Source of the DNA: Litorimonas cladophorae
GTDB lineage: Bacteria; Pseudomonadota; Alphaproteobacteria; Caulobacterales; Maricaulaceae
DNA: 64,000 nucleotides
Direction of reading: 5' to 3'
Assembly: GCF_014652455.1 (NCBI RefSeq)
Contig: NZ_BMYV01000002.1
Location: 806,001 to 870,000 of the forward strand
Positions 1 through 64,000 of the stretch are shown piece by piece. Each line of letters opens with the position of its first letter. Within the stretch, counting starts at the first letter, position 1. A model generated the notes under the pieces. It saw nothing but the letters and a program-made list of their open reading frames with translations, did not search any database and had not been told where the DNA came from. Position numbers and translations under genes: made by a program.

Positions 1-5
1 GTGAG

Positions 6-58
6 GTAAAGTTCGCTTGACATGTAAAGTCTCCTTGTCTAAGTAAAGGTCGCTTTAC
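6..58 (+). promoter_or_regulatory. three tandem palindromic operator-like boxes before the XRE operon
   Basis: Three 16-base copies of one pattern sit at 6-21, 24-39 and 43-58. Each is GTAAAG, four variable bases, then CTT and a variable end. The third copy is a perfect 6-4-6 palindrome (GTAAAG-GTCG-CTTTAC); the other two are imperfect. The repeat period is 18-19 bases. A TTGACA -35 (17-22) and a weak TAAGTA -10 (40-45) with a 17-base spacer overlap the boxes, so a bound protein would block the promoter. The likely ligand is the XRE protein at 526-717 (inference). More copies may lie left of the window. Confidence 0.6.
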
Positions 59-84
59 AGATTGAAGCCTTGAAGGAGACGAAA

Positions 85-516
85 ATGCTGACCCATAATA
101 AGGGTAAAATCACGCCAAAGCTTGCGTCCCAGCGCTATATGAGATCAATGCTGGGCTTTTCACTTGGCTATGCTGGGGCTTTGATTGGCGTAACCTATTT
201 ATTGAAAACGATTGCCAACGCCCCTTTGCTTTACATTCTACTGGCTACGATCCTGCCGGGCCTGTTTCTTTTCGGAATGTTGTGGTCGATTTGGCGGTTC
301 CTCCGAGAAGTTGACGAAGTGGCACGGCACTTCATTGTGCAGAGCATGATCATCGGATTATTTGGTATATTGGCACTCAGTGGCGTTTGGGGGCTGATGG
401 AATTATTATCAGATGAGATACCTCGCTTACCGGTTTTTTGGATTTTCCCTGCGTTCTTCGCAGCATTTGGCTTCGCTGCTTGCTTTGGCCCAGGTCGCGG
501 CATGGGTTTGAAGTAA
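85..516 (+). CDS. small four-helix inner-membrane protein, function unknown
   Basis: A 143-residue protein with about four hydrophobic segments in two pairs (roughly residues 25-45, 48-68, 82-105 and 115-135) and a charged loop rich in R, E and D between the pairs (REVDEVARH). The start is the ATG at 85 because AAGGAG lies just upstream at 73-78; a TTG further upstream would contain the ribosome site. Nine bases separate it from the XRE gene, so the two are probably one operon. Small membrane proteins of this kind are often paired with short XRE regulators, but the role is not known. I do not recognise a specific family with confidence. Confidence 0.85.
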   Translation: MLTHNKGKITPKLASQRYMRSMLGFSLGYAGALIGVTYLLKTIANAPLLYILLATILPGLFLFGMLWSIWRFLREVDEVARHFIVQSMIIGLFGILALSGVWGLMELLSDEIPRLPVFWIFPAFFAAFGFAACFGPGRGMGLK

Positions 517-525
517 GAGCTCATT

Positions 526-717
526 ATGGAAAATACACTGAAGACACTTCGGGCCGAACAAGGGTGGTCGCAAGCCGCGTTGGGGGAGCAACTTGAAATA
601 TCTCGCCAAAGCGTGAACGCAATTGAGACGGGGAGATATGATCCGTCTCTTCCACTCGCGTTCAAAATAGCCCGCTTATTCGGAAAGCCGATCGAGGAAA
701 TTTTCTCGGAGGACTAG
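526..717 (+). CDS. short XRE-family helix-turn-helix regulator
   Basis: A 63-residue protein that is almost entirely one HTH_3 domain: LRAEQGWSQAALGEQLEIS, then SRQSVNAIETGRYDPSLPLA and a short tail ending IEEIFSED. This is the compact, single-domain XRE type that lacks a sensor domain, so control may come from its level or from the membrane partner encoded just upstream. It is cotranscribed with that gene (9-base gap) and probably represses its own operon through the triple boxes at 6-58 (inference). Its TAG stop shares four bases (714-717) with the stop of the convergent btuD gene. Confidence 0.92.
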   Translation: MENTLKTLRAEQGWSQAALGEQLEISRQSVNAIETGRYDPSLPLAFKIARLFGKPIEEIFSED

Positions 718-1427
718 CGGGCGATATTTCCATCGCGCGTAATTCGAAATACATTTCGCAAAATCTCTGGGGTCAGGGTCTTGTCGAAGGTGCCATCTGC
801 TAATAAGTGACCTTCGCTCATCACCCAAACCCGATCGCAAAAACGCCTCGCTAGGGCCAAATCATGTAGGGCGGCGATAACGGTTGTCCCCTCACGGGAA
901 GCGTCTCGCAGCACTTCCATGACAGACAGCTGATAGTAGGGGTCAAGTGCCGTGACGGGTTCATCGGCAAGCAATAGCGGCGCGTCGGTCGCGATTGTAC
1001 GGGCCAAATGGACGCGTGTTTTCTCTCCGCCAGAGAGGGTCTTGAATGTTCGGTCTGCAAAATTAGAAATGCCGCATTTTTCCATTGCGGCTTCAACTGC
1101 CGATTGGTCGGCTTTGCTAATGCGCGCTAGCCTGCCAATATGCGGGGTGCGTCCAAGGGCAACAATATTGCGGACTTTATGGTCATCGGGTGCGACCGCA
1201 TTTTGTGCCAGATAGGAAATTTGTCTTGCGCGATCACGACGGTCGGACGGAAGGTTCGTCGATCCTTCGTGTGGAATCAGTCCAGCCATCGCTTTCAAAA
1301 GGCTCGACTTTCCGGAGCCATTCGGCCCGACTAAGGCGATGAATTCTCCCTCTGAGGCGACTGCTGACACATCACGAACAGCAAGTTTCCCCCCAAACTT
1401 TACAGATATATTTCTCAGCGTAATCAT
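714..1427 (-). CDS. btuD: ABC transporter ATPase, cobalamin/iron-chelate type (BtuD-like)
   Basis: Cytoplasmic ATPase of a FecCD-type importer, 237 residues. Walker A is GPNGSGKSS, the signature is LSGGEKTR and Walker B is LLLADEP followed by a downstream switch His (AALHD). The start is the ATG at 1425-1427, which overlaps the permease stop as ATGA; a longer reading frame upstream lies inside the permease gene and lacks ABC homology. It is the last gene of btuF-btuC-btuD. The cobalamin assignment rests on the nearby riboswitch-controlled receptor; iron-siderophore transport cannot be excluded from sequence alone. Confidence 0.88.
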   Translation of the reverse strand: MITLRNISVKFGGKLAVRDVSAVASEGEFIALVGPNGSGKSSLLKAMAGLIPHEGSTNLPSDRRDRARQISYLAQNAVAPDDHKVRNIVALGRTPHIGRLARISKADQSAVEAAMEKCGISNFADRTFKTLSGGEKTRVHLARTIATDAPLLLADEPVTALDPYYQLSVMEVLRDASREGTTVIAALHDLALARRFCDRVWVMSEGHLLADGTFDKTLTPEILRNVFRITRDGNIAR

Positions 1428-2392
1428 GTTTGACGCCACGCAAGAAAGAGGAAAAAGGGTACGCCAATCAGAGAGGTGACAATCCCCAAATAAAGCGGCG
1501 TCCCTGGGCCTGCCGTCATCCGAATGAGCGTATCTATCAGGATTAAGAAAATTGCGCCGCCAAGGGCAGAAAATAGGATAAGCCAAGCTTCATCTGGTCC
1601 GATCACAAACCTTATAATATGCGGAATGAACAGACCCACAAATCCAATCGCGCCCGCAACTGCGACGCCTGAGCCGATACAAAGAGCGCAGCCCGCTACG
1701 ATGAGGAGTTGCGTCTGAGAAACTGAAATTCCCAAGCTTTGAGCTGTCTCTTCGCCCAAGCCCAGAACTCTCAAGGCGGGACCAGAATAGAGAAGCAGCG
1801 CGAGACCTAAAAGCGTCAAGGGGGCCGCGAATATGACATCTGGTAGGTCGGCATTTTTCAATGATCCCATCAGCCAATAAATCAACTCCGAGAGCGCCCA
1901 CGGGTTTGGGGCTAAGTTCATGACGAGCCCTGTGACAGCAGTAGCGAGCGCGCCAATTCCGATGCCGCCGAGAACGAGGCCAGAGGCTCCTGGTTTCCGG
2001 CGTGAAAATAATGTTATCGCTGTCGCGCCGACAAATGCGAAGAAAATAGCGGCCGGCGTCACGAATTTTGACAAGCCAAAATAAAGGGCGAGAACTGCCC
2101 CCAACGCCGCGCAAGCGGAGAACCCTAGCAATCCTGGTGCTGCCAAAGCATTTCGCGTGAAGCCTTGCAACGCCGCTCCTGATGCTCCCAATCCTGCGCC
2201 AACACAGGCGGCGAGAAGTACACGCGGTAGGCGAATCGTCTGGATAATTTCGTTAATGTCGGGGGTTGATTGACCAGCTAACCCAGCGAGACTATCGCGG
2301 AAATTGATTTGGGTCGTACCAAACCCAACGCTGATGACGACTGCCAAGGCGCAGATTGCAAATAGGCTGAGGCTCCAAGTTCGCGAATTCAT
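1424..2392 (-). CDS. btuC: FecCD-family ABC permease (BtuC-like)
   Basis: Inner-membrane permease of 322 residues with about nine to ten hydrophobic helices, starting with a signal-anchor-like segment (residues 7-27). The family hallmark GFVGLFIPHIIR is present near residue 245 and contacts the ATPase in this family. The N-terminal QTIRLPRVL matches the usual family entry motif. The start codon overlaps the stop of the binding-protein gene by ATGA (2389-2392), and the stop overlaps btuD the same way, so the three genes are translationally coupled. The likely substrate is cobalamin, by context. Confidence 0.9.
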   Translation of the reverse strand: MNSRTWSLSLFAICALAVVISVGFGTTQINFRDSLAGLAGQSTPDINEIIQTIRLPRVLLAACVGAGLGASGAALQGFTRNALAAPGLLGFSACAALGAVLALYFGLSKFVTPAAIFFAFVGATAITLFSRRKPGASGLVLGGIGIGALATAVTGLVMNLAPNPWALSELIYWLMGSLKNADLPDVIFAAPLTLLGLALLLYSGPALRVLGLGEETAQSLGISVSQTQLLIVAGCALCIGSGVAVAGAIGFVGLFIPHIIRFVIGPDEAWLILFSALGGAIFLILIDTLIRMTAGPGTPLYLGIVTSLIGVPFFLFLAWRQT

Positions 2393-3156
2393 AATTTTGC
2401 TAATTCGGATGATAATTGTACCGTCGCCTCAATCAAACCTGGACCTGCGCAAGGCCATAGTCCGCCATGAAGATCAATTCGTGGGAGTGCGTCGATCTTC
2501 CTGGCCAAACCGGCATGGCGGACAGAACGATCATTCACGCCCACATAATTTGAGCCCATAAAACTTGTGACAATCACATCAGGGTGAAGGGTCAATAAGG
2601 TTTCGGTGTCTGGCGACTGCCATCCCGGCGTTTGGATTATATTCGTTGCACCTGCAGCTTGAAAAACAGCATCCACAAATGTGCCGGTGCCTGCAGTTGC
2701 GCCCGATCGGTCCAGATAGAGTAAGCGCAAGTCCTTAGAGGGGTGTGGTAACTTCTCCAATTTCGCTTTTAAGTGTGGTGTCGGGTCGGTGACATTCAAA
2801 GATTTTGAGAGAATTGAAAAGTTCGTCCAGACCGTCGTAAAATCTTCTCCCCATGATAGATTTATATCGCCCTTTGTTCCTGCGCTGGACACAATCGTTG
2901 CATCTTGCCAACGGTGAAGACGTTCGGCGTCATCATCAATTTGAGGTAGGGATTGCAATGACTTCGGCGCGCGGGAGAGCGAAGACCGCGATTGCCAAGA
3001 CAGCGCGGCCAAATGTGGCTCCAACTCAGGGATCGCCATCAAATATGTGTCTGCGCACAGCGTTGTGCTAACGATAGCATCCTTCGAAATTGCGGGAGAG
3101 GGCGAACCACAACCGGCCAAACCCACCACCATTAGAAATGTTGTGGCGCGAAACAT
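2389..3156 (-). CDS. btuF: periplasmic cobalamin-type ABC binding lipoprotein (BtuF-like)
   Basis: About 255 residues with a lipoprotein signal peptide (hydrophobic stretch ending in the lipobox LAGC), then a Fe/B12 periplasmic binding fold. Visible features include the N-terminal strand IVSTTLCADTYLM, the central SSAGTKGD region and LHPDVIVTS in the second lobe. The ATG at 3156 was chosen; a GTG at 3165 in the same frame would add three residues and neither has a clear ribosome site. It starts the btuFCD set and lies 38 bases after rfbD on the same strand. It would hand substrate to BtuC after BtuB-mediated outer-membrane uptake. Confidence 0.82.
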   Translation of the reverse strand: MFRATTFLMVVGLAGCGSPSPAISKDAIVSTTLCADTYLMAIPELEPHLAALSWQSRSSLSRAPKSLQSLPQIDDDAERLHRWQDATIVSSAGTKGDINLSWGEDFTTVWTNFSILSKSLNVTDPTPHLKAKLEKLPHPSKDLRLLYLDRSGATAGTGTFVDAVFQAAGATNIIQTPGWQSPDTETLLTLHPDVIVTSFMGSNYVGVNDRSVRHAGLARKIDALPRIDLHGGLWPCAGPGLIEATVQLSSELAKL

Positions 3157-3194
3157 CCTAAACACAAAAAGTTAAATCGGGGCGTAAGCTGGAA

Positions 3195-4082
3195 TTATCC
3201 GTTCTCATCGCGCTCATCCAAAGCAGCTCGCAAACCAGCTTGCCATTCAGGCAGAGGATGACGAAATGTCCTCTCAAAACGTTCGGTGTCTAAAACAGAA
3301 TATTGCGGACGTTCAGCGTCTGTCGGGTAATCTGAGGTTGGGATTTCGTCGACATAAACATCACGGCCTTCCGATTTAAAAATCGCCTTCGCAAAACCTG
3401 CCCAGCTGACTTCTTCGCCACTACCCGTAATGTGATAAACCCCTGTCTCTATATCCGGTTCTTCCGCCAAACCTTCTGCGGCTTTAAGAACGGCATGGGC
3501 CAAATGACCTGCATAGGTCGGACGTCCAATCTGATCATCGACAACCGAAACTTCGTCGCGTGTATCTGAAAGTTTCAACATTGTTGTCAGAAAGTTCTTG
3601 TTGATACCGTCAAAAATCCAAGACGTACGTAAAATGAGGGCCCTCGCCCCTGAGCTCAGGACGGCTAACTCTCCGTCGAGTTTGGACGCACCATAGACGC
3701 CCAATGGATCGGTATCATTGTCAGGGGTGTACGGCTGATCCGCTTCTCCATCGAATACGTAATCCGTTGAAATATGAATGATCGGGATATCGTGTTGGGC
3801 GCAGGCTTTTGCTATAACGGAAGGTCCTGTGCTGTTGACCGCATAGGCGAGATCCGCGTTAGATTCTGCCCCGTCCACATCCGTGTAGGCAGCGGCCAGA
3901 ATGAGGCCGTCCAGTCCAGAGGGTAGGGCGGTAATGGCGGCTTCGATATCTTTGGGTGAGGACCTAAGGTCGAGCGCTTCCCGGTCCAACGCGATAATTT
4001 GGTGACCCAAAGCCTCGCCCTCGCGCAAAAGTGCTTGGCCCAGCTGACCTGTTTTCCCGATAACAGCTAAGCGTAAACTCAT
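3195..4082 (-). CDS. rfbD: dTDP-4-dehydrorhamnose reductase
   Basis: Last step of dTDP-L-rhamnose synthesis: NAD(P)H-dependent reduction of dTDP-4-keto-L-rhamnose in the cytoplasm. The 295-residue protein is normal length. It has an N-terminal Rossmann motif (GKTGQLGQA, residues 9-17), the AAYTDVDGAE strand-loop typical of RfbD, HISTDYVFDG, and the catalytic YGASK (Tyr and Lys). The start overlaps the rfbC stop by ATGA (4079-4082). rfbA and rfbB, needed for the first two steps, are not in this window. The product feeds surface polysaccharide synthesis, consistent with the glycan genes near 18-23 kb. Confidence 0.93.
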   Translation of the reverse strand: MSLRLAVIGKTGQLGQALLREGEALGHQIIALDREALDLRSSPKDIEAAITALPSGLDGLILAAAYTDVDGAESNADLAYAVNSTGPSVIAKACAQHDIPIIHISTDYVFDGEADQPYTPDNDTDPLGVYGASKLDGELAVLSSGARALILRTSWIFDGINKNFLTTMLKLSDTRDEVSVVDDQIGRPTYAGHLAHAVLKAAEGLAEEPDIETGVYHITGSGEEVSWAGFAKAIFKSEGRDVYVDEIPTSDYPTDAERPQYSVLDTERFERTFRHPLPEWQAGLRAALDERDENG

Positions 4083-4648
4083 GCTTTTTGCTCATATTTG
4101 AAGGGTGAAACAAATGACGTGAATGGTGTGCCTTGATTGTCGCGTTCCGATAGAATGCAAGCGCCCGTTGTTCCCCAGTCAATATCTAAAACCGGATCAT
4201 TCCAGATCACAGTACCTTCATGGTTTGGTGCATAGATTGACGTGCATTTGTAACCGACAATTGTGTCATCAACCAATGTTCTAAAACCGTGCAGAAAACC
4301 AGATGGAATCCAAAGTTGGCGATCATTGTCTGACGTCAATTCCACGGAAACCGATTTGCCGAAATTCGGAGACCCCACCCGTATGTCGACCGCGACATCG
4401 ATTATTCCGCCTTGAAGACAGCGGACAAGCTTACCTTGACCATGTGGCGGCGCTTGAAAGTGCAAGCCTCGGATCGTATTAGCTTTTGCCGAAAGTGACT
4501 GATTGTCCTGTACAAAACTGACGTGCAGTCCTGTCTGTCGTTCAAATTTATCTTGTCGAAACGCTTCCATGAAAAAGCCCCGTGAGTCTGAGAATCGCCT
4601 CGGGGTCATGAGGATCACATCTGGGAGCGAGGTGGGTTCAGAAAGCAT
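4079..4648 (-). CDS. rfbC: dTDP-4-dehydrorhamnose 3,5-epimerase
   Basis: A cupin-fold epimerase of 189 residues, the usual length. Recognisable segments are TPRRFSDSRGFFMEAFR near the N-terminus, FVQDNQSLS, and GLHFQAPPHGQGKLVRC, whose His is the catalytic base region; SGFLHGFRTL and YAPNHEG follow. It converts dTDP-4-keto-6-deoxyglucose to the L-lyxo form used by RfbD, with which it overlaps. Upstream (4649-4880) I see no other gene before the tRNA. Confidence 0.93.
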   Translation of the reverse strand: MLSEPTSLPDVILMTPRRFSDSRGFFMEAFRQDKFERQTGLHVSFVQDNQSLSAKANTIRGLHFQAPPHGQGKLVRCLQGGIIDVAVDIRVGSPNFGKSVSVELTSDNDRQLWIPSGFLHGFRTLVDDTIVGYKCTSIYAPNHEGTVIWNDPVLDIDWGTTGACILSERDNQGTPFTSFVSPFKYEQKA

Positions 4649-4880
4649 GGGATCGACCTACCCTCTGCGGCACTCCAGAGCAATCAGTGGATTTCCACTT
4701 AGTTCCGACATTCATAAATACCTCAAAGCCAAAACCTCATCTTCTAATAAAAGCTATTGTAGATTCTATCTCAGGGTTCGGAAGTCGTCAGCATTTCTCG
4801 GAGCGGGTCGTAATCCAATACCCTATCAGAAAATCGACGATTGTGCTCTTTACTAAACATGTGCGGGGTGGTGAATATAA

Positions 4881-4957
<77 letters not shown>

Positions 4958-5039
4958 GTCTTAGAGGCGCTCCCTTAGCGCTGCATTGACGTGTTGTCTA
5001 GCAGTTGAAACGTTTCACCTTAACGTACACATGTTGGAC

Positions 5040-6029
5040 ATGAAACACGTCGTAACCTCTATTCTTTCGGCCGCGATATTGGTTGGATGCTCTCCATCTC
5101 CCGAGGGGGGGACGGCAAATGATTCTGTGTCTACCCGTGTGCAAGACGCTAGGACACGAAATGACGGGCCCGCGATGTGGGTCGCCAAGGATCATGACTC
5201 GACTCTTTATATTTTTGGCACAGTTCACCTTTTGCCCGATGATCTTACTTGGCAGCGGGATGACATGCGGCAGGCTTTTGATAACGCGGGGACGATCTTC
5301 TTCGAGGTTGATACTGGACCTAGGGGACAAATTGACGCGACAGTTCTTACGACGAGCTTGGGACTGCGAAATGACGGGCTGCGATTATCTGATCGTTTGG
5401 ATAATTATCAGCTGAACCTTTTAGAAGCCGCGGCGAATAATGGTGGCCTGACGATTGCGTCGCTTGACGGTATGAAACCTTGGTTGGCGGCAGAATTTCT
5501 GACATTTGCGGCAGCGCAAAATGCGGGTTTATCTTCCGACTTATCTGCGGACGAAGCTCTGAAATCTAGAGCCTCACGTTCCGGTAAAAACGTTGTTTAT
5601 CTCGAATCTCTCGAAGATCAAATTCGAGCGTCTGCTGACCTGCCTGAATTTATCCAATTAGATATCCTCACGGAGACAATGGAGCAATTTAGCATTCTTG
5701 GGCGAGATGCCACGGATATTGCGGAACAATGGTCTGTCGGGGGAACTGATTATCTGACCGAGAAACTCATTCGTCCGATGAAGGCCCGCGCACCGGAGGT
5801 GTTTAATGGCCTATTGCGGGACCGCAATCGAAATTGGGTCGCGCCGCTTTCGCGTTTCATGGATGATAGTGGAACCGGGTTTGTGGCTGTCGGAACTGCA
5901 CATTTGTTGGGTGAAGATAGCTTGCTCACTGGGTTACGAGAGCAAGGCTATTCCGTACAGCGCTATCACGCTTTTAAAGGTGAAAACGTGATAGACACTG
6001 TGGATGCGAAGATTCAGCGTACGCGCTAA
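5040..6029 (+). CDS. TraB/GumN-family lipoprotein
   Basis: About 329 residues with a lipoprotein signal (MKHVVTS to the lipobox LVGC), so it is probably anchored in the envelope facing the periplasm. The two family signatures are present: YIFGTVHLLP near the N-terminus and FVAVGTAHLLGEDSLL near the C-terminus, each with the conserved GT-x-H. TraB/GumN proteins are related to the EreA/Tiki metalloprotease-like clan; the substrate here is unknown. ATG codons at 5031 and 5040 are both possible; 5040 gives the cleaner signal peptide. The stop overlaps the convergent btuB stop by four bases. Confidence 0.82.
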   Translation: MKHVVTSILSAAILVGCSPSPEGGTANDSVSTRVQDARTRNDGPAMWVAKDHDSTLYIFGTVHLLPDDLTWQRDDMRQAFDNAGTIFFEVDTGPRGQIDATVLTTSLGLRNDGLRLSDRLDNYQLNLLEAAANNGGLTIASLDGMKPWLAAEFLTFAAAQNAGLSSDLSADEALKSRASRSGKNVVYLESLEDQIRASADLPEFIQLDILTETMEQFSILGRDATDIAEQWSVGGTDYLTEKLIRPMKARAPEVFNGLLRDRNRNWVAPLSRFMDDSGTGFVAVGTAHLLGEDSLLTGLREQGYSVQRYHAFKGENVIDTVDAKIQRTR

Positions 6030-7972
6030 AAATCTAATTCCAGCCCTCCGAAGACGGCACGTCCAGCAGAGGTATAGCCAACAATTTCTTCATAGGTTTT
6101 ATCAAGCAAGTTTGATCCGCGAAATGTGAGTGCCACTCGGTCATTTAATCGATAGCGCACATTTGCGCCAATCAGAGTGAAGTCGTCTAATTTTACATTT
6201 TGAAACGTCGCGAAATCGGTATCAAGTTGTGATCCATTATGATCTACGGCGACCGTGAGGGCGAGTTCGTCGATCGGGGTCCATGTGGCTGTTCCGCTGG
6301 CGAGGACTTTTGGACGACGGATTTCTTCGAGATCATTTTGTTCCGAATTTAGGAAACTGGCCGAACCCTGAAAACTCAGCGTGTCAGATGACCAACTTGC
6401 GGCAAGCTCCACGCCTTCGCGCGAACTATCTGTGCCCAAATTCATGACCGTAGAGCTAAAATCGAGATTAAATACCGTTGCGATTTCATCCTGTAGTTCG
6501 GACCGAAAGACATCGAGGCTCAGGTCTAAATTTCCGACAGATTGTTCATATCCAATGGACACGCCCAATGAGGTTTCAGGTTGTAAGTCTCGATTTCCCG
6601 TAAAACGCGACGCCGGAAAAAAACCGAAGAGCTCAACGAATGTTGGATTCTTGATGCCTGTTCCGACGGATGCTCTCAGGCGACCGTTCCAATCGAATCC
6701 ATAGCCCGCACCCAAACGCCATGTCGTGGCATTATCGAACAAATCGTTGATGTCGTGTCGCGCAGACGCAGTGAAGGTTATGTCATTTGTGTTGAACCGA
6801 TAATCGCCGGCGATTCCATATGTCCAATTATCAGGTTGGGCGCCCGCTTCGGTAAAGTTCGGGCTGATTTCATATTGTTCATGCTCGGCTTCACCGAGGA
6901 TTGTGAGGCTGTGAGCGTCGGAGAAATCACGTTTCGCGGCCCAATTGGCGACATGGCGTGACCCGATGGAACGGGAGGAAAATCCGCCGACAGTCTCTGT
7001 GTCTGTTTCAACCATGTGTGCAGCGATTTTGTGATCAAATCCCGCGAGGGCAAAGCGCGCATCAATGCGGGCTGTTTCGGTTTTAACTTCTGTGGAATCA
7101 AATGTGTTATTTAAGCGCCCATTGAAATCGGAATCACTGTCGAAATCAGTTTCGCGTATGACACTTCGAAATTTCGTACTTAGGTTCACGCCGCCAATTT
7201 CAATGGCGTTCAAACCGACGCTGAACGCCCGAGATTTGGAACCATCTTTTTCTTCACCCAATCCAGAAATGTCGAACCCGTCAGTTGTGAAAAGATTTCC
7301 GTTCACGGATAAAGCAGCCTCACCGAGGGGGATGACAGCGCTCACCGCGCCTTCATAGGTTCCGCGGCTGCCGCCTTCCACACTCGCACGCCAGCCTTCT
7401 TGAGTGCTGCCCGCGCGGGTGATGATATTGATGACGCCGCCAACGGCGTCAGACCCGTAAAGCGCGGATTGTTCGCCGCGCAGCACTTCGATTTTCACGA
7501 CATCCTCTGTGCGGAGGCCACCGAAATCAAAAGCGCCGTCGGCGGGGTTGGCGACTTCGACGCCATCAATGATTACCACGATATGGTTGGCTTCTGATCC
7601 GCGTAAACGGATTTGCGTAAGCGAGCCTGCGCCGCCATTTTGGCTGACGGACAGGCCGGGGACAGTGCGGAGTAGGTCTGCGATGACAGATTGATTGCGG
7701 TTATGGATTTCATCTTGCGTTAGGGTTGACGCGGGTGAAGTGAGCTCTTTGTTTCTAGAGTACCCAAGACGATCTGCGGTAACAACGATTTCTGCGTATC
7801 GGAAAGGAGACGGGTCGCACGACACTACAAGGATATCCCCAACTTTCGCGGCTTGTGCCTTTGCAGCAGCACTGGGTTCACAATGTTCGGCAGTCTCGTA
7901 ATCTGCCTGAACCTGTCCCCAAGCTGGCGCTGCCATCGCGACAATTGCCGCGCTCAATAATAATCTCTTCAT
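6026..7972 (-). CDS. btuB: TonB-dependent outer-membrane receptor, vitamin B12 (BtuB)
   Basis: A 648-residue outer-membrane barrel with an N-terminal signal peptide (MKRLLLSAAIVAMAAPAWGQ). A TonB-box-like segment (AEIVVTADR) is followed by the plug (PGLSVSQNGG, QIRLRGSEANH, VEVLRGEQSALYG-type motif and GGVINIIT), then a beta-rich barrel ending in an aromatic residue (ELDF), as barrels do. The ATG at 7972 was chosen because GGAG lies eight bases upstream; the longer TTG reading would consume that site. The cobalamin riboswitch upstream on the same strand gives the substrate with good confidence. Roughly 45 residues between signal peptide and TonB box are unusual for BtuB and rich in Ala, Asp and Cys. 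Confidence 0.93.
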   Translation of the reverse strand: MKRLLLSAAIVAMAAPAWGQVQADYETAEHCEPSAAAKAQAAKVGDILVVSCDPSPFRYAEIVVTADRLGYSRNKELTSPASTLTQDEIHNRNQSVIADLLRTVPGLSVSQNGGAGSLTQIRLRGSEANHIVVIIDGVEVANPADGAFDFGGLRTEDVVKIEVLRGEQSALYGSDAVGGVINIITRAGSTQEGWRASVEGGSRGTYEGAVSAVIPLGEAALSVNGNLFTTDGFDISGLGEEKDGSKSRAFSVGLNAIEIGGVNLSTKFRSVIRETDFDSDSDFNGRLNNTFDSTEVKTETARIDARFALAGFDHKIAAHMVETDTETVGGFSSRSIGSRHVANWAAKRDFSDAHSLTILGEAEHEQYEISPNFTEAGAQPDNWTYGIAGDYRFNTNDITFTASARHDINDLFDNATTWRLGAGYGFDWNGRLRASVGTGIKNPTFVELFGFFPASRFTGNRDLQPETSLGVSIGYEQSVGNLDLSLDVFRSELQDEIATVFNLDFSSTVMNLGTDSSREGVELAASWSSDTLSFQGSASFLNSEQNDLEEIRRPKVLASGTATWTPIDELALTVAVDHNGSQLDTDFATFQNVKLDDFTLIGANVRYRLNDRVALTFRGSNLLDKTYEEIVGYTSAGRAVFGGLELDF

Positions 7973-8103
7973 GTCACACTCCAAGGTAGCCCGCTCAAAC
8001 AGAGTCGGGTGACGTTTGTTGTGTCGTCATTGGAGTAACCCGCACCATCGCGAGCTTTCCCATTGCGCATCGGTACATCCCGCCCGGGCGCGCTGGCGAC
8101 TTT

Positions 8104-8290
8104 GTCGGCAGGTCTTCTGACTTAGCCCTCAAACAGTTCGCGACGTCTTCCCAAATCATATAGAAATGACCCAGTGACATGTATCGCGACCCTCAGGCCT
8201 TACAGCGGCGGGAGCCGTTGAGGATTTCACCCGTCCATTTAGCGTGGCGGTGTCACCCCATTCCCATGTTCGCACCTCGTTATAAGGTGA
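8104..8290 (-). promoter_or_regulatory. cobalamin riboswitch upstream of btuB
   Basis: Read on the minus strand the element shows the B12 riboswitch elements in order. They are a 5' GGTGCGAACATGGGAATG segment with GGGAAT then GGTGACACCG (8228-8278), GTGAAATCC, the B12-box-like CCCGCCGCTGTAAG (8199-8215), GTCACTGGG, TGGGAAGACG, and the closing GTCAGAAGACCTGCC (8105-8121). About 130 bases separate it from the btuB start; that platform includes the GGAG ribosome site. Binding of cobalamin would shut off btuB expression. A plausible minus-strand promoter lies just upstream (-35 TTGAAT at 8325-8330, -10 TATGAG at 8303-8308, 16-base spacer). Confidence 0.92.
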
Positions 8291-8424
8291 CCGACAACGG
8301 CGCTCATAGACCAGCGCAGATACAATTCAAGTCGCATTCTTGCATTTTTCAGCATCATATAATGATTTCTTTATATACGTGTCGGTCACGCTCTGTTAAT
8401 GCCCGCACGAAATAGGAGTTCACT

Positions 8425-9489
8425 ATGTCTCGCAGCGCGAATATTTGGGACGACATCACCGCCGCCAGCGCCAATCGCATCCTTATGTTGGACGGCGCGA
8501 TGGGTACGATGTTGCAAAAACAACAGCTTGAAGAGGAAGACTTTCGCGGTTCGCGTTTCGCTGATTGGCCGAGCCCCCTAAAAGGGAACAATGACCTCCT
8601 GGTGCTGACGAAACCCGAGGCTGTGCGGTCTGTCCATGATGCGTTTTTGGCGGCGGGTGCCGATTTGATTGAAACAAATTCTTTCAATGCGACATCCATT
8701 AGTCAGGATGATTATGGCATGGCAGAGCTTGCGCCAGAAATCGCACGCGCTTCGGCTTTGGTGGCGCGCGCCGCTGCGGATGCTTGGACCGAAAAGACCC
8801 CCGAAAAACCTAGGGCCGTTTTGGGCTCGATTGGCCCTATGAATAAAACTCTCTCTATTTCGCCAAAGGTCGAAGACCCAGGTTACCGCGACGTGACTTT
8901 TGATGAAGTCAAAGACGCATATATCGAACAGATCACAGCCATTATAGATATCGTAGATGCGATTTTGATTGAGACCGTTTTCGACACGTTAAACTGCAAG
9001 GCCGCTATCGCCGCATGCAGGGAAACTTTCGTTGCGGTGGGCTATGAAAAGCCAATTATTATTTCTGGCACGATTACCGACCGGTCTGGCCGCACGCTGT
9101 CGGGTCAAACCGCAGAGGCGTTCTATATCTCGATTGCCCATGCCAAACCTTGGGCCGTGGGATTGAATTGCGCGCTGGGCGCAGATGAAATGCGCCCGCA
9201 TATTGAAGCCATTAGTCGCGTCGCCGAAACCCGCGTTATTGCTTTCCCAAATGCGGGTCTGCCAAATGCGTTTGGTGAGTATGACGAAAGCCCCGCCGAT
9301 ATGACAGCTCAGATTGCGCCGTGGATTGAGGGCGGGGTTGTCAATATTCTGGGCGGGTGTTGCGGGACAACGCCAGACCACATCGCCGCGATTGCAAAAG
9401 CTGCTGCGACAGGCACACCACGCGTACCTGTCGGGCCAAAGCCCACATTGCGCCTGTCTGGCCTCGAACCTTTTCAGATTGCTGTCTAG
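8425..9489 (+). CDS. metH: methionine synthase, homocysteine-binding half (MetH N-terminal part)
   Basis: A 354-residue protein that is only the homocysteine/zinc barrel of MetH. The zinc ligands are visible: Cys249 (GLNCALG) and Cys312-Cys313 ([10 protein letters not shown]), matching the spacing in full-length MetH. It starts with [11 protein letters not shown], typical of the family, and has AGGAG upstream of the ATG. A -10 hexamer TATAAT lies at 8358-8363. It ends in a TAG followed by a single codon and the ATG of the C-terminal half, in the same frame. The two proteins together would transfer the methyl group of methyltetrahydrofolate to homocysteine through cobalamin. Confidence 0.95.
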
Positions 9490-9492
9490 CTT

Positions 9493-12129
9493 ATGTCCAA
9501 CTCCGCAACACAATTTATCAATATCGGTGAGCGTACAAACGTTGCTGGCTCCGCTCGGTTTAAAAAACTGATTGTCAATAATGACTTTGAGAAGGCGCTG
9601 TCTGTCGCGCGTCAACAAGTCGAAAGCGGCGCGCAAATCATTGACGTGAATATGGACGATGGCTTGATTGATGGCGCAGAGGCCATGACGCGCTTCTTGC
9701 AGTTAATGGCGGGTGAACCTGATATTTCCCGTGTCCCCGTGATGATCGACAGTTCCAAATGGGAGGTCCTCGAAGCAGGCCTGAAATGCGTGCAGGGCAA
9801 AGCTGTCGTGAACTCGATTTCCATGAAGGAAGGCGAGGCGGAGTTTTTAGCGCATGCGCGCAAAGTTAGAGATTTGGGTGCCGCTGCCGTCATCATGGCC
9901 TTTGACGAAGAAGGCCAAGCTGAAACCGCAGACCATAAATTTGAAATTTGCGAGCGGGCTTACAATTTGCTCGTCAATGAAGTCGATTTCCCGCCTGAAG
10001 ATATTATTTTTGATCCAAATATTTTTGCGGTCGCGACGGGTATTGAGGAGCATAATGATTACGCTGTCGCGTTTTTTGATGCCTGCAAACGTATCAAGGC
10101 GAACTTGCCGCATGCGCGGATATCTGGCGGCCTATCAAATGTCAGTTTTGCATTTCGCGGTAATAATGTCCTTCGTGAAGCCATGCATTCGGTGTTCCTA
10201 TATCACGCTATCCCAGCGGGTTTGGACATGGCGATTGTCAATGCGGGCCAATTGACGATTTACGATGACATTCCAGATGAACTGCGCGAGCGCGTAGAAG
10301 ACGTGATCTTAAACCGTCGTCCTGACGCGACGGATCGCTTGTTAGAGGTTGCCGATAAATACAAAGGTGATGGTAAAGCCAAAGCCCATGTTGTCGATTT
10401 AGAATGGCGAAAGCTGCCCGTTGAGAAGCGCCTCGAACACGCGTTAGTCCGCGGGATCACAGACTTTATTGTCGCCGATACCGAGGAAGCCCGGCTTTCT
10501 GCAGAACGTCCATTGCATGTCATCGAGGGCCCCTTGATGGCGGGAATGAACGTCGTTGGCGATCTCTTTGGCGCAGGTAAAATGTTCCTGCCGCAAGTCG
10601 TGAAATCCGCGCGCGTGATGAAGGCGTCTGTCGCCCATCTTCTGCCCTTTATGGAGGAAGAGAAGGAATTACTGGGTACAGCTGGGACGTCGAACGGCCG
10701 TATTCTTATGGCGACAGTGAAGGGCGATGTGCACGATATTGGGAAAAACATCGTGGGCGTAGTCTTGCAATGCAACGGATATGATGTCGTCGATTTAGGC
10801 GTCATGGTGCCATGCGATAAAATCTTGGATGCGGCGGTCGAACATAATGTCGACATGGTGGGTCTTTCTGGTTTGATTACACCAAGCCTAGACGAGATGG
10901 TTTATGTGGGCAAAGAAATGCAACGTCGCGGTATGACAATGCCGCTGCTTATCGGTGGAGCGACGACATCCAAGACGCATACGGCGGTGAAGATCGAACC
11001 AGCCTATGAAGCGGGTCCGACGGTTTATGTGACAGATGCCAGTCGTGCGGTTGGCGTTGTTGGTAAGTTGCTGGGCGATACGTCCGCAGACTATACATTC
11101 GACATTCGCAGTGAGTATGAAAAAGCGCGAGCGGCGCACCAACGTGGACAATCGGCCAAATCGCGTCTGACACTCAAGGAGGCGCGGGATAATCCTTGGA
11201 CTACGAATTGGGCGAACTATACGCCGCCAAAGCCGACGTTCCTCGGTACGAAAACACTGACGAATTATCCGCTCGAGAAGTTGCGTGATTTCATTGATTG
11301 GACGCCTTTCTTTGCGACGTGGGAATTGAAAGGGCGCTATCCAGCTATTCTTGAAAACGAGCGCTATGGTGAAGCCGCGCGGGATCTATTTGAAGACGCT
11401 CAAGCGATGTTAGATCAAATGATTGCTGAAAAATGGGTAGCCGCGAATGGTGTTTTTGGTTTCTGGCCCGCAGGACAAAATGGAGACGATGTGCGCGTGT
11501 ACAAAGACGCGTCCCGCACCGAAACATTGACGCAATTCCACGGGCTAAGACAGCAAATTTCTAAGGGCAGTCAGGACAAACCCAATTTCTGCATTTCTGA
11601 TTTTTGCGCTCCGACTGATGATTATATTGGTGGATTTGCTGTTACGGCTGGGTTGGGTGAATCAGCAAAGTCAAAGGCGTTTGAAGAGGCGGGTGACGAC
11701 TATAATTCTATCCTATTTAAAGCCTTATGTGATCGATTGGCCGAAGCCTTTGCGGAGCATTTGCACCAACGCGTGCGCCGTGAATTTTGGGGCTATGCGC
11801 CCGATGAAACGGCAAGCGGCGATGAGCTGATTGCAGAGAAATACGCAGGTATTCGCCCCGCCCCGGGTTATCCTGCGCAGCCAGATCATACGGAGAAAGC
11901 AGCGCTTTTTAATATCTTAGATGTCACGAAGGAGACTGGCATTGAGTTGACACAAAGTTTTGCCATGCATCCTGCCAGTTCGGTGTCGGGGATTTATTTC
12001 TCTCACCCTGACTCAGTTTATTTCGGCGTTGGAAAGATCGAGAAAGACCAGGTTGAAGACTACGCTCGACGTAAGGAAATGAGCGTTGATGACGTAGAGC
12101 GCTGGCTTGCTCCCATCCTGAATTACTAG
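9493..12129 (+). CDS. metH: methionine synthase, folate/B12/reactivation part (MetH C-terminal part)
   Basis: An 878-residue protein carrying the remaining MetH domains. They are the pterin-binding barrel ([20 protein letters not shown], residues 8-280), the B12 cap and binding domain with the ligand motif D412-x-H414-x-x-G417 ([10 protein letters not shown]), and the AdoMet reactivation domain with [12 protein letters not shown] near residue 787. The homocysteine domain is absent and supplied by the preceding gene. There is no visible ribosome site before the ATG at 9493, so translation probably depends on the upstream gene. Splitting of MetH at this boundary is known in other alphaproteobacteria. 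Confidence 0.96.
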
Positions 12130-12150
12130 GAACTCTTGGGTCAAAAAATA

Positions 12151-12185
12151 GAAGCCCCGCATATTTGCGGGGCTTCTTTGTTATT
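12151..12185. terminator. bidirectional rho-independent terminator between metH and degP
   Basis: Perfect 10-base stem GAAGCCCCGC/GCGGGGCTTC (12151-12160 and 12167-12176) with a six-base loop. It is followed by TTTGTTATT on the plus strand. On the minus strand the opposite side reads TATTTTTTG. The element therefore serves both convergent transcripts. Confidence 0.92.
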
Positions 12186-12194
12186 GGATTGCGG

Positions 12195-13628
12195 TTACTT
12201 TACCGCGAGATACAGATTGCGACCTTGCCGTTCGATCCGCAATGCATATGGGCCTTCTTCACCTTTGATGGCATCTTCGAAATCGTCCAAGTCACTGATG
12301 TCGGTGCGACCGATGCGTCGGATGACGTCACCTTTTTGAAGTCCTGCGCGCGCCGCACGTGAGCCGCGTTCTACCGACATAATATAGACGCCATCATCGC
12401 CGCCTCGTAATTCGAGATCATCTGGAATATTGGAGACTTCCGCTCCATCGAAGGCTTCCAGAGTAGCGGGTTCAGCGTCCCCGTAACGACTATCGGGCGA
12501 TGATGTTTCATCTTCGTCATCGGGCATTTCCGCAATGCCGATCCGCGTCGTTCGGCGTTTTCCATCGCGCAGGAATGTCACGTCGGCACGAGTGCCCGGT
12601 TTGAGAAGGCCGACCAGATTTCGCAAATCATTGCTGTCGAGAATTTCCTCGCCGTTGAAAGCAATTACGATGTCACCTTCTTCCAACCCAGCCTTTTCCG
12701 CAGGGGTGCCTGCGCCCACGTCAGAGACGAGCGCACCATCCATAGATTTTAGACCAAGGCCTTCACGAAGCGCGGGTGTGACGTTTTGGATCTGGACGCC
12801 GATCCGTCCGCGTTTGACCTCGCCGTTTTCACGCAATTGTTCGATAACATTTTTGACGGTGCGAACAGGCACCGCAAAACCGATGCCGTTATTTCCGCCC
12901 GAACGCGAGACAATGGCCGTATTGATGCCAATTAATTCGCCCTTGGAATTGACGAGCGCTCCGCCGGAATTGCCCGGGTTAATGGAGGCGTCAGTCTGGA
13001 TATAGTTGGAATAATTGTCACCAGAGCGTTGGTCGCGGCCCAAGGCTGAAATAATGCCCGACGTCACGGTGGAGGACAAACCAAATGGATTGCCGACAGC
13101 AATCACATAATCGCCGACACGGGCTTCGCCTGTATTGGCAAGGCGTAATTCCGTGAGGTCTCTGGCATCAATTTTCAACAAGGCCAAATCAGTCTTCGGG
13201 TCGGCCCCGACCAATTCGGCTTCGACTTCACGGCGATCATTAAGTGTGACCATGATTTCGTCGGCGTCTTTAATGACGTGGTTGTTTGTGATGATCAGGC
13301 CTTTGCTAGCATCATAAATAACGCCTGAACCCAAACCTCCTCGCGGGCCGCGGTTGTTCGGGGACATACGGCCGCCGAAAAATCGCTCCATTAATTCCTG
13401 TTCCGGGGAGGACGTCGTGTTTTCTGGTGCCTCTTGTAGTGTCTGGATCGACACAACGGCGGGTGTCACACGTTCTAACAACGGGGCCATGGTCAGAACG
13501 CCGCGCACCGGATCAACGGTCATCGCTTGCGAACGTGTGTTGGTCTGCGCATCGGCATTTGATTGTAGGGCGAGGGGGGATGCGAGGAGGGCGAGTGCCG
13601 CCGCGCCAAGCAATAAAGGTCTTTTCAT
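12195..13628 (-). CDS. degP: Do-family periplasmic serine protease (DegP/HtrA)
   Basis: A 477-residue periplasmic protease/chaperone with a signal peptide (residues 1 to about 27). A trypsin-like domain carries the triad His117 (TNNHVIK), Asp147 (KTDLALL) and Ser221 (NPGNSGGAL), and two PDZ domains follow (about 270-365 and 395-477). The ATG at 13628 was chosen because AGGA lies upstream and it begins the signal peptide; an upstream in-frame start would add nine residues. It degrades or refolds damaged envelope proteins. The gene is single, with a terminator on its 3' side. Confidence 0.94.
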   Translation of the reverse strand: MKRPLLLGAAALALLASPLALQSNADAQTNTRSQAMTVDPVRGVLTMAPLLERVTPAVVSIQTLQEAPENTTSSPEQELMERFFGGRMSPNNRGPRGGLGSGVIYDASKGLIITNNHVIKDADEIMVTLNDRREVEAELVGADPKTDLALLKIDARDLTELRLANTGEARVGDYVIAVGNPFGLSSTVTSGIISALGRDQRSGDNYSNYIQTDASINPGNSGGALVNSKGELIGINTAIVSRSGGNNGIGFAVPVRTVKNVIEQLRENGEVKRGRIGVQIQNVTPALREGLGLKSMDGALVSDVGAGTPAEKAGLEEGDIVIAFNGEEILDSNDLRNLVGLLKPGTRADVTFLRDGKRRTTRIGIAEMPDDEDETSSPDSRYGDAEPATLEAFDGAEVSNIPDDLELRGGDDGVYIMSVERGSRAARAGLQKGDVIRRIGRTDISDLDDFEDAIKGEEGPYALRIERQGRNLYLAVK

Positions 13629-13788
13629 GGTCGGGTCCTTCGTGACTGACTTCATCTGGGACCGATTTGGGACTCTTATCCGTTATAGGCAATATCTGCC
13701 CGCAGAATCTAAACATGAATTAATTGTGACCGACTGGTAACGATTGGCGAACCTTATCGCTCACAGCCTGTCACGAAACTCCTGATTT

Positions 13789-13960
13789 TGCTATAAACTG
13801 GAACCGTCCGCGCATTGGAAACCTTCAACGGGTACCAAATTAAAAGTTTTGTTTTAGGCCGCTACAAGACACGGGGAAGTGCTCAATGATGCACTGGGTC
13901 CTGCAGACGCGGCGCTCTCGCGCCCAGCCTCACTGTCTTTAGAGTCAAAAAGACAGCGCC
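13789..13960 (+). other. candidate small structured RNA in a 500-base gene-free stretch
   Basis: No convincing protein gene lies in 13629-14135. An extended -10 (TGCTATAAA, 13789-13797) has no good -35. Downstream are three compact inverted repeats: AGTGC/GCACT (13878-13882, 13891-13895), GGCGC-TCTC-GCGCC (13911-13924) and CTGTCTTT/AAAGACAG (13933-13940, 13949-13956). GGCGCT at 13911 can instead pair with AGCGCC at 13955, enclosing the last hairpin, so two folds compete. I do not recognise a known RNA family. The region may equally be the 5' leader of the release-factor-like gene at 14136. Confidence 0.3.
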
Positions 13961-14135
13961 ACTTTATCTTATGTCCATAAGAGCTATAGCGACACAACTA
14001 TCATGCACGTGGTGTTTATCAATTTCCCCAAATAAGCGTCACGGCATTGAAATGCAGAAGTTTTTAAACCCATAAAAGCTGGATTGATCTCCTTTTATCG
14101 ATTTTTTCCCAGCGCGAGGTCAAACCTGTTATCCA

Positions 14136-14675
14136 ATGCGGATGTCGGCGAGTTTCCATATTCAAAAAACGTCATTGCCCCATCGAGATGCTTTGCTCGC
14201 ATTGGATGATGAGGCTCTGCTGCGGCAGTGTCGCCAAGAAACCTATCGCGCGTCAGGGCCTGGGGGCCAGCATCGGAACAAAACAGATTCGGCTGTTCGA
14301 TTGTCTTTGTTCGACGGGCAGATCCTTGCGTCGTGCGCGGATCATCGGTCCCAACATCGCAACCGCGTCGAGGCTCTACGGCGGTTGCGTTTGACTCTTG
14401 CGCTTGAGTTACGGTGCGCCCTTGCGGAAGATCTTTCCACCGAAGTCTGGACCGGGTCTTGGGCTTTGGGACGTAAGGACCGTCGCTACGCTGCGTTCAT
14501 CGCCTATGTGTTGGATGTACTGGCCAATCATGATTGGGCCGTAGGTATTGCCGCGGCGGGGTTAGGTGTTTCCACCGGGAAATTAATCCGGGTTCTGGCA
14601 CAAGATCCACAGACTTGGAATGTGGTCAATCAAGCCCGCAAGAAAATTGATCTCGTCAACCTTAGACGTCCCTGA
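14136..14675 (+). CDS. release-factor-like protein with GGQ domain
   Basis: A 179-residue protein with the catalytic loop GPGGQHRNK near residues 41-49, the signature of class I release factors and ArfB-type rescue factors that hydrolyse peptidyl-tRNA. It lacks the stop-codon-recognition domains of PrfA/PrfB. The tail is mostly helical and less basic than ArfB's, so it fits the broader 'peptide chain release factor-like' group; a ribosome-rescue role is inference. In-frame ATG codons at 14136 and 14142 are both possible. About 65 bases separate it from the CBS gene. Confidence 0.82.
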   Translation: MRMSASFHIQKTSLPHRDALLALDDEALLRQCRQETYRASGPGGQHRNKTDSAVRLSLFDGQILASCADHRSQHRNRVEALRRLRLTLALELRCALAEDLSTEVWTGSWALGRKDRRYAAFIAYVLDVLANHDWAVGIAAAGLGVSTGKLIRVLAQDPQTWNVVNQARKKIDLVNLRRP

Positions 14676-14742
14676 TCAGATAATTTGGTCGAGTTTGGAC
14701 AGACTGCCGCCAATGTGGTAAACTTAGAGTGGAGGATAATTT

Positions 14743-15174
14743 ATGACGATTAAGAGTATTTTAGACGCCAAAAGCCATGACATATATTCCGTCTCGCACG
14801 GCGCGAAGCTCCGCGAGGCTATAGCTCTGCTCAATGAAAAAAATGTCGGTGTGGTTCTGATTACCGATGACGCTGGGAAATTAGCCGGAATTTTGTCTGA
14901 ACGCGATATTGTGCGGCGATCCCTGTTGCAAGAAACAGGTTTCCGCGATGAGGCCGTAACGAAATCAATGACCAAGGATGTATTTACCGTTGGACCAGAT
15001 GCAACTGTTGATGATGTCATGGAAATCATGACGACGTCCCGCATCCGTCACGTGCCCGTCCTTGACGGTGACAAAATCACGGGCGTGATCTCCATTGGGG
15101 ATGTGGTCAAACGTAAAATCGCTGACGCGGAGAATGAAGCGGCCGCGATGCGAGATTATATCACTGCGGGATAA
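14743..15174 (+). CDS. two-CBS-domain protein
   Basis: A 143-residue soluble protein consisting of a pair of CBS motifs forming one Bateman module. The first runs over about residues 8-62 (GAKLREAIALLNEKNVGVV, then GILSERDIVRR) and the second over about 73-130 (VTKSMTKDVFTVGPD, SRIRHVPVLDG, GVISIGDVVK). Such modules bind adenine nucleotides and usually regulate a partner; no catalytic domain is attached. GGAGGATA just upstream of the ATG at 14743 supports the start. The partner is unknown. Confidence 0.9.
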   Translation: MTIKSILDAKSHDIYSVSHGAKLREAIALLNEKNVGVVLITDDAGKLAGILSERDIVRRSLLQETGFRDEAVTKSMTKDVFTVGPDATVDDVMEIMTTSRIRHVPVLDGDKITGVISIGDVVKRKIADAENEAAAMRDYITAG

Positions 15175-15216
15175 ACGCCCCTATCGTTGTTAAGGTCGGG
15201 TCCCTATATCTGGCCT

Positions 15217-15642
15217 ATGTTTGACGACCTTTATAATGCTGATATTTTAGGCCTTTCCGCGACGTTGAAAAATGCGGCCTTGGATGCGCCTGATGGGACA
15301 GCGCGGAAAGTTTCGAAACTTTGCGGTTCTTGGCTGGAGATCGATTTGAAGATCGACGATGGCGTCGTCACCGATTGTGCCATGCGCGTTCAAGCCTGTG
15401 CCTTGGGCCAAGCGAGTGCTGCGATTTTGAAAGCGTCGATAATCGGGGCGAATTTGGAAGAGCTCGTTGTAGCGCGGGATGGTTTACGTGCGATGTTGAG
15501 AGACGGCGGCGATCCTCCTGCTGGGCGATTTGCCAGACTTTCTCTCTTGGCAGGTGTCGCGGCCTATCTTGCACGTCATACGTCGACCCTCTTAGCGTTT
15601 GAGGCGGCCGTTCTGGCATTCGAGGCCGAAGGCCAGAAATAA
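15217..15642 (+). CDS. iron-sulfur cluster scaffold-like protein (NifU N-terminal family)
   Basis: A 141-residue protein of the IscU/NifU-N fold. Conserved features include the N-terminal YNADIL segment, the region around LCGSWLEIDLKIDDG, and two Cys in CAMRVQACALG where IscU-type scaffolds keep cluster ligands. The ATG at 15217 was preferred to an upstream in-frame codon because the family begins with the MFDDLYN-type segment. It may scaffold or carry Fe-S clusters; the isc or suf genes are not in this window. yidD follows after about 115 bases. Confidence 0.82.
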   Translation: MFDDLYNADILGLSATLKNAALDAPDGTARKVSKLCGSWLEIDLKIDDGVVTDCAMRVQACALGQASAAILKASIIGANLEELVVARDGLRAMLRDGGDPPAGRFARLSLLAGVAAYLARHTSTLLAFEAAVLAFEAEGQK

Positions 15643-15756
15643 TGTGGACAGTGAAACCTATTCCGCTCTAGTTTATAGACCTGTTTCAGGAGGCATCGTC
15701 GCCAAATTCATGCGAGATTTTTTTAAGATATCCGATCAGATGAACAGGGACTAACC

Positions 15757-16065
15757 ATGTCCGTTCTTTCAAAACTCGTCAGTTTTCCGATGCTCTTGGC
15801 TTTGGCGATATACAAGATATTCATTTCGCCGGTTCTGTTTTTCTTTGGTGTACGATGTCGGCATGAACCCTCTTGTTCGAGTTATTCAAAACAGGCTATT
15901 TTAGAACACGGCCCGTGGTATGGCGGGTGGATGACCCTTGCGCGACTGCTACGGTGTCAGCCTTGGGGGACGACTGGGGTTGATAATGTGCCCGAAAACA
16001 TTACCACACCGCCTTTATATGCCCCTTGGCGCGTAGCCTTGTGGACAAAGACAAACTCGGAATAA
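15757..16065 (+). CDS. yidD: membrane protein insertion efficiency factor YidD
   Basis: A 102-residue protein with an N-terminal amphipathic or membrane-embedded helix ([15 protein letters not shown]) and the family signature [19 protein letters not shown], followed by RLLRCQPWG. Length and motif order match YidD. It assists insertion of proteins into the inner membrane, working with YidC. It lies four bases before thrS and could be cotranscribed with it. Confidence 0.95.
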
Positions 16066-16069
16066 AACA

Positions 16070-18001
16070 ATGGTCACTTTGACATTCCCAGATGGTGCAG
16101 CGCGCGAATATAAGGCGGGCACAACGGCAATGGAGGTGGCGAAGTCCATCTCGAAAGGTCTCGCAAAACAGGTTCTCGCTGCGAAGCTAGATGGTGAGCT
16201 AGTCGATGCGTCCTTGCCAATTAATGCTGACGCTAAATTGGAACTGGTTACAGCGAAAGACCCAGAGGGGCTGGAGCTTATTCGTCATGATGCGTCGCAT
16301 GTTATGGCGGAAGCCGTCCAAGAATTATTCCCCGGCACACAGGTCACAATTGGCCCCGTCATTGAAAATGGCTTTTACTACGATTTTCACCGGGATGAGC
16401 CGATCAGCGAAGACGACTTTGCCGCGATTGAAAAGAAGATGGCGTTCATCATCAACCGGAATGACAAATTCGAACGTGTGGAAATGGACCGAAATGCGGC
16501 CATTAAAATGTTCCGCGAAATGGGCGAGGAATTCAAAGCTGAATTGATTGAGGATTTACCTGAATCTGAGACCATTACCGTTTACAAGCAGGGCAAGTGG
16601 TTTGACCTTTGCCGCGGGCCGCATCTGCCGAGCACAGGTAAGATTGGGAAGGCGTTCAAGTTGATGAAAGTCGCGGGCGCATATTGGCGTGGCGATTCGA
16701 ATAATCCACAACTTCAGCGGATCTACGGCACTGCTTGGGCATCCCAAGAAGATCTCGACGCGCATCTGAAACAGATCGAAGAGGCCGAAGCGCGGGATCA
16801 TCGTCGCTTGGGCCGTCAGCTCGGCTTGTTTCACTTCCAAGAGGAAGCTCAAGGTCAAGCGTTTTGGCATCCGAATGGCTGGACGCTCTACACAACTCTT
16901 ATGGCCTATATGTCCCGCCGTCAGCGTGAATATGGCTATCAGGAAATCAAGACACCGCAGCTCATGGACCGCAAGTTTTGGGAAGCGTCAGGCCATTGGG
17001 AAAAATATCGCGAAAATATGTTCGTCTGCGAAGTCGCGGAAGAGGACAAAGTTTTATCGCTCAAGCCAATGAACTGCCCCTGCCATATTCAGGTCTTCAA
17101 TTACGGCCAGAAGTCCTATCGCGATCTGCCACTACGCTTCGCTGAGTTCGGATCTTGTCACCGTTACGAGCCGTCGGGCGCGCTGCATGGCCTCATGCGC
17201 GTTCGCGGCTTTGTACAGGATGATGGACACATTTTCTGCAAACTTGATCAGGTGACGGAAGAGGTGAAAGGGTTCACCGAGCTTTTGAAATCTGTCTATG
17301 CCGACCTTGGGTTTGACGATGTGAAAGTGAAATTCTCCACACGTCCAGACACGCGAGTAGGATCCGATGAATATTGGGATAATGCGGAAGCCGCGCTCAG
17401 CGCCGCTGCCGATGCCTCCGGTTTGGAAGTCGAACTCAATGAAGGCGACGGCGCCTTTTACGGCCCAAAACTCGACTTTGTTTTGCGCGACGCTATCGGT
17501 CGAGAGTGGCAGGCTGGGACCATCCAACTTGATCCAAATATGCCAGAACGCCTTGGTGCGTCCTATATTGGCGACGATGACAAGAAGCATGCACCTGTTA
17601 TGTTGCACCGCGCCGTACTCGGGTCATTTGAACGTTTCCTGGGTATTTTGATCGAGAACTACGCGGGACGCTTCCCGCTGTGGCTTTCGCCTGTACAAGT
17701 CGTCATTGCGACTATCACTTCCGATGCAGATGACTACGCCAAAGAGGTTGTAGCTAAACTGAAAGCCGCGGGCCTGCGCGCTGAGATCGATACACGTAAT
17801 GAGAAGATAAATTACAAAATTCGCGAACTTTCCGCCGATCGAAAAATCCCTGTGATCGCCGTCGTGGGCCGCAAAGAGATGGAGGACGGCAAGCTTGCCA
17901 TTCGCCGCCTAGGCTCGCGTGACCAAACAATCCTCACGATTGAGGAGGCAATTGCCGCCTTATCAGATGAGGCGAAAGCTCCAGATCAGCAAAGAGGATA
18001 G
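16070..18001 (+). CDS. thrS: threonyl-tRNA synthetase
   Basis: A 643-residue class II synthetase of normal length. It has the N-terminal TGS domain (residues 1-60), the editing domain with [16 protein letters not shown] (the HxxxH-type site), the catalytic core with zinc-site MNCPCHIQ and motif 2 [20 protein letters not shown], motif 3 ([13 protein letters not shown]), and a C-terminal anticodon-binding domain. It charges tRNA-Thr in the cytoplasm. The start follows yidD by four bases and has no obvious ribosome site, which suggests coupling. Confidence 0.98.
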
Positions 18002-18006
18002 ACGGT

Positions 18007-19245
18007 TTGGGCGCGTTAGTTAAAGGGTTCGACGGTCTCTCGCGAGGACTCCTCTTTCTTGGCGTTCTGCTTTTTCCTCTTCTGTCCATCGCGGGCGGGT
18101 TGGGGTTTCAGGCGGTGGGGTTCTTTCTTGGCATTTCGGCCATATTGGTCTGGGTGGCAGATCGATCGGGCGCAGCCTATTTGAGGTCTATCTGGCCAAT
18201 TTGCCTTTTAGCTTTCGTGCTTTGGGCGTGGTTGTCATCGCTTTGGAGTCCGTATGACGGTGACGTCATTGGCGGGAATGCCTCCATTCTTTTTATCCTG
18301 ACGCTCACATTACTATTCGTGCCTCTTGCGTTTCTTCGCCTTACCAAGCGATTGAGCGTGATCTTAACTTGGGCCCTGATCATCGGCAGTATAATCGGCG
18401 TTGCGATCATTTGGATTGACGCGGCCACTGGCTACGCGCTCTCCATTTGGGGTGACCCTGTCGCGCCTGGTGCTAATCCCGTTCAACGTCGCAGCGATGC
18501 AGAGATGAACCTAGGGCGCGGGCAAGTCAGCTACGCGTTACTCGCGTGGCCTGTAGCCGCTCTAATGATTGCAAAAATGAAGCGTGGCGTATGGTTGGCG
18601 ATCGCTTTGTTGATAGGTCTGGCTGTGTCGGCACAACTCAACAATCTTAGCATTGTCATTCCAGCGTTGGCGCTCTCTGCTGGCTTTGCGGGCTTTGCTT
18701 GGTGGCGACCGCGTTGGGGCGTTATTTTAGCCTTCTCTCTTGCCATCGCGAGTATTGTTTTCGCTCCACTACTTGGAATTTTCTCCAGCCTTTTTGATAT
18801 TGAGACCATGCGGAAAATTCCGCTGTCTTGGGAACATCGTCTGCGCATGTGGGCCTATAGCTGGGAGTTGATCCAGCAAACACCATGGATTGGCCATGGA
18901 TTTGATTCATCGCGTATTTATGATCAAGTAACGTTCCAAGCGCCTGACGGGCGCAACATTCCCGTGATTTCGATGCACCCCCACAATATTGGCCTACAGA
19001 TTTGGTTGGAGACAGGCTTGATAGGAGTCGTTTTAATGGTGGGGACTTTGGTCGCCTTGCTCGAAACATCATTAAAGACCTGCCAAAATTCTCTACAATC
19101 AATTGGGGTTGCAGGGCTTGTTTCAGCAACGGCGACTTGCAGTGCTGTGACAGTCGGCGTGTGGCAACATTGGTGGTGGGCGCTGATTGTACTGGCTGCG
19201 AGCATCATCATTTTATTGCGCTCTCAAGACGTGAACACCAGCTGA
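18007..19245 (+). CDS. O-antigen ligase/polymerase-family membrane protein
   Basis: A 412-residue protein with about ten to twelve hydrophobic helices. Near residue 300 is a loop with WIGHGFDSSRIYD, followed by HPHNIGLQIWLETG, the HxHN motif of the Wzy_C/O-antigen ligase superfamily. It would join or polymerise lipid-linked glycans at the periplasmic face. The TTG at 18007 was accepted because AGAGGAT lies about nine bases upstream; no ATG lies near. It follows thrS closely and opens the surface-glycan group. Ligase (WaaL) and polymerase (Wzy) cannot be separated from sequence alone. Confidence 0.85.
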   Translation: MGALVKGFDGLSRGLLFLGVLLFPLLSIAGGLGFQAVGFFLGISAILVWVADRSGAAYLRSIWPICLLAFVLWAWLSSLWSPYDGDVIGGNASILFILTLTLLFVPLAFLRLTKRLSVILTWALIIGSIIGVAIIWIDAATGYALSIWGDPVAPGANPVQRRSDAEMNLGRGQVSYALLAWPVAALMIAKMKRGVWLAIALLIGLAVSAQLNNLSIVIPALALSAGFAGFAWWRPRWGVILAFSLAIASIVFAPLLGIFSSLFDIETMRKIPLSWEHRLRMWAYSWELIQQTPWIGHGFDSSRIYDQVTFQAPDGRNIPVISMHPHNIGLQIWLETGLIGVVLMVGTLVALLETSLKTCQNSLQSIGVAGLVSATATCSAVTVGVWQHWWWALIVLAASIIILLRSQDVNTS

Positions 19246-19322
19246 ACTGAGTTTTGCAAAATATATTTTCCTTTACACTCATAGGCTTGGGCGCTTAAAG
19301 GTTCACTCTGGGGTCTGGCGCA

Positions 19323-20303
19323 ATGGACCTAAGGAGTACAACGTTGACTAAAATTGTCACATTTAATGTCGAGGGTACTATCCCTGCGACCGATACGGTT
19401 CGAAAACGTCCTATCAGTGTGGTTATGGTCAGTTATATGACTGGACCTGCCTTAATCGAAGCCATCATGGCGGTGCTCGCTGATCGTGATGTTCATGAAT
19501 TGATCGTCGTCGACAATGGAAACACGGAGAGCGCTCGCGCTCGGCTTTCGGAGTTGACCGCGAAACGAAACCGCGTCCGATTTTTACAAGGACACGGAAA
19601 TATTGGCTTTGCTCGTGCCTGCAATTACGGTGCGAAATTGGCGACAGGGCACTACCTTCTGTTTTTAAACCCGGATGCTGTCATTACGTCGGGCGCGGCC
19701 CGCCAGCTTGCAAATGCAGGGGATTGTTTGGTTGAGCCGTGGATTACTGGCGGATTGCTCCGTGACGAAACGGGCAAAGAACAACGCGGTGCGCGGCGCC
19801 GTGCACTGACGCCTCTTTCTGCGTTGGTCGGGTTCTTGCCCATCCTGGAAGTTATCCCAGGTTTACGGTCAATTCACCGCGAGACCGACGAACTACCCAA
19901 ACACACGGTTCAAATTGATACGATCTCTGGGGCGTGTCTTATGACGGATCGGCCCAGCTTTGATAAAATGGGCGGTTTTGATGAGCGTTATTTCCTTCAT
20001 GTGGAAGATATAGAAATATGCCGCCGTGCACGTCAGTTGGGCGGACAGGTCGCGTTTGTACCCGGTGCGACGGTTATGCACTATGGCTCGACCTCTAATG
20101 CGCCTCGCATTTGGATCGAAAAAGAAAAACTCAAAGGCTTCTTACGATATTTTTGGCACTACCAACCGGGACCTATGTCGAAAATTTTAACGGTCTTGGC
20201 GGCGCCGTTTATGGCGGCAGCTATTCTGGGGCGGGCCTATCTTCTTTCGCTTCGGGGGGCGATGACACGCGAGGGTCCGCGCAAGGCACCTCCCGCAAAA
20301 TAA
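19323..20303 (+). CDS. GT2 glycosyltransferase, rhamnosyltransferase-like
   Basis: About 326 residues with a GT-A fold. The nucleotide-binding strand is ISVVMVSYM, followed by LIVVDNGN and FLNPDAVI in place of a DxD motif, then the acceptor region GGFDERYFLHVEDIEICRR, typical of WbbL-like rhamnosyltransferases. A hydrophobic C-terminal segment may attach it to the membrane. The ATG at 19323 is listed, but a TTG at 19344 has a much better ribosome site (AAGGAG at 19331-19336) and may be the true start. Its 3' end overlaps the convergent ArnT-like gene by 83 bases. rfbC/rfbD in this window could supply its sugar. Confidence 0.85.
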   Translation: MDLRSTTLTKIVTFNVEGTIPATDTVRKRPISVVMVSYMTGPALIEAIMAVLADRDVHELIVVDNGNTESARARLSELTAKRNRVRFLQGHGNIGFARACNYGAKLATGHYLLFLNPDAVITSGAARQLANAGDCLVEPWITGGLLRDETGKEQRGARRRALTPLSALVGFLPILEVIPGLRSIHRETDELPKHTVQIDTISGACLMTDRPSFDKMGGFDERYFLHVEDIEICRRARQLGGQVAFVPGATVMHYGSTSNAPRIWIEKEKLKGFLRYFWHYQPGPMSKILTVLAAPFMAAAILGRAYLLSLRGAMTREGPRKAPPAK

Positions 20304-21936
20304 TCAATTCTACAGCGCGCCCTTTGGAGTAATTATACCCAGCGATAGGCTCTGACGTCTCTAGGCAGTTCTCTCTTGTTGCTGCTGAAGCCTCGAGCTC
20401 GTGATAGATCAAAGCTTTCTCCCGCTGCATTAAATCCAGAATAATGAGCTGGCTTTTTGACAGGTCAGGAGCGTCGCCTTTCACATTTATCTCTGTTCCT
20501 ACATGATAGACGAGGCTGGGCTCTGTATAATGGGGGCTGTGAATGTCACGAGGGGAAATATCTGGCGCAAACTTTGTAATGGCTTCGGCGACGCGCTCTG
20601 AAGCATTAAAAGCGTCTATATTGGGTAAAATATAGCCATAAGCTCCAATCATAGCGACCATAGATGCAAATAGAGCCGATCCCAAAGAGAAGCCTGTTTT
20701 CCCCGCCCAGAGGCAGAAGGCTGCAATGATCGCGGCCAATCCCGCAATCCCACAAATTGCGTAGCTCACCCACATTGTATCCGTAGGTCCATATTGGCTC
20801 TGGCCAAAAAGGACGATGCCCAGCGTGAGGGTTGTGGAAACGAGGAAAACCAAACCGCTGACGAAACGCGAAACACTGAAACCTCTGACATGTTTAAGGG
20901 TCAATATTGCTGCGCCCATCATTAGGCAAAGGACGGGGAAGACGGGCAACCCGTAATGCGGCAGTTTTGTTGGCATAATCTCGATGATCACCCAGAACGG
21001 CACGGCCCAGGACAAGCAGAAACGCATTGCCCGCGTCACCGTTGTCTCGCTGCCTGAACGAACGGCTTTCACCGCGTAAACAAGTCCAGGCAGGAGAAAG
21101 AGACTGGCGGGCCAAAGCGTTGCCCAAATGAGCAAACTATGTGTTCCTGGCGGCGCTCCATGGCTCTCCTGACCTGACACGATTTTGCCGCCTAAATCGT
21201 TGCCGAGACTTTCTGCGAAGAATGCACCTTCGGTTACAAAATACATGGCGACAGCCCAAGGTAACCACATCAGAATAAAGACTAAAATAGCGCCCCAATT
21301 CAACAATGATTGCGCCCATTTTAGATTTCGCTCCCACGCCCATAGGCTACCGAGGGTGAGGGCTATCAACATTGGTCCAATGGGACCTTTGATCATAATT
21401 GATGCGCCTAGGGCAATCCAGATAACCCAAACCTCGCGCCGCCCACCGCCATTCCTTAGACGCCCCAACCCGGCAAAAATCACGGTTGTTGATGCACAGA
21501 GCAGGGCGTCTGTCTTGGCGATGTGTCCTTCGAAAACGAAAATAAATGATGTTGCTAAAAGCGCAGCTGCGATCACGGCGGCTTTTCGGCCGACCATCTG
21601 CAAGCCGCCCCAATAGAGTGCGAGGATTGTCAGAAGCGCACCCAAGACGGAGGGCAGGCGTTGCGCCCAAATTTTCCGCGTATCGTCTTGAGAAAATGTT
21701 TTGATCATGGCCGTTTGAGCCCAATAGACGCCGGCCGGCTTCTTGTTGCGCGCCTCGTCTTGAAATCGAATGTTCAGTAAATCGCCGCTTTCAGCCATTT
21801 GCACGCTGGCTTGAGCATAGCGGGCTTCATCGCGATCAATGACAGGTAAACTCGCCAAACCAGGCAAAACCATCGCGAGGGTTAGCAGGAAAAGCATCAC
21901 GATGTGCGAACGGCGCTTATTTAAAGATCCCAGCAT
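20221..21936 (-). CDS. ArnT-like GT-C (PMT family) glycosyltransferase
   Basis: A 571-residue integral membrane enzyme with about twelve hydrophobic helices and a soluble C-terminal part. The first periplasmic loop has VIDRDEARYAQASVQM, the acidic catalytic motif of the PMT/ArnT superfamily, followed by GDLLNIRFQDEARNKKPAGVYW split over the loop. These enzymes transfer a sugar from an undecaprenyl- or dolichyl-phosphate carrier to lipid A, protein or glycan. The divergent gene at 22018 encodes the matching kind of polyprenyl-phosphate sugar transferase, so the two probably act in sequence. The C-terminus overlaps the convergent GT2 gene. Confidence 0.88.
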   Translation of the reverse strand: MLGSLNKRRSHIVMLFLLTLAMVLPGLASLPVIDRDEARYAQASVQMAESGDLLNIRFQDEARNKKPAGVYWAQTAMIKTFSQDDTRKIWAQRLPSVLGALLTILALYWGGLQMVGRKAAVIAAALLATSFIFVFEGHIAKTDALLCASTTVIFAGLGRLRNGGGRREVWVIWIALGASIMIKGPIGPMLIALTLGSLWAWERNLKWAQSLLNWGAILVFILMWLPWAVAMYFVTEGAFFAESLGNDLGGKIVSGQESHGAPPGTHSLLIWATLWPASLFLLPGLVYAVKAVRSGSETTVTRAMRFCLSWAVPFWVIIEIMPTKLPHYGLPVFPVLCLMMGAAILTLKHVRGFSVSRFVSGLVFLVSTTLTLGIVLFGQSQYGPTDTMWVSYAICGIAGLAAIIAAFCLWAGKTGFSLGSALFASMVAMIGAYGYILPNIDAFNASERVAEAITKFAPDISPRDIHSPHYTEPSLVYHVGTEINVKGDAPDLSKSQLIILDLMQREKALIYHELEASAATRENCLETSEPIAGYNYSKGRAVELIILREVPCADPRVSSPPEAKEDRPAPE

Positions 21937-22017
21937 AAGGGCGACTACCCTATCGGGTGAATTTGCAAAAGTGTTTTCGCCTTTGATGAACTCGTAATTT
22001 CATGACATGAGGCGACT

Positions 22018-22776
22018 ATGTCAATTGATCAAAATAATACCGAGTCCCGCGCTGTGCCGCATATTTCCGTTGTGGTGCCTGCCTATAATGAGGCTGAGAA
22101 TGTGGAGAACTTGGCTCGGGAAATTTCAAACGCCTTATCTGATGTGCCTTATGAGATGATTTTTATCGATGATGCCTCATCGGATGAGACAAAATCCGTT
22201 CTGATGGGTATGAAATCTCGCTTCCCCAATCTCCGCGTTTTGGCCCATCGAGAGAATGCTGGGCAATCCCGTGGTGTTCGCACTGGCGTCCGTGCGGCGC
22301 TGGCGCCTGTGATCGCGACTTTGGACAGCGATGGTCAGAATGACCCAGCTGATATTCCAGCGTTATTTTCTCAACTCACGCGGGAGGGCGCGCCGGAAAC
22401 ATTGGCAATGGTCGGCGGACGTCGCGCAAAACGTATCGATTCTGCCGCCAAAAAGATTGCTTCTCGTTTTGGCAATGGTGTGCGCAAGAAACTGTTGAAA
22501 GACGAGGCCGATGACACGGGTTGCGGCTTAAAAGTCTTTAAGCGGGACGCGTTTTTAGACCTTCCCTACTTTGACCATATTCACCGCTATATCCCTGCCC
22601 TGATGTTGCGCGAAGGCTATCAGATCGAATTTTGCGATGTGAACCATCGCGCCCGCGAATTTGGCGTCAGTAAATATACCAATTTCGGCCGTTTAAAGGT
22701 CTCAATCGCGGATCTACGTGGCGTTATCTGGCTCCGCAGTCGAATGAGACTACCGGGCGGCGTCGACGAACTCTAA
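22018..22776 (+). CDS. GT2 polyprenyl-phosphate sugar transferase (DPM1-like)
   Basis: A 252-residue soluble GT-A enzyme with ISVVVPAYNEAENV, FIDDASSDET, the DxD motif in TLDSDGQNDPADIP, and GCGLKVFKRD followed by HRAREFGVSKY, the classic dolichyl/undecaprenyl-phosphate mannosyltransferase-like pattern. It lacks C-terminal membrane helices, unlike ArnC. It would load a sugar on undecaprenyl phosphate for the adjacent ArnT-like enzyme. The start has a GAGGCGACT sequence before the ATG. Confidence 0.9.
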   Translation: MSIDQNNTESRAVPHISVVVPAYNEAENVENLAREISNALSDVPYEMIFIDDASSDETKSVLMGMKSRFPNLRVLAHRENAGQSRGVRTGVRAALAPVIATLDSDGQNDPADIPALFSQLTREGAPETLAMVGGRRAKRIDSAAKKIASRFGNGVRKKLLKDEADDTGCGLKVFKRDAFLDLPYFDHIHRYIPALMLREGYQIEFCDVNHRAREFGVSKYTNFGRLKVSIADLRGVIWLRSRMRLPGGVDEL

Positions 22777-22863
22777 CGGACGCGGTCATTGCACGTCTGC
22801 TAGGGTTAACGCCTCGTAAACTATGGGCGGGTAGGATTTTCTTAACCTTATTGATTCGAGCCC

Positions 22864-23343
22864 TTGCGCCAAGCGCGAAGGGTTCTCTTCCGCCGAGAAA
22901 GCCCTGTGCGTTTTTTTACTGTCTTCCCGCTGATGATTATCCCTGTGGTGATCTATAATATTCTCGCTTTAGGTGGGGCAGCGTTCTCAACGATTGAAGA
23001 AATGCGCCTGCGTCTAGACACGGATGTCTTTGCCTTGCCAATGACTAGCGGCGTGACATGGGATATTACACCAGGCCATGCTCTGATTGCGGGATCGCTC
23101 TTGATGCTGTTCTTCGAACTAATAAAGTCGACAGGCATTGGTCGAGCCGCTGTCATGAACCATGCATTTTCCCTTGTGTTATTTATCGTGTGTTTGGTGG
23201 AGTTTCTTCTCTTGCCGGCCTTCGCGACTTCAGTGTTCTTCCTGATCATGGTTATGACATTATTAGATGTTATGGCGGGATTCATGGTGACCATCGCGGC
23301 AGCGCGCCGCGATTTTGCGGTCGCGGATGGATATGGGGACTGA
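22864..23343 (+). CDS. four-helix membrane protein, function unknown
   Basis: Up to 159 residues with a basic N-terminus (RRVLFRRESPVR), four hydrophobic segments and a soluble stretch after the first (about residues 40-70). Pattern and hydrophobicity suggest a real gene, but the start is uncertain: the frame opens with TTG at 22864, a GTG lies at 22909 and the first ATG is 23 residues in. The last loop (ITIAAARRDF-like) is basic, giving a cytoplasmic C-terminus. Position after the DPM-like gene suggests a role in glycan transfer or an unrelated envelope role; I do not recognise a family. Confidence 0.6.
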   Translation: MRQARRVLFRRESPVRFFTVFPLMIIPVVIYNILALGGAAFSTIEEMRLRLDTDVFALPMTSGVTWDITPGHALIAGSLLMLFFELIKSTGIGRAAVMNHAFSLVLFIVCLVEFLLLPAFATSVFFLIMVMTLLDVMAGFMVTIAAARRDFAVADGYGD

Positions 23344-23397
23344 TTCTGTGAATCTTAAGAAGTGCACCGTAGGTTGTATTTATGGTGGGTGCTGAAT

Positions 23398-25089
23398 ATG
23401 AATAAGAACGTCACAAAAGGTGACCGACTCGCGCGCATTGCCGGAGTCTGGAGCAAAGATGTCGCATTATCTCTGATGCGGGCTGCCCCCTTTCGGATAA
23501 CCGATCGAACAATACTTCATTTTGAACCACATGCTCAGGCCGCAGATGTACTTTGCAGCTCCTCAGGCCAAATTCCCAATGTGCTTGTAGATTGGAACTA
23601 CCGTCTGAAGGGGGAAGATGTACGAGCGCGCCAAAAAGCGATGCGTCGCCTGACTTGGGATGGTGCAGAATACAAACTAACCTACCAATGGAGAACGGAC
23701 CAAGGCGAAGAAATCTGGCTAGAAGAGCAAGGCCGTCGTAAATCGGGACTTGGGGACATACCAACCGAAATCGAAGGAGTCATACGTAATGTAACGTCTC
23801 GACGACGGGTAGAAAATCGAACAGCATTTTTGGCAACTCATGATGATTTGACATCCGTTTCCAATGCGGCGGCGACAGAGAAATCGCTCGACCATTTGGC
23901 CGCTTTGACCAATCGCCAACGTGGGGAAGGCGCCCTACTTCGTTTGCGTCTCACAAATCTTTCCGACATCAATGCGGTTTACGGTTTCGAGACAGGGGAT
24001 CGTTTGCTTATTGAATTTGCGCGTCGTTTGTCTCAAATTGTTCGAGCACCGGATGTTCTAGGTCGAATCGGCGGCGCAGACTTCGGCCTTGTTCTTTACG
24101 GTTCCACCGCGGAAGATGTGCGCGCAATTGCAAAACGTCTTTTCTTTCTCCTTGAAAACTCTCCTGTTCAAACCCCGCATGGCGGTCTATATGGAGAATT
24201 TTCCGCAAGTTCTACGCAAATGCGAGTTCAAGCGAGTTCTGCAAGTGAAGCGTTAAGTCAAACCGAATTTGCGATAGAGGACGCTCGACCATCCGAAATA
24301 AAGGCCTTTGTCGAAACTATGGCCATGGATACTTTGCGTACCCGTCAGGAAACGACCGCAGATGATATTCTCAACGCGCTGAACCAGCGCCGTATTCAGT
24401 TAGCCTATCAGCCTATAATAGAGACGAAAACATCCCGACTTCACCATTACGAAGCTCTGCTTCGCTTGCGGCGCGAAGATGGCGAAGTCGTCAGCGCTGG
24501 TCGGTTCATTATGGCCGCGGAACGGTTAGGTTTGGTGCATCTATTGGACCGCCGTGCTCTAGAATTGGCCGCAGAGACTTTGGCGACTGAGCCAGATGTG
24601 CACCTGGCCCTGAACGTCTCCGCAGGCACTGTTAAAGACGTCACAGCTGCCTCGGAATACATAGCTGCCCTAAAAGCGCTTGGCCCAGCGGCTGAACGTG
24701 TAACTTTGGAATTGACCGAGACCGTGGCATTAGATGACCCTGCCATGGCCAGCGAATTCTCAAATGAAGTTCGCGCTATTGGATGTGAATTCGCAATCGA
24801 TGATTTTGGCTCTGGCTACACAACCTTCCGCAACCTGATGGCCATTGAGGCTGATATGATCAAGATCGACGGTACTCTAATTGAGGGTATTGCCTCCGAT
24901 CCGAACAAGCAGACTTTCGTGCGTATGATGGTCGATCTGGCCCAAACCTTCAGCGTGAAAACTGTCGCGGAAATGGTCGACGACCGTGCCGATGCCGATA
25001 TTTTGCGGCGTTTAGGCGTGGATTACCTGCAGGGCTTCATGTTTGGCGTTCCTTCCGCTGCACCAAGCTGGCAAAAGCGAGCGTCTTGA
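23398..25089 (+). CDS. PAS-GGDEF-EAL protein, probable c-di-GMP phosphodiesterase
   Basis: A 563-residue cytoplasmic protein. A PAS-like segment (about residues 20-135) precedes a GGDEF domain whose active site reads GGADF (225-229), missing the metal-binding Asp-Glu pair, so cyclase activity is unlikely. The EAL domain looks intact: EALLR (352-356), ELTET, IDDFGSGYTTF, MIKIDG, TVAEMV and YLQGFMFG. It should hydrolyse c-di-GMP, with the degenerate GGDEF perhaps binding GTP as a regulator (inference). The ATG at 23398 was chosen; an upstream GTG would add twelve residues without homology. No motility gene is adjacent. Confidence 0.88.
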   Translation: MNKNVTKGDRLARIAGVWSKDVALSLMRAAPFRITDRTILHFEPHAQAADVLCSSSGQIPNVLVDWNYRLKGEDVRARQKAMRRLTWDGAEYKLTYQWRTDQGEEIWLEEQGRRKSGLGDIPTEIEGVIRNVTSRRRVENRTAFLATHDDLTSVSNAAATEKSLDHLAALTNRQRGEGALLRLRLTNLSDINAVYGFETGDRLLIEFARRLSQIVRAPDVLGRIGGADFGLVLYGSTAEDVRAIAKRLFFLLENSPVQTPHGGLYGEFSASSTQMRVQASSASEALSQTEFAIEDARPSEIKAFVETMAMDTLRTRQETTADDILNALNQRRIQLAYQPIIETKTSRLHHYEALLRLRREDGEVVSAGRFIMAAERLGLVHLLDRRALELAAETLATEPDVHLALNVSAGTVKDVTAASEYIAALKALGPAAERVTLELTETVALDDPAMASEFSNEVRAIGCEFAIDDFGSGYTTFRNLMAIEADMIKIDGTLIEGIASDPNKQTFVRMMVDLAQTFSVKTVAEMVDDRADADILRRLGVDYLQGFMFGVPSAAPSWQKRAS

Positions 25090-25103
25090 TTTAGACGACG
25101 CTT

Positions 25104-25868
25104 ATGCGTGAAACCGCGATAAGATTAGAACAATTCTACGCTAGCCCTCTGGGGGGGGCGGCACGAGATATGGCCGCTCGTCGTTTGTCGACACTTTGGC
25201 CTGATTTGTGCGGCTGCAATGTGTTGGGATATGGTTATACGTGGCCCTACCTTGCGCCATATGAGCCGAGTGCAAACCGCCTTGTTCTTGCGATGCCGGA
25301 AGGCCAAGGCGCGATTGCGCATCAGGGAAGGCGCGGCGTCGCGACAGTCCTGACACAGGGACAGGCATTACCCTTTTCGGATGCGACTTTTGACCGGATT
25401 TTAGCAGTCCATATGATGGAAGAATCCGAGACAACGGCCGCCACTCTTTCGGAGCTTTATCGCGTGCTCGCTCCCGAAGGGCGCATTGTTATTATCTGTG
25501 CCAACCGTTCAGGTATGTGGGCGCGGGCCGAAGGTTTACCTTTTGGTGCGGGAAGGCCTTATTCCAGACGACAACTCAAAGCGGCCTTGGCGCGGGCAAA
25601 ATTTATTCCGACCGTCGGGTCCAACGCGCTATATATTCCGCCGACATCCCTTTTAACGCGACCCAGCTTGCTGCGCGGTGCCGAACGGTTTGGGGAGACG
25701 GTTTGGCCACGTTTTTCTGGGCTAGTGCTTGTCGAAGCGATCAAGCGCCTTTATGCGCCATCTGACAATGGACACGCTCAAAAAGTGGCGCGTCCAAAAT
25801 TTTCTGGCGTTCCTGCGCTAAACAAAACGCATGTCAACAAAGGCGGCATAGGTAAGACTGATGTCTGA
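25104..25868 (+). CDS. class I SAM-dependent methyltransferase
   Basis: A 254-residue Methyltransf_11-type protein. Motif I is weak (CNVLGYGYTWPYL), but the ALPFSDATFDRILAVHMMEE segment and LYRVLAPEGRIVIICANR match motifs II and III. The substrate is unknown. The gene begins 14 bases after the EAL gene and its stop overlaps the chorismate mutase start by eight bases (25861-25868), so it is probably cotranscribed with tyrosine biosynthesis. The C-terminal 60 residues are basic and low in predicted structure. Confidence 0.83.
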   Translation: MRETAIRLEQFYASPLGGAARDMAARRLSTLWPDLCGCNVLGYGYTWPYLAPYEPSANRLVLAMPEGQGAIAHQGRRGVATVLTQGQALPFSDATFDRILAVHMMEESETTAATLSELYRVLAPEGRIVIICANRSGMWARAEGLPFGAGRPYSRRQLKAALARAKFIPTVGSNALYIPPTSLLTRPSLLRGAERFGETVWPRFSGLVLVEAIKRLYAPSDNGHAQKVARPKFSGVPALNKTHVNKGGIGKTDV

Positions 25869-26610
25869 AGACACTCCTGATATTGAAACGGTTAGACGCG
25901 AGATTGATCGTGTTGACACGGCCCTGCTAAAGTTGATCGCGGAGCGTCTGGAGCTCTCTGGACAAGTTCGGAAAGCTAAAGGTGGAATGCGGGTCTGGCG
26001 GCCATCGCGGGAAGATAGTCATGTTCGTCAACTTGCTCGCGCTGCGGAAGCCACGCCTGCGTCCTTAGTCTCCACGATTTGGGCTGAGCTCATGAGCGCA
26101 AGTCTTGCTGCTCAGGGCCCGATGCGGTTGCACGTCGCGTTAGAAGGGGATGTTCTTTCGAATTGGTCACTGGTTCGCGATCGGTTTGGTGCGGCGCTGG
26201 ATGTTTTGACCTATCCTACGACGAGTGCTGCGCTTGCAGCCTGTTACGCTGAAGGTGAGGGCGTTGCGGTCTTGCCGTCTCCTGCCCCACCTCCCGGTGG
26301 AATGGTCAGTTGGTGGACGGCGCTCGGCCCGGGAGGGGCAATGGAAGGTTTGCATATTCTTGCAGGTTTGCCGCGTACGGGGCGCCGAGATTGGCCTCGT
26401 GCCGTTGCGGTCGCGGATGTTGTTTTGACGCCGTCTGGTGCAGACCAAACGCTTCTTTGCGTGAAGGATCAAGACCTGCTGCCCGAAGGCGCAATTTTGA
26501 GAGCTGTCTCAGGAGACTTTCGTCTATATAGCTTGGACGGATTCCATGATCTGCCAGCCTCACCCACGCGCCGCGTCATCGGCTGCTTGCCTCGCCCTAT
26601 CGGGCAATAG
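25861..26610 (+). CDS. chorismate mutase with C-terminal extension
   Basis: A 249-residue protein. Residues 6-85 form an AroQ-type chorismate mutase (VRREIDRVDTALLKLIAERL with the active-site Arg, then RKAKGG and the RPSRE segment), converting chorismate to prephenate. The remaining 160 residues (MRLHVALEGDVLSNW onward) do not show the TRDF motif of prephenate dehydratase, although the weak two-lobed character resembles a decayed one. It lies directly before prephenate dehydrogenase, with 15 bases between, and so supplies its substrate. Confidence 0.85.
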   Translation: MSEDTPDIETVRREIDRVDTALLKLIAERLELSGQVRKAKGGMRVWRPSREDSHVRQLARAAEATPASLVSTIWAELMSASLAAQGPMRLHVALEGDVLSNWSLVRDRFGAALDVLTYPTTSAALAACYAEGEGVAVLPSPAPPPGGMVSWWTALGPGGAMEGLHILAGLPRTGRRDWPRAVAVADVVLTPSGADQTLLCVKDQDLLPEGAILRAVSGDFRLYSLDGFHDLPASPTRRVIGCLPRPIGQ

Positions 26611-26625
26611 AATTGGATTGAACGA

Positions 26626-27504
26626 ATGCGGTTTGAAACACTCTTGATTGTTGGCGGCGGTTTGATCGGAAGCTCCATTGCACGGGCGGCCCGTGCGAAG
26701 GACCAATGCAAAACTATCTATATCGCTGACACGTCCGAGGCGGCTTGCAAATCGATCACAGAGCTCGGAATTGCTGACGGTGTTGCAGATGGTCACGCGG
26801 ATCATTTCGCCGCGCAGGCTGACTTGGTCATTCTTTGTACGCCATCAGCGCGATTGGCGACGACTGCGATGAATTTAATGCCTTCCTTAAAAGCGGGTGC
26901 CGTTTTGACGGATGTGGGTTCGGTTAAAGGACATCTTGTCCAAGCTTTGGCAGGCCGTCTGCGGAAGGATATACATTTCGTTCCAGGTCACCCCATTGCG
27001 GGAACGGAGAATTCTGGTCCTGAAGCAGGTTTTGCAGAACTTTTCGAAAAACGCTGGTGCGTGCTTACCCCACCAAAGGGCACGAATGAAACCGCGGTTG
27101 CTGATCTGATCGCGTTTTGGAAAGGGTTGGGAAGCCTTGTGGAAGTTATGGACCCGTCGCGGCATGACATGGTTATGGCAACGACCTCGCATTTGCCCCA
27201 TTTGATTGCATACACGTTGGTTGGCACTGCCATCGATATGGAAACTGTCACCAACAAAGAAGTGGTGAAATTCTCCGCTGGCGGTTTCCGCGATTTCACC
27301 CGTATCGCGGCATCAGACCCTGTCATGTGGCGCGACGTATTTTTGACCAATAAGACCGCTACTTTAGAAATGGTGGACCGGTTTATCGAAGACCTGACGG
27401 CGCTGAAGCGTGCGATCCGATGGGACGACGGGGATATGCTGTTGGATAACTTTGCCAAAACACGGGATATTCGGCGCCGTATTTTGGATGCTGACAAAGA
27501 CTGA
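26626..27504 (+). CDS. tyrA: prephenate/arogenate dehydrogenase
   Basis: A 292-residue NAD(P)-dependent dehydrogenase. The Rossmann motif is GGGLIGSS (residues 10-17), DVGSVKG follows, and the substrate-binding His lies in PGHPIAGTENSG; SHLPHL gives the second conserved His. It oxidatively decarboxylates prephenate (to 4-hydroxyphenylpyruvate) or arogenate (to tyrosine); the two cannot be told apart here. It closes the methyltransferase-chorismate mutase-tyrA operon. Confidence 0.95.
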   Translation: MRFETLLIVGGGLIGSSIARAARAKDQCKTIYIADTSEAACKSITELGIADGVADGHADHFAAQADLVILCTPSARLATTAMNLMPSLKAGAVLTDVGSVKGHLVQALAGRLRKDIHFVPGHPIAGTENSGPEAGFAELFEKRWCVLTPPKGTNETAVADLIAFWKGLGSLVEVMDPSRHDMVMATTSHLPHLIAYTLVGTAIDMETVTNKEVVKFSAGGFRDFTRIAASDPVMWRDVFLTNKTATLEMVDRFIEDLTALKRAIRWDDGDMLLDNFAKTRDIRRRILDADKD

Positions 27505-27514
27505 CCACTGCGGT

Positions 27515-28183
27515 TTAGTTATTGGGCGACATCTCTAGCTCAGGTGAACCGATCTCTTTGTCACGCCCGCGCGTGAACGAGACGAGCAGTTTGCCATATT
27601 CCTGCGCGAGACGTTTGGTCCGATCTGCTGATTTGTACCAAGTTCGACTATCAGCGCGTTCAACGGGATAAGGGGTAATCCGTATGCGCCCAGCTGCTGA
27701 CGCAATTTCGACTTTGGCGCGGGGCATATGGTAAGAACTGGTCACCAAGATGATGTGATCATAGCCTAAAGCCTCGGCCCAATCGGCCGTTTCACGCGCA
27801 TTTCCAAAAGTATCTTTGGCTACATAGTCTAGATCCAAACAGCAGTCTGCCAAGTCATCTGATAATCCGGTCAACTCTTTGATCTGCGGCGGCGCATTGC
27901 TCTCGTGGACGCCCGAAATCAGGAGCCTCTCGCCTTTTTTGGCAGCAAGCAGATCGACACCGGCCTGTAGCCGCCCGCCACCTTTGCCTGTCCAAACGAC
28001 GATGCCGTCTGCAATGGGAACCTCTGTTGGGGGGCCTATTTTGTCGACATATTGGGCAAATGCGAGAAAGCCGCCGAACGCTAAAGACAAGGTACCGATA
28101 ATCAGAAATAGGAAAAATCGCGTCCAACCCCGTCTTTTGGTTTGGGGCTTGATATCTTTACGGTTTTTGGCCCTGCGCTTCAC
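27515..28183 (-). CDS. YdcF/DUF218-family membrane protein
   Basis: A 222-residue protein with one N-terminal signal anchor (about residues 23-45) and a periplasmic DUF218 domain: ADGIVVWTGKGGGRLQAG, then LLISGVH, NARETADWAE, and ILVTSSYHMPRA. These match the ElyC/YdcF family, linked to envelope polyisoprenoid metabolism in E. coli. Its start overlaps the ftsX stop by ATGA (28180-28183), so it belongs to the ftsE-ftsX-ydcF operon. Confidence 0.9.
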   Translation of the reverse strand: MKRRAKNRKDIKPQTKRRGWTRFFLFLIIGTLSLAFGGFLAFAQYVDKIGPPTEVPIADGIVVWTGKGGGRLQAGVDLLAAKKGERLLISGVHESNAPPQIKELTGLSDDLADCCLDLDYVAKDTFGNARETADWAEALGYDHIILVTSSYHMPRAKVEIASAAGRIRITPYPVERADSRTWYKSADRTKRLAQEYGKLLVSFTRGRDKEIGSPELEMSPNN

Positions 28184-29073
28184 AGGCGCTTCCGTTCAAA
28201 GGCTAACTGCCGAGTAGCGGTTAGCCCTGCGGCGCCCGCGCAAATTACGGCGAAAACAGCTCCCAATCCGATCAGCCACAGCAGATCTTTAAATCCGGCA
28301 CCCAAGCCGCTCCATCCCAAACCACCCCAGTCACCCATGATGGAAAGTAGAAGCCAGAGCAGGCCTGCAAGCCCTAATCCTATAGATGCGCCAATGGCGC
28401 CACGTCGAAAAGCTTGGCCGATGAAGAGTTTTGCGATGAACTTGTCGCTGGCGCCGACTTGGACGAGTACGCGAATAATCTCTTTTTGCGCGGTCATACT
28501 GGCGCGTGTTGCAAAAATATTCACGCATAATCCAGCAAGTAAAACGAGACTCAAAGTCCCGATGCCAATCGCAACAAGTCGTCGTACCGTTCCTCGCAAT
28601 TGATCCGCATAGCGGGAATTATCGTCAATATTAGACGTTAGGCCAATATCATCCAACGTCGCTCGAACCCGCTCGGCCGATAGCTCCTTACCCGTAATAT
28701 TGATCAACGCAGGAACAGGTAGATTATCGGGGAGAACCGTATTTCCCAGCCACGGACGCAGCAGGTCGCGGGCGGCGCTTTGGTTGACGACTTCTATGTC
28801 CGCACCTGGCAGCGCATTGGCCAGTGCTATACTGGCGGTCGAGGTTTGTGGGGCCCAATCATTGGTGTTTTCTAAAATGAGCTGGACTGTAAGCGTATCT
28901 GAGAGTTGGCTCTGCCAATCTGTAGATAGGCGCATGGAACCGCGCGCAAATAGCAGCGCACATCCCGCTAGCAGCGCCATGATGACTAAAACCACCCAAA
29001 GCGCGCGCGCGTTACGTAGTTTGGTAGGTAGAAGCGGAGCCTCTTGCGGTTGAACTGACAGGGCGGCACTCAT
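28180..29073 (-). CDS. ftsX: cell-division protein FtsX
   Basis: A 297-residue inner-membrane permease-like protein with four hydrophobic segments (about residues 24-47, 165-190, 218-242 and 258-282) and a periplasmic loop between the first two, as in FtsX. The loop contains ANALPGADIEVVNQSAARDLL. It partners with FtsE to transmit a signal across the membrane to cell-wall hydrolases at the septum. The start overlaps the ftsE stop by ATGA. Confidence 0.92.
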   Translation of the reverse strand: MSAALSVQPQEAPLLPTKLRNARALWVVLVIMALLAGCALLFARGSMRLSTDWQSQLSDTLTVQLILENTNDWAPQTSTASIALANALPGADIEVVNQSAARDLLRPWLGNTVLPDNLPVPALINITGKELSAERVRATLDDIGLTSNIDDNSRYADQLRGTVRRLVAIGIGTLSLVLLAGLCVNIFATRASMTAQKEIIRVLVQVGASDKFIAKLFIGQAFRRGAIGASIGLGLAGLLWLLLSIMGDWGGLGWSGLGAGFKDLLWLIGLGAVFAVICAGAAGLTATRQLAFERKRL

Positions 29074-29753
29074 TGCGATTTGCCCTTAAATACACGACCT
29101 TCTTCGATCCGCAGAACGCGCGCGTCTAATTCATCGATCAGATGCGTGTCATGCGTCGCGATCAGAACAGTAGCCCCCATACGGTTCATTTCTGAAAAGA
29201 GGCGCAGCAAACGTCTGCCGATGACGGGGTCAACGTTCCCTGTAGGCTCATCCGCAATCAAAAGGTCAGGCTTTGCAATCACGGCGCGAGCGATTGCACA
29301 GCGTTGTTTTTCGCCGCCCGACAATGTCGGCGGGAGGGCCTGCATCCGGTGTCCAAGACCGACCCACTGGAGGAGCTCTACCACATCGGCGTTATATGTA
29401 CTTCTTGATTGACCTGAAACCCGCAGCGGTAAGGCCACATTTTCATAAACGCTAAGATGCTCAATGAGGTGGAAGTCTTGCAAAACCACACCAATTCGAC
29501 GTTTGATGGCCTGACGTTCTGGGTTTGTAAGGAGGGCGCTATCGCGGCCAAACATCCGGATCAAACCGCGTGAGGGGATGAGTGACAGATAACAGAGTTT
29601 AAGCAGCGTCGATTTCCCAGCACCAGAAGGACCCGTTAAAAAGGTGAAGCTACCTTGCGGTAAATCCAATGTGGCATCGGTCAACACTTCAGGTCCGCGC
29701 CCGTAGCGAAGGGCGACGCGCTCAAAATTGACTAGGTCCGGCATGGTGGACAT
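29070..29753 (-). CDS. ftsE: cell-division ATPase FtsE
   Basis: A 227-residue ABC ATPase with Walker A GPSGAGKST, signature LSGGEKQRC, Walker B LLIADEPTGNVDP and the switch His in ATHDTHLID. The start at 29753 (MSTMPDLV) is preferred because the family begins close to LVNFERVALRYG; a TTG farther upstream would add 16 residues. It powers or gates FtsX. The divergent zinc-ribbon gene starts 64 bases away. Confidence 0.94.
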   Translation of the reverse strand: MSTMPDLVNFERVALRYGRGPEVLTDATLDLPQGSFTFLTGPSGAGKSTLLKLCYLSLIPSRGLIRMFGRDSALLTNPERQAIKRRIGVVLQDFHLIEHLSVYENVALPLRVSGQSRSTYNADVVELLQWVGLGHRMQALPPTLSGGEKQRCAIARAVIAKPDLLIADEPTGNVDPVIGRRLLRLFSEMNRMGATVLIATHDTHLIDELDARVLRIEEGRVFKGKSQ

Positions 29754-29816
29754 TTGGGCCTGTTGTGGCACGGTCGGATTTACCTTTTGACTGACTCGCA
29801 ATACGTTCGAACCTCT

Positions 29817-30533
29817 ATGATACTGACATGCCCAGAATGTTCCACTCGTTATATGGCAAAGGCGGGTACGATTGACATGAATGGTCGGTCTGTTCGCTGC
29901 GCCCGCTGCGAAAATGTCTGGTTTGTTGAGGGGAGCGCACCTGATACGCTGCCTGACGCTTTGGCGTTGGAGGACAATCAGACGGTCCTAATCGAGGCGG
30001 AGCCCGATCCGCAGCCGGAATTGCCCTTCGTTCCGGTCCCATCTGTCCCCCAGATTGGGGCGCATACACGGCTTCGGGATAAGGTAGACGCTGAGAAAAT
30101 TGCTAAGCGCCGCCGTTCTCTTCGTTTGATTTGGGCCGTTCCTGTGATCGGTTTGCTGGCTGCAGCTTCAGTTTCGCTTCTAAAGCGTCAGGCTATTGTT
30201 GATCAATATCCTGCTACGGCGACGATTTACCAAGCTCTTGGCTTTAACGTTAAAGCTGGAGGCCTAGATGTCGGCGATCTTTCGACGGAGACTTTGATCG
30301 TCGATGGAGAAACGATTTTGCGGGTGACAGGGCAAGTTCGAAATTTACTCGCCAAGGCGCAAACCTCACCCATGCTGCAAATGCGGCTCGAAAACCGTTC
30401 TGGTGAACCGCTTGCCGATTGGTTTGTCGATGTCGGGCAAATCGAAGCGAAGGGTGTAAAACAGATTGAAACCGACTACCCAAACCCACCAATTGATGGC
30501 GTAGAGCTCCGATATCGTTTTGTCGAAGACTAG
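29817..30533 (+). CDS. MJ0042-type zinc-ribbon membrane protein
   Basis: A 238-residue protein that begins with a zinc ribbon, CPEC (residues 4-7) and CARC (28-31 region), matching the MJ0042 family seen in proteobacterial DUF3426-like proteins. A single hydrophobic segment (about residues 103-120) follows and the C-terminal half has a beta-rich fold (about 135-235), probably periplasmic. The function is unknown; this gene is commonly divergent from ftsE in alphaproteobacteria. Its stop overlaps that of the DUF4175 gene by four bases (30530-30533). Confidence 0.85.
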   Translation: MILTCPECSTRYMAKAGTIDMNGRSVRCARCENVWFVEGSAPDTLPDALALEDNQTVLIEAEPDPQPELPFVPVPSVPQIGAHTRLRDKVDAEKIAKRRRSLRLIWAVPVIGLLAAASVSLLKRQAIVDQYPATATIYQALGFNVKAGGLDVGDLSTETLIVDGETILRVTGQVRNLLAKAQTSPMLQMRLENRSGEPLADWFVDVGQIEAKGVKQIETDYPNPPIDGVELRYRFVED

Positions 30534-33214
30534 AACCGCTTTAGTAATCTTTCCAAATATTGACGCTCTTCTTCGTCGCGTTGTTGTTCCGCCGCGCGGC
30601 GTCGGAGCTCTTCAAGCAATTCGCGCGAGCGCGTGGCATTATCGCGTTGATCAATGTCCGCCGTTTCATTGCCACCATTAAAGCCGTCGTCACTCCGACC
30701 CAAGGGATCCTGTCCTTCGCCACTTTCGCTGTCGCCGTTCTGCGACACTGCCGCGGCTAAAGCTTCTCCTGCGTTGCGCAGGGCCTGCACAGCCTCAGCT
30801 TGGGCCTCTCCCGCGATGGCAAGGTCGCCGTTGGAAAGGGCATCTTCACTGCGGCGCATAGCTTCTCTAGCTGCGCCCAAACCCTCTGCGAGTTGATTTT
30901 GGAGGTCCCCTGACCCGCCTGCACCGCCGGTTTCGCCCTGTTGCGGACCCGACTCGGTCCCAGCCCCGGGTGCGGTTTCACTGCCGCCAGGTGTCTGTCC
31001 AGCGTTGCCTTCGGTTTGGCCTTCGCCTTGTCCTTGACCTTGACCCGTTTTGCCGTCCTCACCTTGAGCGCCTGGATCACCTTGACCGTCTGTGGGTAAG
31101 GCGTCGCCTAAATCATCCAACAGATCGCGTAACTCAGCTTGTCGTTTTGCCAACTCTTGAGGGTCTAGCGACTCTTCGGATTGATCATTCCGGTCGGCGC
31201 GATCAGTCTCATCCTGCAAATCGCGCTGCTTGCCTGTCAAATCCGCGAGGTCTTCGAGCTGTTTCTTCTCTTCCTCAGACATGTCGCCGCTAGACGGTTC
31301 TCCGCCTTCGCCGCCTCCACCGCCCTGCGACATTTGGATTTGCATGTTTTCGAGAAGTTCAGCCAGTCGCGCGAGAGCTAATCGGGCTCCTTCGGTATCC
31401 CCAGCGGCGTTCGCTTCCTCAATGGCTTTCATAAGCTCCTGAATTTCATCGAGGCTTCCCATCGGGGAGCTTCCTCCTCCGCCGCCATTTGCTGCGCTGC
31501 TGCCTTCTTCTTGCGCTTTGCGGCGAAGTTCTTCGGTATATGCGTCGACCGCCAAATTATAACGTTCGAAAAGTGTATCAATCTCACGCTTTGATGCGCG
31601 TCGGGCAATTCCCTCGCGGAGCGCGGATTCGGCTTCACGCATTTCTTCCAAAGCGCTGCCCAATGTTCCAAATTCAGCACGCAGAGCGATCTTCCATAGA
31701 TTTTCGGGTAGGCTTTGAAGCTCTACTATGCTCTCCGCATGGCGCATTTGGGACCGAATATGGCGGAGCCCCATAAAGATTGCCGGGTCTTTGTAAAAGC
31801 CAGCAGGCTCTTCGGTGATCGCTTCTATCAGTAACGTTGCGCGCTGGATCGGCGCGGGCGCTCGGTCCCAGTGTAACCGTGGCTGATATTCATTTGAATA
31901 GCCATCACTGGGCACCCACTCTGGCCTAGGGCGCGGCGCGTATGTTTCGTCAAGGCCCGCCATCACGAGCGTGCGTTGCTCAGCAATGGCTTTTGCTAAG
32001 GGTTCGACAAATATTTTGTCCGGGACAGTGAACCAAACGGGCTCGGACACGCCAGTTTGCCCTGCACCATCTTTGGCAACCAAACGGCCGATAACCTTAC
32101 GACCCGCATAGCGAGTTTTTGATAGATCTAGCGCGGCTTTCGCCCGCTCTACATTCGTCAAGCTTGACCCTGATAGAGGAATATCTGCGCGGATTGTCAC
32201 GTTATCAAAAGCAGATGCAATTTCAGTGTCATCGCTGAGTAGCGCCATTTCTAGCTCTAAATTTTCGACCCCGAAATCGTCAATCAGTCCATAAGCCAGA
32301 ACAAGCCGGTCGCGTTTATCGACTTCCGGCGGGTCAATAATGTCAACGCTGGGTGGGGTATCCTCCGTAACATTCAAAGCAAATATACGACGCGACAACC
32401 CGACCCTAAATTCTATGTTAGCGCTTTCCTCGATGACTTGGCGGATTTCAAAACTTTTTGCCCCAAGCCGTTGAGGCGTTAAAAATTTAGAGCGCCAGCC
32501 TTGCGTCAGGCGCGGGCGGGGTGCGTCTTTCACGCCAGAGAGGCGCGCAACAAATTCACTGCCTGCCGGTACCGCAATATCCGCGCCATCTTTGAAATAG
32601 ATTGGCGGGCGTCCCGTATAAGCGGGCGGATCAATCCAAGCTTCATAGCTGATGTCGCTGGACCGAATGTCGGACTGCCAACTGGGTGCTGCGGCCGAGC
32701 GCAACCGCTCAAATGAAAACCCAGCCATGTAGATTGCCGCTAGACCGAGGGCGACAGGCAGAAAAATTCGAACGAAGTAAGGGTCAACTGTTGAAAGCGC
32801 CGGACGCGGTTTTGCTGACCGTAAGGCTGTTGCCTGCGCGAGCGCGGCCTTTTGATGAGCTGGCCAAGCTTCCGCTGACAGGGCAGGACGGTCGTCAAGG
32901 ACGTCCAGCGGACGATGGGCTTGCCCTGAGTCTGCTTCCACACGGCGGCGTGCATCTGATCGGGTTGGTGTGCGAAGTTTGAGCGCGCGGAGAATGCTCC
33001 GTACAACGAAAAACAAGGTTGCGGCGAGCGCAATTAATCGGACTGGGTCGCCAAACCATTGCCAGACGCCGAGCCACGCCCCGAGTACGAATAGGCCAAT
33101 CGCGCTCGCTGCAGGTGCGAGGGTCGGGGCGTAGGTTTCCCAGAACAACCGCAGGCGCGCGCGCGCTACAAGGCGGCGGGTCGTTTGGATAACAGTGTCG
33201 AGCGAGTCAGACAT
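30530..33214 (-). CDS. TIGR02302/DUF4175 large membrane protein
   Basis: An 894-residue protein with two hydrophobic segments near the N-terminus (about residues 30-70) and a third near 150. A periplasmic beta-rich part (YTGRPPIYFKDG, PPSVDIIDPPEVDKRDRL), a long helical region (about 460-620) and a low-complexity Gly/Gln/Glu-rich region (about 690-770) follow. A coiled, charged C-terminus ends QRDEEERQYLERLLK. The organisation fits the TIGR02302 family of alphaproteobacteria, of unknown function. The Gly/Gln stretch produces long false reading frames on the other strand. Confidence 0.88.
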   Translation of the reverse strand: MSDSLDTVIQTTRRLVARARLRLFWETYAPTLAPAASAIGLFVLGAWLGVWQWFGDPVRLIALAATLFFVVRSILRALKLRTPTRSDARRRVEADSGQAHRPLDVLDDRPALSAEAWPAHQKAALAQATALRSAKPRPALSTVDPYFVRIFLPVALGLAAIYMAGFSFERLRSAAAPSWQSDIRSSDISYEAWIDPPAYTGRPPIYFKDGADIAVPAGSEFVARLSGVKDAPRPRLTQGWRSKFLTPQRLGAKSFEIRQVIEESANIEFRVGLSRRIFALNVTEDTPPSVDIIDPPEVDKRDRLVLAYGLIDDFGVENLELEMALLSDDTEIASAFDNVTIRADIPLSGSSLTNVERAKAALDLSKTRYAGRKVIGRLVAKDGAGQTGVSEPVWFTVPDKIFVEPLAKAIAEQRTLVMAGLDETYAPRPRPEWVPSDGYSNEYQPRLHWDRAPAPIQRATLLIEAITEEPAGFYKDPAIFMGLRHIRSQMRHAESIVELQSLPENLWKIALRAEFGTLGSALEEMREAESALREGIARRASKREIDTLFERYNLAVDAYTEELRRKAQEEGSSAANGGGGGSSPMGSLDEIQELMKAIEEANAAGDTEGARLALARLAELLENMQIQMSQGGGGGEGGEPSSGDMSEEEKKQLEDLADLTGKQRDLQDETDRADRNDQSEESLDPQELAKRQAELRDLLDDLGDALPTDGQGDPGAQGEDGKTGQGQGQGEGQTEGNAGQTPGGSETAPGAGTESGPQQGETGGAGGSGDLQNQLAEGLGAAREAMRRSEDALSNGDLAIAGEAQAEAVQALRNAGEALAAAVSQNGDSESGEGQDPLGRSDDGFNGGNETADIDQRDNATRSRELLEELRRRAAEQQRDEEERQYLERLLKRF

Positions 33215-33250
33215 TGATTTGACTATACCGAGAGGAAGACAGCTGTCGCC

Positions 33251-34552
33251 TTAAACTTCCGTGACATTTTCGTCTTTTGTCAGTGGTGTCTTCAACCATT
33301 CCGGCATGGACTCGGTTTTCAAAATGTCTTCCACCGTCGGGCGTGCGCGAATGACGGCATAATCAGCGCCATTGACCAAAACTTCAGGCACTAATGGACG
33401 GGTGTTATATTGGCTAGCTTGTGCGGCGCCATAGGCCCCAGCCGAATGAAGTGCGATTAAATCACCGCTTTCCAAGGCCGCCATTTCTCGACCTTTTGTG
33501 AATGTGTCACCACTCTCACAAATAGGGCCGACCACATCGTAGGTTTCGAGTTGATCCAAATTACCCTGCTTCACAGGTTCGATGTCGTGATAGGCATCAT
33601 AAAGAGCGGGTCGCAGCAGGTCATTCATGGCGGCATCTATGATCAGGAAATCTCGGTCTTCGCCGCGTTTCACATAGAGCACCTCAGAGAGAAGCACGCC
33701 GGAGTTACCCGCGATCATGCGGCCAGGCTCAAAGATCATCTCAACATCTAAATCAGCGGTCAGACGTTTGACGAGCTCCGCATATTCTGAAGGGGGCGGC
33801 GGAACGGTTGCATTATTCCCGTAAGGAATGCCCAGACCACCACCAATGTCGAAGCTGGAGATCGTGTGCCCTGCTTTTCGCAGACGCGCGATCAAGCCGT
33901 TGACCTTGAGAATCGCGGCTTCGAAGGGAGCCAAATCAGAGATTTGACTGCCGATATGTACATCGACGCCGACGATCTGAATGCCAGGCAAGTCTGCGGC
34001 CTCGGCATAGGTGCTTTCAGCCTGCGACCAAGCAATTCCGAATTTGTTCTCTTTTTTACCTGTTGAAATTTTTGCGTGTCCACCCGCCGTAACATCTGGG
34101 TTAACTCGGAAGGCAACAGGAGCCACTTTTCCCATTTCAACAGCTACGGCGTTGAGTACGCGAAGCTCGGCGAGGCTTTCCACGTTGAAGACGCGAATGC
34201 CCGCAGTCAGGGCTTCGCGCATCTCAATGCGGGTCTTTCCGACGCCCGAGAATACAATTTTATCAGCAGGGATGCCCGCCATGAGGGCGCGTTTAAGCTC
34301 TCCGCCTGAAACGACATCTGCGCCCGCACCTTGCTGGGCGAGGGTCGCCAAGACTGCGATATTAGAATTGGCCTTGACTGAATAGGCGATCAGCGCGCGT
34401 GTATCGGCAAAGCTGTCTGCGAAGACGCGGTAATGCCGAGTGAAAGTCGCTGTCGAATAGACATAAACAGGAGTCCCGACCTCTGCCGCAATCTTTGATA
34501 GAGGCACATCTTCGGCAAACATGTTGCCGTCACGATAATCGAAATGACGCAT
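33251..34552 (-). CDS. lysA: diaminopimelate decarboxylase
   Basis: A 433-residue PLP enzyme that makes lysine from meso-diaminopimelate. The PLP lysine is Lys60 (AYSVKANSN). Further signatures are HIGSQISD, GGGLGIPY, EPGRMIAGNSG and the catalytic Cys motif PICESGDTF; YGAAQASQYN near the end matches the usual family ending YxxxMASxYN. Length is normal. Two bases separate it from the lptM-like gene upstream, and the order lptM-lysA next to argH/tlpA is widespread in proteobacteria. Confidence 0.97.
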   Translation of the reverse strand: MRHFDYRDGNMFAEDVPLSKIAAEVGTPVYVYSTATFTRHYRVFADSFADTRALIAYSVKANSNIAVLATLAQQGAGADVVSGGELKRALMAGIPADKIVFSGVGKTRIEMREALTAGIRVFNVESLAELRVLNAVAVEMGKVAPVAFRVNPDVTAGGHAKISTGKKENKFGIAWSQAESTYAEAADLPGIQIVGVDVHIGSQISDLAPFEAAILKVNGLIARLRKAGHTISSFDIGGGLGIPYGNNATVPPPPSEYAELVKRLTADLDVEMIFEPGRMIAGNSGVLLSEVLYVKRGEDRDFLIIDAAMNDLLRPALYDAYHDIEPVKQGNLDQLETYDVVGPICESGDTFTKGREMAALESGDLIALHSAGAYGAAQASQYNTRPLVPEVLVNGADYAVIRARPTVEDILKTESMPEWLKTPLTKDENVTEV

Positions 34553-34554
34553 GT

Positions 34555-34788
34555 TTATTCGTCGACTTCGGGGTCAGCGAGAGGGTCAAAGTTGTCGTCA
34601 TCATCATCTTTATCAAGATCTTCTGTCGGGACGCGATCACTATCAGTGACTGAGTCACCCCCAAAAATCGGCGGCGGGGTTTTTAAATCCCCCCGAATCC
34701 CGCATCCCGCCAGAAGGCTGGACGCCAAGAGTGAAAGAATCGTCATTTTTAAGCTGAAGTTCAGCTTGCTAGGGCTAGTGTTCTGCAT
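34555..34788 (-). CDS. lptM: small outer-membrane lipoprotein, LptM/YifL-like
   Basis: A 77-residue protein with a lipoprotein signal ending in LLAGC, followed at once by GIRGDLKTPPP, the LptM/YifL signature. The tail is acidic (runs of Asp). LptM helps the LptDE translocon mature by mimicking LPS binding. The ATG at 34788 was chosen because GAGGA lies about seven bases upstream; an inner ATG at 34746 is possible. It precedes lysA by two bases. Confidence 0.85.
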   Translation of the reverse strand: MQNTSPSKLNFSLKMTILSLLASSLLAGCGIRGDLKTPPPIFGGDSVTDSDRVPTEDLDKDDDDDNFDPLADPEVDE

Positions 34789-34836
34789 GGTCGTCCTCAC
34801 TGTCAGGATTGCACGCATATAAGGAAATGGGTTCGG

Positions 34837-35616
34837 ATGAAATACGCAATTGTATCATCGATTGTCACAGTCTCGTTTCTTTTTGGGCAGACGAGTTTGG
34901 CAAATGACGTGGAGTTGCGTGGCGAGACGTTTTGCTTTCCCGCCAAAGACGTTCCCAAATTGGTGCGTAAGCTATCAGAAGTGAAAGCAGATCGTCGAGA
35001 TATTGTAGACGTTCAGCTCGCACCGCGGTTTATTATCAAAGACGAAGGCGTTTGGCCCGAACGGTTCTATCTGGCGGAAAATGGGGTCGAGGTCACCCCG
35101 CTTCCATTTTCTCAAGAGACAGGCGCGGTTCCAACATTCTTAGATGCCACATCAGCGCGTCCAGAGAGCGATATTTGCATAGACGACCCGACCCGCGCAG
35201 ATCGGCCGCGTGACGATGAGGGGCTTTACTTCGAGATGGGTCTTTCTCCTTTTTTCAAAACGTCAACGGGCGCTCATAGTTTAGCGGAGCTGGAGAAGGG
35301 GGCGAAAGATGGAAAGAAATTCTATAAGACGATGTTGCCTAGTTGGGCGGCGCTATTAATGCCAGATGCGGACTACTTTGCCATTCGCATGCTGGACCCA
35401 AATTTAAAGCCGATGGCTTTCGCGTTGACCGGGCAGGGAGAGATGGCGCTGGACATCAAAGTCGTTAAAGACATGTGGATCGTAAGTTTGGACGATATCC
35501 AAGCGCTTCAAGCCTCAAAGCTAATCGTTCGCGGTGGGGCTTATAATTTACAGCCCGTTCCGTCACCTAAAAACCTCGTTAGATTCGGCTGGGGAGACGC
35601 CACAGATGAAAAATAA
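34837..35616 (+). CDS. secreted protein of unknown function, first of a tandem pair
   Basis: A 259-residue protein with a signal peptide (residues 1-22, ending SLA). No catalytic family is recognised. It shares the organisation of the next gene: an N-terminal segment around a Cys, an aligned acidic stretch, then a block around ELEKGAKDGKKFYKTMLPS and a final segment SLDDIQALQASKLIVRGG. The match suggests tandem duplication. The last eleven bases overlap the next start. Both are probably periplasmic. Confidence 0.8.
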   Translation: MKYAIVSSIVTVSFLFGQTSLANDVELRGETFCFPAKDVPKLVRKLSEVKADRRDIVDVQLAPRFIIKDEGVWPERFYLAENGVEVTPLPFSQETGAVPTFLDATSARPESDICIDDPTRADRPRDDEGLYFEMGLSPFFKTSTGAHSLAELEKGAKDGKKFYKTMLPSWAALLMPDADYFAIRMLDPNLKPMAFALTGQGEMALDIKVVKDMWIVSLDDIQALQASKLIVRGGAYNLQPVPSPKNLVRFGWGDATDEK

Positions 35617-36367
35617 GGTCATACTTGCCGGTATTATTGCCGGGGTGAGCTCGCCTGCGTTTGCCGGTGAACCCTGCCGATCGGCCAAAGATTTTGTTAG
35701 ACTGGCGCAGGGTTTTTATGGTCCGTCGCCCGAACTAACGAATATTATCACACCAGAGTTGAGTATGGTTTTTCGTGGTATAAATGGACATCCCGTGCCC
35801 TCACACATACTCTTTCGCCACGAAGGGACGGAGCGCCGATTTGCCATTGTCGACGGGACTTTGGTCGGAATAGAAGAGGTGGCGAAATTCTCGAAAGACT
35901 CTGAGATGTGTCGATTGATTGCGGGAGAAATGGCTCCAGATGTAGATGGGGACACGACGGCCGCAAATTTAGTATTCACCTTTTCGTACAAGCGCAGAGA
36001 CGGCAACTTCACGATTGATGAAATCCTTGAAGGGGCCAAAGATGGCTCCAAAGTTTTAAACGGTTTAGCCCCCAGTGGATTAGGCTTTGCTGTCCCTGGG
36101 TTGAAAGCCATTGTAGTGACCCCCGCCGAAGGGAAAACGGACTTGCCCAGTGTTAATTTTTCTCGAAAGGGTAAAGCTGTTTCCATACCAATCTCTAAAA
36201 GTGGAACCGCGCAATTTTTGAGATTAAAGGACATTCGCGCCGCGAAAGCCGACACATTACAGATCGAAGGTGATTACAAAATGGTCGCAACTTTCAAATT
36301 TGACCCGGATGACATGGCGAAAGAAGAGGCTGCGCGTCTGGCCAAAGTTACAGAGAGCGAAAACTGA
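35606..36367 (+). CDS. secreted protein of unknown function, second of a tandem pair
   Basis: A 253-residue protein with a signal peptide (residues 1-20, SSPAFA). It parallels the preceding protein: ILEGAKDGSKVLNGLAPS aligns with its EKGAKDGKKFYKTMLPS, and RLKDIRAAKADTLQIEGDY aligns with its SLDDIQALQASKLIVRGG. The ATG at 35606 lies inside the previous gene, giving an eleven-base overlap and probable coupling; the longer frame start would place a random N-terminus before the signal peptide. The function is unknown. Confidence 0.82.
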   Translation: MKNKVILAGIIAGVSSPAFAGEPCRSAKDFVRLAQGFYGPSPELTNIITPELSMVFRGINGHPVPSHILFRHEGTERRFAIVDGTLVGIEEVAKFSKDSEMCRLIAGEMAPDVDGDTTAANLVFTFSYKRRDGNFTIDEILEGAKDGSKVLNGLAPSGLGFAVPGLKAIVVTPAEGKTDLPSVNFSRKGKAVSIPISKSGTAQFLRLKDIRAAKADTLQIEGDYKMVATFKFDPDDMAKEEAARLAKVTESEN

Positions 36368-36405
36368 GACTTTGCACGTCACATATTGCCAGCTAGGTGG
36401 GTGTC

Positions 36406-36618
36406 ATGACGTCTCACTTAAACACCGAAAGCCCATGCAAGCTTATCTGCACACTTGATATTTTGTTAGGAGTCTGCACGGCGTGCGGGCGCACGAGGGG
36501 TGATATTGCGCAATGGACACGCTATAGCGACGCTCAGCGTGCCCTCGCAAATAATGAGGCCAGCAAACGTATGAAGGCTTTTGCTGAAGCGGACTCCGGC
36601 ACCGAGAAGGGGAATTAA
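36406..36618 (+). CDS. DUF1289 small Cys protein
   Basis: A 70-residue protein with the DUF1289 pattern: SPCKLICTLD, then GVCTACGRTRGDIAQW and a helical tail (SDAQRALANNEASKRMK). Four Cys are spaced as CxxxC and CxxC, suggesting metal binding. The ATG at 36406 was chosen with TAGGTGGG upstream. Its stop is directly followed by the next start codon at 36619, so the two are coupled. Confidence 0.88.
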   Translation: MTSHLNTESPCKLICTLDILLGVCTACGRTRGDIAQWTRYSDAQRALANNEASKRMKAFAEADSGTEKGN

Positions 36619-37251
36619 ATGACTGATCCTACGCCGAAACCAGACCGCACGGAGATGTGGAAGGCTCTAAAATGGACGATCATTTTATTGATAACGCTAA
36701 TCGCGGCGTTCGGCGTTTTTAAAATTTGGCAGGTGGCGACGGCTCCAGCCCGGGTCGTCAGTGACGCGACAAGCTCAGTCAAAGCGAGCGCATCCGCCAT
36801 GATGAACCGACTTGAAGTGCCGGTGCGAAACCAACGACGGTTTGACAAAATTGCGGATGAGAGCTTCGAATATCTGAATAGCATGCCAGAAAAACCGCCC
36901 GCTGGCGTCAAAGATCGTGGATTCCGCCTTGCAAATTTACGCGGCGCACAAGATCGTGTTTGCGAGATGTCTCATGATTTTGGGAACGGAGACATCCCTG
37001 TTTATTTATCCGCTGACAATGCTGCCCATGAGTCAGCAAATGCCGTCGGTTCAAATGCGGATCGTCTCATCCGCGTTGTCGTGGTCAGCCCAGAACAAAC
37101 ATTAGGTTTAAATGTCGAATATGATCAAGACGCGGACAATTGGACCCTCGGATGGCGTCCAAGTTCGGTAAATAAACCTTATCCCGACAATTGGGCAGAA
37201 GGGCCAATGACAGAAATTCTGGCCCGCGCTCCTAAATCCTGTGGCGCTTAG
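36619..37251 (+). CDS. single-span membrane protein, function unknown
   Basis: A 210-residue protein with a short cytoplasmic N-terminus, one membrane helix (about residues 18-40), a coiled-type stretch (SDATSSVKASASAMMN) and a likely periplasmic domain with two Cys (RVCEMSHDF and the final SCGA). It abuts the DUF1289 gene without a gap. No family is recognised. It ends four bases from the convergent argH stop. Confidence 0.75.
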   Translation: MTDPTPKPDRTEMWKALKWTIILLITLIAAFGVFKIWQVATAPARVVSDATSSVKASASAMMNRLEVPVRNQRRFDKIADESFEYLNSMPEKPPAGVKDRGFRLANLRGAQDRVCEMSHDFGNGDIPVYLSADNAAHESANAVGSNADRLIRVVVVSPEQTLGLNVEYDQDADNWTLGWRPSSVNKPYPDNWAEGPMTEILARAPKSCGA

Positions 37252-37254
37252 GGC

Positions 37255-38670
37255 CTAATCTAATTCGGCTTTCCAACGCGCAACTTGATGGCGCACATTA
37301 TTGGGTGCGGTCCCGCCATAGCTTGTGCGGCTTGTAGCAGAAGCCAAGGGTGTGAGGACGGAATAAATGTCATTCGTAATTCGCGCTTCGACAGATTGCA
37401 TGTCCTTAAGGGACAGCGCGTCGAGGGTTTTGCCTTGGGCTTCAGCTAAGGCGACAATTGTACCTGTGACATGGTGAGCGTCACGGAATGGCATATTCAA
37501 ATTCATGACAAGCCAATCGGCAAGGTCTGTGGCCGTTGAGAAAGCGGCACCCGCAGCATCGGCTAGTCGATCTTTGTTGGGAGTCATATCCGCAACCATG
37601 CCCGCCATTGCGGCTAGGCCGAGCTCCAATGCGTCGAAAGCATCGAACACAGGTTCTTTATCTTCTTGCATATCCTTGGAATAAGCCAGCGGTAGGCCCT
37701 TCATCACGACCGCGAGGGATGTCAGCGCACCCAAGATACGTCCAACTTTCGCGCGGACGAGTTCCGCCGCATCAGGGTTTCGCTTTTGCGGCATAATCGA
37801 ACTGCCGGTGGTGAACGCGTCCGATAGAGAGATGAAACGGAATTGAGCACTCGTCCAAATGACGATTTCTTCTGACAGTCGTGAGAGATGCGTTGCGCAA
37901 ATCGTCGCCGCTGCGAGCGCTTCCAACGCAAAGTCACGTGCAGATACAGCGTCCAATGAGTTTGCCATCGGGCGGTCGAAACCTAATGCCTTGGCCGTCA
38001 TATCACGATCGATATTGTAAGGGGTGCCGGCAAGCGCTGCTGCGCCCAGCGGGCTTTCATTCATGCGCTTCCGCGCATCTGCGAAACGGGACCGATCCCG
38101 CGCAAACATTTCGGCATAGGCCAACATATGATGGCCAAATGTAACAGGTTGCGCGCTTTGCAGATGGGTGAACCCCGGCATTATCGTGTCAGCATGGGCT
38201 TCGGCTTGCGTGACTAGGGCTTCAATAAGCGCCGTGAGTTGTATTCCAAATAAGTCCAGATGATCGCGGGTCCAGAGACGAAAATCTGTCGCGACCTGAT
38301 CATTGCGCGACCGACCCGTATGGAGGCGTCCCCCCGCATCACCGATTTTATCCTTCAACCGGGCTTCAATATTCAGATGAATATCTTCTAGATCGTTAGA
38401 GAAGGGGAAGGTGCCCGCATCAATCTCGGCCTTAATGTCATCCAAACCGCCGTGAATGGCGTCGCGGTCGGCAGGTGTGATAATGCCTTGTTTTGCCAGC
38501 ATGTCAGAATGGGCTTTCGATCCAGCGATGTCTTGATCAGCCAGACGTTGGTCAAATCCGATGGACACATTGATGGCTTGCATCAGCGCGCCAGGGCCTG
38601 CGGCGAAGCGTCCGCCCCACATCTTTTGCCCCTTACCTTTTTCCGTCTTGGGCTCTATCTGTTCGCTCAT
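37255..38670 (-). CDS. argH: argininosuccinate lyase
   Basis: A 471-residue cytoplasmic enzyme that splits argininosuccinate into arginine and fumarate. Visible motifs are MWGGRFAAG near the N-terminus, [33 protein letters not shown], and the superfamily signature [11 protein letters not shown]. The ATG at 38670 was chosen because GAGGA lies six bases upstream. Its start codon overlaps the divergent tlpA start in the sequence CATG (38668-38671). Confidence 0.97.
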
Positions 38671-39253
38671 GACATCCTCATTCTTTTCTCTTGGCAATGC
38701 GATCCGCACATTTTTTCTCGTGGGGCTTTTCGGCGTGCTATTTGTCGTTGTCCAGTCCTGTCAACAACCCGCAAGTGGATTAGACCGTTATGCGGTTGGT
38801 AGCCTAAAGAAATTGACAGCCCGTGAAGCGCCGCCTGTTCTACCGACGTCCACCTTTGAGACTGCAGATGGTCGAAAAATGACCCTAGCGGATTATCGCG
38901 GAAAGACAGTCGTTCTGAATGTGTGGGCGACTTGGTGCCCGCCTTGTATCAAAGAAATGCCATCTTTGGACCGCTTGCAAGATATGCGCGGTGGCGATGA
39001 TTTCGAAGTCATCACAATATCAATCGACCGCACGAAATATGAACCAGCTAAGTTCTTTGCAGATAATGATATTCAAAACCTTGTGCCCTATCATGACGGG
39101 TCTTTTGGCATCCCGGGGAACCTACAACTACGGGGCTATCCCACAACAGTTATTTATAACAGGGATGGCCGTGAGATCGCGATATTAGAAGGCGAAGCCG
39201 AGTGGGACAGCAAAGAAGCATTGGCTCTCATGGATTATTTAATCACGAGATAG
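38669..39253 (+). CDS. tlpA: TlpA/ResA-like periplasmic thiol-disulfide protein
   Basis: About 194 residues: an N-terminal hydrophobic segment (residues 8-29, ending near SCQQ, possibly a lipobox-like site) and a thioredoxin fold with [20 protein letters not shown] (active site WCPPC) and the cis-Pro region [10 protein letters not shown]. It would reduce periplasmic disulfides, for example in cytochrome c maturation. The ATG at 38669 shares the palindrome CATG with the argH start, so no leader separates the two genes; a GTG inside the membrane segment is an alternative start. Confidence 0.87.
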
Positions 39254-39257
39254 CACT

Positions 39258-40733
39258 TCACTCCAATGTCTGCAGGACCTCAGCGACAAATCGTGGTCCG
39301 TCGAAGTAGTTTTCTTGCCAATCGTAGCCACGCCTCACTATGACCGCCTTGCGGGAGGGTATGATAATCAGGAACTGACCACGATTGCCCAACGCAGCGT
39401 AAGTGTCATTTGGCACGCCAGGATAATTTTCATAACGCCAAAATTGTGCACCATATCCGCGTCCAGCTTCTGACGCTGCATCACCCAGCCTATTCGGCGG
39501 CTGAGCAGGCGCTGGCGTGGCGACGTAACTCGCCCAGCCCTTAGGGAGAATACGTTTTGGTTTGCCGTCATAAGCCCAGACACCGTCATCCAAATAAAGC
39601 TGCCCTAAACGGCCCAAGTCGCGAGCGGTTGTCCAGACTTGGCTGGATAGAATGAAATCCCCACCCCAATCCATTTCTGGTACAGTGTTATACATGCCAA
39701 TCGGGTGGAGCAGCGACTTAAACGGGAACGCGTGATAGCGTCGGTCATTATCCATGGCCTCGCGCAGGGCTCGCATGACTAGCATTGTATCGTTGTTTGC
39801 GTATTTCCAGCGGGCGCCCGCCGGGGCCTCCAGTGCATTTCGGGTGGCCTGTTGCGCCATTAATCCGCCGCCGAAATAGACTTGATCTGTCCGGTTTCCC
39901 GCTTTTCCAGCTTCTGGATCGCTATGCAAACCACTGGCCATATGAAGCAAGTTTTCAATTGTGATCGCACGACGTGGATCGCCGCGGCCTGACCAAGCCT
40001 TCAGCCCAGCAGGGGCCGAAACGTCAATATAGTCTTTCTCAACTGCTGCACCGATCAGGCTAGCCCCGATCGACTTTGCAACAGACCATGTTCGTTGTGA
40101 AGTGTCTTTGGTCCACCCGTCTCGATAGGCTTCCCCTACGAGGCGTGTGTTTTGCAAGATAAGGATAGATGTTGTCTCTCCTCCAAAACCGCCATCAAAA
40201 GCTCTCTTCATAACAGCGTTCAAGGCGGGTTGATCAATTTCGTCTGGCAGGGGTGTATTGGGCAAGCTGTCGCCCATTGGCCAAGCCACGTCCGACATGT
40301 TCCGTTCAGCGGATTTAAGTTTCACCCGGGGTAAATATTTGATCGCAGACATATCCGCACCTTGGGGTAGGGCGGTGCATCCCAAATGTTCTCGCCAAGC
40401 CGAAATGCGCGGCGGCATATCGTCCGCGAAACTGACGCTAACGGTTTTTGAGGCGACATCAATTTGGGCCTGCCCTGTTGCGCCCATACCCGCCGCGAAA
40501 TCAGGATAAATATTAGAAAGCTCATCTGACTTGATTTGCTCTACTGACTTACCTGCATTGAAAACGGCGGAGCAGGTAAACATCGCTTTATAGCCCGCGG
40601 CAAGCGCCCGATCCTGTCGGGAAATTTCGGCCGACGTCTGGGTTTGGGCGACGGCGTGAACCCCGACGCCAATTGTCAACGCAGTTCCATATAAGAGGCC
40701 AATGAACGAATTTGGAATCTTGCGCGGCATCAT
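39258..40733 (-). CDS. beta-lactamase-fold serine hydrolase, secreted
   Basis: A 491-residue protein with a signal peptide (residues 1-30). The class C-type motifs are SVAK (Ser217-Lys220) and YAN (311-313). A family-typical RGDPRRAITIENLLHMASGL lies between. The N-terminal 150 residues before the hydrolase domain contain several Cys. Such proteins include esterases and D,D-peptidases rather than true beta-lactamases; substrate unknown. It is convergent with tlpA with four bases between stops. Confidence 0.9.
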   Translation of the reverse strand: MMPRKIPNSFIGLLYGTALTIGVGVHAVAQTQTSAEISRQDRALAAGYKAMFTCSAVFNAGKSVEQIKSDELSNIYPDFAAGMGATGQAQIDVASKTVSVSFADDMPPRISAWREHLGCTALPQGADMSAIKYLPRVKLKSAERNMSDVAWPMGDSLPNTPLPDEIDQPALNAVMKRAFDGGFGGETTSILILQNTRLVGEAYRDGWTKDTSQRTWSVAKSIGASLIGAAVEKDYIDVSAPAGLKAWSGRGDPRRAITIENLLHMASGLHSDPEAGKAGNRTDQVYFGGGLMAQQATRNALEAPAGARWKYANNDTMLVMRALREAMDNDRRYHAFPFKSLLHPIGMYNTVPEMDWGGDFILSSQVWTTARDLGRLGQLYLDDGVWAYDGKPKRILPKGWASYVATPAPAQPPNRLGDAASEAGRGYGAQFWRYENYPGVPNDTYAALGNRGQFLIIIPSRKAVIVRRGYDWQENYFDGPRFVAEVLQTLE

Positions 40734-40744
40734 CGGCTCACCCT

Positions 40745-41884
40745 TTATTTTACTTCACCCGTATCTTCAGTTTCGATGTCGATGATCGTCACTGTTCCGC
40801 GTTTGAACCAAGGCTCTTTCCGCAGTCGTTCAATTTTCTCAGCGCGGTCGACGAAGAATTGTTGGACTTCTTTGCCGAAAGCGAAACCGTCAATATCAGA
40901 GGAGACAGATAAGCGTTGGCGCCCGCGTTCACCCCAGCCTGCTGTTATATCATTTACAGTATTGTCGTACCGATTGACCCCTCTGTAACCTTTGTTCGAA
41001 TACTCGCGGAAGACCTCTTCGCGCATGCGGCGCTGAAAATAGGCGTCTAAGTCGGCGTTCAAGTCTGGGAAATACCAAGGCGCAACATCGTGAAAGACAC
41101 GGCTGACCTTACCATCGTCAATACCGCGTAAGGAATTCACATATTCCTCAGCATTGGCTTTCAATTGCGTGCCAAGTTCTGATGGAAGATAGGCGACATT
41201 TGACAGGGACGGGCTGCTAGCATCGCCAAGGTAGAACGCCATGGGTACGTCTGGGCTTGACCAATTCGGATATACGATCCGCTCGCGGATATCGCGTAAG
41301 GACAATGGCACACCGTCGATGGTGATAACTTTGGCATCATGTAACGTCAGATCGGAGCCTTCGACGGGCTTGATATTTTCAGGTTTGCGCTGTGGCCCCG
41401 GATAATTTTCTGCGACAATATTGATCACCAGCGCATTATGAAGGTTGATCCAATAGGCCAGCTGTTCATTTCGCGGCATGGCGGGAATGTCGATGCGGTT
41501 CCCGATCCCTTCTAGTTCGACGACATATTCTTCGATCGCCGTTTTTATATTCCCACGCATGTAGGGATAAAGCACTTTATTGCCTTCCATACGGTAGGGG
41601 GAATTATGCGTGCGAGAAATTCTTGATCCCAACTCGCGTTCTGGTGCCTTCCAGTTTTGGCGGGTGCTGGGTCCCATGAACAAGATGATGTCACCCAATA
41701 AATCACTCCACGCGCGATAACCAATTTGCGTGTTTTTCGACGGCTGCGGCGTAAATTGGGTGAGCGGTGCCGCTTTGGATGTGATCACGACATTTTCGGC
41801 CGCTTGGGCGACAGGCGTCGCAACAAAGCTGGCCGTCATCAGCGCCATAGTCACAATGGCTGTACTGGCTAAGAATCGTTTCAT
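40745..41884 (-). CDS. DUF547 secreted protein
   Basis: A 379-residue protein with a signal peptide (residues 1-28, ending VAQA). The DUF547 core is present: LAYWINLHNALVINIV, with TLHDAKVITIDG and SLRDIRERIVYP. Function unknown; the family shares a fold related to transglutaminase-like proteins. It lies eleven bases before the serine-hydrolase gene on the same strand, so the two are probably one operon. A palindrome lies upstream at 41991. Confidence 0.88.
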   Translation of the reverse strand: MKRFLASTAIVTMALMTASFVATPVAQAAENVVITSKAAPLTQFTPQPSKNTQIGYRAWSDLLGDIILFMGPSTRQNWKAPERELGSRISRTHNSPYRMEGNKVLYPYMRGNIKTAIEEYVVELEGIGNRIDIPAMPRNEQLAYWINLHNALVINIVAENYPGPQRKPENIKPVEGSDLTLHDAKVITIDGVPLSLRDIRERIVYPNWSSPDVPMAFYLGDASSPSLSNVAYLPSELGTQLKANAEEYVNSLRGIDDGKVSRVFHDVAPWYFPDLNADLDAYFQRRMREEVFREYSNKGYRGVNRYDNTVNDITAGWGERGRQRLSVSSDIDGFAFGKEVQQFFVDRAEKIERLRKEPWFKRGTVTIIDIETEDTGEVK

Positions 41885-41990
41885 GGACGTGTCTCCTTTT
41901 CCCGATTTCGGGGGGGTGAATGGCGCCTTGGCACAAGCGCTGGCTTACTTTGTAATGTTGCCTTACCGTATTGTTACGTCGCTGTGGTGA

Positions 41991-42006
41991 AAATGTGTTC
42001 ACATTT
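41991..42006. promoter_or_regulatory. 16-base palindrome between divergent DUF547 and EF-hand genes
   Basis: AAATGTG-TT-CACATTT is a perfect seven-base inverted repeat with a two-base centre. It sits about 105 bases upstream of the DUF547 start and 150 upstream of the EF-hand start. It may be an operator; the factor is unknown. It could also form a weak hairpin. Confidence 0.35.
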
Positions 42007-42158
42007 CTATACGTTAATGCCGACGTTTTTCCTGCAAAAGGGCCGAATTAAGGCGCTTTTTTCCTAACCGCTTTCTTAAATCCCGTTCACTTGAGCGTAG
42101 GTTCGAACACGACCAAAACGTGGCAGCGCTGGGGAGCCTGTTGGAAACGGAGAGAACC

Positions 42159-42608
42159 ATGTCCAATTTTAAAATGATGACGACGCTTACCATTGCCGCT
42201 CTATTTGCTGCGCCGGCATTTGCACAAGACGCTGAAAATCAAGACGCAGAGCAGGTCCAGATGATTGAGACCGCGCCTGATGCTGCCGCGGCGCATTTCG
42301 CCTCATCCGATCTGGATCAGGACGGGGCTTTGAATGCCGATGAGTTTGTGACCTTTGCGGTGATGCAAGCCGAAGCGGGCGATCAGGATTTTCGCGATCT
42401 TGTCGTATCGGGCGAATATAAAGCCAAATTCACAGCCCATGATACGGATGCGTCGGGCACCCTATCGGCCGAAGAATTGGGACAGAAGGGCGCTCATCAC
42501 GATACGCGCTCTGATGACATGCATTCGGATGACATGACATCTGAGGACATGACATCTGAAGACTTGGACCCTGATGAGGACGAAATGGAAATGCCCGAAA
42601 TCAATTAA
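42159..42608 (+). CDS. secreted EF-hand calcium-binding protein
   Basis: A 149-residue protein with a signal peptide (residues 1-22, PAFA) and two EF-hand loops: DLDQDGALNADEF and DTDASGTLSAEEL. The C-terminus is a low-complexity acidic and Met-rich tail built on the repeat MTSED/MHSDD. The DNA there contains two copies of GACATGACATCTGA (42531-42544 and 42546-42559) with a 15-base period. The ATG at 42159 has CGGAGAGAACC upstream. It may bind calcium outside the cytoplasm. Confidence 0.88.
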   Translation: MSNFKMMTTLTIAALFAAPAFAQDAENQDAEQVQMIETAPDAAAAHFASSDLDQDGALNADEFVTFAVMQAEAGDQDFRDLVVSGEYKAKFTAHDTDASGTLSAEELGQKGAHHDTRSDDMHSDDMTSEDMTSEDLDPDEDEMEMPEIN

Positions 42609-42626
42609 TCCAAGCGCCTGACACTC

Positions 42627-42658
42627 GGACGTCGCGGGGGTAAAACGCGGCGACGTCC
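42627..42658 (+). terminator. hairpin after the EF-hand gene, possible terminator
   Basis: Perfect nine-base stem GGACGTCGC/GCGACGTCC (42627-42635 and 42650-42658) with a 14-base loop. The T run (TTTTTT) follows only after about 13 bases and a short CAAG/CTTG hairpin, so classic intrinsic termination is uncertain. Confidence 0.5.
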
Positions 42659-42734
42659 CAAGCGGCTTGATGTTTTTTGGAACCATTCGGTGTTTCAGAC
42701 GCTGCTGTAGTATCAGAAACTTACAGGAGCCTAT

Positions 42735-43313
42735 ATGAATCCCCTCAAGACGCAGAACCTTGAGCTTACCCTTGACGATGAAATCGTCCAAATGTCCGTG
42801 AATGGTCCCATGACCAACGAGACCGTCCAGTCCACATTCGAGTGGATCGAAACCGCGCAGGCCGAAGCGGTAGGTGCGAATGACAACCTCCAACTCTGCG
42901 TGGAGATGCAATCTGAGAATTTCACCGATCTGGCAGAGGCCAGCCAGCAGTTCCGCCGTGTGGGCGAAGTTCTGCGTCGCGCCCATGACATTGATCGTTG
43001 CGCCCTGATCACCGATAGCAATTGGATCCGAAACTCCGCCAAAATTGAAGGCGCTGTCATTCCAGGCCTAGAGCTGATGGCATTTGAGCCAGAAGAAGCG
43101 ACAGCCGCAAAAAAATGGCTGCGTGACGAACCGCTTGTTGGTGAAGCCGCAGAGCTGACCCCCGCGCTGCACGCCCAAGAGGCGCAAGACGTCGCAAACA
43201 CCGCAATCATCACGCCCCAATCGCCACAAAAGGCGACGTCATTACCCAAATCGGCCCCCGCACCCGCCGATAATCCGTGGGAGAATTTCAGCGTGAAGAA
43301 CCTCGACCTATAG
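42735..43313 (+). CDS. SpoIIAA/STAS-like protein
   Basis: A 192-residue soluble protein. The first 125 residues (DEIVQMSVNGPMTNETVQS, then DIDRCALITDSNWIRN and PGLELMAF) match the SpoIIAA-like/STAS fold, which in this family has no clear enzymatic motif. The last 65 residues are low-complexity, Ala/Pro-rich, ending WENFSVKNLDL. The ribosome site AGGAG lies eight bases before the ATG. The terminator at 43343 follows. Function unknown. Confidence 0.75.
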   Translation: MNPLKTQNLELTLDDEIVQMSVNGPMTNETVQSTFEWIETAQAEAVGANDNLQLCVEMQSENFTDLAEASQQFRRVGEVLRRAHDIDRCALITDSNWIRNSAKIEGAVIPGLELMAFEPEEATAAKKWLRDEPLVGEAAELTPALHAQEAQDVANTAIITPQSPQKATSLPKSAPAPADNPWENFSVKNLDL

Positions 43314-43342
43314 GCCGCGCGCACGCATTTGAAATGACCGAG

Positions 43343-43367
43343 CCCTGCTCTTCCGAGCGGGGTTTTT
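43343..43367 (+). terminator. rho-independent terminator after the STAS-like gene
   Basis: Eight-base stem CCCTGCTC/GAGCGGGG (one G-T pair) with the stable tetraloop TTCC, immediately followed by TTTTT. It ends transcription before the structured gene-free stretch. Confidence 0.88.
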
Positions 43368-43441
43368 ATTTGGGAAATATTGAGGCAAGCGTCGTCGCTC
43401 ACGGCCCATCTAGTGGCAACTAACCGATGTCAACTCAACGC

Positions 43442-43520
43442 GCGGGTTGGGTCTAGCGAAATTGATCCACGATCAATTTCTGCAGGGGCGGCAACCCGCA
43501 AATCAAGGGCGAAGCCCTTG
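43442..43520. other. nested inverted repeats, candidate structured RNA element A
   Basis: An outer stem GCGGGTT/AACCCGC (43442-43448, 43493-43499) encloses a perfect ten-base hairpin GAAATTGATC-CAC-GATCAATTTC (43458-43480). A second hairpin CAAGGGC-GAA-GCCCTTG (43504-43520) follows four bases later. No protein gene of credible composition occupies 43368-44227. Between 43521 and 43940 I see only a weaker hairpin (43667-43694) and a nine-base direct repeat GGCTCTCAC (43697 and 43729). Confidence 0.45.
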
Positions 43521-43940
43521 TGAAAAAGGGACTGTCCGCGTGGCCGATATTCGCGATGGAATACCAGAAGTGAAATGTTGTTTTACGCAAATATCGGGAA
43601 CTGGGTTGTAAATCCAATTCACGAACACGCGGCAGCGGTTTTTGAAGAAGCGGCCAGTCATAAACCCCCGAGTTCAGACACTTGGACTGACGGGTCGGCT
43701 CTCACTCCTAAAGTCCCGGCACCTCTCTGGCTCTCACACCAAAACGCTCAGACCCACCGTCCTCCGAACGAGATAGAGAGCGCTACCCTGTCCCCTGTCC
43801 GAAAGAACCTAAACACCCTATCATAGGTTTTGAAAGCGGGGACGCATCTCTGGATTTTTTTCTAATACCTCGTTCTGGGTGCGGCTTTATTGGAAATGGG
43901 CGACGCCAGCGGGGATTATAAACGCGGAACATTCTGTTAA

Positions 43941-44029
43941 GTGGCCTAACCTGCCACCCCCATTGATGAACCAACGCTCAAAAAGGCCGGCAAAGACCTT
44001 TCGGGAAAGAGCGTTGGTTCCGTCAATGG
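43941..44029. other. long hairpin, candidate structured RNA element B
   Basis: A twelve-base perfect stem GAACCAACGCTC/GAGCGTTGGTTC (43968-43979, 44009-44020) is extended by CATTGA/TCAATG (43961-43966, 44023-44028) across a one-by-two internal loop. Inside is AAAGG/CCTTT with a ten-base loop. A small GTGGC/GCCAC hairpin (43941-43957) precedes it. Eighteen paired positions in 68 bases are very unlikely by chance. There is no T run directly after, so it is not a simple terminator. Confidence 0.5.
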
Positions 44030-44141
44030 ACGGCGATGTCGGCGCTGCGCCCCAGGGCCGACGTGGGTTAATCCTCCGATCCTCTGCAGAGACAGGTCAA
44101 AGCGTGGGGATTCCGTACTTTGCCGTTTCTGTCAGCGACGC

Positions 44142-44235
44142 CCCGAAGCGCCCCGCTTCGGGTGACTTCCGTATAGGCGGGCGGCAATCTGCCCGACGTG
44201 ACGACCGTCACGCGATGAGGGTTTTTATTATTTTT
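44142..44235 (+). terminator. hairpins with T-rich tail, possible end of a structured transcript
   Basis: Three perfect inverted repeats lie in series: CCCGAAGCG-CCC-CGCTTCGGG (44142-44162), CGGGC/GCCCG (44178-44195) and CGTGACG-AC-CGTCACG (44197-44212). A T-rich run (44222-44235) follows nine bases later. Together they could terminate a plus-strand transcript from the gene-free stretch. The T run overlaps the 3' end of the convergent phosphatase-like gene. Confidence 0.45.
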
Positions 44236-44572
44236 GCGCCCGACCTTGCGCGCGTTCAATAATGCCTGCTGTGCCACTGCGAAGGAGTTCGATGAGTTCG
44301 GGGTCGTTTTTCTGGTATTCGTCGGGAATATCTAGGACGTGGATTTCGGCAAATTTCGTCGGGGCAGGGAACATCCCCCGCAGACGGTTCTTATGCTTGT
44401 CCTCCATCACAAAAATCAAGTCGGCCCACGTGACGTCTTTTGCACTCACCGTCCGCCGCGCATTCGGGCTCGTCCCCGCAGAGCGCACAGACACCCCAGA
44501 CGTTTTCCAATACAGCGCCTCACCCGTAGGCGACCGCCATTGATTGCGAGAGCAGATGAAGAGAAGGTTCAT
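44228..44572 (-). CDS. short low-molecular-weight phosphatase-like protein
   Basis: A 114-residue protein starting MNLLFICSRNQWRS, with the CX5R(S) phosphate loop of LMW tyrosine phosphatases (Cys7, Arg13). SAGTSPNARR, LIFVMEDKHKNRL and the DIPDEY segment follow the same family order, with an acidic residue in the position of the general acid. It is shorter than classic LMW-PTPs (about 150 residues). It may dephosphorylate protein tyrosine or another substrate. It follows the dioxygenase gene by eleven bases on the same strand. Confidence 0.85.
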   Translation of the reverse strand: MNLLFICSRNQWRSPTGEALYWKTSGVSVRSAGTSPNARRTVSAKDVTWADLIFVMEDKHKNRLRGMFPAPTKFAEIHVLDIPDEYQKNDPELIELLRSGTAGIIERAQGRAQK

Positions 44573-44583
44573 GATAACCGCCT

Positions 44584-45603
44584 TTAATGGCGTGCGTCGA
44601 GTGCGTATGGCCTTTTCAAATTAGTCTTATAACGCTTCGCGTCATCCCTTTGACAATACGTCCGCATCAGCCACCTAACGGCCGAAGCATCCTCTTCAGA
44701 CACTTGAGCCCGCCCGTGAATGGAGGTCCTGTTGTTGATAAATAGAATGTCGCCCGGTTTCAAAACTACGTCATGAGCGGTGGTCCGTATGCACTCTTGC
44801 AAATCTATCAGAGCGTCCTTAGTCGCAGGTTGGTTCCCTTTATATGTCACTTTTGAATGACTGTAACGGATGAGAAAACCGTCGTCCGACTCCGTGATTA
44901 CAGGTTGTCCCATAACCACCAGATTAGGTAAATTGAAGGTTGATTGGGGTTCAAAAACAAAATCGTTTTCTTGGAGCATTCTTATAGAGTCGGGTTTTAG
45001 AGCTCTGATTATTCTAGAAAGAGGGTGCACTCTCGTCGGAACACTTTTCTCATTTTGCATACCTATCAGGATGATGAGATCGGGCCCAGGAGGAAGGTCC
45101 TCTAAATTCTCTTGGCCTGTAAGCGGCAGAACCGAGCCGTCAGTGTGTCCTCTGAGGTTTTTTCTCGACTTTTTTGCATCATCGTCGCCCCCCTCCTTAG
45201 GAAACAAGTGTATGAAGAGTTCCCCATCATTTTCGCATCCGTAGCTAATATTGAACAGATCAAACGCTTCAATTAGATATGCGACCAAAGATGAAACCTG
45301 GTGCCATCCTGCCCCTTCGTTTTTATCAACCATGGATTGTGGGCAAATTAAATTGTGATCTTTTGTGAAGACGTTTTGAATATGAAGGGCGCTTAACGAG
45401 TCTTTTGTCAAAAGGTCCATTAAATACTGAGCGTCAGAAAAGCCTTGAACTGTGTCTCTAATTCGTTTGGCCGCTTGGATAAGTGAAGGACGATTGAGCT
45501 GAAGGCCTTGTGGACTAGTGAACGTTTCCGGAAGAGGTAAGGGGGTCTCAAATGTCACCTGCGCGACAGGTTGCCCAATAGTATGTGTGACTTCGACTTT
45601 CAT
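44584..45603 (-). CDS. TauD/TfdA-type Fe(II)/2-oxoglutarate dioxygenase
   Basis: A 339-residue cupin-fold oxygenase. The iron-binding triad is visible as His153-x-Asp155 (RGHTDGS) and His297 (SIHGRAQ), and Arg310 (SAVRW) is placed for 2-oxoglutarate binding, 13 residues after the distal His. Overall layout resembles clavaminate-synthase/asparagine-oxygenase-like enzymes that hydroxylate amino-acid-derived substrates, but the substrate cannot be told. The ATG at 45603 has AGGATTTT upstream; a longer frame start adds 38 unlikely residues. Divergent from the ribbon-helix-helix gene. Confidence 0.85.
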   Translation of the reverse strand: MKVEVTHTIGQPVAQVTFETPLPLPETFTSPQGLQLNRPSLIQAAKRIRDTVQGFSDAQYLMDLLTKDSLSALHIQNVFTKDHNLICPQSMVDKNEGAGWHQVSSLVAYLIEAFDLFNISYGCENDGELFIHLFPKEGGDDDAKKSRKNLRGHTDGSVLPLTGQENLEDLPPGPDLIILIGMQNEKSVPTRVHPLSRIIRALKPDSIRMLQENDFVFEPQSTFNLPNLVVMGQPVITESDDGFLIRYSHSKVTYKGNQPATKDALIDLQECIRTTAHDVVLKPGDILFINNRTSIHGRAQVSEEDASAVRWLMRTYCQRDDAKRYKTNLKRPYALDARH

Positions 45604-45736
45604 AAAATCCTGCGCGTGATTCGTCTTTATTGGCCTCGGTAGTATGAAAGCGTTAGAACAACTACAGCATGTGGAATTTTTGGGGAAGTGTCTGTGGATT
45701 AAGCTGTTGATAACCATATGTAGTTACCAATTTTTC

Positions 45737-45750
45737 TCGCACCTGTGCGA
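45737..45750. promoter_or_regulatory. palindromic operator candidate between dioxygenase and RHH genes
   Basis: TCGCAC-CT-GTGCGA is a perfect 6-2-6 palindrome in the 234-base divergent spacer. A second imperfect one, GATAAC/GTTACC (45704-45727), lies just left. Both sit where a repressor would control one or both genes; the ribbon-helix-helix protein at 45838 is the obvious candidate ligand (inference). Confidence 0.45.
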
Positions 45751-45837
45751 AATTATCTTGATTGCAACCCGAACTAAACATAAACGGCGGGGCGAAAAAG
45801 TTTTTTTGCTTGGTCAGCTAATTCTTAAAGGCTCGAA

Positions 45838-46458
45838 ATGGTCATGGACAAAACACTTAATGCTTCTGTCTACAAGCTAGCTCTCAGAAACGTAGAGAAA
45901 TTTTACCACACTAGCAGTAGAACACATATCTATTACCAGCCGCACATTGGGTCGCTTGGTGTCAAAGGCTTCGGCGGATTTGCCGATGAAGCCTACGAAA
46001 ATTACGACTCAAATCTAAGAGAAATTTTAGGTCGCTTGTCAGTTGAGGAACTTTCTCGCTCCATGCAGCTTATTATGGATGGACCAAGAGGGATCGAAGC
46101 TCGTCGCGAAATTCAAATTAGATTACCAAGTGATCTAAAAAGTAAGTTAAGACAGAATGCAGAAGACAACAGGACTTCCATGTCTGACCTTATTATTGAA
46201 CTCATTGACCAGGCAATGCCCTACACTTCAGATGAGACAGAAATGGTCGTCTGGCGTGAGAAATTTTCAGAGTCGATGGATGTTGCGAATAAATTGAAAG
46301 CATCTTCGACGGTGTCTAGCCTAGTTAGCGTAAGTGTGAGACTTTCGGAGCACAGGCTTGAGGCTATCGAGAATGTCGCCGACTCTATGGACGTCCGATT
46401 CTCGAAACTATTGGCCGGTATAGTCACTAAACAGGCTAGGGATCTTGTTGCGGCTTAG
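45838..46458 (+). CDS. protein with two ribbon-helix-helix-like segments, probable regulator
   Basis: A 206-residue protein. Residues about 91-125 (REIQIRLPSDLKSKLRQNAE, then TSMSDLIIELIDQ) match an Arc-type ribbon-helix-helix. Residues about 162-200 repeat the pattern (VSVRLSEHRLEAIENVAD, then VRFSKLLAGIV). The N-terminal 90 residues are not recognised and contain a Tyr-rich stretch (FYHTSSRTHIYYQPH). Two RHH units in one chain would form a pseudo-dimer. AAGG lies eight bases before the ATG. Base composition is visibly more AT-rich than its neighbours. Confidence 0.7.
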   Translation: MVMDKTLNASVYKLALRNVEKFYHTSSRTHIYYQPHIGSLGVKGFGGFADEAYENYDSNLREILGRLSVEELSRSMQLIMDGPRGIEARREIQIRLPSDLKSKLRQNAEDNRTSMSDLIIELIDQAMPYTSDETEMVVWREKFSESMDVANKLKASSTVSSLVSVSVRLSEHRLEAIENVADSMDVRFSKLLAGIVTKQARDLVAA

Positions 46459-46665
46459 TTATCAAAATCAAGGCATCTGAACATATGCCACTGTGCATAT
46501 TTTCTGGCGATATAATTTTCAGGAAGAAGCAAGTTATAGAGGTTACATTTGATATTTTTCTAACGAGAATAGTGCTATTTTCTCCCCCGCTTGACGTCCC
46601 TCAACAAACCAATTGACACCCACGGCCCGCATCGTGTTCTCTGCGTCCAAAATCGAGGGATGCAT

Positions 46666-47160
46666 ATGACAAAGTTTTTGACGATGCCACGCGCCAGTCT
46701 CGCCGCCACGCTGCTGCTGCTGGCTGTGCCGCAGATTGCTGTGGCGCAAGCTTCCGCGCCGCTTACCGATCTTTATGCCTGCGAGGGGGTTGCGGATAAG
46801 GCGGATCAACTTGACTGTTTTCTCAAGGAAACCGCGAAATTACGCACAGCGGAAACGGCGGGTGAGTTGGTCGCTGTTGAGAAAGAAAACGTCGAACAGT
46901 TCAAACGCGATTTCGCGGAAAAAACCAAAACGCCCAAGAGCCGATCTCTGGCGATCCGCAGTACCACCACCGTGGGCGCAAATGGCTATGTCCGGTTCAC
47001 CCTAGAAAATGGCGAAGTCTGGCAGCAGGCCGAAGCCGCGCGGGTGCGTTTGGGCAAGGCCGAGCCCGATATGTTGGTGATCAAAAAGGGCCGCATGGGC
47101 GGCGTCCTCGGTCTCGTCAACGGCAAGCGTCCGTCCTTCCGCGTGAAACAGATCAAGTAA
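46666..47160 (+). CDS. secreted protein of unknown function
   Basis: A 164-residue protein with a signal peptide (ending AVAQA), two Cys in YACEGVADKADQLDCFLKE, a helical middle and a C-terminal beta-type stretch (GYVRFTLENGEVWQ, GLVNGKRPSFRVKQIK). The ATG at 46666 has GAGGGATG upstream; one codon pair earlier lies another ATG. The YACEG...LDCF spacing may form a disulfide. The function is unknown. It is followed by a bidirectional terminator. Confidence 0.78.
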   Translation: MTKFLTMPRASLAATLLLLAVPQIAVAQASAPLTDLYACEGVADKADQLDCFLKETAKLRTAETAGELVAVEKENVEQFKRDFAEKTKTPKSRSLAIRSTTTVGANGYVRFTLENGEVWQQAEAARVRLGKAEPDMLVIKKGRMGGVLGLVNGKRPSFRVKQIK

Positions 47161-47201
47161 GACGCGTCGTCTAAATTCACGGATTAAATCTACGCAAAAA
47201 A

Positions 47202-47234
47202 AAGGCCGCCCCAATGGAGCGGCCTTCTTATTTT
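47202..47234. terminator. bidirectional terminator between the secreted protein and groL
   Basis: Stem AAGGCCGC/GCGGCCTT (47202-47209, 47219-47226) with a nine-base loop. On the plus strand it is followed by CTTATTTTTTT. On the minus strand the preceding A run (47196-47203) supplies the T tract for groL. Confidence 0.9.
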
Positions 47235-47268
47235 TTTCTGACGTTAGGTCAGGTAGGATGAGCCGAAG

Positions 47269-48921
<1,653 letters not shown>

Positions 48922-49020
48922 TTAGAGAGTGTTTGGTGTGTAGTTTGATGCCAGGTTCCCGCGCCGCATTTGCTTCGCAATTGCTCCCCGCGGGTTTCGT
49001 GTAAATCTGCTTCGCAGAAT

Positions 49021-49308
49021 TTACCCGATGATACCCATGATATCCGACTCTTTCATGATCAGCAGGTCTTTGCCGTCGATCTTGACTTCGGTTCCGCCCC
49101 ATTTGCCGAACAAAACGCGGTCGCCTTTGCGAACGTCGAGTTCTGCATATTCGCCGTCGTCATTGCGGATGCCTGGGCCGACTGCGATGACTTTGCCTTC
49201 GGAGGGTTTTTCAGTGGCTGTATCCGGGATGATGATCCCGCCAGCCGTCTTAGTGTCTTCTTTGACGCGTTCTACAACAACGCGGTCGTGGAGGGGACGA
49301 AATTTCAT
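49021..49308 (-). CDS. groS: co-chaperonin GroES (10 kDa)
   Basis: A 95-residue protein starting [15 protein letters not shown], with the mobile loop [15 protein letters not shown] and [18 protein letters not shown]. It caps GroEL. The ATG at 49308 was chosen by family alignment; a longer reading upstream lies in the promoter. CIRCE lies at 49344-49370. The stop codon falls in a hairpin (49001-49024). Confidence 0.98.
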
Positions 49309-49343
49309 GCGTCTTCTCTCTTCTCTAGGGTTCAAATATAGGC

Positions 49344-49370
49344 TTGGCACTCGCATAGGCAGAGTGCCAG
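49344..49370 (-). promoter_or_regulatory. CIRCE element (HrcA operator) of groESL
   Basis: TTGGCACTC, nine bases, GAGTGCCAG: eight-base perfect inverted repeat (TGGCACTC/GAGTGCCA) with the N9 spacer of CIRCE. It differs from the consensus TTAGCACTC by one base in each arm. A minus-strand -10-like CCTATATTTG follows (49333-49342), close to the alphaproteobacterial heat-shock sigma pattern. HrcA repression is inferred; hrcA is outside the window. Confidence 0.88.
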
Positions 49371-49464
49371 TGGGCGTCATGTGGGCGAGCCCGAAGGACT
49401 CTTCAACCCGTCAACCGAAGATTTTTAGAGGAAACTGTAAATTTTTTGAACGCCCCAACGGCGG

Positions 49465-50058
49465 CTAAAAATTATATCCGACGCTAAAGGCTAAAGCGTC
49501 CGCGTCTTGGTCATTGCCAAAGTTGTATTCGGTATAATCCATGCGCAGTTGAAACTGGTCCGCATTGCCAAAGTTAAAGGCCAAACCGCCGCCATATGAG
49601 ATGCCGTTCAACCCGTCGCCGTCGCCACCAATGACGTTGCGGCTGTCGATATTGGTGACCGCATATCCTGCGCGGGCGAAAATTTCGAAACCCGTATCGC
49701 CAAAGGGCAAGCGCGCGCGGCCATAGCCAGCAAAGCGGCTTTCGTAATCGGCGATTCCATCATCGCTCGCATTGTCGACGCCAATGGCCGCTTCGCCTTC
49801 AACCGCGAAATAACGATGGACCACAACGCCGCCGCGGATAGCCGCCGCAGTTGTGGCCTCTCCGAAGAGACTGAATGAGTCGCCCGCGAAACTGTTGAGC
49901 TCGATCGCTTCGATGGCAAGGCTGACATAAGCGCCAGTTTTGTCCGCGCCGCGGTCCTTTGACGTGTCAGTCGTTTGGGCGAAGGCTAAGCCGGGGACAG
50001 ACACCAAAATGCCTGTGATCAAAGCCTTATTCAGAAACGTGTGGCGAAACATAAGCAT
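49465..50058 (-). CDS. outer-membrane beta-barrel protein (OmpA-like, OMP_b-brl)
   Basis: A 197-residue protein with a signal peptide (ending AFAQ), then eight or so alternating beta strands (GAYVSLAIEAIEL, GVVVHRYFAVEGEAAIG, GYGRARLPFGDTGFEIFARAG) and a C-terminal Phe (FSVGYNF), the barrel-assembly signal. A small structural or adhesin-type barrel. ATGs at 50058 and 50052 are both possible. No partner gene. Confidence 0.85.
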   Translation of the reverse strand: MLMFRHTFLNKALITGILVSVPGLAFAQTTDTSKDRGADKTGAYVSLAIEAIELNSFAGDSFSLFGEATTAAAIRGGVVVHRYFAVEGEAAIGVDNASDDGIADYESRFAGYGRARLPFGDTGFEIFARAGYAVTNIDSRNVIGGDGDGLNGISYGGGLAFNFGNADQFQLRMDYTEYNFGNDQDADALAFSVGYNF

Positions 50059-50181
50059 AAAACTTTCTGTAGATGTCGGGGCTTTACACCTCGCAGACTG
50101 CAATGAGATCGCAAATCACGCCGTGTTTCGGTATTCTACACTTTGTCCGGGAGGATAAGGTTTGGGCGGCTTCTAATCGGC

Positions 50182-50637
50182 CTATTTCGCGACGATCATC
50201 TGCGTCAACGCCACACCAATGGCGGCGCAGGATCCGGTCAGGACCGTGCCCCAGACAATGTCGATCGCAACCATCTTAACAGGCCATCCCTTTAGCGTCG
50301 CGAGGTTCGTCAGATCATAGGTCGCGTAGCAGAAGAAGCCAAACAGCCCGCCATAAATCGCGGCGGTCAGGATCGATCCGCCCAATCCCGCATCGGACAT
50401 CAGGGCGGGCCGCGCCGCGAAAATGACGATGCCGACCACGTAAAGCAGGTAAAACCCAATCGCGACGCCCCATTTTGGGCTGTCGGCCATTAACTCGCCC
50501 AGTTGCGAACTATAAAAGGATTTCGCCACCACCCCCAACCAGATCAGGTCAATCACGAAAAACGCAATAACCGTCAAACCATAGCAAATCGCCAAGGTGG
50601 AAAAGGGCACAGAGAGAAGGGAAGTTGGATTGGTCAT
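50182..50637 (-). CDS. DUF2177 membrane protein
   Basis: A 151-residue protein with about four helices, carrying DLIWLGVVAKSFYSSQLGEL, GGLFGFFCYATYDLTNLATL and VDIVWG, the DUF2177 motifs. The ATG at 50637 begins close to the family start. The function is unknown. The 266-base stretch to the next gene (50638-50903) shows no gene. Confidence 0.88.
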   Translation of the reverse strand: MTNPTSLLSVPFSTLAICYGLTVIAFFVIDLIWLGVVAKSFYSSQLGELMADSPKWGVAIGFYLLYVVGIVIFAARPALMSDAGLGGSILTAAIYGGLFGFFCYATYDLTNLATLKGWPVKMVAIDIVWGTVLTGSCAAIGVALTQMIVAK

Positions 50638-50903
50638 GCAATATCTACGCACGGCACACGCAGATGGTTGCTAGGTGCTCCAAAATTTGAAAAGCGGGCC
50701 TTCCGTCAATCCTGAAAAAAAACGAAGTATCTTTGGATGTATTCTCAAGCGTCCGAGAGTGAGTAGCAGAGAATGCGTCTCGCTAGGCCTAGATGTTCAC
50801 AATCTAATGCTCGCTTATTGGCTCGAAAAATCTTTTCTTGTGGTCGACCTATCTACAATTTTCACGCTAGATTGAAAGCAAGAGCGTCGCGGGAGAAAAT
50901 TGA

Positions 50904-51350
50904 ATGAAATATGTGGTTATGGGTCTAGGCATTATGCTCACTGCCTGCGCATCCACCTCTGTCCCTGATGGTTTTGTTTATGAAACTTCGGTTCGGGGAG
51001 AGCAGGGGTGGCAGGGCGCGTCGGCGCGCGCCAAGGCGGCGGAGTCACTGACGAAAGCGAGCGTCGTTGTTCATCCTGCGGCTGCGCTGCAAAGCGCCTT
51101 GCCATCGGCTGAGGTGAAGGTGAAACGCTGGGGCGTCTCTTATTTTGGCGCAGATTGGACACGCTATCAGGTCAAGCTGGACGCCGATGTGACCCAAGCT
51201 GGTCGCACAAACAAATGCCGCATGCGCGCGCCAGACACACCCGTTGGGGCGATGACGTTAAAAGAAATCCGCGCCGATGATGGCGCGGCGTTGCAGCAGG
51301 TTTTGCAAGAGCTGGTGGCGGCGTGCGTCGCGCAGGTGAGTGCGGGCTAG
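50904..51350 (+). CDS. small lipoprotein, function unknown
   Basis: A 148-residue protein with a signal peptide ending in the lipobox LTAC. The body has a two-Cys pattern (NKCRMR and VAACVAQ) that could form a disulfide. No family is recognised. Its stop overlaps that of the convergent P450 gene (51347-51350). Confidence 0.8.
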   Translation: MKYVVMGLGIMLTACASTSVPDGFVYETSVRGEQGWQGASARAKAAESLTKASVVVHPAAALQSALPSAEVKVKRWGVSYFGADWTRYQVKLDADVTQAGRTNKCRMRAPDTPVGAMTLKEIRADDGAALQQVLQELVAACVAQVSAG

Positions 51351-52666
51351 CCTAAATTTACCATCAACCTCCCAACGGAATGCGTGAAGCCATTGGGTAG
51401 GATGTCTTGTTCGCCCGTCCACGATATATTTGGGAAACGCGCCAAGATTTGGCGATACACGACATCCAGTTGCATATTGGCCACGCGCTGCCCCAAACAG
51501 ACATGTGGGCCAATGCCAAAGGCGAGGTGGTCCTTCGCATTTTTGCGATGGATATCGAACAGATTTGGATTTTCGAAAACACGCGGATCGCGATTGGCCG
51601 CACCGTAATACATGATGACTTTGTCACCTTCTGTAATTGTCTGCCCGCCCAGTTCCGCGTTCGTCGTCGCGGTGCGGCGCATATAGATAACGGGGCTGAC
51701 CATGCGGATCGCTTCATGGGTCATATTTGGAATTAAGTCTGGGTCTGCGATCAATTCGGCTTTCGCCTCTGGAAATTCTGTCAGCAAACGCATCGTGCCG
51801 GAGATTGAATTTCGCGTCGTATCATTGCCTGCAAAGACGATCAGTAACCAAGACCCGTCCAGATATTCGTCAGGTAATTTCGCGCCATCAATCTCGACAT
51901 TGGCAATCGCCGAGAGCAAGTCCTCGCGCGGATTGGCGCGGCGGTCCTGCAAAATGGCTTGACCATAATCAAACAGCGCCTGCACTTCGGAAAGGAAGTG
52001 CATGATCATCGCGGGGTCAACGTCACCAAGCTCTTGCTGCTCTAACGTATATTGCGCCAGCTCCAGCATTTGCATCCACGCCGCGATTTTTGGGCGATCT
52101 TCTGCCGGAATGCCGAGAATTTCGCAGAGCGTGAAGAGCGGCAGCTTCTCGCTGACCGTGGAGACGAGATCACAGACCGGACCTGCTGCGGCCAAATCAT
52201 CCATCAGTGTCGTGACATAGGCCTCAACCTTTTCGCGCAGACGTTTGACATAACCCGGCGTGAAATAGGCCATATGCTCGCGGCGCAACTGCATGTGATG
52301 CGGCGCGTCGAGGCAGATCATCGTGTCGAGGGCTGCGCGATGCAGCAGCGGGTGACGACGCGCTTCGTCCATATAGGCCGCTAGAATGCCACCCTTTTGC
52401 GAGGAATAGGTTTTTGTGTCCAAGTTGGCCTGACGCACCAAATCATAGGAGGTCAGCGCCCAATATCCAGCGCTGCCCTTCATTGAATGCCAAGCAATAG
52501 GCGCTGTTTCCCGCATAGTTTTAAACGCGTCAAACGGCTGACCAGACGTGAAGTTTCCAGATTTGCTGAGATCAAGCGGCGGTTTGAAATCATAGATCGG
52601 CGCGACAGGCGGCGGCCCCTCGCCAGCATCAGGCGTGTAAGTTTTGGATACGAGTTCTAGGGTCAT
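51347..52666 (-). CDS. cytochrome P450 monooxygenase
   Basis: A 439-residue bacterial class P450. The heme-thiolate is Cys390 in FGIGPHVCLGQR; the I-helix oxygen-activation motif is AGNDTTRNS and the K-helix ExxR is EAIR. It needs ferredoxin/reductase partners, none in the window. Substrate is unknown; the family is not safely assignable to a CYP subfamily. A single gene, not in an obvious catabolic operon. Confidence 0.95.
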   Translation of the reverse strand: MTLELVSKTYTPDAGEGPPPVAPIYDFKPPLDLSKSGNFTSGQPFDAFKTMRETAPIAWHSMKGSAGYWALTSYDLVRQANLDTKTYSSQKGGILAAYMDEARRHPLLHRAALDTMICLDAPHHMQLRREHMAYFTPGYVKRLREKVEAYVTTLMDDLAAAGPVCDLVSTVSEKLPLFTLCEILGIPAEDRPKIAAWMQMLELAQYTLEQQELGDVDPAMIMHFLSEVQALFDYGQAILQDRRANPREDLLSAIANVEIDGAKLPDEYLDGSWLLIVFAGNDTTRNSISGTMRLLTEFPEAKAELIADPDLIPNMTHEAIRMVSPVIYMRRTATTNAELGGQTITEGDKVIMYYGAANRDPRVFENPNLFDIHRKNAKDHLAFGIGPHVCLGQRVANMQLDVVYRQILARFPNISWTGEQDILPNGFTHSVGRLMVNLG

Positions 52667-52909
52667 AGGCCGTAGTCATGCGGAAATTGAGGGCTCTGTC
52701 AAAGCGCATTTCTGCATGCGGGGGCGCGGGATATGATTGGCCGGTGCTTCGGTTCTTTCGTGTTTCGAAAATTGAATGATCTTGCGCGTCAATTAAATCG
52801 GATGCGCATATTTATCTTTCGCGCCGGACCATGATTTCGACGGACATTAGATCAGCGGCTTAGAGCCCCGAAAGAAGGCCGCTGGTCATGTTTGTAAATG
52901 AGTTTGATT

Positions 52910-52918
52910 CTAGAAAAC
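52910..52918 (+). repeat. left copy of 9-base direct repeat flanking the orphan gene
   Basis: CTAGAAAAC here is repeated in the same orientation at 53527-53535. The two copies lie 14 bases after the stop and 14 bases before the start of the gene at 52932-53513. Possible insertion footprint (inference). Confidence 0.35.
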
Positions 52919-52931
52919 TACTCGATTAGAC

Positions 52932-53513
52932 TCAATCGAAAATAAAAGCTCTCTCAGCAGCGCTCAGGTCCCTTTTTTTGAACACCCCGCTTTTAAAAAG
53001 TTTAATGGTATAATATATCCCTCTAAACAATCTTGTTGGGAAAGATTTTCTCGGTGAGGCCTCGACTAACAAAATCCAAGATTTAAGATGTCCACTCTCT
53101 GCACTTTCAATCAGCTTGTTTTTCGTCAATGCAAATGTTTCTTCGTCCGGATTGTCCTTAAGAATAAGATGCGCATTTAAACTCACCGCAGGTAAGAAAT
53201 TCTCAGCGGCTAATTTTCGCAATACTTTCAATCCTGTATTGCGATCGTCGTGCAAAATGGAATAGTGCGCCAATAAGTACTCTGCGTAAATATCCGACTT
53301 TTCTATGAGAAGTTTCCGAAGGATAGATTTAGCAAGTTCCCTGTTACGAAGCCCCCCGTTTCCCCAATAAAGGCAATGAGCAACTGCTCGCAGCGCCACA
53401 CTCTCACCTGAAACCGCCCTTTGGACTAACTCCCGATAACTTACCTCATAGGAATGAACTCTGACTGTCTTCCTTTCGTCGATTTCGTTATATAGTTGTT
53501 CTAGCGGCTGCAT
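52932..53513 (-). CDS. Sel1-like-repeat protein of unknown function
   Basis: A 193-residue, all-helical soluble protein with degenerate Sel1/TPR-like repeats: ALRAVAHCLYWGNGGLRNRELAKSI split over helices, then YAEYLLAHYSILHDDRNTGLKVLRK and LAAENFLPAVSLNAHLI. The C-terminus is basic and hydrophobic (RLFRGIYYTIKLFKSG). Noticeably AT-rich, alone between the P450 and yciI, and flanked by CTAGAAAAC repeats. The start codon directly follows a perfect 10-base inverted repeat, with no clear ribosome site. Function unknown. Confidence 0.72.
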   Translation of the reverse strand: MQPLEQLYNEIDERKTVRVHSYEVSYRELVQRAVSGESVALRAVAHCLYWGNGGLRNRELAKSILRKLLIEKSDIYAEYLLAHYSILHDDRNTGLKVLRKLAAENFLPAVSLNAHLILKDNPDEETFALTKNKLIESAESGHLKSWILLVEASPRKSFPTRLFRGIYYTIKLFKSGVFKKRDLSAAERAFIFD

Positions 53514-53536
53514 GGTTTTCTAGTTACTAGAAAACC
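53514..53536. promoter_or_regulatory. 10-base perfect inverted repeat at the start of the Sel1-like gene
   Basis: GGTTTTCTAG-TTA-CTAGAAAACC, abutting the start codon of the minus-strand gene (53511-53513). It occupies the ribosome-site position, so it could be an operator or a translation-blocking hairpin. Its right arm contains the second copy of the CTAGAAAAC direct repeat. Confidence 0.45.
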
Positions 53537-53665
53537 TTAAATTATGTGTCACTTTTGGCGTCATCCGACTGTGTGGCTTAAAATCGCCCAAAGTAAGACA
53601 CTGAGCAAGCGTCCTCTTAGAGGGAAAACTTGCTATAGATGTTGCGATTGCAAAGACTGACGGCT

Positions 53666-53956
53666 TTACGCTGGCGCGCCCAATAACCAATTAAATTCGC
53701 GCACACGTCTGAAGGCCGTCAGGCCCGCTTTGTTATAGGGGTCGTCTTCCAACCACGCTTCGACGGCTTTGAGATCAGAGCCTTCGACGATAAGAAGGCT
53801 GCCGCGCATGTCGCCTGCCTCATCAAGCCACGGTCCCGCAGAAATAAGTTTCACAGTCGGATGGTTGAGCGCCCATTCCAAATGCGCTTCGCGCGCTTCC
53901 ATCCGGACGTGAAGGCTGTCGGCTTTGTCTTCGGTATAGATCAGGAAGTGCGTCAT
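53666..53956 (-). CDS. YciI-family protein
   Basis: A 96-residue YCII-domain protein with [23 protein letters not shown] and [28 protein letters not shown] split in the usual order, including the His and Asp of the family pocket. Possible dehydratase-like or binding role, unproven. It overlaps the tsaD stop (53953-53956), so it is cotranscribed. Confidence 0.9.
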
Positions 53957-55080
53957 GATTTAGGGCCTTTCTTGCCATGTCCAGATTTGGGTGCGTTCGC
54001 GGCAGCGTCTTTATCGAGCGGCCAGCGCGGACGCGCAGGGGCGTCATAACCGTCTGTGATCCCCGCCGCGAGGCGTTCGGCCCCCGCCAGCGCGATCATC
54101 GCGGCATTATCGCCGCAGAATTTGAGGGGTGGCGCGATAAAATCAAAATTGCGCGTTGCAGCCATAGTTTTCAGACCCGCGCGGAGTTCCGTATTCGCCG
54201 CCACGCCGCCAGCGACCACGAGGCGCGCTCGGCCAGTGTCGCCCGTAGCGTTGCGATATAGCGTTATGGCGCGACCGACGCGGTCGAGCATCGTATCCGT
54301 CATCGCGCGTTGGAAACTGGCGGCGATATCGGCTTTCGCGGTGTCAGTTTTATCAGACGCGTCCCAGGCGCGGGCAACCGCAGTTTTAAGCCCCGCAAAG
54401 GAAAAGTCCGCGTGGTCGCGGCCTTTCATCGGACGTGGGAATTTAATGGCTTTGGGATTGCCGCGCTCAGCCCAGCTTTGCACTTTTGGGCCGCCCGGGA
54501 ACCCAAGACCCATGACCTTGGCGGTTTTGTCAAAGGCTTCGCCCGCCGCGTCATCGACTGTACTGCCCAAACGTTCATACTCACCCAAACCCGTAACAGA
54601 CAAAAGCTGTGAATGCCCCCCGGAGACGAGCAAGAGCAGATAAGGAAACGCACAGTCTTCTGTGAGGCGAGGCGACAGGGCGTGGCCTTCCAAATGGTTG
54701 ACGGCAATCAGCGGTTTGTTCAAGGCCATGGCGAGCCCTTTGGCGCTCATCAACCCCGTGATCACGCCGCCGATCAAGCCAGGTCCGGCTGTTGCGGCGA
54801 TCCCATCTAAATCGTCCCAAGATACACCTGATGATTTTACGGCTTTCGCGAGGATAGGTTCAATTTTACGCATATGCGCTCGCGCCGCAATTTCTGGCAC
54901 AACGCCGCCAAATGGACGGTGTTCTTCGTCTTGGCTGGCCACGATATTGGATAGAATTTCGACGCGGCCATCGGCGTAGCGGCGCAACACACTGGCGGCC
55001 GTTTCATCACAAGACGACTCAAGCCCCAAAACGGTGAGGGCCTCATCTTGTTTTACATCTGGTTTCGGGGCATGTCGCAT
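53953..55080 (-). CDS. tsaD: tRNA N6-threonylcarbamoyladenosine transferase TsaD
   Basis: A 375-residue ASKHA-fold metalloenzyme that transfers the threonylcarbamoyl group to A37 of ANN-decoding tRNAs. Motifs: [13 protein letters not shown] near the start, the metal site HLEGHAL (with two His), [24 protein letters not shown] and [10 protein letters not shown]. The ATG at 55080 begins the protein; 30 bases separate it from the divergent hemC start. Confidence 0.97.
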
Positions 55081-55110
55081 GGCTATCGACCTAAGGATTA
55101 CCGCCAGATT

Positions 55111-56043
55111 ATGCAATCACCTGCACTCACTATTGGAACACGCGGATCGCCATTGGCGCTGTACCAAGCCAATCTCGTCCAACGCTTGATCTGTGAGGCC
55201 TCTGGCCGTTGCGCCGAACAGGTTGTCATCAAGGTTTTGAAAACGACAGGCGATACCATCAAAGGTGAATTGAAAGACTTTGGCGGGAAAGGGCTGTTCA
55301 CGCGTGAACTCGAAATGGCGCTTCTGGACGGCACAATTGATCTGGCTGTTCACTCTATGAAAGATGTCCCGACGGTCGGACATGAGGATTTAGTGGTCAG
55401 TGCGATCCTGCCACGTGCGGATGTACGAGACGCTTTCATTTCCGTGAAACACGGTTCGATTGACGATCTGCCCCAAGGTGCCTTGATCGGCTCGGCAAGT
55501 CTGCGACGTCGCGCACAGCTCTCGGCCATGCGGCCAGATTTGCAGTTCTGTCTCCTGCGCGGAAATGTAGGCACGCGATTGAAAAAATTAGAAGCGGGCG
55601 TTTGCGATGCAACGATGTTGGCCTGTGCTGGCTTGCGCCGACTGGAACAAGATGATCGAATTACACAAGCCGTTGAAACGGACATGATGTTGCCGGCACC
55701 GGCCCAAGGCGCCATCGGAATCGAAGTGATGCGAAATCGGGCTGACTTAACCGACGTTCTCGCGCCTTTGAATGATCGGTCCACAGAGCTGGAGATCACG
55801 GCAGAACGCGCGTTTCTTCGGGCGCTGGATGGAAATTGTCGAACCCCCATTGCGGCTCTCGCCAAATTGGACGGCGAACACTTAACGCTGCGGGGTGAAA
55901 TTTTAGCCAAAGATGGAAGTTTGCGCATTGCAGATGAATGCGTAGGCCCCGTTGCGACGGCATTCGACGCCTATGACCTCGGTTTCAAAATGGGAGCGTC
56001 TGTTCGGAAACAGGTCGGCGGGCGCATCACATTTGATGACTAA
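55111..56043 (+). CDS. hemC: hydroxymethylbilane synthase (porphobilinogen deaminase)
   Basis: A 310-residue enzyme making hydroxymethylbilane from four porphobilinogens. Recognised by [37 protein letters not shown] (split), [26 protein letters not shown], and the dipyrromethane cofactor Cys in [10 protein letters not shown]. The ATG at 55111 fits the family start. Only 30 bases lie between the hemC and tsaD starts. hemD overlaps its last eight bases. Confidence 0.97.
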
Positions 56044-56701
56044 AACCGTCTGGATCACGCGGACGCAACCCGCCGCCGATGAGAGCGCAGTTGCGTGGCG
56101 AGCCGCAGGATTCGAGCCTTTGGTTCTGCCGCTTCTGGACGTTCGCGCGATCAAGCATGCGCCTTTGCCTGAGAGCGAGATTGTTATCTTTACCTCGAAA
56201 AATGGTGTCGACCATTTTGCAGGGCAGGGCCAACGCGCAGTTTGTGTCGGTGATGCAACAGCCGAGAAAGCGCGCGCCGCAGGGTATCGCGATGTCGTGT
56301 CGGTAAATGGAATATCCGCAGACATTACATCGTGGGTTCGCGAAAACATCCCAGTGCACCAAGCGGTCTGCCATGTGTCGGGTTGGCATATACGCGGGAC
56401 AATCTGCGAAGACCTTCGCGCGCTGGGCTATCCGGCGACGCGTCTGAAGGTGTATCGGTCATTTCCGACAAACGCTTGGCCCGAACAGCGATTTGATCTC
56501 GTCGCATTATATTCACCCTTGGCTGCGCAAACCTTTGCAGATCTGGCAAAGGGGCGAAACCTATCGGACATTCAAGCTGTTTGCATCAGTGATGCCACTG
56601 CGCAGCCGCTGGTGAAATTGGACCTGAAAGGGTGCGTGATCGCGGCAATGCCGCGCGAAGATGAACAGATTTTAGCTGCGCAAACCACCCCTTGCGGCTA
56701 G
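56036..56701 (+). CDS. hemD: uroporphyrinogen-III synthase
   Basis: A 221-residue protein with the two-lobed HemD pattern: WITRTQPAADESA, VIFTSKNGVDHF, CVGDATAEKARAAGY, and the second lobe AVCHVSGWHIRG and LVALYSPLAAQTFADL. Sequence conservation in this family is low, so position is the stronger evidence: it overlaps hemC by eight bases and is followed by mitofilin and hemY. Cyclises hydroxymethylbilane with inversion of ring D. Confidence 0.93.
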   Translation: MTKTVWITRTQPAADESAVAWRAAGFEPLVLPLLDVRAIKHAPLPESEIVIFTSKNGVDHFAGQGQRAVCVGDATAEKARAAGYRDVVSVNGISADITSWVRENIPVHQAVCHVSGWHIRGTICEDLRALGYPATRLKVYRSFPTNAWPEQRFDLVALYSPLAAQTFADLAKGRNLSDIQAVCISDATAQPLVKLDLKGCVIAAMPREDEQILAAQTTPCG

Positions 56702-56727
56702 GGGGCTTCCCACCCTAAGTTAAGCGT

Positions 56728-57753
56728 ATGAATTACGAAGATATGATCACAAAAGATGGCGAACCCGCAGGCGGTAAAAAAGTCGCTGCCGGCGATGCCC
56801 ACGTCGCGGCGGCTGTTTCTCCGGATGCTGTCGCTGATGCGTTTGATGAGGCAACGACGCCCGCCAAAACGCCGAAGCCTTGGAAGGCTGTTATTCTGAC
56901 AGGCTTTCTCGCGAGTTTGATTGGCGGAGGTCTGGGCGCCTTCGGTATCTATGCTGGATTGAAAGCCCAAGCCCCCGAGGCCGCGCCTGACTTCAGCGCA
57001 GAACTTATGGCCGCAACGCGTCCATTGTCGGAGACCGTCGCAATTTTAGAGCGCCGACTGGCGGGGCTAGAGACGGATATAGGTGATATGGATGCGGCGT
57101 CTTTAACGCTCGCGGAACCTGTTGACCTGTCAACCATTGAAACCCGCCTGACGACGCTAGAAACAACCGCGCCGTCTGAAATCGACCCGGCTACAATCGC
57201 GGCCTTAAATGCGGCGCAAGCCGATGGATTTAAATGGCCTGATACCTCAGCGCTACAAGCGCGTGTGACGGCTTTGGAAACAGAGCTCTTGAAGCTTTCC
57301 GAGGTGCCAGCATCGGAGATGCCATCAGATTTTCCAGTGGGTTTGACCGAACGCCTAGAGGCGCTTGAAGCTCAAATCACCCAGTCAAGCTCAACTGAAG
57401 ATCTATCCGTTATGATGAGCAACGTTCTTGAGACGATTGAAGCCCGCGTTTCAGCGCTTGAAAACGTCGAACCTATCGCGCCGCGAGTTGAGCGCATTGC
57501 TGTGCTCGCCTTCCCGAAAGAGGCCTTGCTCAAAGCTGTCGAGGCCAATGCGGAAGGTGGGTTTGTGAAAAAGACCCTATCCCGACATGTGCGCGTCAAA
57601 GATGACGATAACCCCCGCACTTTGATCGACCAGATTGAAGTCGACATTTCCGAAGGCCGCCTTGATGCTGCCGCAAATAAATTTGAGCGTCTGCCTGCGC
57701 CTGTGAAAACGGCGGGCCAAGCGTGGTATGAAAGTGTAAAAGCGAGTCTATGA
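56728..57753 (+). CDS. bacterial mitofilin/Mic60-like inner-membrane protein
   Basis: A 341-residue protein with an Ala-rich disordered N-terminus, one membrane helix (about residues 52-74), a long coiled-coil (about 90-235, with repeated LETxxAxLE-type heptads) and a C-terminal mitofilin-like domain (AVLAFPKEALLKAVEANAEG, LDAAANKFERLPAPVKTAG). In alphaproteobacteria Mic60 homologues are encoded in the hem cluster as here, and shape membranes. The hemY start overlaps its stop (57750-57753). Confidence 0.88.
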   Translation: MNYEDMITKDGEPAGGKKVAAGDAHVAAAVSPDAVADAFDEATTPAKTPKPWKAVILTGFLASLIGGGLGAFGIYAGLKAQAPEAAPDFSAELMAATRPLSETVAILERRLAGLETDIGDMDAASLTLAEPVDLSTIETRLTTLETTAPSEIDPATIAALNAAQADGFKWPDTSALQARVTALETELLKLSEVPASEMPSDFPVGLTERLEALEAQITQSSSTEDLSVMMSNVLETIEARVSALENVEPIAPRVERIAVLAFPKEALLKAVEANAEGGFVKKTLSRHVRVKDDDNPRTLIDQIEVDISEGRLDAAANKFERLPAPVKTAGQAWYESVKASL

Positions 57754-59249
57754 CCAAATATGTGATTACGATCCTTGCCTTCTTGGCGGCATTAGCGGGC
57801 CTCTTACTGTGGGTCGGCGACGACATTATGCTGTCGATCAGTTCATCCGCAACCTCCGGGTTTTTCGCTTTCGCGCCAATTGAGCTAAGCTGGCAATTCG
57901 CCATCATCGCGAGTGTTTTTGGGGTGCTGGGTTTGATCGGCCTCTGGTCAGCGTTTCTCTGGCTCTGGCGTTTGCCACGACGCGTTCGGTCAGGCGTCGG
58001 CCTCCGTCGTCGCAACCGAGCATTGGACGCGATGGAAGAAGCTCTGCTGGCGGGTGCTGAGGGTGACGTGAAAAAATCGCGTAAGAAAGCCGAAATCGCC
58101 CGCAACCTGATTGGGTCGACAGAGTTAGGACGCGTGATTTCCGCGCTTTCTGCCGAAGCCGCAGGCGACAGCGATGTGGCCGTTGAACATTATCAGGCCA
58201 TGCTGGAAAGCGATAAAACGCGCGCAACAGGACAGCGTGGGTTGGCGCAAAATATGCTGGCAACCGGTGATTTGCCAGGCGCGATTGAGCAATCGCGTGA
58301 AGCCTACACAAATAATCCAGAGGCCCGTTGGGCTTTTGATACGTTGTTCAAAGCGGAAGTTGCCAACTTTCAATGGGAAGATGCCGCAGAAACACTCGAG
58401 ACAGGCGAAGGCCGCAAACATGTTGAAAAACTCATCGCACGTCGCCGTCGCGCAGTCCTGACAACCGCACAAGCCGATCTTTTGCATGATGAGGGCCAAT
58501 TCGGCGAAGCCTTAGAATTGGCTGTTAAGGCGAATGCGCTCGCACCTGAATTTGCGCCCGCGACCGCTTTGGCCGTCAAACTTTACAAGCTGCAAGGCGA
58601 TCCGAAAGCGGCCTCAAAGCTCATTGAGAAAAGCTGGGCGCATTCCGCCCATCCTGCCCTGTCATTGGCGTTCTTGGACTTGCTAGAAGGCGCCGATAAT
58701 AAGACACGCGATAAACGTTTGGCCGCTTTGGTGAAACAAGCGCCCGATCATCGGGAAACGAAAATTTTGCTGGCTGAAGATCATTTGCGCCGGGACGATG
58801 CGGTCCAAGCTTGGGCTGTTTTACGGCCCTTGCTGCGCGAAGAAGACACGCCGTCCTCACGCCTTTGCGTATTGGCCGCGCAATCAGAAGAGCGACTAAA
58901 CAATCCGACGGATGCGCGTCTCTGGCTACAACGCGCCGCGACCGCTCCGCGTGAGGCCGATTGGTCTGATCTTGATCCGAGCGGGGAAAGCTTTGACTAC
59001 ACGCCGCAAGACTGGCGTCGTATGGTATTCTCATTCGGCGACACGGGCGAGTTGATACATCCGAGGTTTGATTCTCGCGCGCCACTACGCCTGCCGGGCG
59101 TCGCCGATCTTGGCGAAGAGCCGGATGCCGTTGCTGAAATTGTGGCGGCTAAGCCTGCTATGCAGCCCGACGATCCCGGCGTTCCACCCGCAAAGGGCAA
59201 TGATCTAGCTGATCGTTTGGATAGCCTGCTGGATAAACCTAAGCGTTAG
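57750..59249 (+). CDS. hemY: HemY-like TPR membrane protein
   Basis: A 499-residue protein with two N-terminal membrane helices (about residues 4-26 and 42-64) and a cytoplasmic TPR-type helical region (KKSRKKAEIARNLIGSTELG, EHYQAMLESDKTRATGQRGLAQNML, then GQFGEALELAVKANALAPE), matching HemY_N plus TPRs. The C-terminus is Pro-rich and low-complexity. The name follows the E. coli heme-biosynthesis-associated protein; its exact role is uncertain and it is not the protoporphyrinogen oxidase of that name. It ends the hemCD-mic60-hemY operon. Confidence 0.9.
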   Translation: MTKYVITILAFLAALAGLLLWVGDDIMLSISSSATSGFFAFAPIELSWQFAIIASVFGVLGLIGLWSAFLWLWRLPRRVRSGVGLRRRNRALDAMEEALLAGAEGDVKKSRKKAEIARNLIGSTELGRVISALSAEAAGDSDVAVEHYQAMLESDKTRATGQRGLAQNMLATGDLPGAIEQSREAYTNNPEARWAFDTLFKAEVANFQWEDAAETLETGEGRKHVEKLIARRRRAVLTTAQADLLHDEGQFGEALELAVKANALAPEFAPATALAVKLYKLQGDPKAASKLIEKSWAHSAHPALSLAFLDLLEGADNKTRDKRLAALVKQAPDHRETKILLAEDHLRRDDAVQAWAVLRPLLREEDTPSSRLCVLAAQSEERLNNPTDARLWLQRAATAPREADWSDLDPSGESFDYTPQDWRRMVFSFGDTGELIHPRFDSRAPLRLPGVADLGEEPDAVAEIVAAKPAMQPDDPGVPPAKGNDLADRLDSLLDKPKR

Positions 59250-59259
59250 GCGATTGCGC

Positions 59260-59562
59260 CTATCCCAGCGTCGCAATCAAACGCGGTAAAACGTAACCGC
59301 TGATCCAGTACAATGTCATCGCAGCAAAGAAAAACGCGAGATCAAGATTGCCCAGTGGTGGTATAATCTTACGGAAGGGCGAGACGATCGGCTCCACAAT
59401 GCTGGAAAGAAGACCATATACCTGACGTGCAGTCGGATTGTTTGGGCTGACGATGTTTAGCATGAAAAGCCAGCTCATGATGACATAGATTAAAAACACA
59501 AACAGGATGAGCGACAAAATCGGCGCAACAAAAAAGGATAGGATCGAAGCAGCAATACTCAT
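59260..59562 (-). CDS. YggT-family membrane protein
   Basis: A 100-residue protein with two hydrophobic segments (about residues 10-34 and 70-92) and the YggT motif MLNIVSPNNPTARQVYGLLSSI followed by EPIVSPFRKIIPPLGNLDLA. YggT proteins are linked with division and osmotic tolerance, without a proven function. The stop faces hemY with ten bases between. Confidence 0.92.
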   Translation of the reverse strand: MSIAASILSFFVAPILSLILFVFLIYVIMSWLFMLNIVSPNNPTARQVYGLLSSIVEPIVSPFRKIIPPLGNLDLAFFFAAMTLYWISGYVLPRLIATLG

Positions 59563-59856
59563 GATAGGTAACTCAATGTTTGATTCTGAATGCGAGAGGC
59601 TCGCGTCTTTGACCTCTATCTAGGGAGGGCACAGCCTCGCGGCAAGGCGTTACGACTGCGTCTGTTATACGTGAATGCCACAGCATTGCCTTATTCCCGT
59701 CATCACCCCGTCTCACTGCGCATTTATCTCTGAAACTGAGAGCGGTCACATCGTGGCTGAAAACAGGAGAAGGGTTGAGCCATGCAGTCGATGAGCCTAG
59801 TTAGACAAAAAGAATATTCACCGCGACGTGTCGCGGCATCCGCTGGGGAGCGCGCT

Positions 59857-60561
59857 ATGGCTAAAATTTATCTGGTTGATGATGACGAAAACATTCTGAC
59901 ATCCGTGTCGATGTTCCTCGAAAGCGAAGGCTATGAGGTCAAAAAGTTTCATGATGGGGTGACAGCTCTAGAGGCGCTACGTGCGTCGCCACCAGATTTG
60001 GCTGTCTTCGATGTCAAAATGCCACGCATGGATGGATTGGAGCTGCTTCGTCACTTGCGCAAAACCTCTAACTTGCCGGTGATTTTTCTGACCTCCAAAG
60101 ATGATGAGTTTGATGAAGCAATCGGGTTCAATATGGGGGCCGACGATTACATCACGAAGCCTTTCAGCCAACGCTTGTTGGGTGAGCGCATCAAAGCGGT
60201 CCTGCGGCGTGCCCGTCTCACCAATATTGAAATGCCTGAGCCGCAAGAGGGCGATGACAAAGTCATTCGTCGGGGCAAATTGGTCCTCGACCCAAATCGT
60301 CATGCTTGTTCATGGAATGACGAGCCTGTGCGCCTGACCGTGACGGAGTTCCTAATTTTGGAGGCCTTGGCGAAACGTCCAGGCTATGTAAAATCTCGGG
60401 ATCAACTGATGGACGCGGCCTATGACGATCAAATCTACGTCGATGATCGTACAATCGACTCGCACATCAAACGGCTACGCAAAAAATTCCGCAAGAATGA
60501 CAAGAGCTTTGACGGCATCGAAACGCTTTATGGCGTTGGCTACAAATATAAAGAAGCCTAG
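59857..60561 (+). CDS. chvI: ChvI-type response regulator
   Basis: A 234-residue OmpR-family regulator. The receiver has the acidic pocket DDD (residues 8-10), the phosphoacceptor Asp52 ([12 protein letters not shown]) and the conserved FLTSKDDE and TKPFSQRLL; the winged helix (about 140-234) has [11 protein letters not shown] and GVGYKYKEA. The sequence around [14 protein letters not shown] and [20 protein letters not shown] closely follows ChvI. Start 59857 has GGGGAG upstream; an in-frame ATG at 59782 with its own AGGAG would add 25 residues. The kinase gene follows after 75 bases. Confidence 0.93.
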
Positions 60562-60636
60562 CGTTCAGGTGCAGCAGACGACGCGCTGGGTTTCCAAATT
60601 CTCACAAGACCCGCGCCGCATGGCCTGTTAGAGGCA

Positions 60637-62310
60637 ATGGGTATGTCTGAACCCGTTGAAATTTCCAGAAAATCGCGCCGCCGTGCAAATCGGCGCGCTG
60701 ATCGGCGTCGGGGTCCGCGTCGGTCGCTTTGGACGTCGCGCCTCACGCGGAACATTTTTCTCTCTAACTTGGTCGGATTGATCATATTGGTCTCTGGCAT
60801 GTTGGCCATGAACCGATTTGAAACGGGATTGATCAACGCCAAAGTTGACAATATCCAAACGTTGTCTTCAACCATCACCACCGTCATTGGCGAACAAGCC
60901 ACGGGATATGGCGGCACCGCAGAACTCGATATAGAGGGCGCGAGTCAGGTTTTACGCGGCGTCAATGTTCCCGACGGATGGCGCGTCAGGTTGCATGATA
61001 AAGCGGGCCAACTCGTCGCCGATACGTTGACACTCAGTGATACAATTATAACTGAATCCCTTGATCCGATCTTGGAAGACATACCCGAGCGACCAAAGCA
61101 GGATGTTTGGCGCGAAAATATCCGCGGGTGGATGAATAAAACGCTTCATGATTTGCCTTGGCGTAAGGCGCGCCGCGAAACACTGCGCCGTGATTTGAAA
61201 TCTGAAATTCGAGCGGGGTTGGAGGGCGATTCTAGCTATGGTCCTCGCTATGACGCGAATGACAATCTGATTGTCACCGTGTCCCAACCCGTGCAGCGCG
61301 TTCAACAAGTTTTGGGTGTCGTGACCGTCGAGAGCAGTGACGTAAGTTCCATCGTTAATGATGCGCGCCAAGCCCTTATTCCGATCATTGGCTTAGCTTT
61401 TCTTGCGATGTTTCTGTCGTCATTGGCGCTGACCCTGTTCATCAGTTTGCCCATGCGACGTCTGGCGCGGGCTGCAGAAATCGTGACCCGCAGCGCGAAG
61501 AAGCGTGACGCAATTCCCGATTTGTCAGCACGTCGTGATGAAATTGGGGACTTGTCGTTGGTGCTGCGCGACATGACGCAGGGGCTTTACTCTCGGATTG
61601 ACGACATTGCGAACTTTGCGGCGGATGTCGCGCATGAGATCAAAAACCCGCTGACAAGTTTGCGTTCGGCCTCAGACACGCTTCGAGTCGCAAAAACGAA
61701 GGAACAGCGCGAGAAACTCATCCATATTATCCAGCAAGACGTCTCGCGTATGGATCGTCTTATTACCGACATTTCCAAAGCGTCAAAGGTAGACGCAAAT
61801 TTGGCGCGTGAAACAGCGAAGACTTTGGATGTCGCTGAAATTTCCGAAAATATTGTCGAATTTTATCAGCAAACGCGATCTCAAGACGGCCCCAATGTGA
61901 TCAATGCGACCGTGATTGATCCCGACAATCCAGTCTATATTCGTGCCTATGAAACGCCATTTGCGCAGGTCCTTAGGAACTTGATTGATAATGCGCTCAC
62001 CTTTTCTCCGAAAGACGGCGCGGTGACTGTGACCGCGAACAAGGCCGGAAAACGGGTCATTTTCACTGTTGATGACGAGGGACCTGGGATTCCGGCAGAC
62101 AATCTCGATACGGTCTTTGAACGCTTTTACACACAGCGCCCCAAAGGGGCGAGCTTCGGAAGTCATTCTGGTCTGGGCTTGGCAATTTGTCGACAAATCA
62201 TAACGGCCCATCGCGGCGTCATTCACGCCGAAAACCGAATAAATGACGCAGGTGACATCGTCGGGGCACGATTCGTTGTCGATGTTCCACGTCAGAGGCC
62301 TTCGGAATAG
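60637..62310 (+). CDS. chvG: ChvG-type sensor histidine kinase
   Basis: A 557-residue inner-membrane kinase: basic N-terminus, membrane helix (about residues 40-60), periplasmic sensor loop (about 60-245), second helix (248-271), HAMP, phosphoacceptor His333 (VAHEIKNPLT), N box (LRNLIDNAL) and G boxes (DEGPGIP, HSGLGLAICRQI). It senses the envelope or acid state and phosphorylates ChvI. ATG codons at 60637 and 60643 are both possible. The hprK/PTS genes that often follow in this group are absent; an Lrp gene is next. Confidence 0.93.
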   Translation: MGMSEPVEISRKSRRRANRRADRRRGPRRSLWTSRLTRNIFLSNLVGLIILVSGMLAMNRFETGLINAKVDNIQTLSSTITTVIGEQATGYGGTAELDIEGASQVLRGVNVPDGWRVRLHDKAGQLVADTLTLSDTIITESLDPILEDIPERPKQDVWRENIRGWMNKTLHDLPWRKARRETLRRDLKSEIRAGLEGDSSYGPRYDANDNLIVTVSQPVQRVQQVLGVVTVESSDVSSIVNDARQALIPIIGLAFLAMFLSSLALTLFISLPMRRLARAAEIVTRSAKKRDAIPDLSARRDEIGDLSLVLRDMTQGLYSRIDDIANFAADVAHEIKNPLTSLRSASDTLRVAKTKEQREKLIHIIQQDVSRMDRLITDISKASKVDANLARETAKTLDVAEISENIVEFYQQTRSQDGPNVINATVIDPDNPVYIRAYETPFAQVLRNLIDNALTFSPKDGAVTVTANKAGKRVIFTVDDEGPGIPADNLDTVFERFYTQRPKGASFGSHSGLGLAICRQIITAHRGVIHAENRINDAGDIVGARFVVDVPRQRPSE

Positions 62311-62332
62311 AGCTAAGCGACGGCTTGAATTT

Positions 62333-62785
62333 CTATCCGACGCGGTCTTTCGAAGACCCAAGTGAAATATGGGACGTAATACTGCCGACCATTGGAAGCG
62401 TTCCCAACCGATCAGCGTGAAAAGATTTATAGGCGCTCAGGTCTGCAACTTCTATCCGAAGCAAATATTCTACGCTGCCGGTGATATTATGACACTCTCG
62501 AACTTCTGGCGCGCGCGCCATCGCGGCCTCGAAATCTAGCGCATCTTTCTTCAAATGAGCTGACAGCCCCACCATCACGAAAACGACAACGTCTTGCCCC
62601 ATCGCCTTTCTGTCTAGGACGGCGCGATACCCTTGAATGACGCCCCGTTTTTCCAAATCTTGAACCCGACGTAAGCAGGCAGACGGGGAGAGCCCGACTT
62701 GTTTGGCCAAGGCCGTGTTACTCGTTCGCCCATTACTTTGCAGAGATTGCAATATTTGCGCGTTGATGGGATCGATTTCTATCAT
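62333..62785 (-). CDS. Lrp/AsnC-family regulator, probable control of the adjacent dioxygenase
   Basis: A 150-residue regulator: winged helix (about residues 5-60, ILQSLQSNGRTSNTALAKQVGLS with SPSACLRRVQDLEKRG) and a RAM ligand-binding domain (VFVMVGLSAHLK, ITGSVEYLLRIEVADL). Divergent from the indoleamine dioxygenase at 62887 with about 100 bases between. A tryptophan/kynurenine-sensing role, like KynR, is inference. The ATG at 62785 was chosen over an upstream TTG at 62797. An odd palindrome CGGTAACCG lies at 62835-62843. Confidence 0.9.
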   Translation of the reverse strand: MIEIDPINAQILQSLQSNGRTSNTALAKQVGLSPSACLRRVQDLEKRGVIQGYRAVLDRKAMGQDVVVFVMVGLSAHLKKDALDFEAAMARAPEVRECHNITGSVEYLLRIEVADLSAYKSFHADRLGTLPMVGSITSHISLGSSKDRVG

Positions 62786-62886
62786 TTGTTGATGCAATTC
62801 TCTATATTTTGGAGTGAAAGCAAGGATATTCGAACGGTAACCGCCTAATTATTCGCCACACATAGCCTATATTTGGGGAGAATGAT

Positions 62887-64000
62887 ATGTCGCTTTTGGC
62901 CTTAGACGCTTATGATATGAGCCCCGAACGGGGGTTTCTTTGTCGTTATAATGCGGATGAAGTCATTTTGCCGGGTGATTGGGCACAAGCCGCTGCGGTT
63001 GCACTGCGCCTTCCGCAGTTGCTTCCGACAGGGCGCGTGCGGCATTTGATGTTGCGTGGCCTCCCCATGTTCAAAGACGGCGACGTTGATCAATTAACGG
63101 AGGAAATGGCGCGGGCTGCGATGGCCCATTATAGCTTCTTGGTGCAATCTTATATCTGGGGTGAGGCAGAGACCGCGTCGGTTCTGCCCGAGAAATTAGC
63201 CCGTCCAATGTGTGCGCTTGCCGAGAGGCTAGGGCAGCAGCCTTTGTTGCCCTACAGCAGCTATGTTCTTGATAATTGGGCCTTGCACGATCCTGAAGGG
63301 CCGATTGAACTTTCCAATATCTACGTGCTTCAGAACTTTCTGGGCGGGCAGGACGAAAACTGGTTTATCTTGGTGCATGTCGCAATCGAGGCGCGCGCGG
63401 GAGCAGCTTTAAACAGAATGAAGCCGATTCTCGACGCTGTCGAGGAAGGTGATATTGCGGCGGTTACGAAACTGCTGACCGAAACGGCGGAAGTATGGAG
63501 CGACTTAAAAGCCATTTTTGATCGTATGCCAGAACGCTGCGATCCCTACGCCTATTTTGAACGCGTCCGGCCCTATATTCATGGCTGGAAAGATAACCCC
63601 GCGCTGCCAGAGGGCGTCTTATACGAAGGTGTCGTCTCGCATGGTGGGGCGCGTCAGAGTTATCGCGGGCAGACAGGTTCACAGTCCTCTATCGTGCCAT
63701 CGATGGATGCTTTGCTCGGGATCGGTCATGCGGCTGACCCGATGAAAGCTTATCTAGACGAATTGCATATCTATCGTCCGCCGGGGCATCGTCGCTTTAT
63801 TGACGATTTGCGCGAGCAGAGTAATTTGCGCGCCTTCGTCATGATGGCCAAGGACAGTGCCCTGTCGCGCGCCTATAACGCAAATGTTCAAGCGGTCGCT
63901 GATTTCAGAAGCCGCCATTTGGAATATGCGGCCAGCTACATCAACAAGCAGAGCCGAAATTCGGCTGGTAATGACACCGATGTCGGCACAGGTGGCACGC
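62887..64000 (+). CDS. indoleamine 2,3-dioxygenase family protein (3' end outside window)
   Basis: At least 371 residues, open at the right window edge. The heme-ligand region is RPPGHRRFID (His301), and LPYSSYVLDNW, GGQDENWFILVHV and RGQTGSQSS match the substrate pocket and core of IDO-type tryptophan dioxygenases; the visible end reaches the conserved GTGGT, so only the last few dozen residues are missing. It would open the kynurenine pathway by oxidising tryptophan (or a related indole). GGGGAG lies seven bases before the ATG. A divergent Lrp-type regulator sits upstream. Confidence 0.9.
   Translation, partial: MSLLALDAYDMSPERGFLCRYNADEVILPGDWAQAAAVALRLPQLLPTGRVRHLMLRGLPMFKDGDVDQLTEEMARAAMAHYSFLVQSYIWGEAETASVLPEKLARPMCALAERLGQQPLLPYSSYVLDNWALHDPEGPIELSNIYVLQNFLGGQDENWFILVHVAIEARAGAALNRMKPILDAVEEGDIAAVTKLLTETAEVWSDLKAIFDRMPERCDPYAYFERVRPYIHGWKDNPALPEGVLYEGVVSHGGARQSYRGQTGSQSSIVPSMDALLGIGHAADPMKAYLDELHIYRPPGHRRFIDDLREQSNLRAFVMMAKDSALSRAYNANVQAVADFRSRHLEYAASYINKQSRNSAGNDTDVGTGGT

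Follow-up and report, generated by a model that had tools for sequence, protein, structure and literature searches.

A dispersed family of large structured RNA genes, apparently undescribed, and its candidate partner protein in Litorimonas cladophorae and related bacteria

The interval and its two conserved stretches

The window analyzed in this study is a 64,000-nt stretch of DNA from the marine bacterium Litorimonas cladophorae (contig NZ_BMYV01000002.1, positions 806,001 to 870,000), and all coordinates are given within it. The studied interval is flanked on the left by the plus-strand gene of a SpoIIAA-like (STAS) protein (42735–43313; Pfam PF11964, E 2.3e-13) and its intrinsic terminator (43340–43372, plus strand; identified by sequence and terminator scan). 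On the right, it is followed by a minus-strand gene of the low-molecular-weight phosphatase family (44228–44572; Pfam PF01451, E 1.1e-7). The inverted repeats that an earlier note had described here were present in the sequence: a nested repeat (43442–43449/43492–43499) enclosing a 10-bp hairpin (43458–43467/43471–43480), a long hairpin of 12 perfect pairs (43968–43979/44009–44020), which was lengthened in the fold across a mismatch, and a 9-base hairpin (44142–44150/44154–44162). Folding of the interval was stronger than that of 20 dinucleotide shuffles (z −3.67 for the plus and −4.23 for the minus strand), none of which equaled it.

When positions 43380–44235 were compared by BLAST with 149 related genomes, 13 were matched, with 1–5 matches each, and all matches were confined to approximately the first 480 of the 856 query bases. 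The interval is therefore composite: its left half is a dispersed repeat and its right half is not. The earlier suggestion of one large noncoding RNA, several, or a mobile or regulatory element was right in outline, as the interval holds one large covarying noncoding RNA of a dispersed repeat family and a second conserved structured stretch. The composite nature of the interval, the repetition of its left part dozens of times genome-wide, and the location of the RNA on the minus strand were all absent from that note.

The second stretch (43955–44228) was conserved in three genomes (G005, G009, and G013). It contains a long GAACCAACGCTC hairpin, a CCCGAAGCG...CGCTTCGGG hairpin, and CGTGACG..CGTCACG. 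In G005 it is found beside the phosphatase gene and is 80% identical over 218 query bases; matches at length were limited to G005 and the host among the 149 genomes, and two others matched by 30 bases. The counterparts in G009 and G013 are located behind the SpoIIAA-like gene, with the RNA element absent (by eye and alignment). For the four sequences, alifold energies were −88.3 for the plus and −92.6 for the minus strand, neither strand being favored, and the stretch had no Rfam match.

Other elements were also observed in the window. These were a cobalamin riboswitch (RF00174, 8090–8310, minus strand, 107 bits) and a gene for a ribbon-helix-helix/CopG-like protein (45838–46458, plus strand; sub-cut-off Pfam matches). 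A REP-like hairpin repeat, GAGCGnCTTA...TAAGnCGCTC with the loop AAATCGCCCAAA, was located at 53563–53613 and 52842–52894 (the latter a weak match), and was found at many loci of these genomes independently of the RNA family. An integron attC origin was considered and rejected: the short upstream repeat is an independent REP-like hairpin, and the strict attC pattern matched nothing in the window.

Fold, strand, and promoter of the RNA

Compared with its copies, the stretch 43808–43383 on the minus strand (approximately 426 nt) appears to be one gene of a dispersed multigene family encoding a large structured bacterial RNA, apparently undescribed. It was delimited by nhmmer and covariance model matches, by alignment A3 and its covariation, and, for the 3′ end, by comparison of copies. 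Alignment A3 comprised 55 of 64 selected rows (L095, L009, L021, L168, L109, L110, L107, L191, and L173 were dropped), and the 64 rows were drawn from 74 unique copies among the 137 extracted. The alifold structure of A3 had 80 pairs, with 4214 of 4360 cells paired (96.7%), counted in the same alignment from which the structure came. Two-sided changes were found at 47 of the 80 pairs. The covariation score was 0.489 vs. 0.235 in shuffles, with none of the 500 shuffles reaching it, and sliding the partners by 1–3 columns cut pairing to 38.8–50.1%. The pairs thus covary beyond both shuffled and slid controls, and the conserved pairing that the earlier note had proposed to look for is present in the aligned copies.

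The pairing statistics also distinguished the strands. In the sense of the minus strand, the pairs of A3 contained 701 G-U and 24 A-C cells, the numbers being reversed for the opposite strand, and the alifold energy was −134.3 in sense vs. −91.7 in antisense. In an earlier alignment (best 62 of 84 rows), the energies were −179.9 for the minus and −126.1 for the plus strand. Because of the G-U excess over A-C and the position of the promoter (see below), the RNA was placed on the minus strand. The plus-strand noncoding RNA implied by the earlier note was ruled out by the G-U/A-C statistics, and no plus-strand promoter was flagged by a simple sigma-70 scan.

The RNA can be divided into three parts, all on the minus strand. 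The multi-branched core domain (43625–43759) is covered by model R2, which has 40 pairs and gave 138.3 bits for its own match. The 3′ part of the core (43528–43624) carries a CCGCGUG...CACGCGG closing helix, an invariant GUAAAA, and a GUCCC end (helices 10–13 in the covariation test); the partner of this GUCCC is a GGGAC close to the RNA 5′ end. This end-to-end helix (5′ GGGAC/3′ GUCC[C/U]) had a standard pair in 56 of 62 copies: G-C in 26, G-U in 18, and A-U in 12. The other six had a U-U mismatch, and no copy had A facing C (Fisher p 1.7e-4, G/A vs. C/U, copies treated as independent). The alignments indicate a conserved multi-branched fold, with the 5′ and 3′ parts paired with each other. 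Copy comparison and alignment further delimited a variable 3′ tail (43383–43527), with the nested hairpin at 43442–43499 and a final GCG...CGC hairpin.

Internal stems were exchanged or lengthened among the 55 aligned copies. In L048, L049, and L050, a whole internal arm was swapped for a different one (GCACGACAUUGCGUGUC...), and several copies had a stem extension of approximately 45–60 nt near the 5′ end. From their alignment, the arm swaps and stem extensions are modular domain exchange between copies. A hairpin GTTGAAAC...GTTTCAAC recurred in the variable 3′ tails of otherwise different copies (L006, L018, L027, L034, and L050). Another alignment, A4, comprised 33 of 50 rows.

The predicted RNA start in the window copy is the G at 43808, and the predicted conserved 3′ end, ...CGCUUG, was placed at approximately 43386–43383 by comparing copies. 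This 3′ end and the terminator of the convergent SpoIIAA-like gene, which stops short of it, are approximately 11 nt apart. Across the family, the RNA is roughly 0.35–0.45 kb long (approximately 400 bases), and no conserved terminator or U-tract was found after its conserved 3′ end in the family-wide comparison of copies.

For the promoter, 68 copies were aligned at the 5′ GUUCUUUC. In most of them, a promoter-like extended −10 element preceded the conserved 5′ end at a constant distance. In the window copy, the predicted element is at 43815–43823 on the minus strand, with TG at 43823–43822 and the hexamer TAGGGT at 43820–43815. The pattern TGnTAnnnT was conserved at T−15 (82%), G−14 (85%), T−12 (69%), A−11 (94%), and T−7 (95%); the GTTCTTTC positions, as the anchor motif of the comparison, were conserved partly by construction, and the −10 positions are free of this. 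A conserved box with the consensus ATCCCCGC at −35 to −28 (GTCCCCGC in the window, 43836–43843, minus strand) stands where TTGACA would be; the minus-strand promoter contains no TTGACA. The generic sigma-70 scan missed this promoter (43815–43843), which emerged from the comparison of copies.

Copies, loci, and the partner protein

With a covariance model of the 171-nt core, for which 150 of 583 candidates were scored, the host genome had at least 42 matches at E ≤ 1e-3 and at least 20 above 70 bits; at E ≤ 10 there were at least 46, including partial matches among the weak ones. Of 137 genomes in the taxonomic family, 20 had matches to the RNA family: 12 of the 18 genus members, five genomes of a second genus, and three of a third. 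A second model (RNA-sense core) detected it in 12 of 398 genomes sampled from the order, in the same three of 59 genera. Per-genome copy numbers are lower bounds (20 candidates scored in the 137-genome search and eight in the 398-genome search). As six of the 18 genomes in the genus had no RNA match, the RNA is not essential in the genus.

A search with a 26-base pattern gave 50 stretches in named genome contigs. Uncultured Caulobacterales accounted for 43 of these and a metagenome-assembled genome (MAG) of Hellea sp. for five (Hellea is placed under Robiginitomaculaceae, Maricaulales in the NCBI taxonomy); the remaining two were from an Akkermansiaceae MAG and another bacterium. Besides the RNA, the Akkermansiaceae-labelled contig (L095, JALZUH010000075.1) has genes in synteny with a Hellea contig, which suggests that it was mis-binned. 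No RNA match was found in the phages and plasmids searched, or in viral contigs by exact pattern, and a phage or plasmid origin was rejected on these grounds.

In the first seven ORF-bearing copies found, a small ORF followed the RNA on the same strand at a distance of 11–57 nt. It encodes a mostly helical protein of 92–162 aa with a motif resembling LRxEQVKLRxLEW. Profile searches detected the protein in 13 of the 137 genomes, and in 12 of these the RNA was present (1–5 protein matches per genome, two in the host); the match in the thirteenth, G034, was weak. Of the 34 partner matches, 30 loci were fetched, and in 26 of the 30 the RNA was immediately upstream on the same strand, as model R1 also confirmed for 23 of the 26. 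Of the other four loci, three abut contig ends and one is the weak match in G034. From the 137 genomes searched, the partner protein appears to occur almost only beside the RNA. The reverse did not hold: eight of the 20 RNA-bearing genomes had no partner match at E ≤ 0.01, and the majority of RNA copies have no partner ORF (in the host, at least 42 RNA vs. two protein matches). At one locus common to two species, the ORF is found in the G005 copy (L123) and is absent from the host (G000) copy (L049).

Pairwise dN of the partner was 0.04–0.48, and dN/dS was at most approximately 0.36 in the 22 pairs, of 28 compared, that had a computable, often saturated dS. By these comparisons, the protein is under purifying selection. 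Five partner proteins stayed below every cut-off in Pfam and NCBIfam (best sub-cut-off E 0.033 or worse), and the partner profile matched no sequence in the PDB. One match to a function-unknown family in PHROGs (E 3.7e-4) and one weak match in PADLOC (E 0.0085, one of seven members) were not relied on. A single-sequence AlphaFold model had three helices (pLDDT 72.7, pTM 0.27) and gave no Foldseek match against the PDB. Given the low pTM and the lack of Foldseek or sequence matches in the PDB, no homology is claimed for the partner.

Many copies were located at the same position in different species (best flanking protein approximately 62–97% identical in the pairs used). Judged by branching order alone, the RNA tree of 64 copies was largely grouped by genome. 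The exceptions were groups mixing G000 with G005 copies, some single rows, and one cross-species clade, which consisted of five ORF-bearing loci (L029, L042, L166, L167, and L168) and L109; the ORF-bearing L068, L181, and L107 clustered with their genome-mates outside this clade. Of 24 same-locus pairs named, two were skipped and two had no paralogs; in several, orthology was shown for a single flank. In 17 of the 20 testable pairs, both members were nearer to a genome-mate, a count that does not equal 17 independent results, since pairs share members and each was compared with many genome-mates. One pair was mixed and two showed the reverse: L029/L042, which are ORF-bearing, and L120/L126, which are 100% identical. 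The copies have probably been homogenized within each genome by recombination (gene conversion); a similar tree would also result if copies were repeatedly lost and re-inserted at the same sites.

The window locus itself differed among genomes. G000 has the RNA copy, as does G008, where it lies behind the phosphatase gene. G005 has none beside the phosphatase gene, and G009, G010, and G013 have none behind the SpoIIAA-like gene; in G004, a copy lies on the other side of the SpoIIAA-like gene. Comparison of the loci indicates that the RNA family is gained and lost at them.

Genes around the copies were called with a custom codon-usage caller, which was used for both orientations and stop distances. 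Among 39 RNA 3′ ends facing convergent stop codons, 20 were within 15 nt and 11 within 4 nt of the stop. These distances start at the nhmmer boundary, which in some copies lies too deep within the RNA: the window copy was scored 202 nt from the stop, and its predicted 3′ end is approximately 70 nt away. At L037 (G000), the gene ends in SKYG* at the element, and its G002 ortholog, at a site free of the element, ends in SKY*. A neighbor gene common to all copies was sought, and no recurrent one was found.

Candidate explanations and relation to known RNAs

The reading that we favor, with about an even chance of being right, is a new unit of RNA and partner protein, amplified as a multigene family, homogenized in the genome, and functioning as a ribonucleoprotein in trans. 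As judged from their adjacency and co-occurrence, the RNA and the small helical protein would form a ribonucleoprotein, for which the RNA, working in trans, would serve as scaffold. The copies with both RNA and ORF may be the founding unit from which the ORF-less copies derive. The copies would have multiplied into gene ends, and recombination would then have preserved their similarity within a genome, as it does for rRNA genes.

A selfish mobile element is a possible, though less probable, explanation. The RNA would be the mobile or guide part of a ribonucleoprotein that inserts new copies of itself at the 3′ ends of genes. Copies with the ORF would be autonomous and those lacking it mobilized in trans, and the structure would be kept because only well-folded copies spread. 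The patchy presence at the window locus (G000 and G008, not G005, G009, G010, or G013), the large excess of ORF-less copies in the host, the 3′ ends hugging convergent stops, and the altered gene end at L037 are consistent with this. Terminal inverted repeats or a target duplication were not recognized by eye in the aligned ends (aligned without a defined left end or a close empty site), however, and none of the known kinds of transposase, nuclease, or reverse transcriptase was observed to accompany the family. The many copies at the same place across species and the lack of matches in phages, plasmids, and viral contigs (exact pattern) also argue against it. The reverse transcriptase domain RVT_1 had no match in the host genome, and retro-mobility by a resident enzyme was rejected for this reason. 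In the genus, RVT_1 was found in six of 18 genomes, four with RNA matches and two without. Given the absence of the domain from the host and its occurrence both with and without the RNA in the genus, a resident reverse transcriptase is probably not required. It is tentatively conceivable, if unlikely, that the family is a self-propagating RNA-protein element, made up of a large folded RNA and a helical protein of 90–160 residues, which spreads into gene 3′ ends and repeatedly overwrites sister copies with no recognizable transposase, nuclease, or reverse transcriptase.

That the RNA is a cis-acting leader, a 5′ untranslated region controlling the gene behind it, is improbable. It would account for the small gene 11–57 nt after the RNA in seven ORF-bearing copies with no conserved terminator between them, and some copies are just upstream of other same-strand genes. 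A leader or riboswitch needs a consistent same-strand downstream gene, but in the 94 distinct copies with a called gene, 55 were same-strand and 39 opposite, and the window copy faces a convergent gene. The leader reading was rejected because of this mixed orientation.

Membership in a known class (OLE, HEARO/omega RNA, group II intron, RNase P, or 6S), with divergence so high that the Rfam models miss it, is in our view very improbable. The Rfam check proposed in the earlier note gave no known family for the interval. At gathering score, the RNA family was unmatched in the window and at 20 other loci, and at E ≤ 10 the interval had three weak plus-strand sRNA matches (best E 0.43). A tmRNA was rejected, as ARAGORN reported one distant tRNA-Arg in the window and nothing else.

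Two known classes are likewise large structured RNAs with a protein partner. HEARO, the IscB omega RNA, is a structured RNA located ahead of an ORF; a genome has several copies, and many of these are ORF-less. The present RNA resembles it in size, position, copy number, and frequent lack of the ORF; it differs in having no Rfam HEARO match (gathering score in the window and 20 loci, E ≤ 10 in the interval) and in that its ORF encodes a 92–162 aa, mostly helical protein and not a recognized nuclease. The IscB/IsrB domain PF14239 (RRXRR) was found in none of the 18 genus genomes, although none of 14 control genomes was positive either. OLE RNA, which has Oap partner proteins, among them the membrane protein OapA encoded beside it, is a large, ornate bacterial RNA, usually single-copy. 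The likeness consists in a large, ornate RNA with a small partner protein encoded adjacent to it; in contrast to OLE, the RNA here has no Rfam OLE match, dozens of dispersed copies, and a partner without a recognized family.

Group II (IIC) introns without an ORF are structured RNAs in many copies, some near terminators or gene ends, as here. Unlike these, the RNA had no intron match in Rfam on either strand, and it has its own predicted promoter. REP/RAYT elements are dispersed intergenic repeats near gene ends, which also applies to the present family, but the RNA is approximately ten times longer, covarying, multi-branched, and promoter-bearing, and a separate REP-like repeat exists in these genomes. 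As outlined in PMC12286853, ROOL and GOLLD are large, multi-branched, strongly structured bacterial noncoding RNAs with unknown task. On that outline, the RNA described here is of the same general kind and differs in being shorter, multi-copy on the chromosome, and accompanied by a partner ORF; it had no Rfam match, and its exact pattern had no match in viral contigs. No description of the family was met in the literature listings and abstract openings searched.

A DNA-level structured repeat (REP/MITE-like) with no transcribed functional RNA would also be dispersed, intergenic, and hairpin-rich, and short REP-like hairpin repeats do occur in the host genome, but the one-strand preference for G-U over A-C is unexpected for DNA hairpins and the promoter, at its set distance from the 5′ end, points to RNA, which makes this reading highly implausible.

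Few large structured bacterial RNAs lack homologs, and those that do often reveal new biology. This RNA family unites strong covariation, dozens of dispersed promoter-bearing copies, and a partner that is under purifying selection and is found almost only alongside it, together with within-genome likeness at loci common to several species. The alignments, boundaries, promoter, and partner provide material for testing whether the family represents amplified ribonucleoprotein genes or RNA-based selfish elements, in either case of an apparently undescribed kind.
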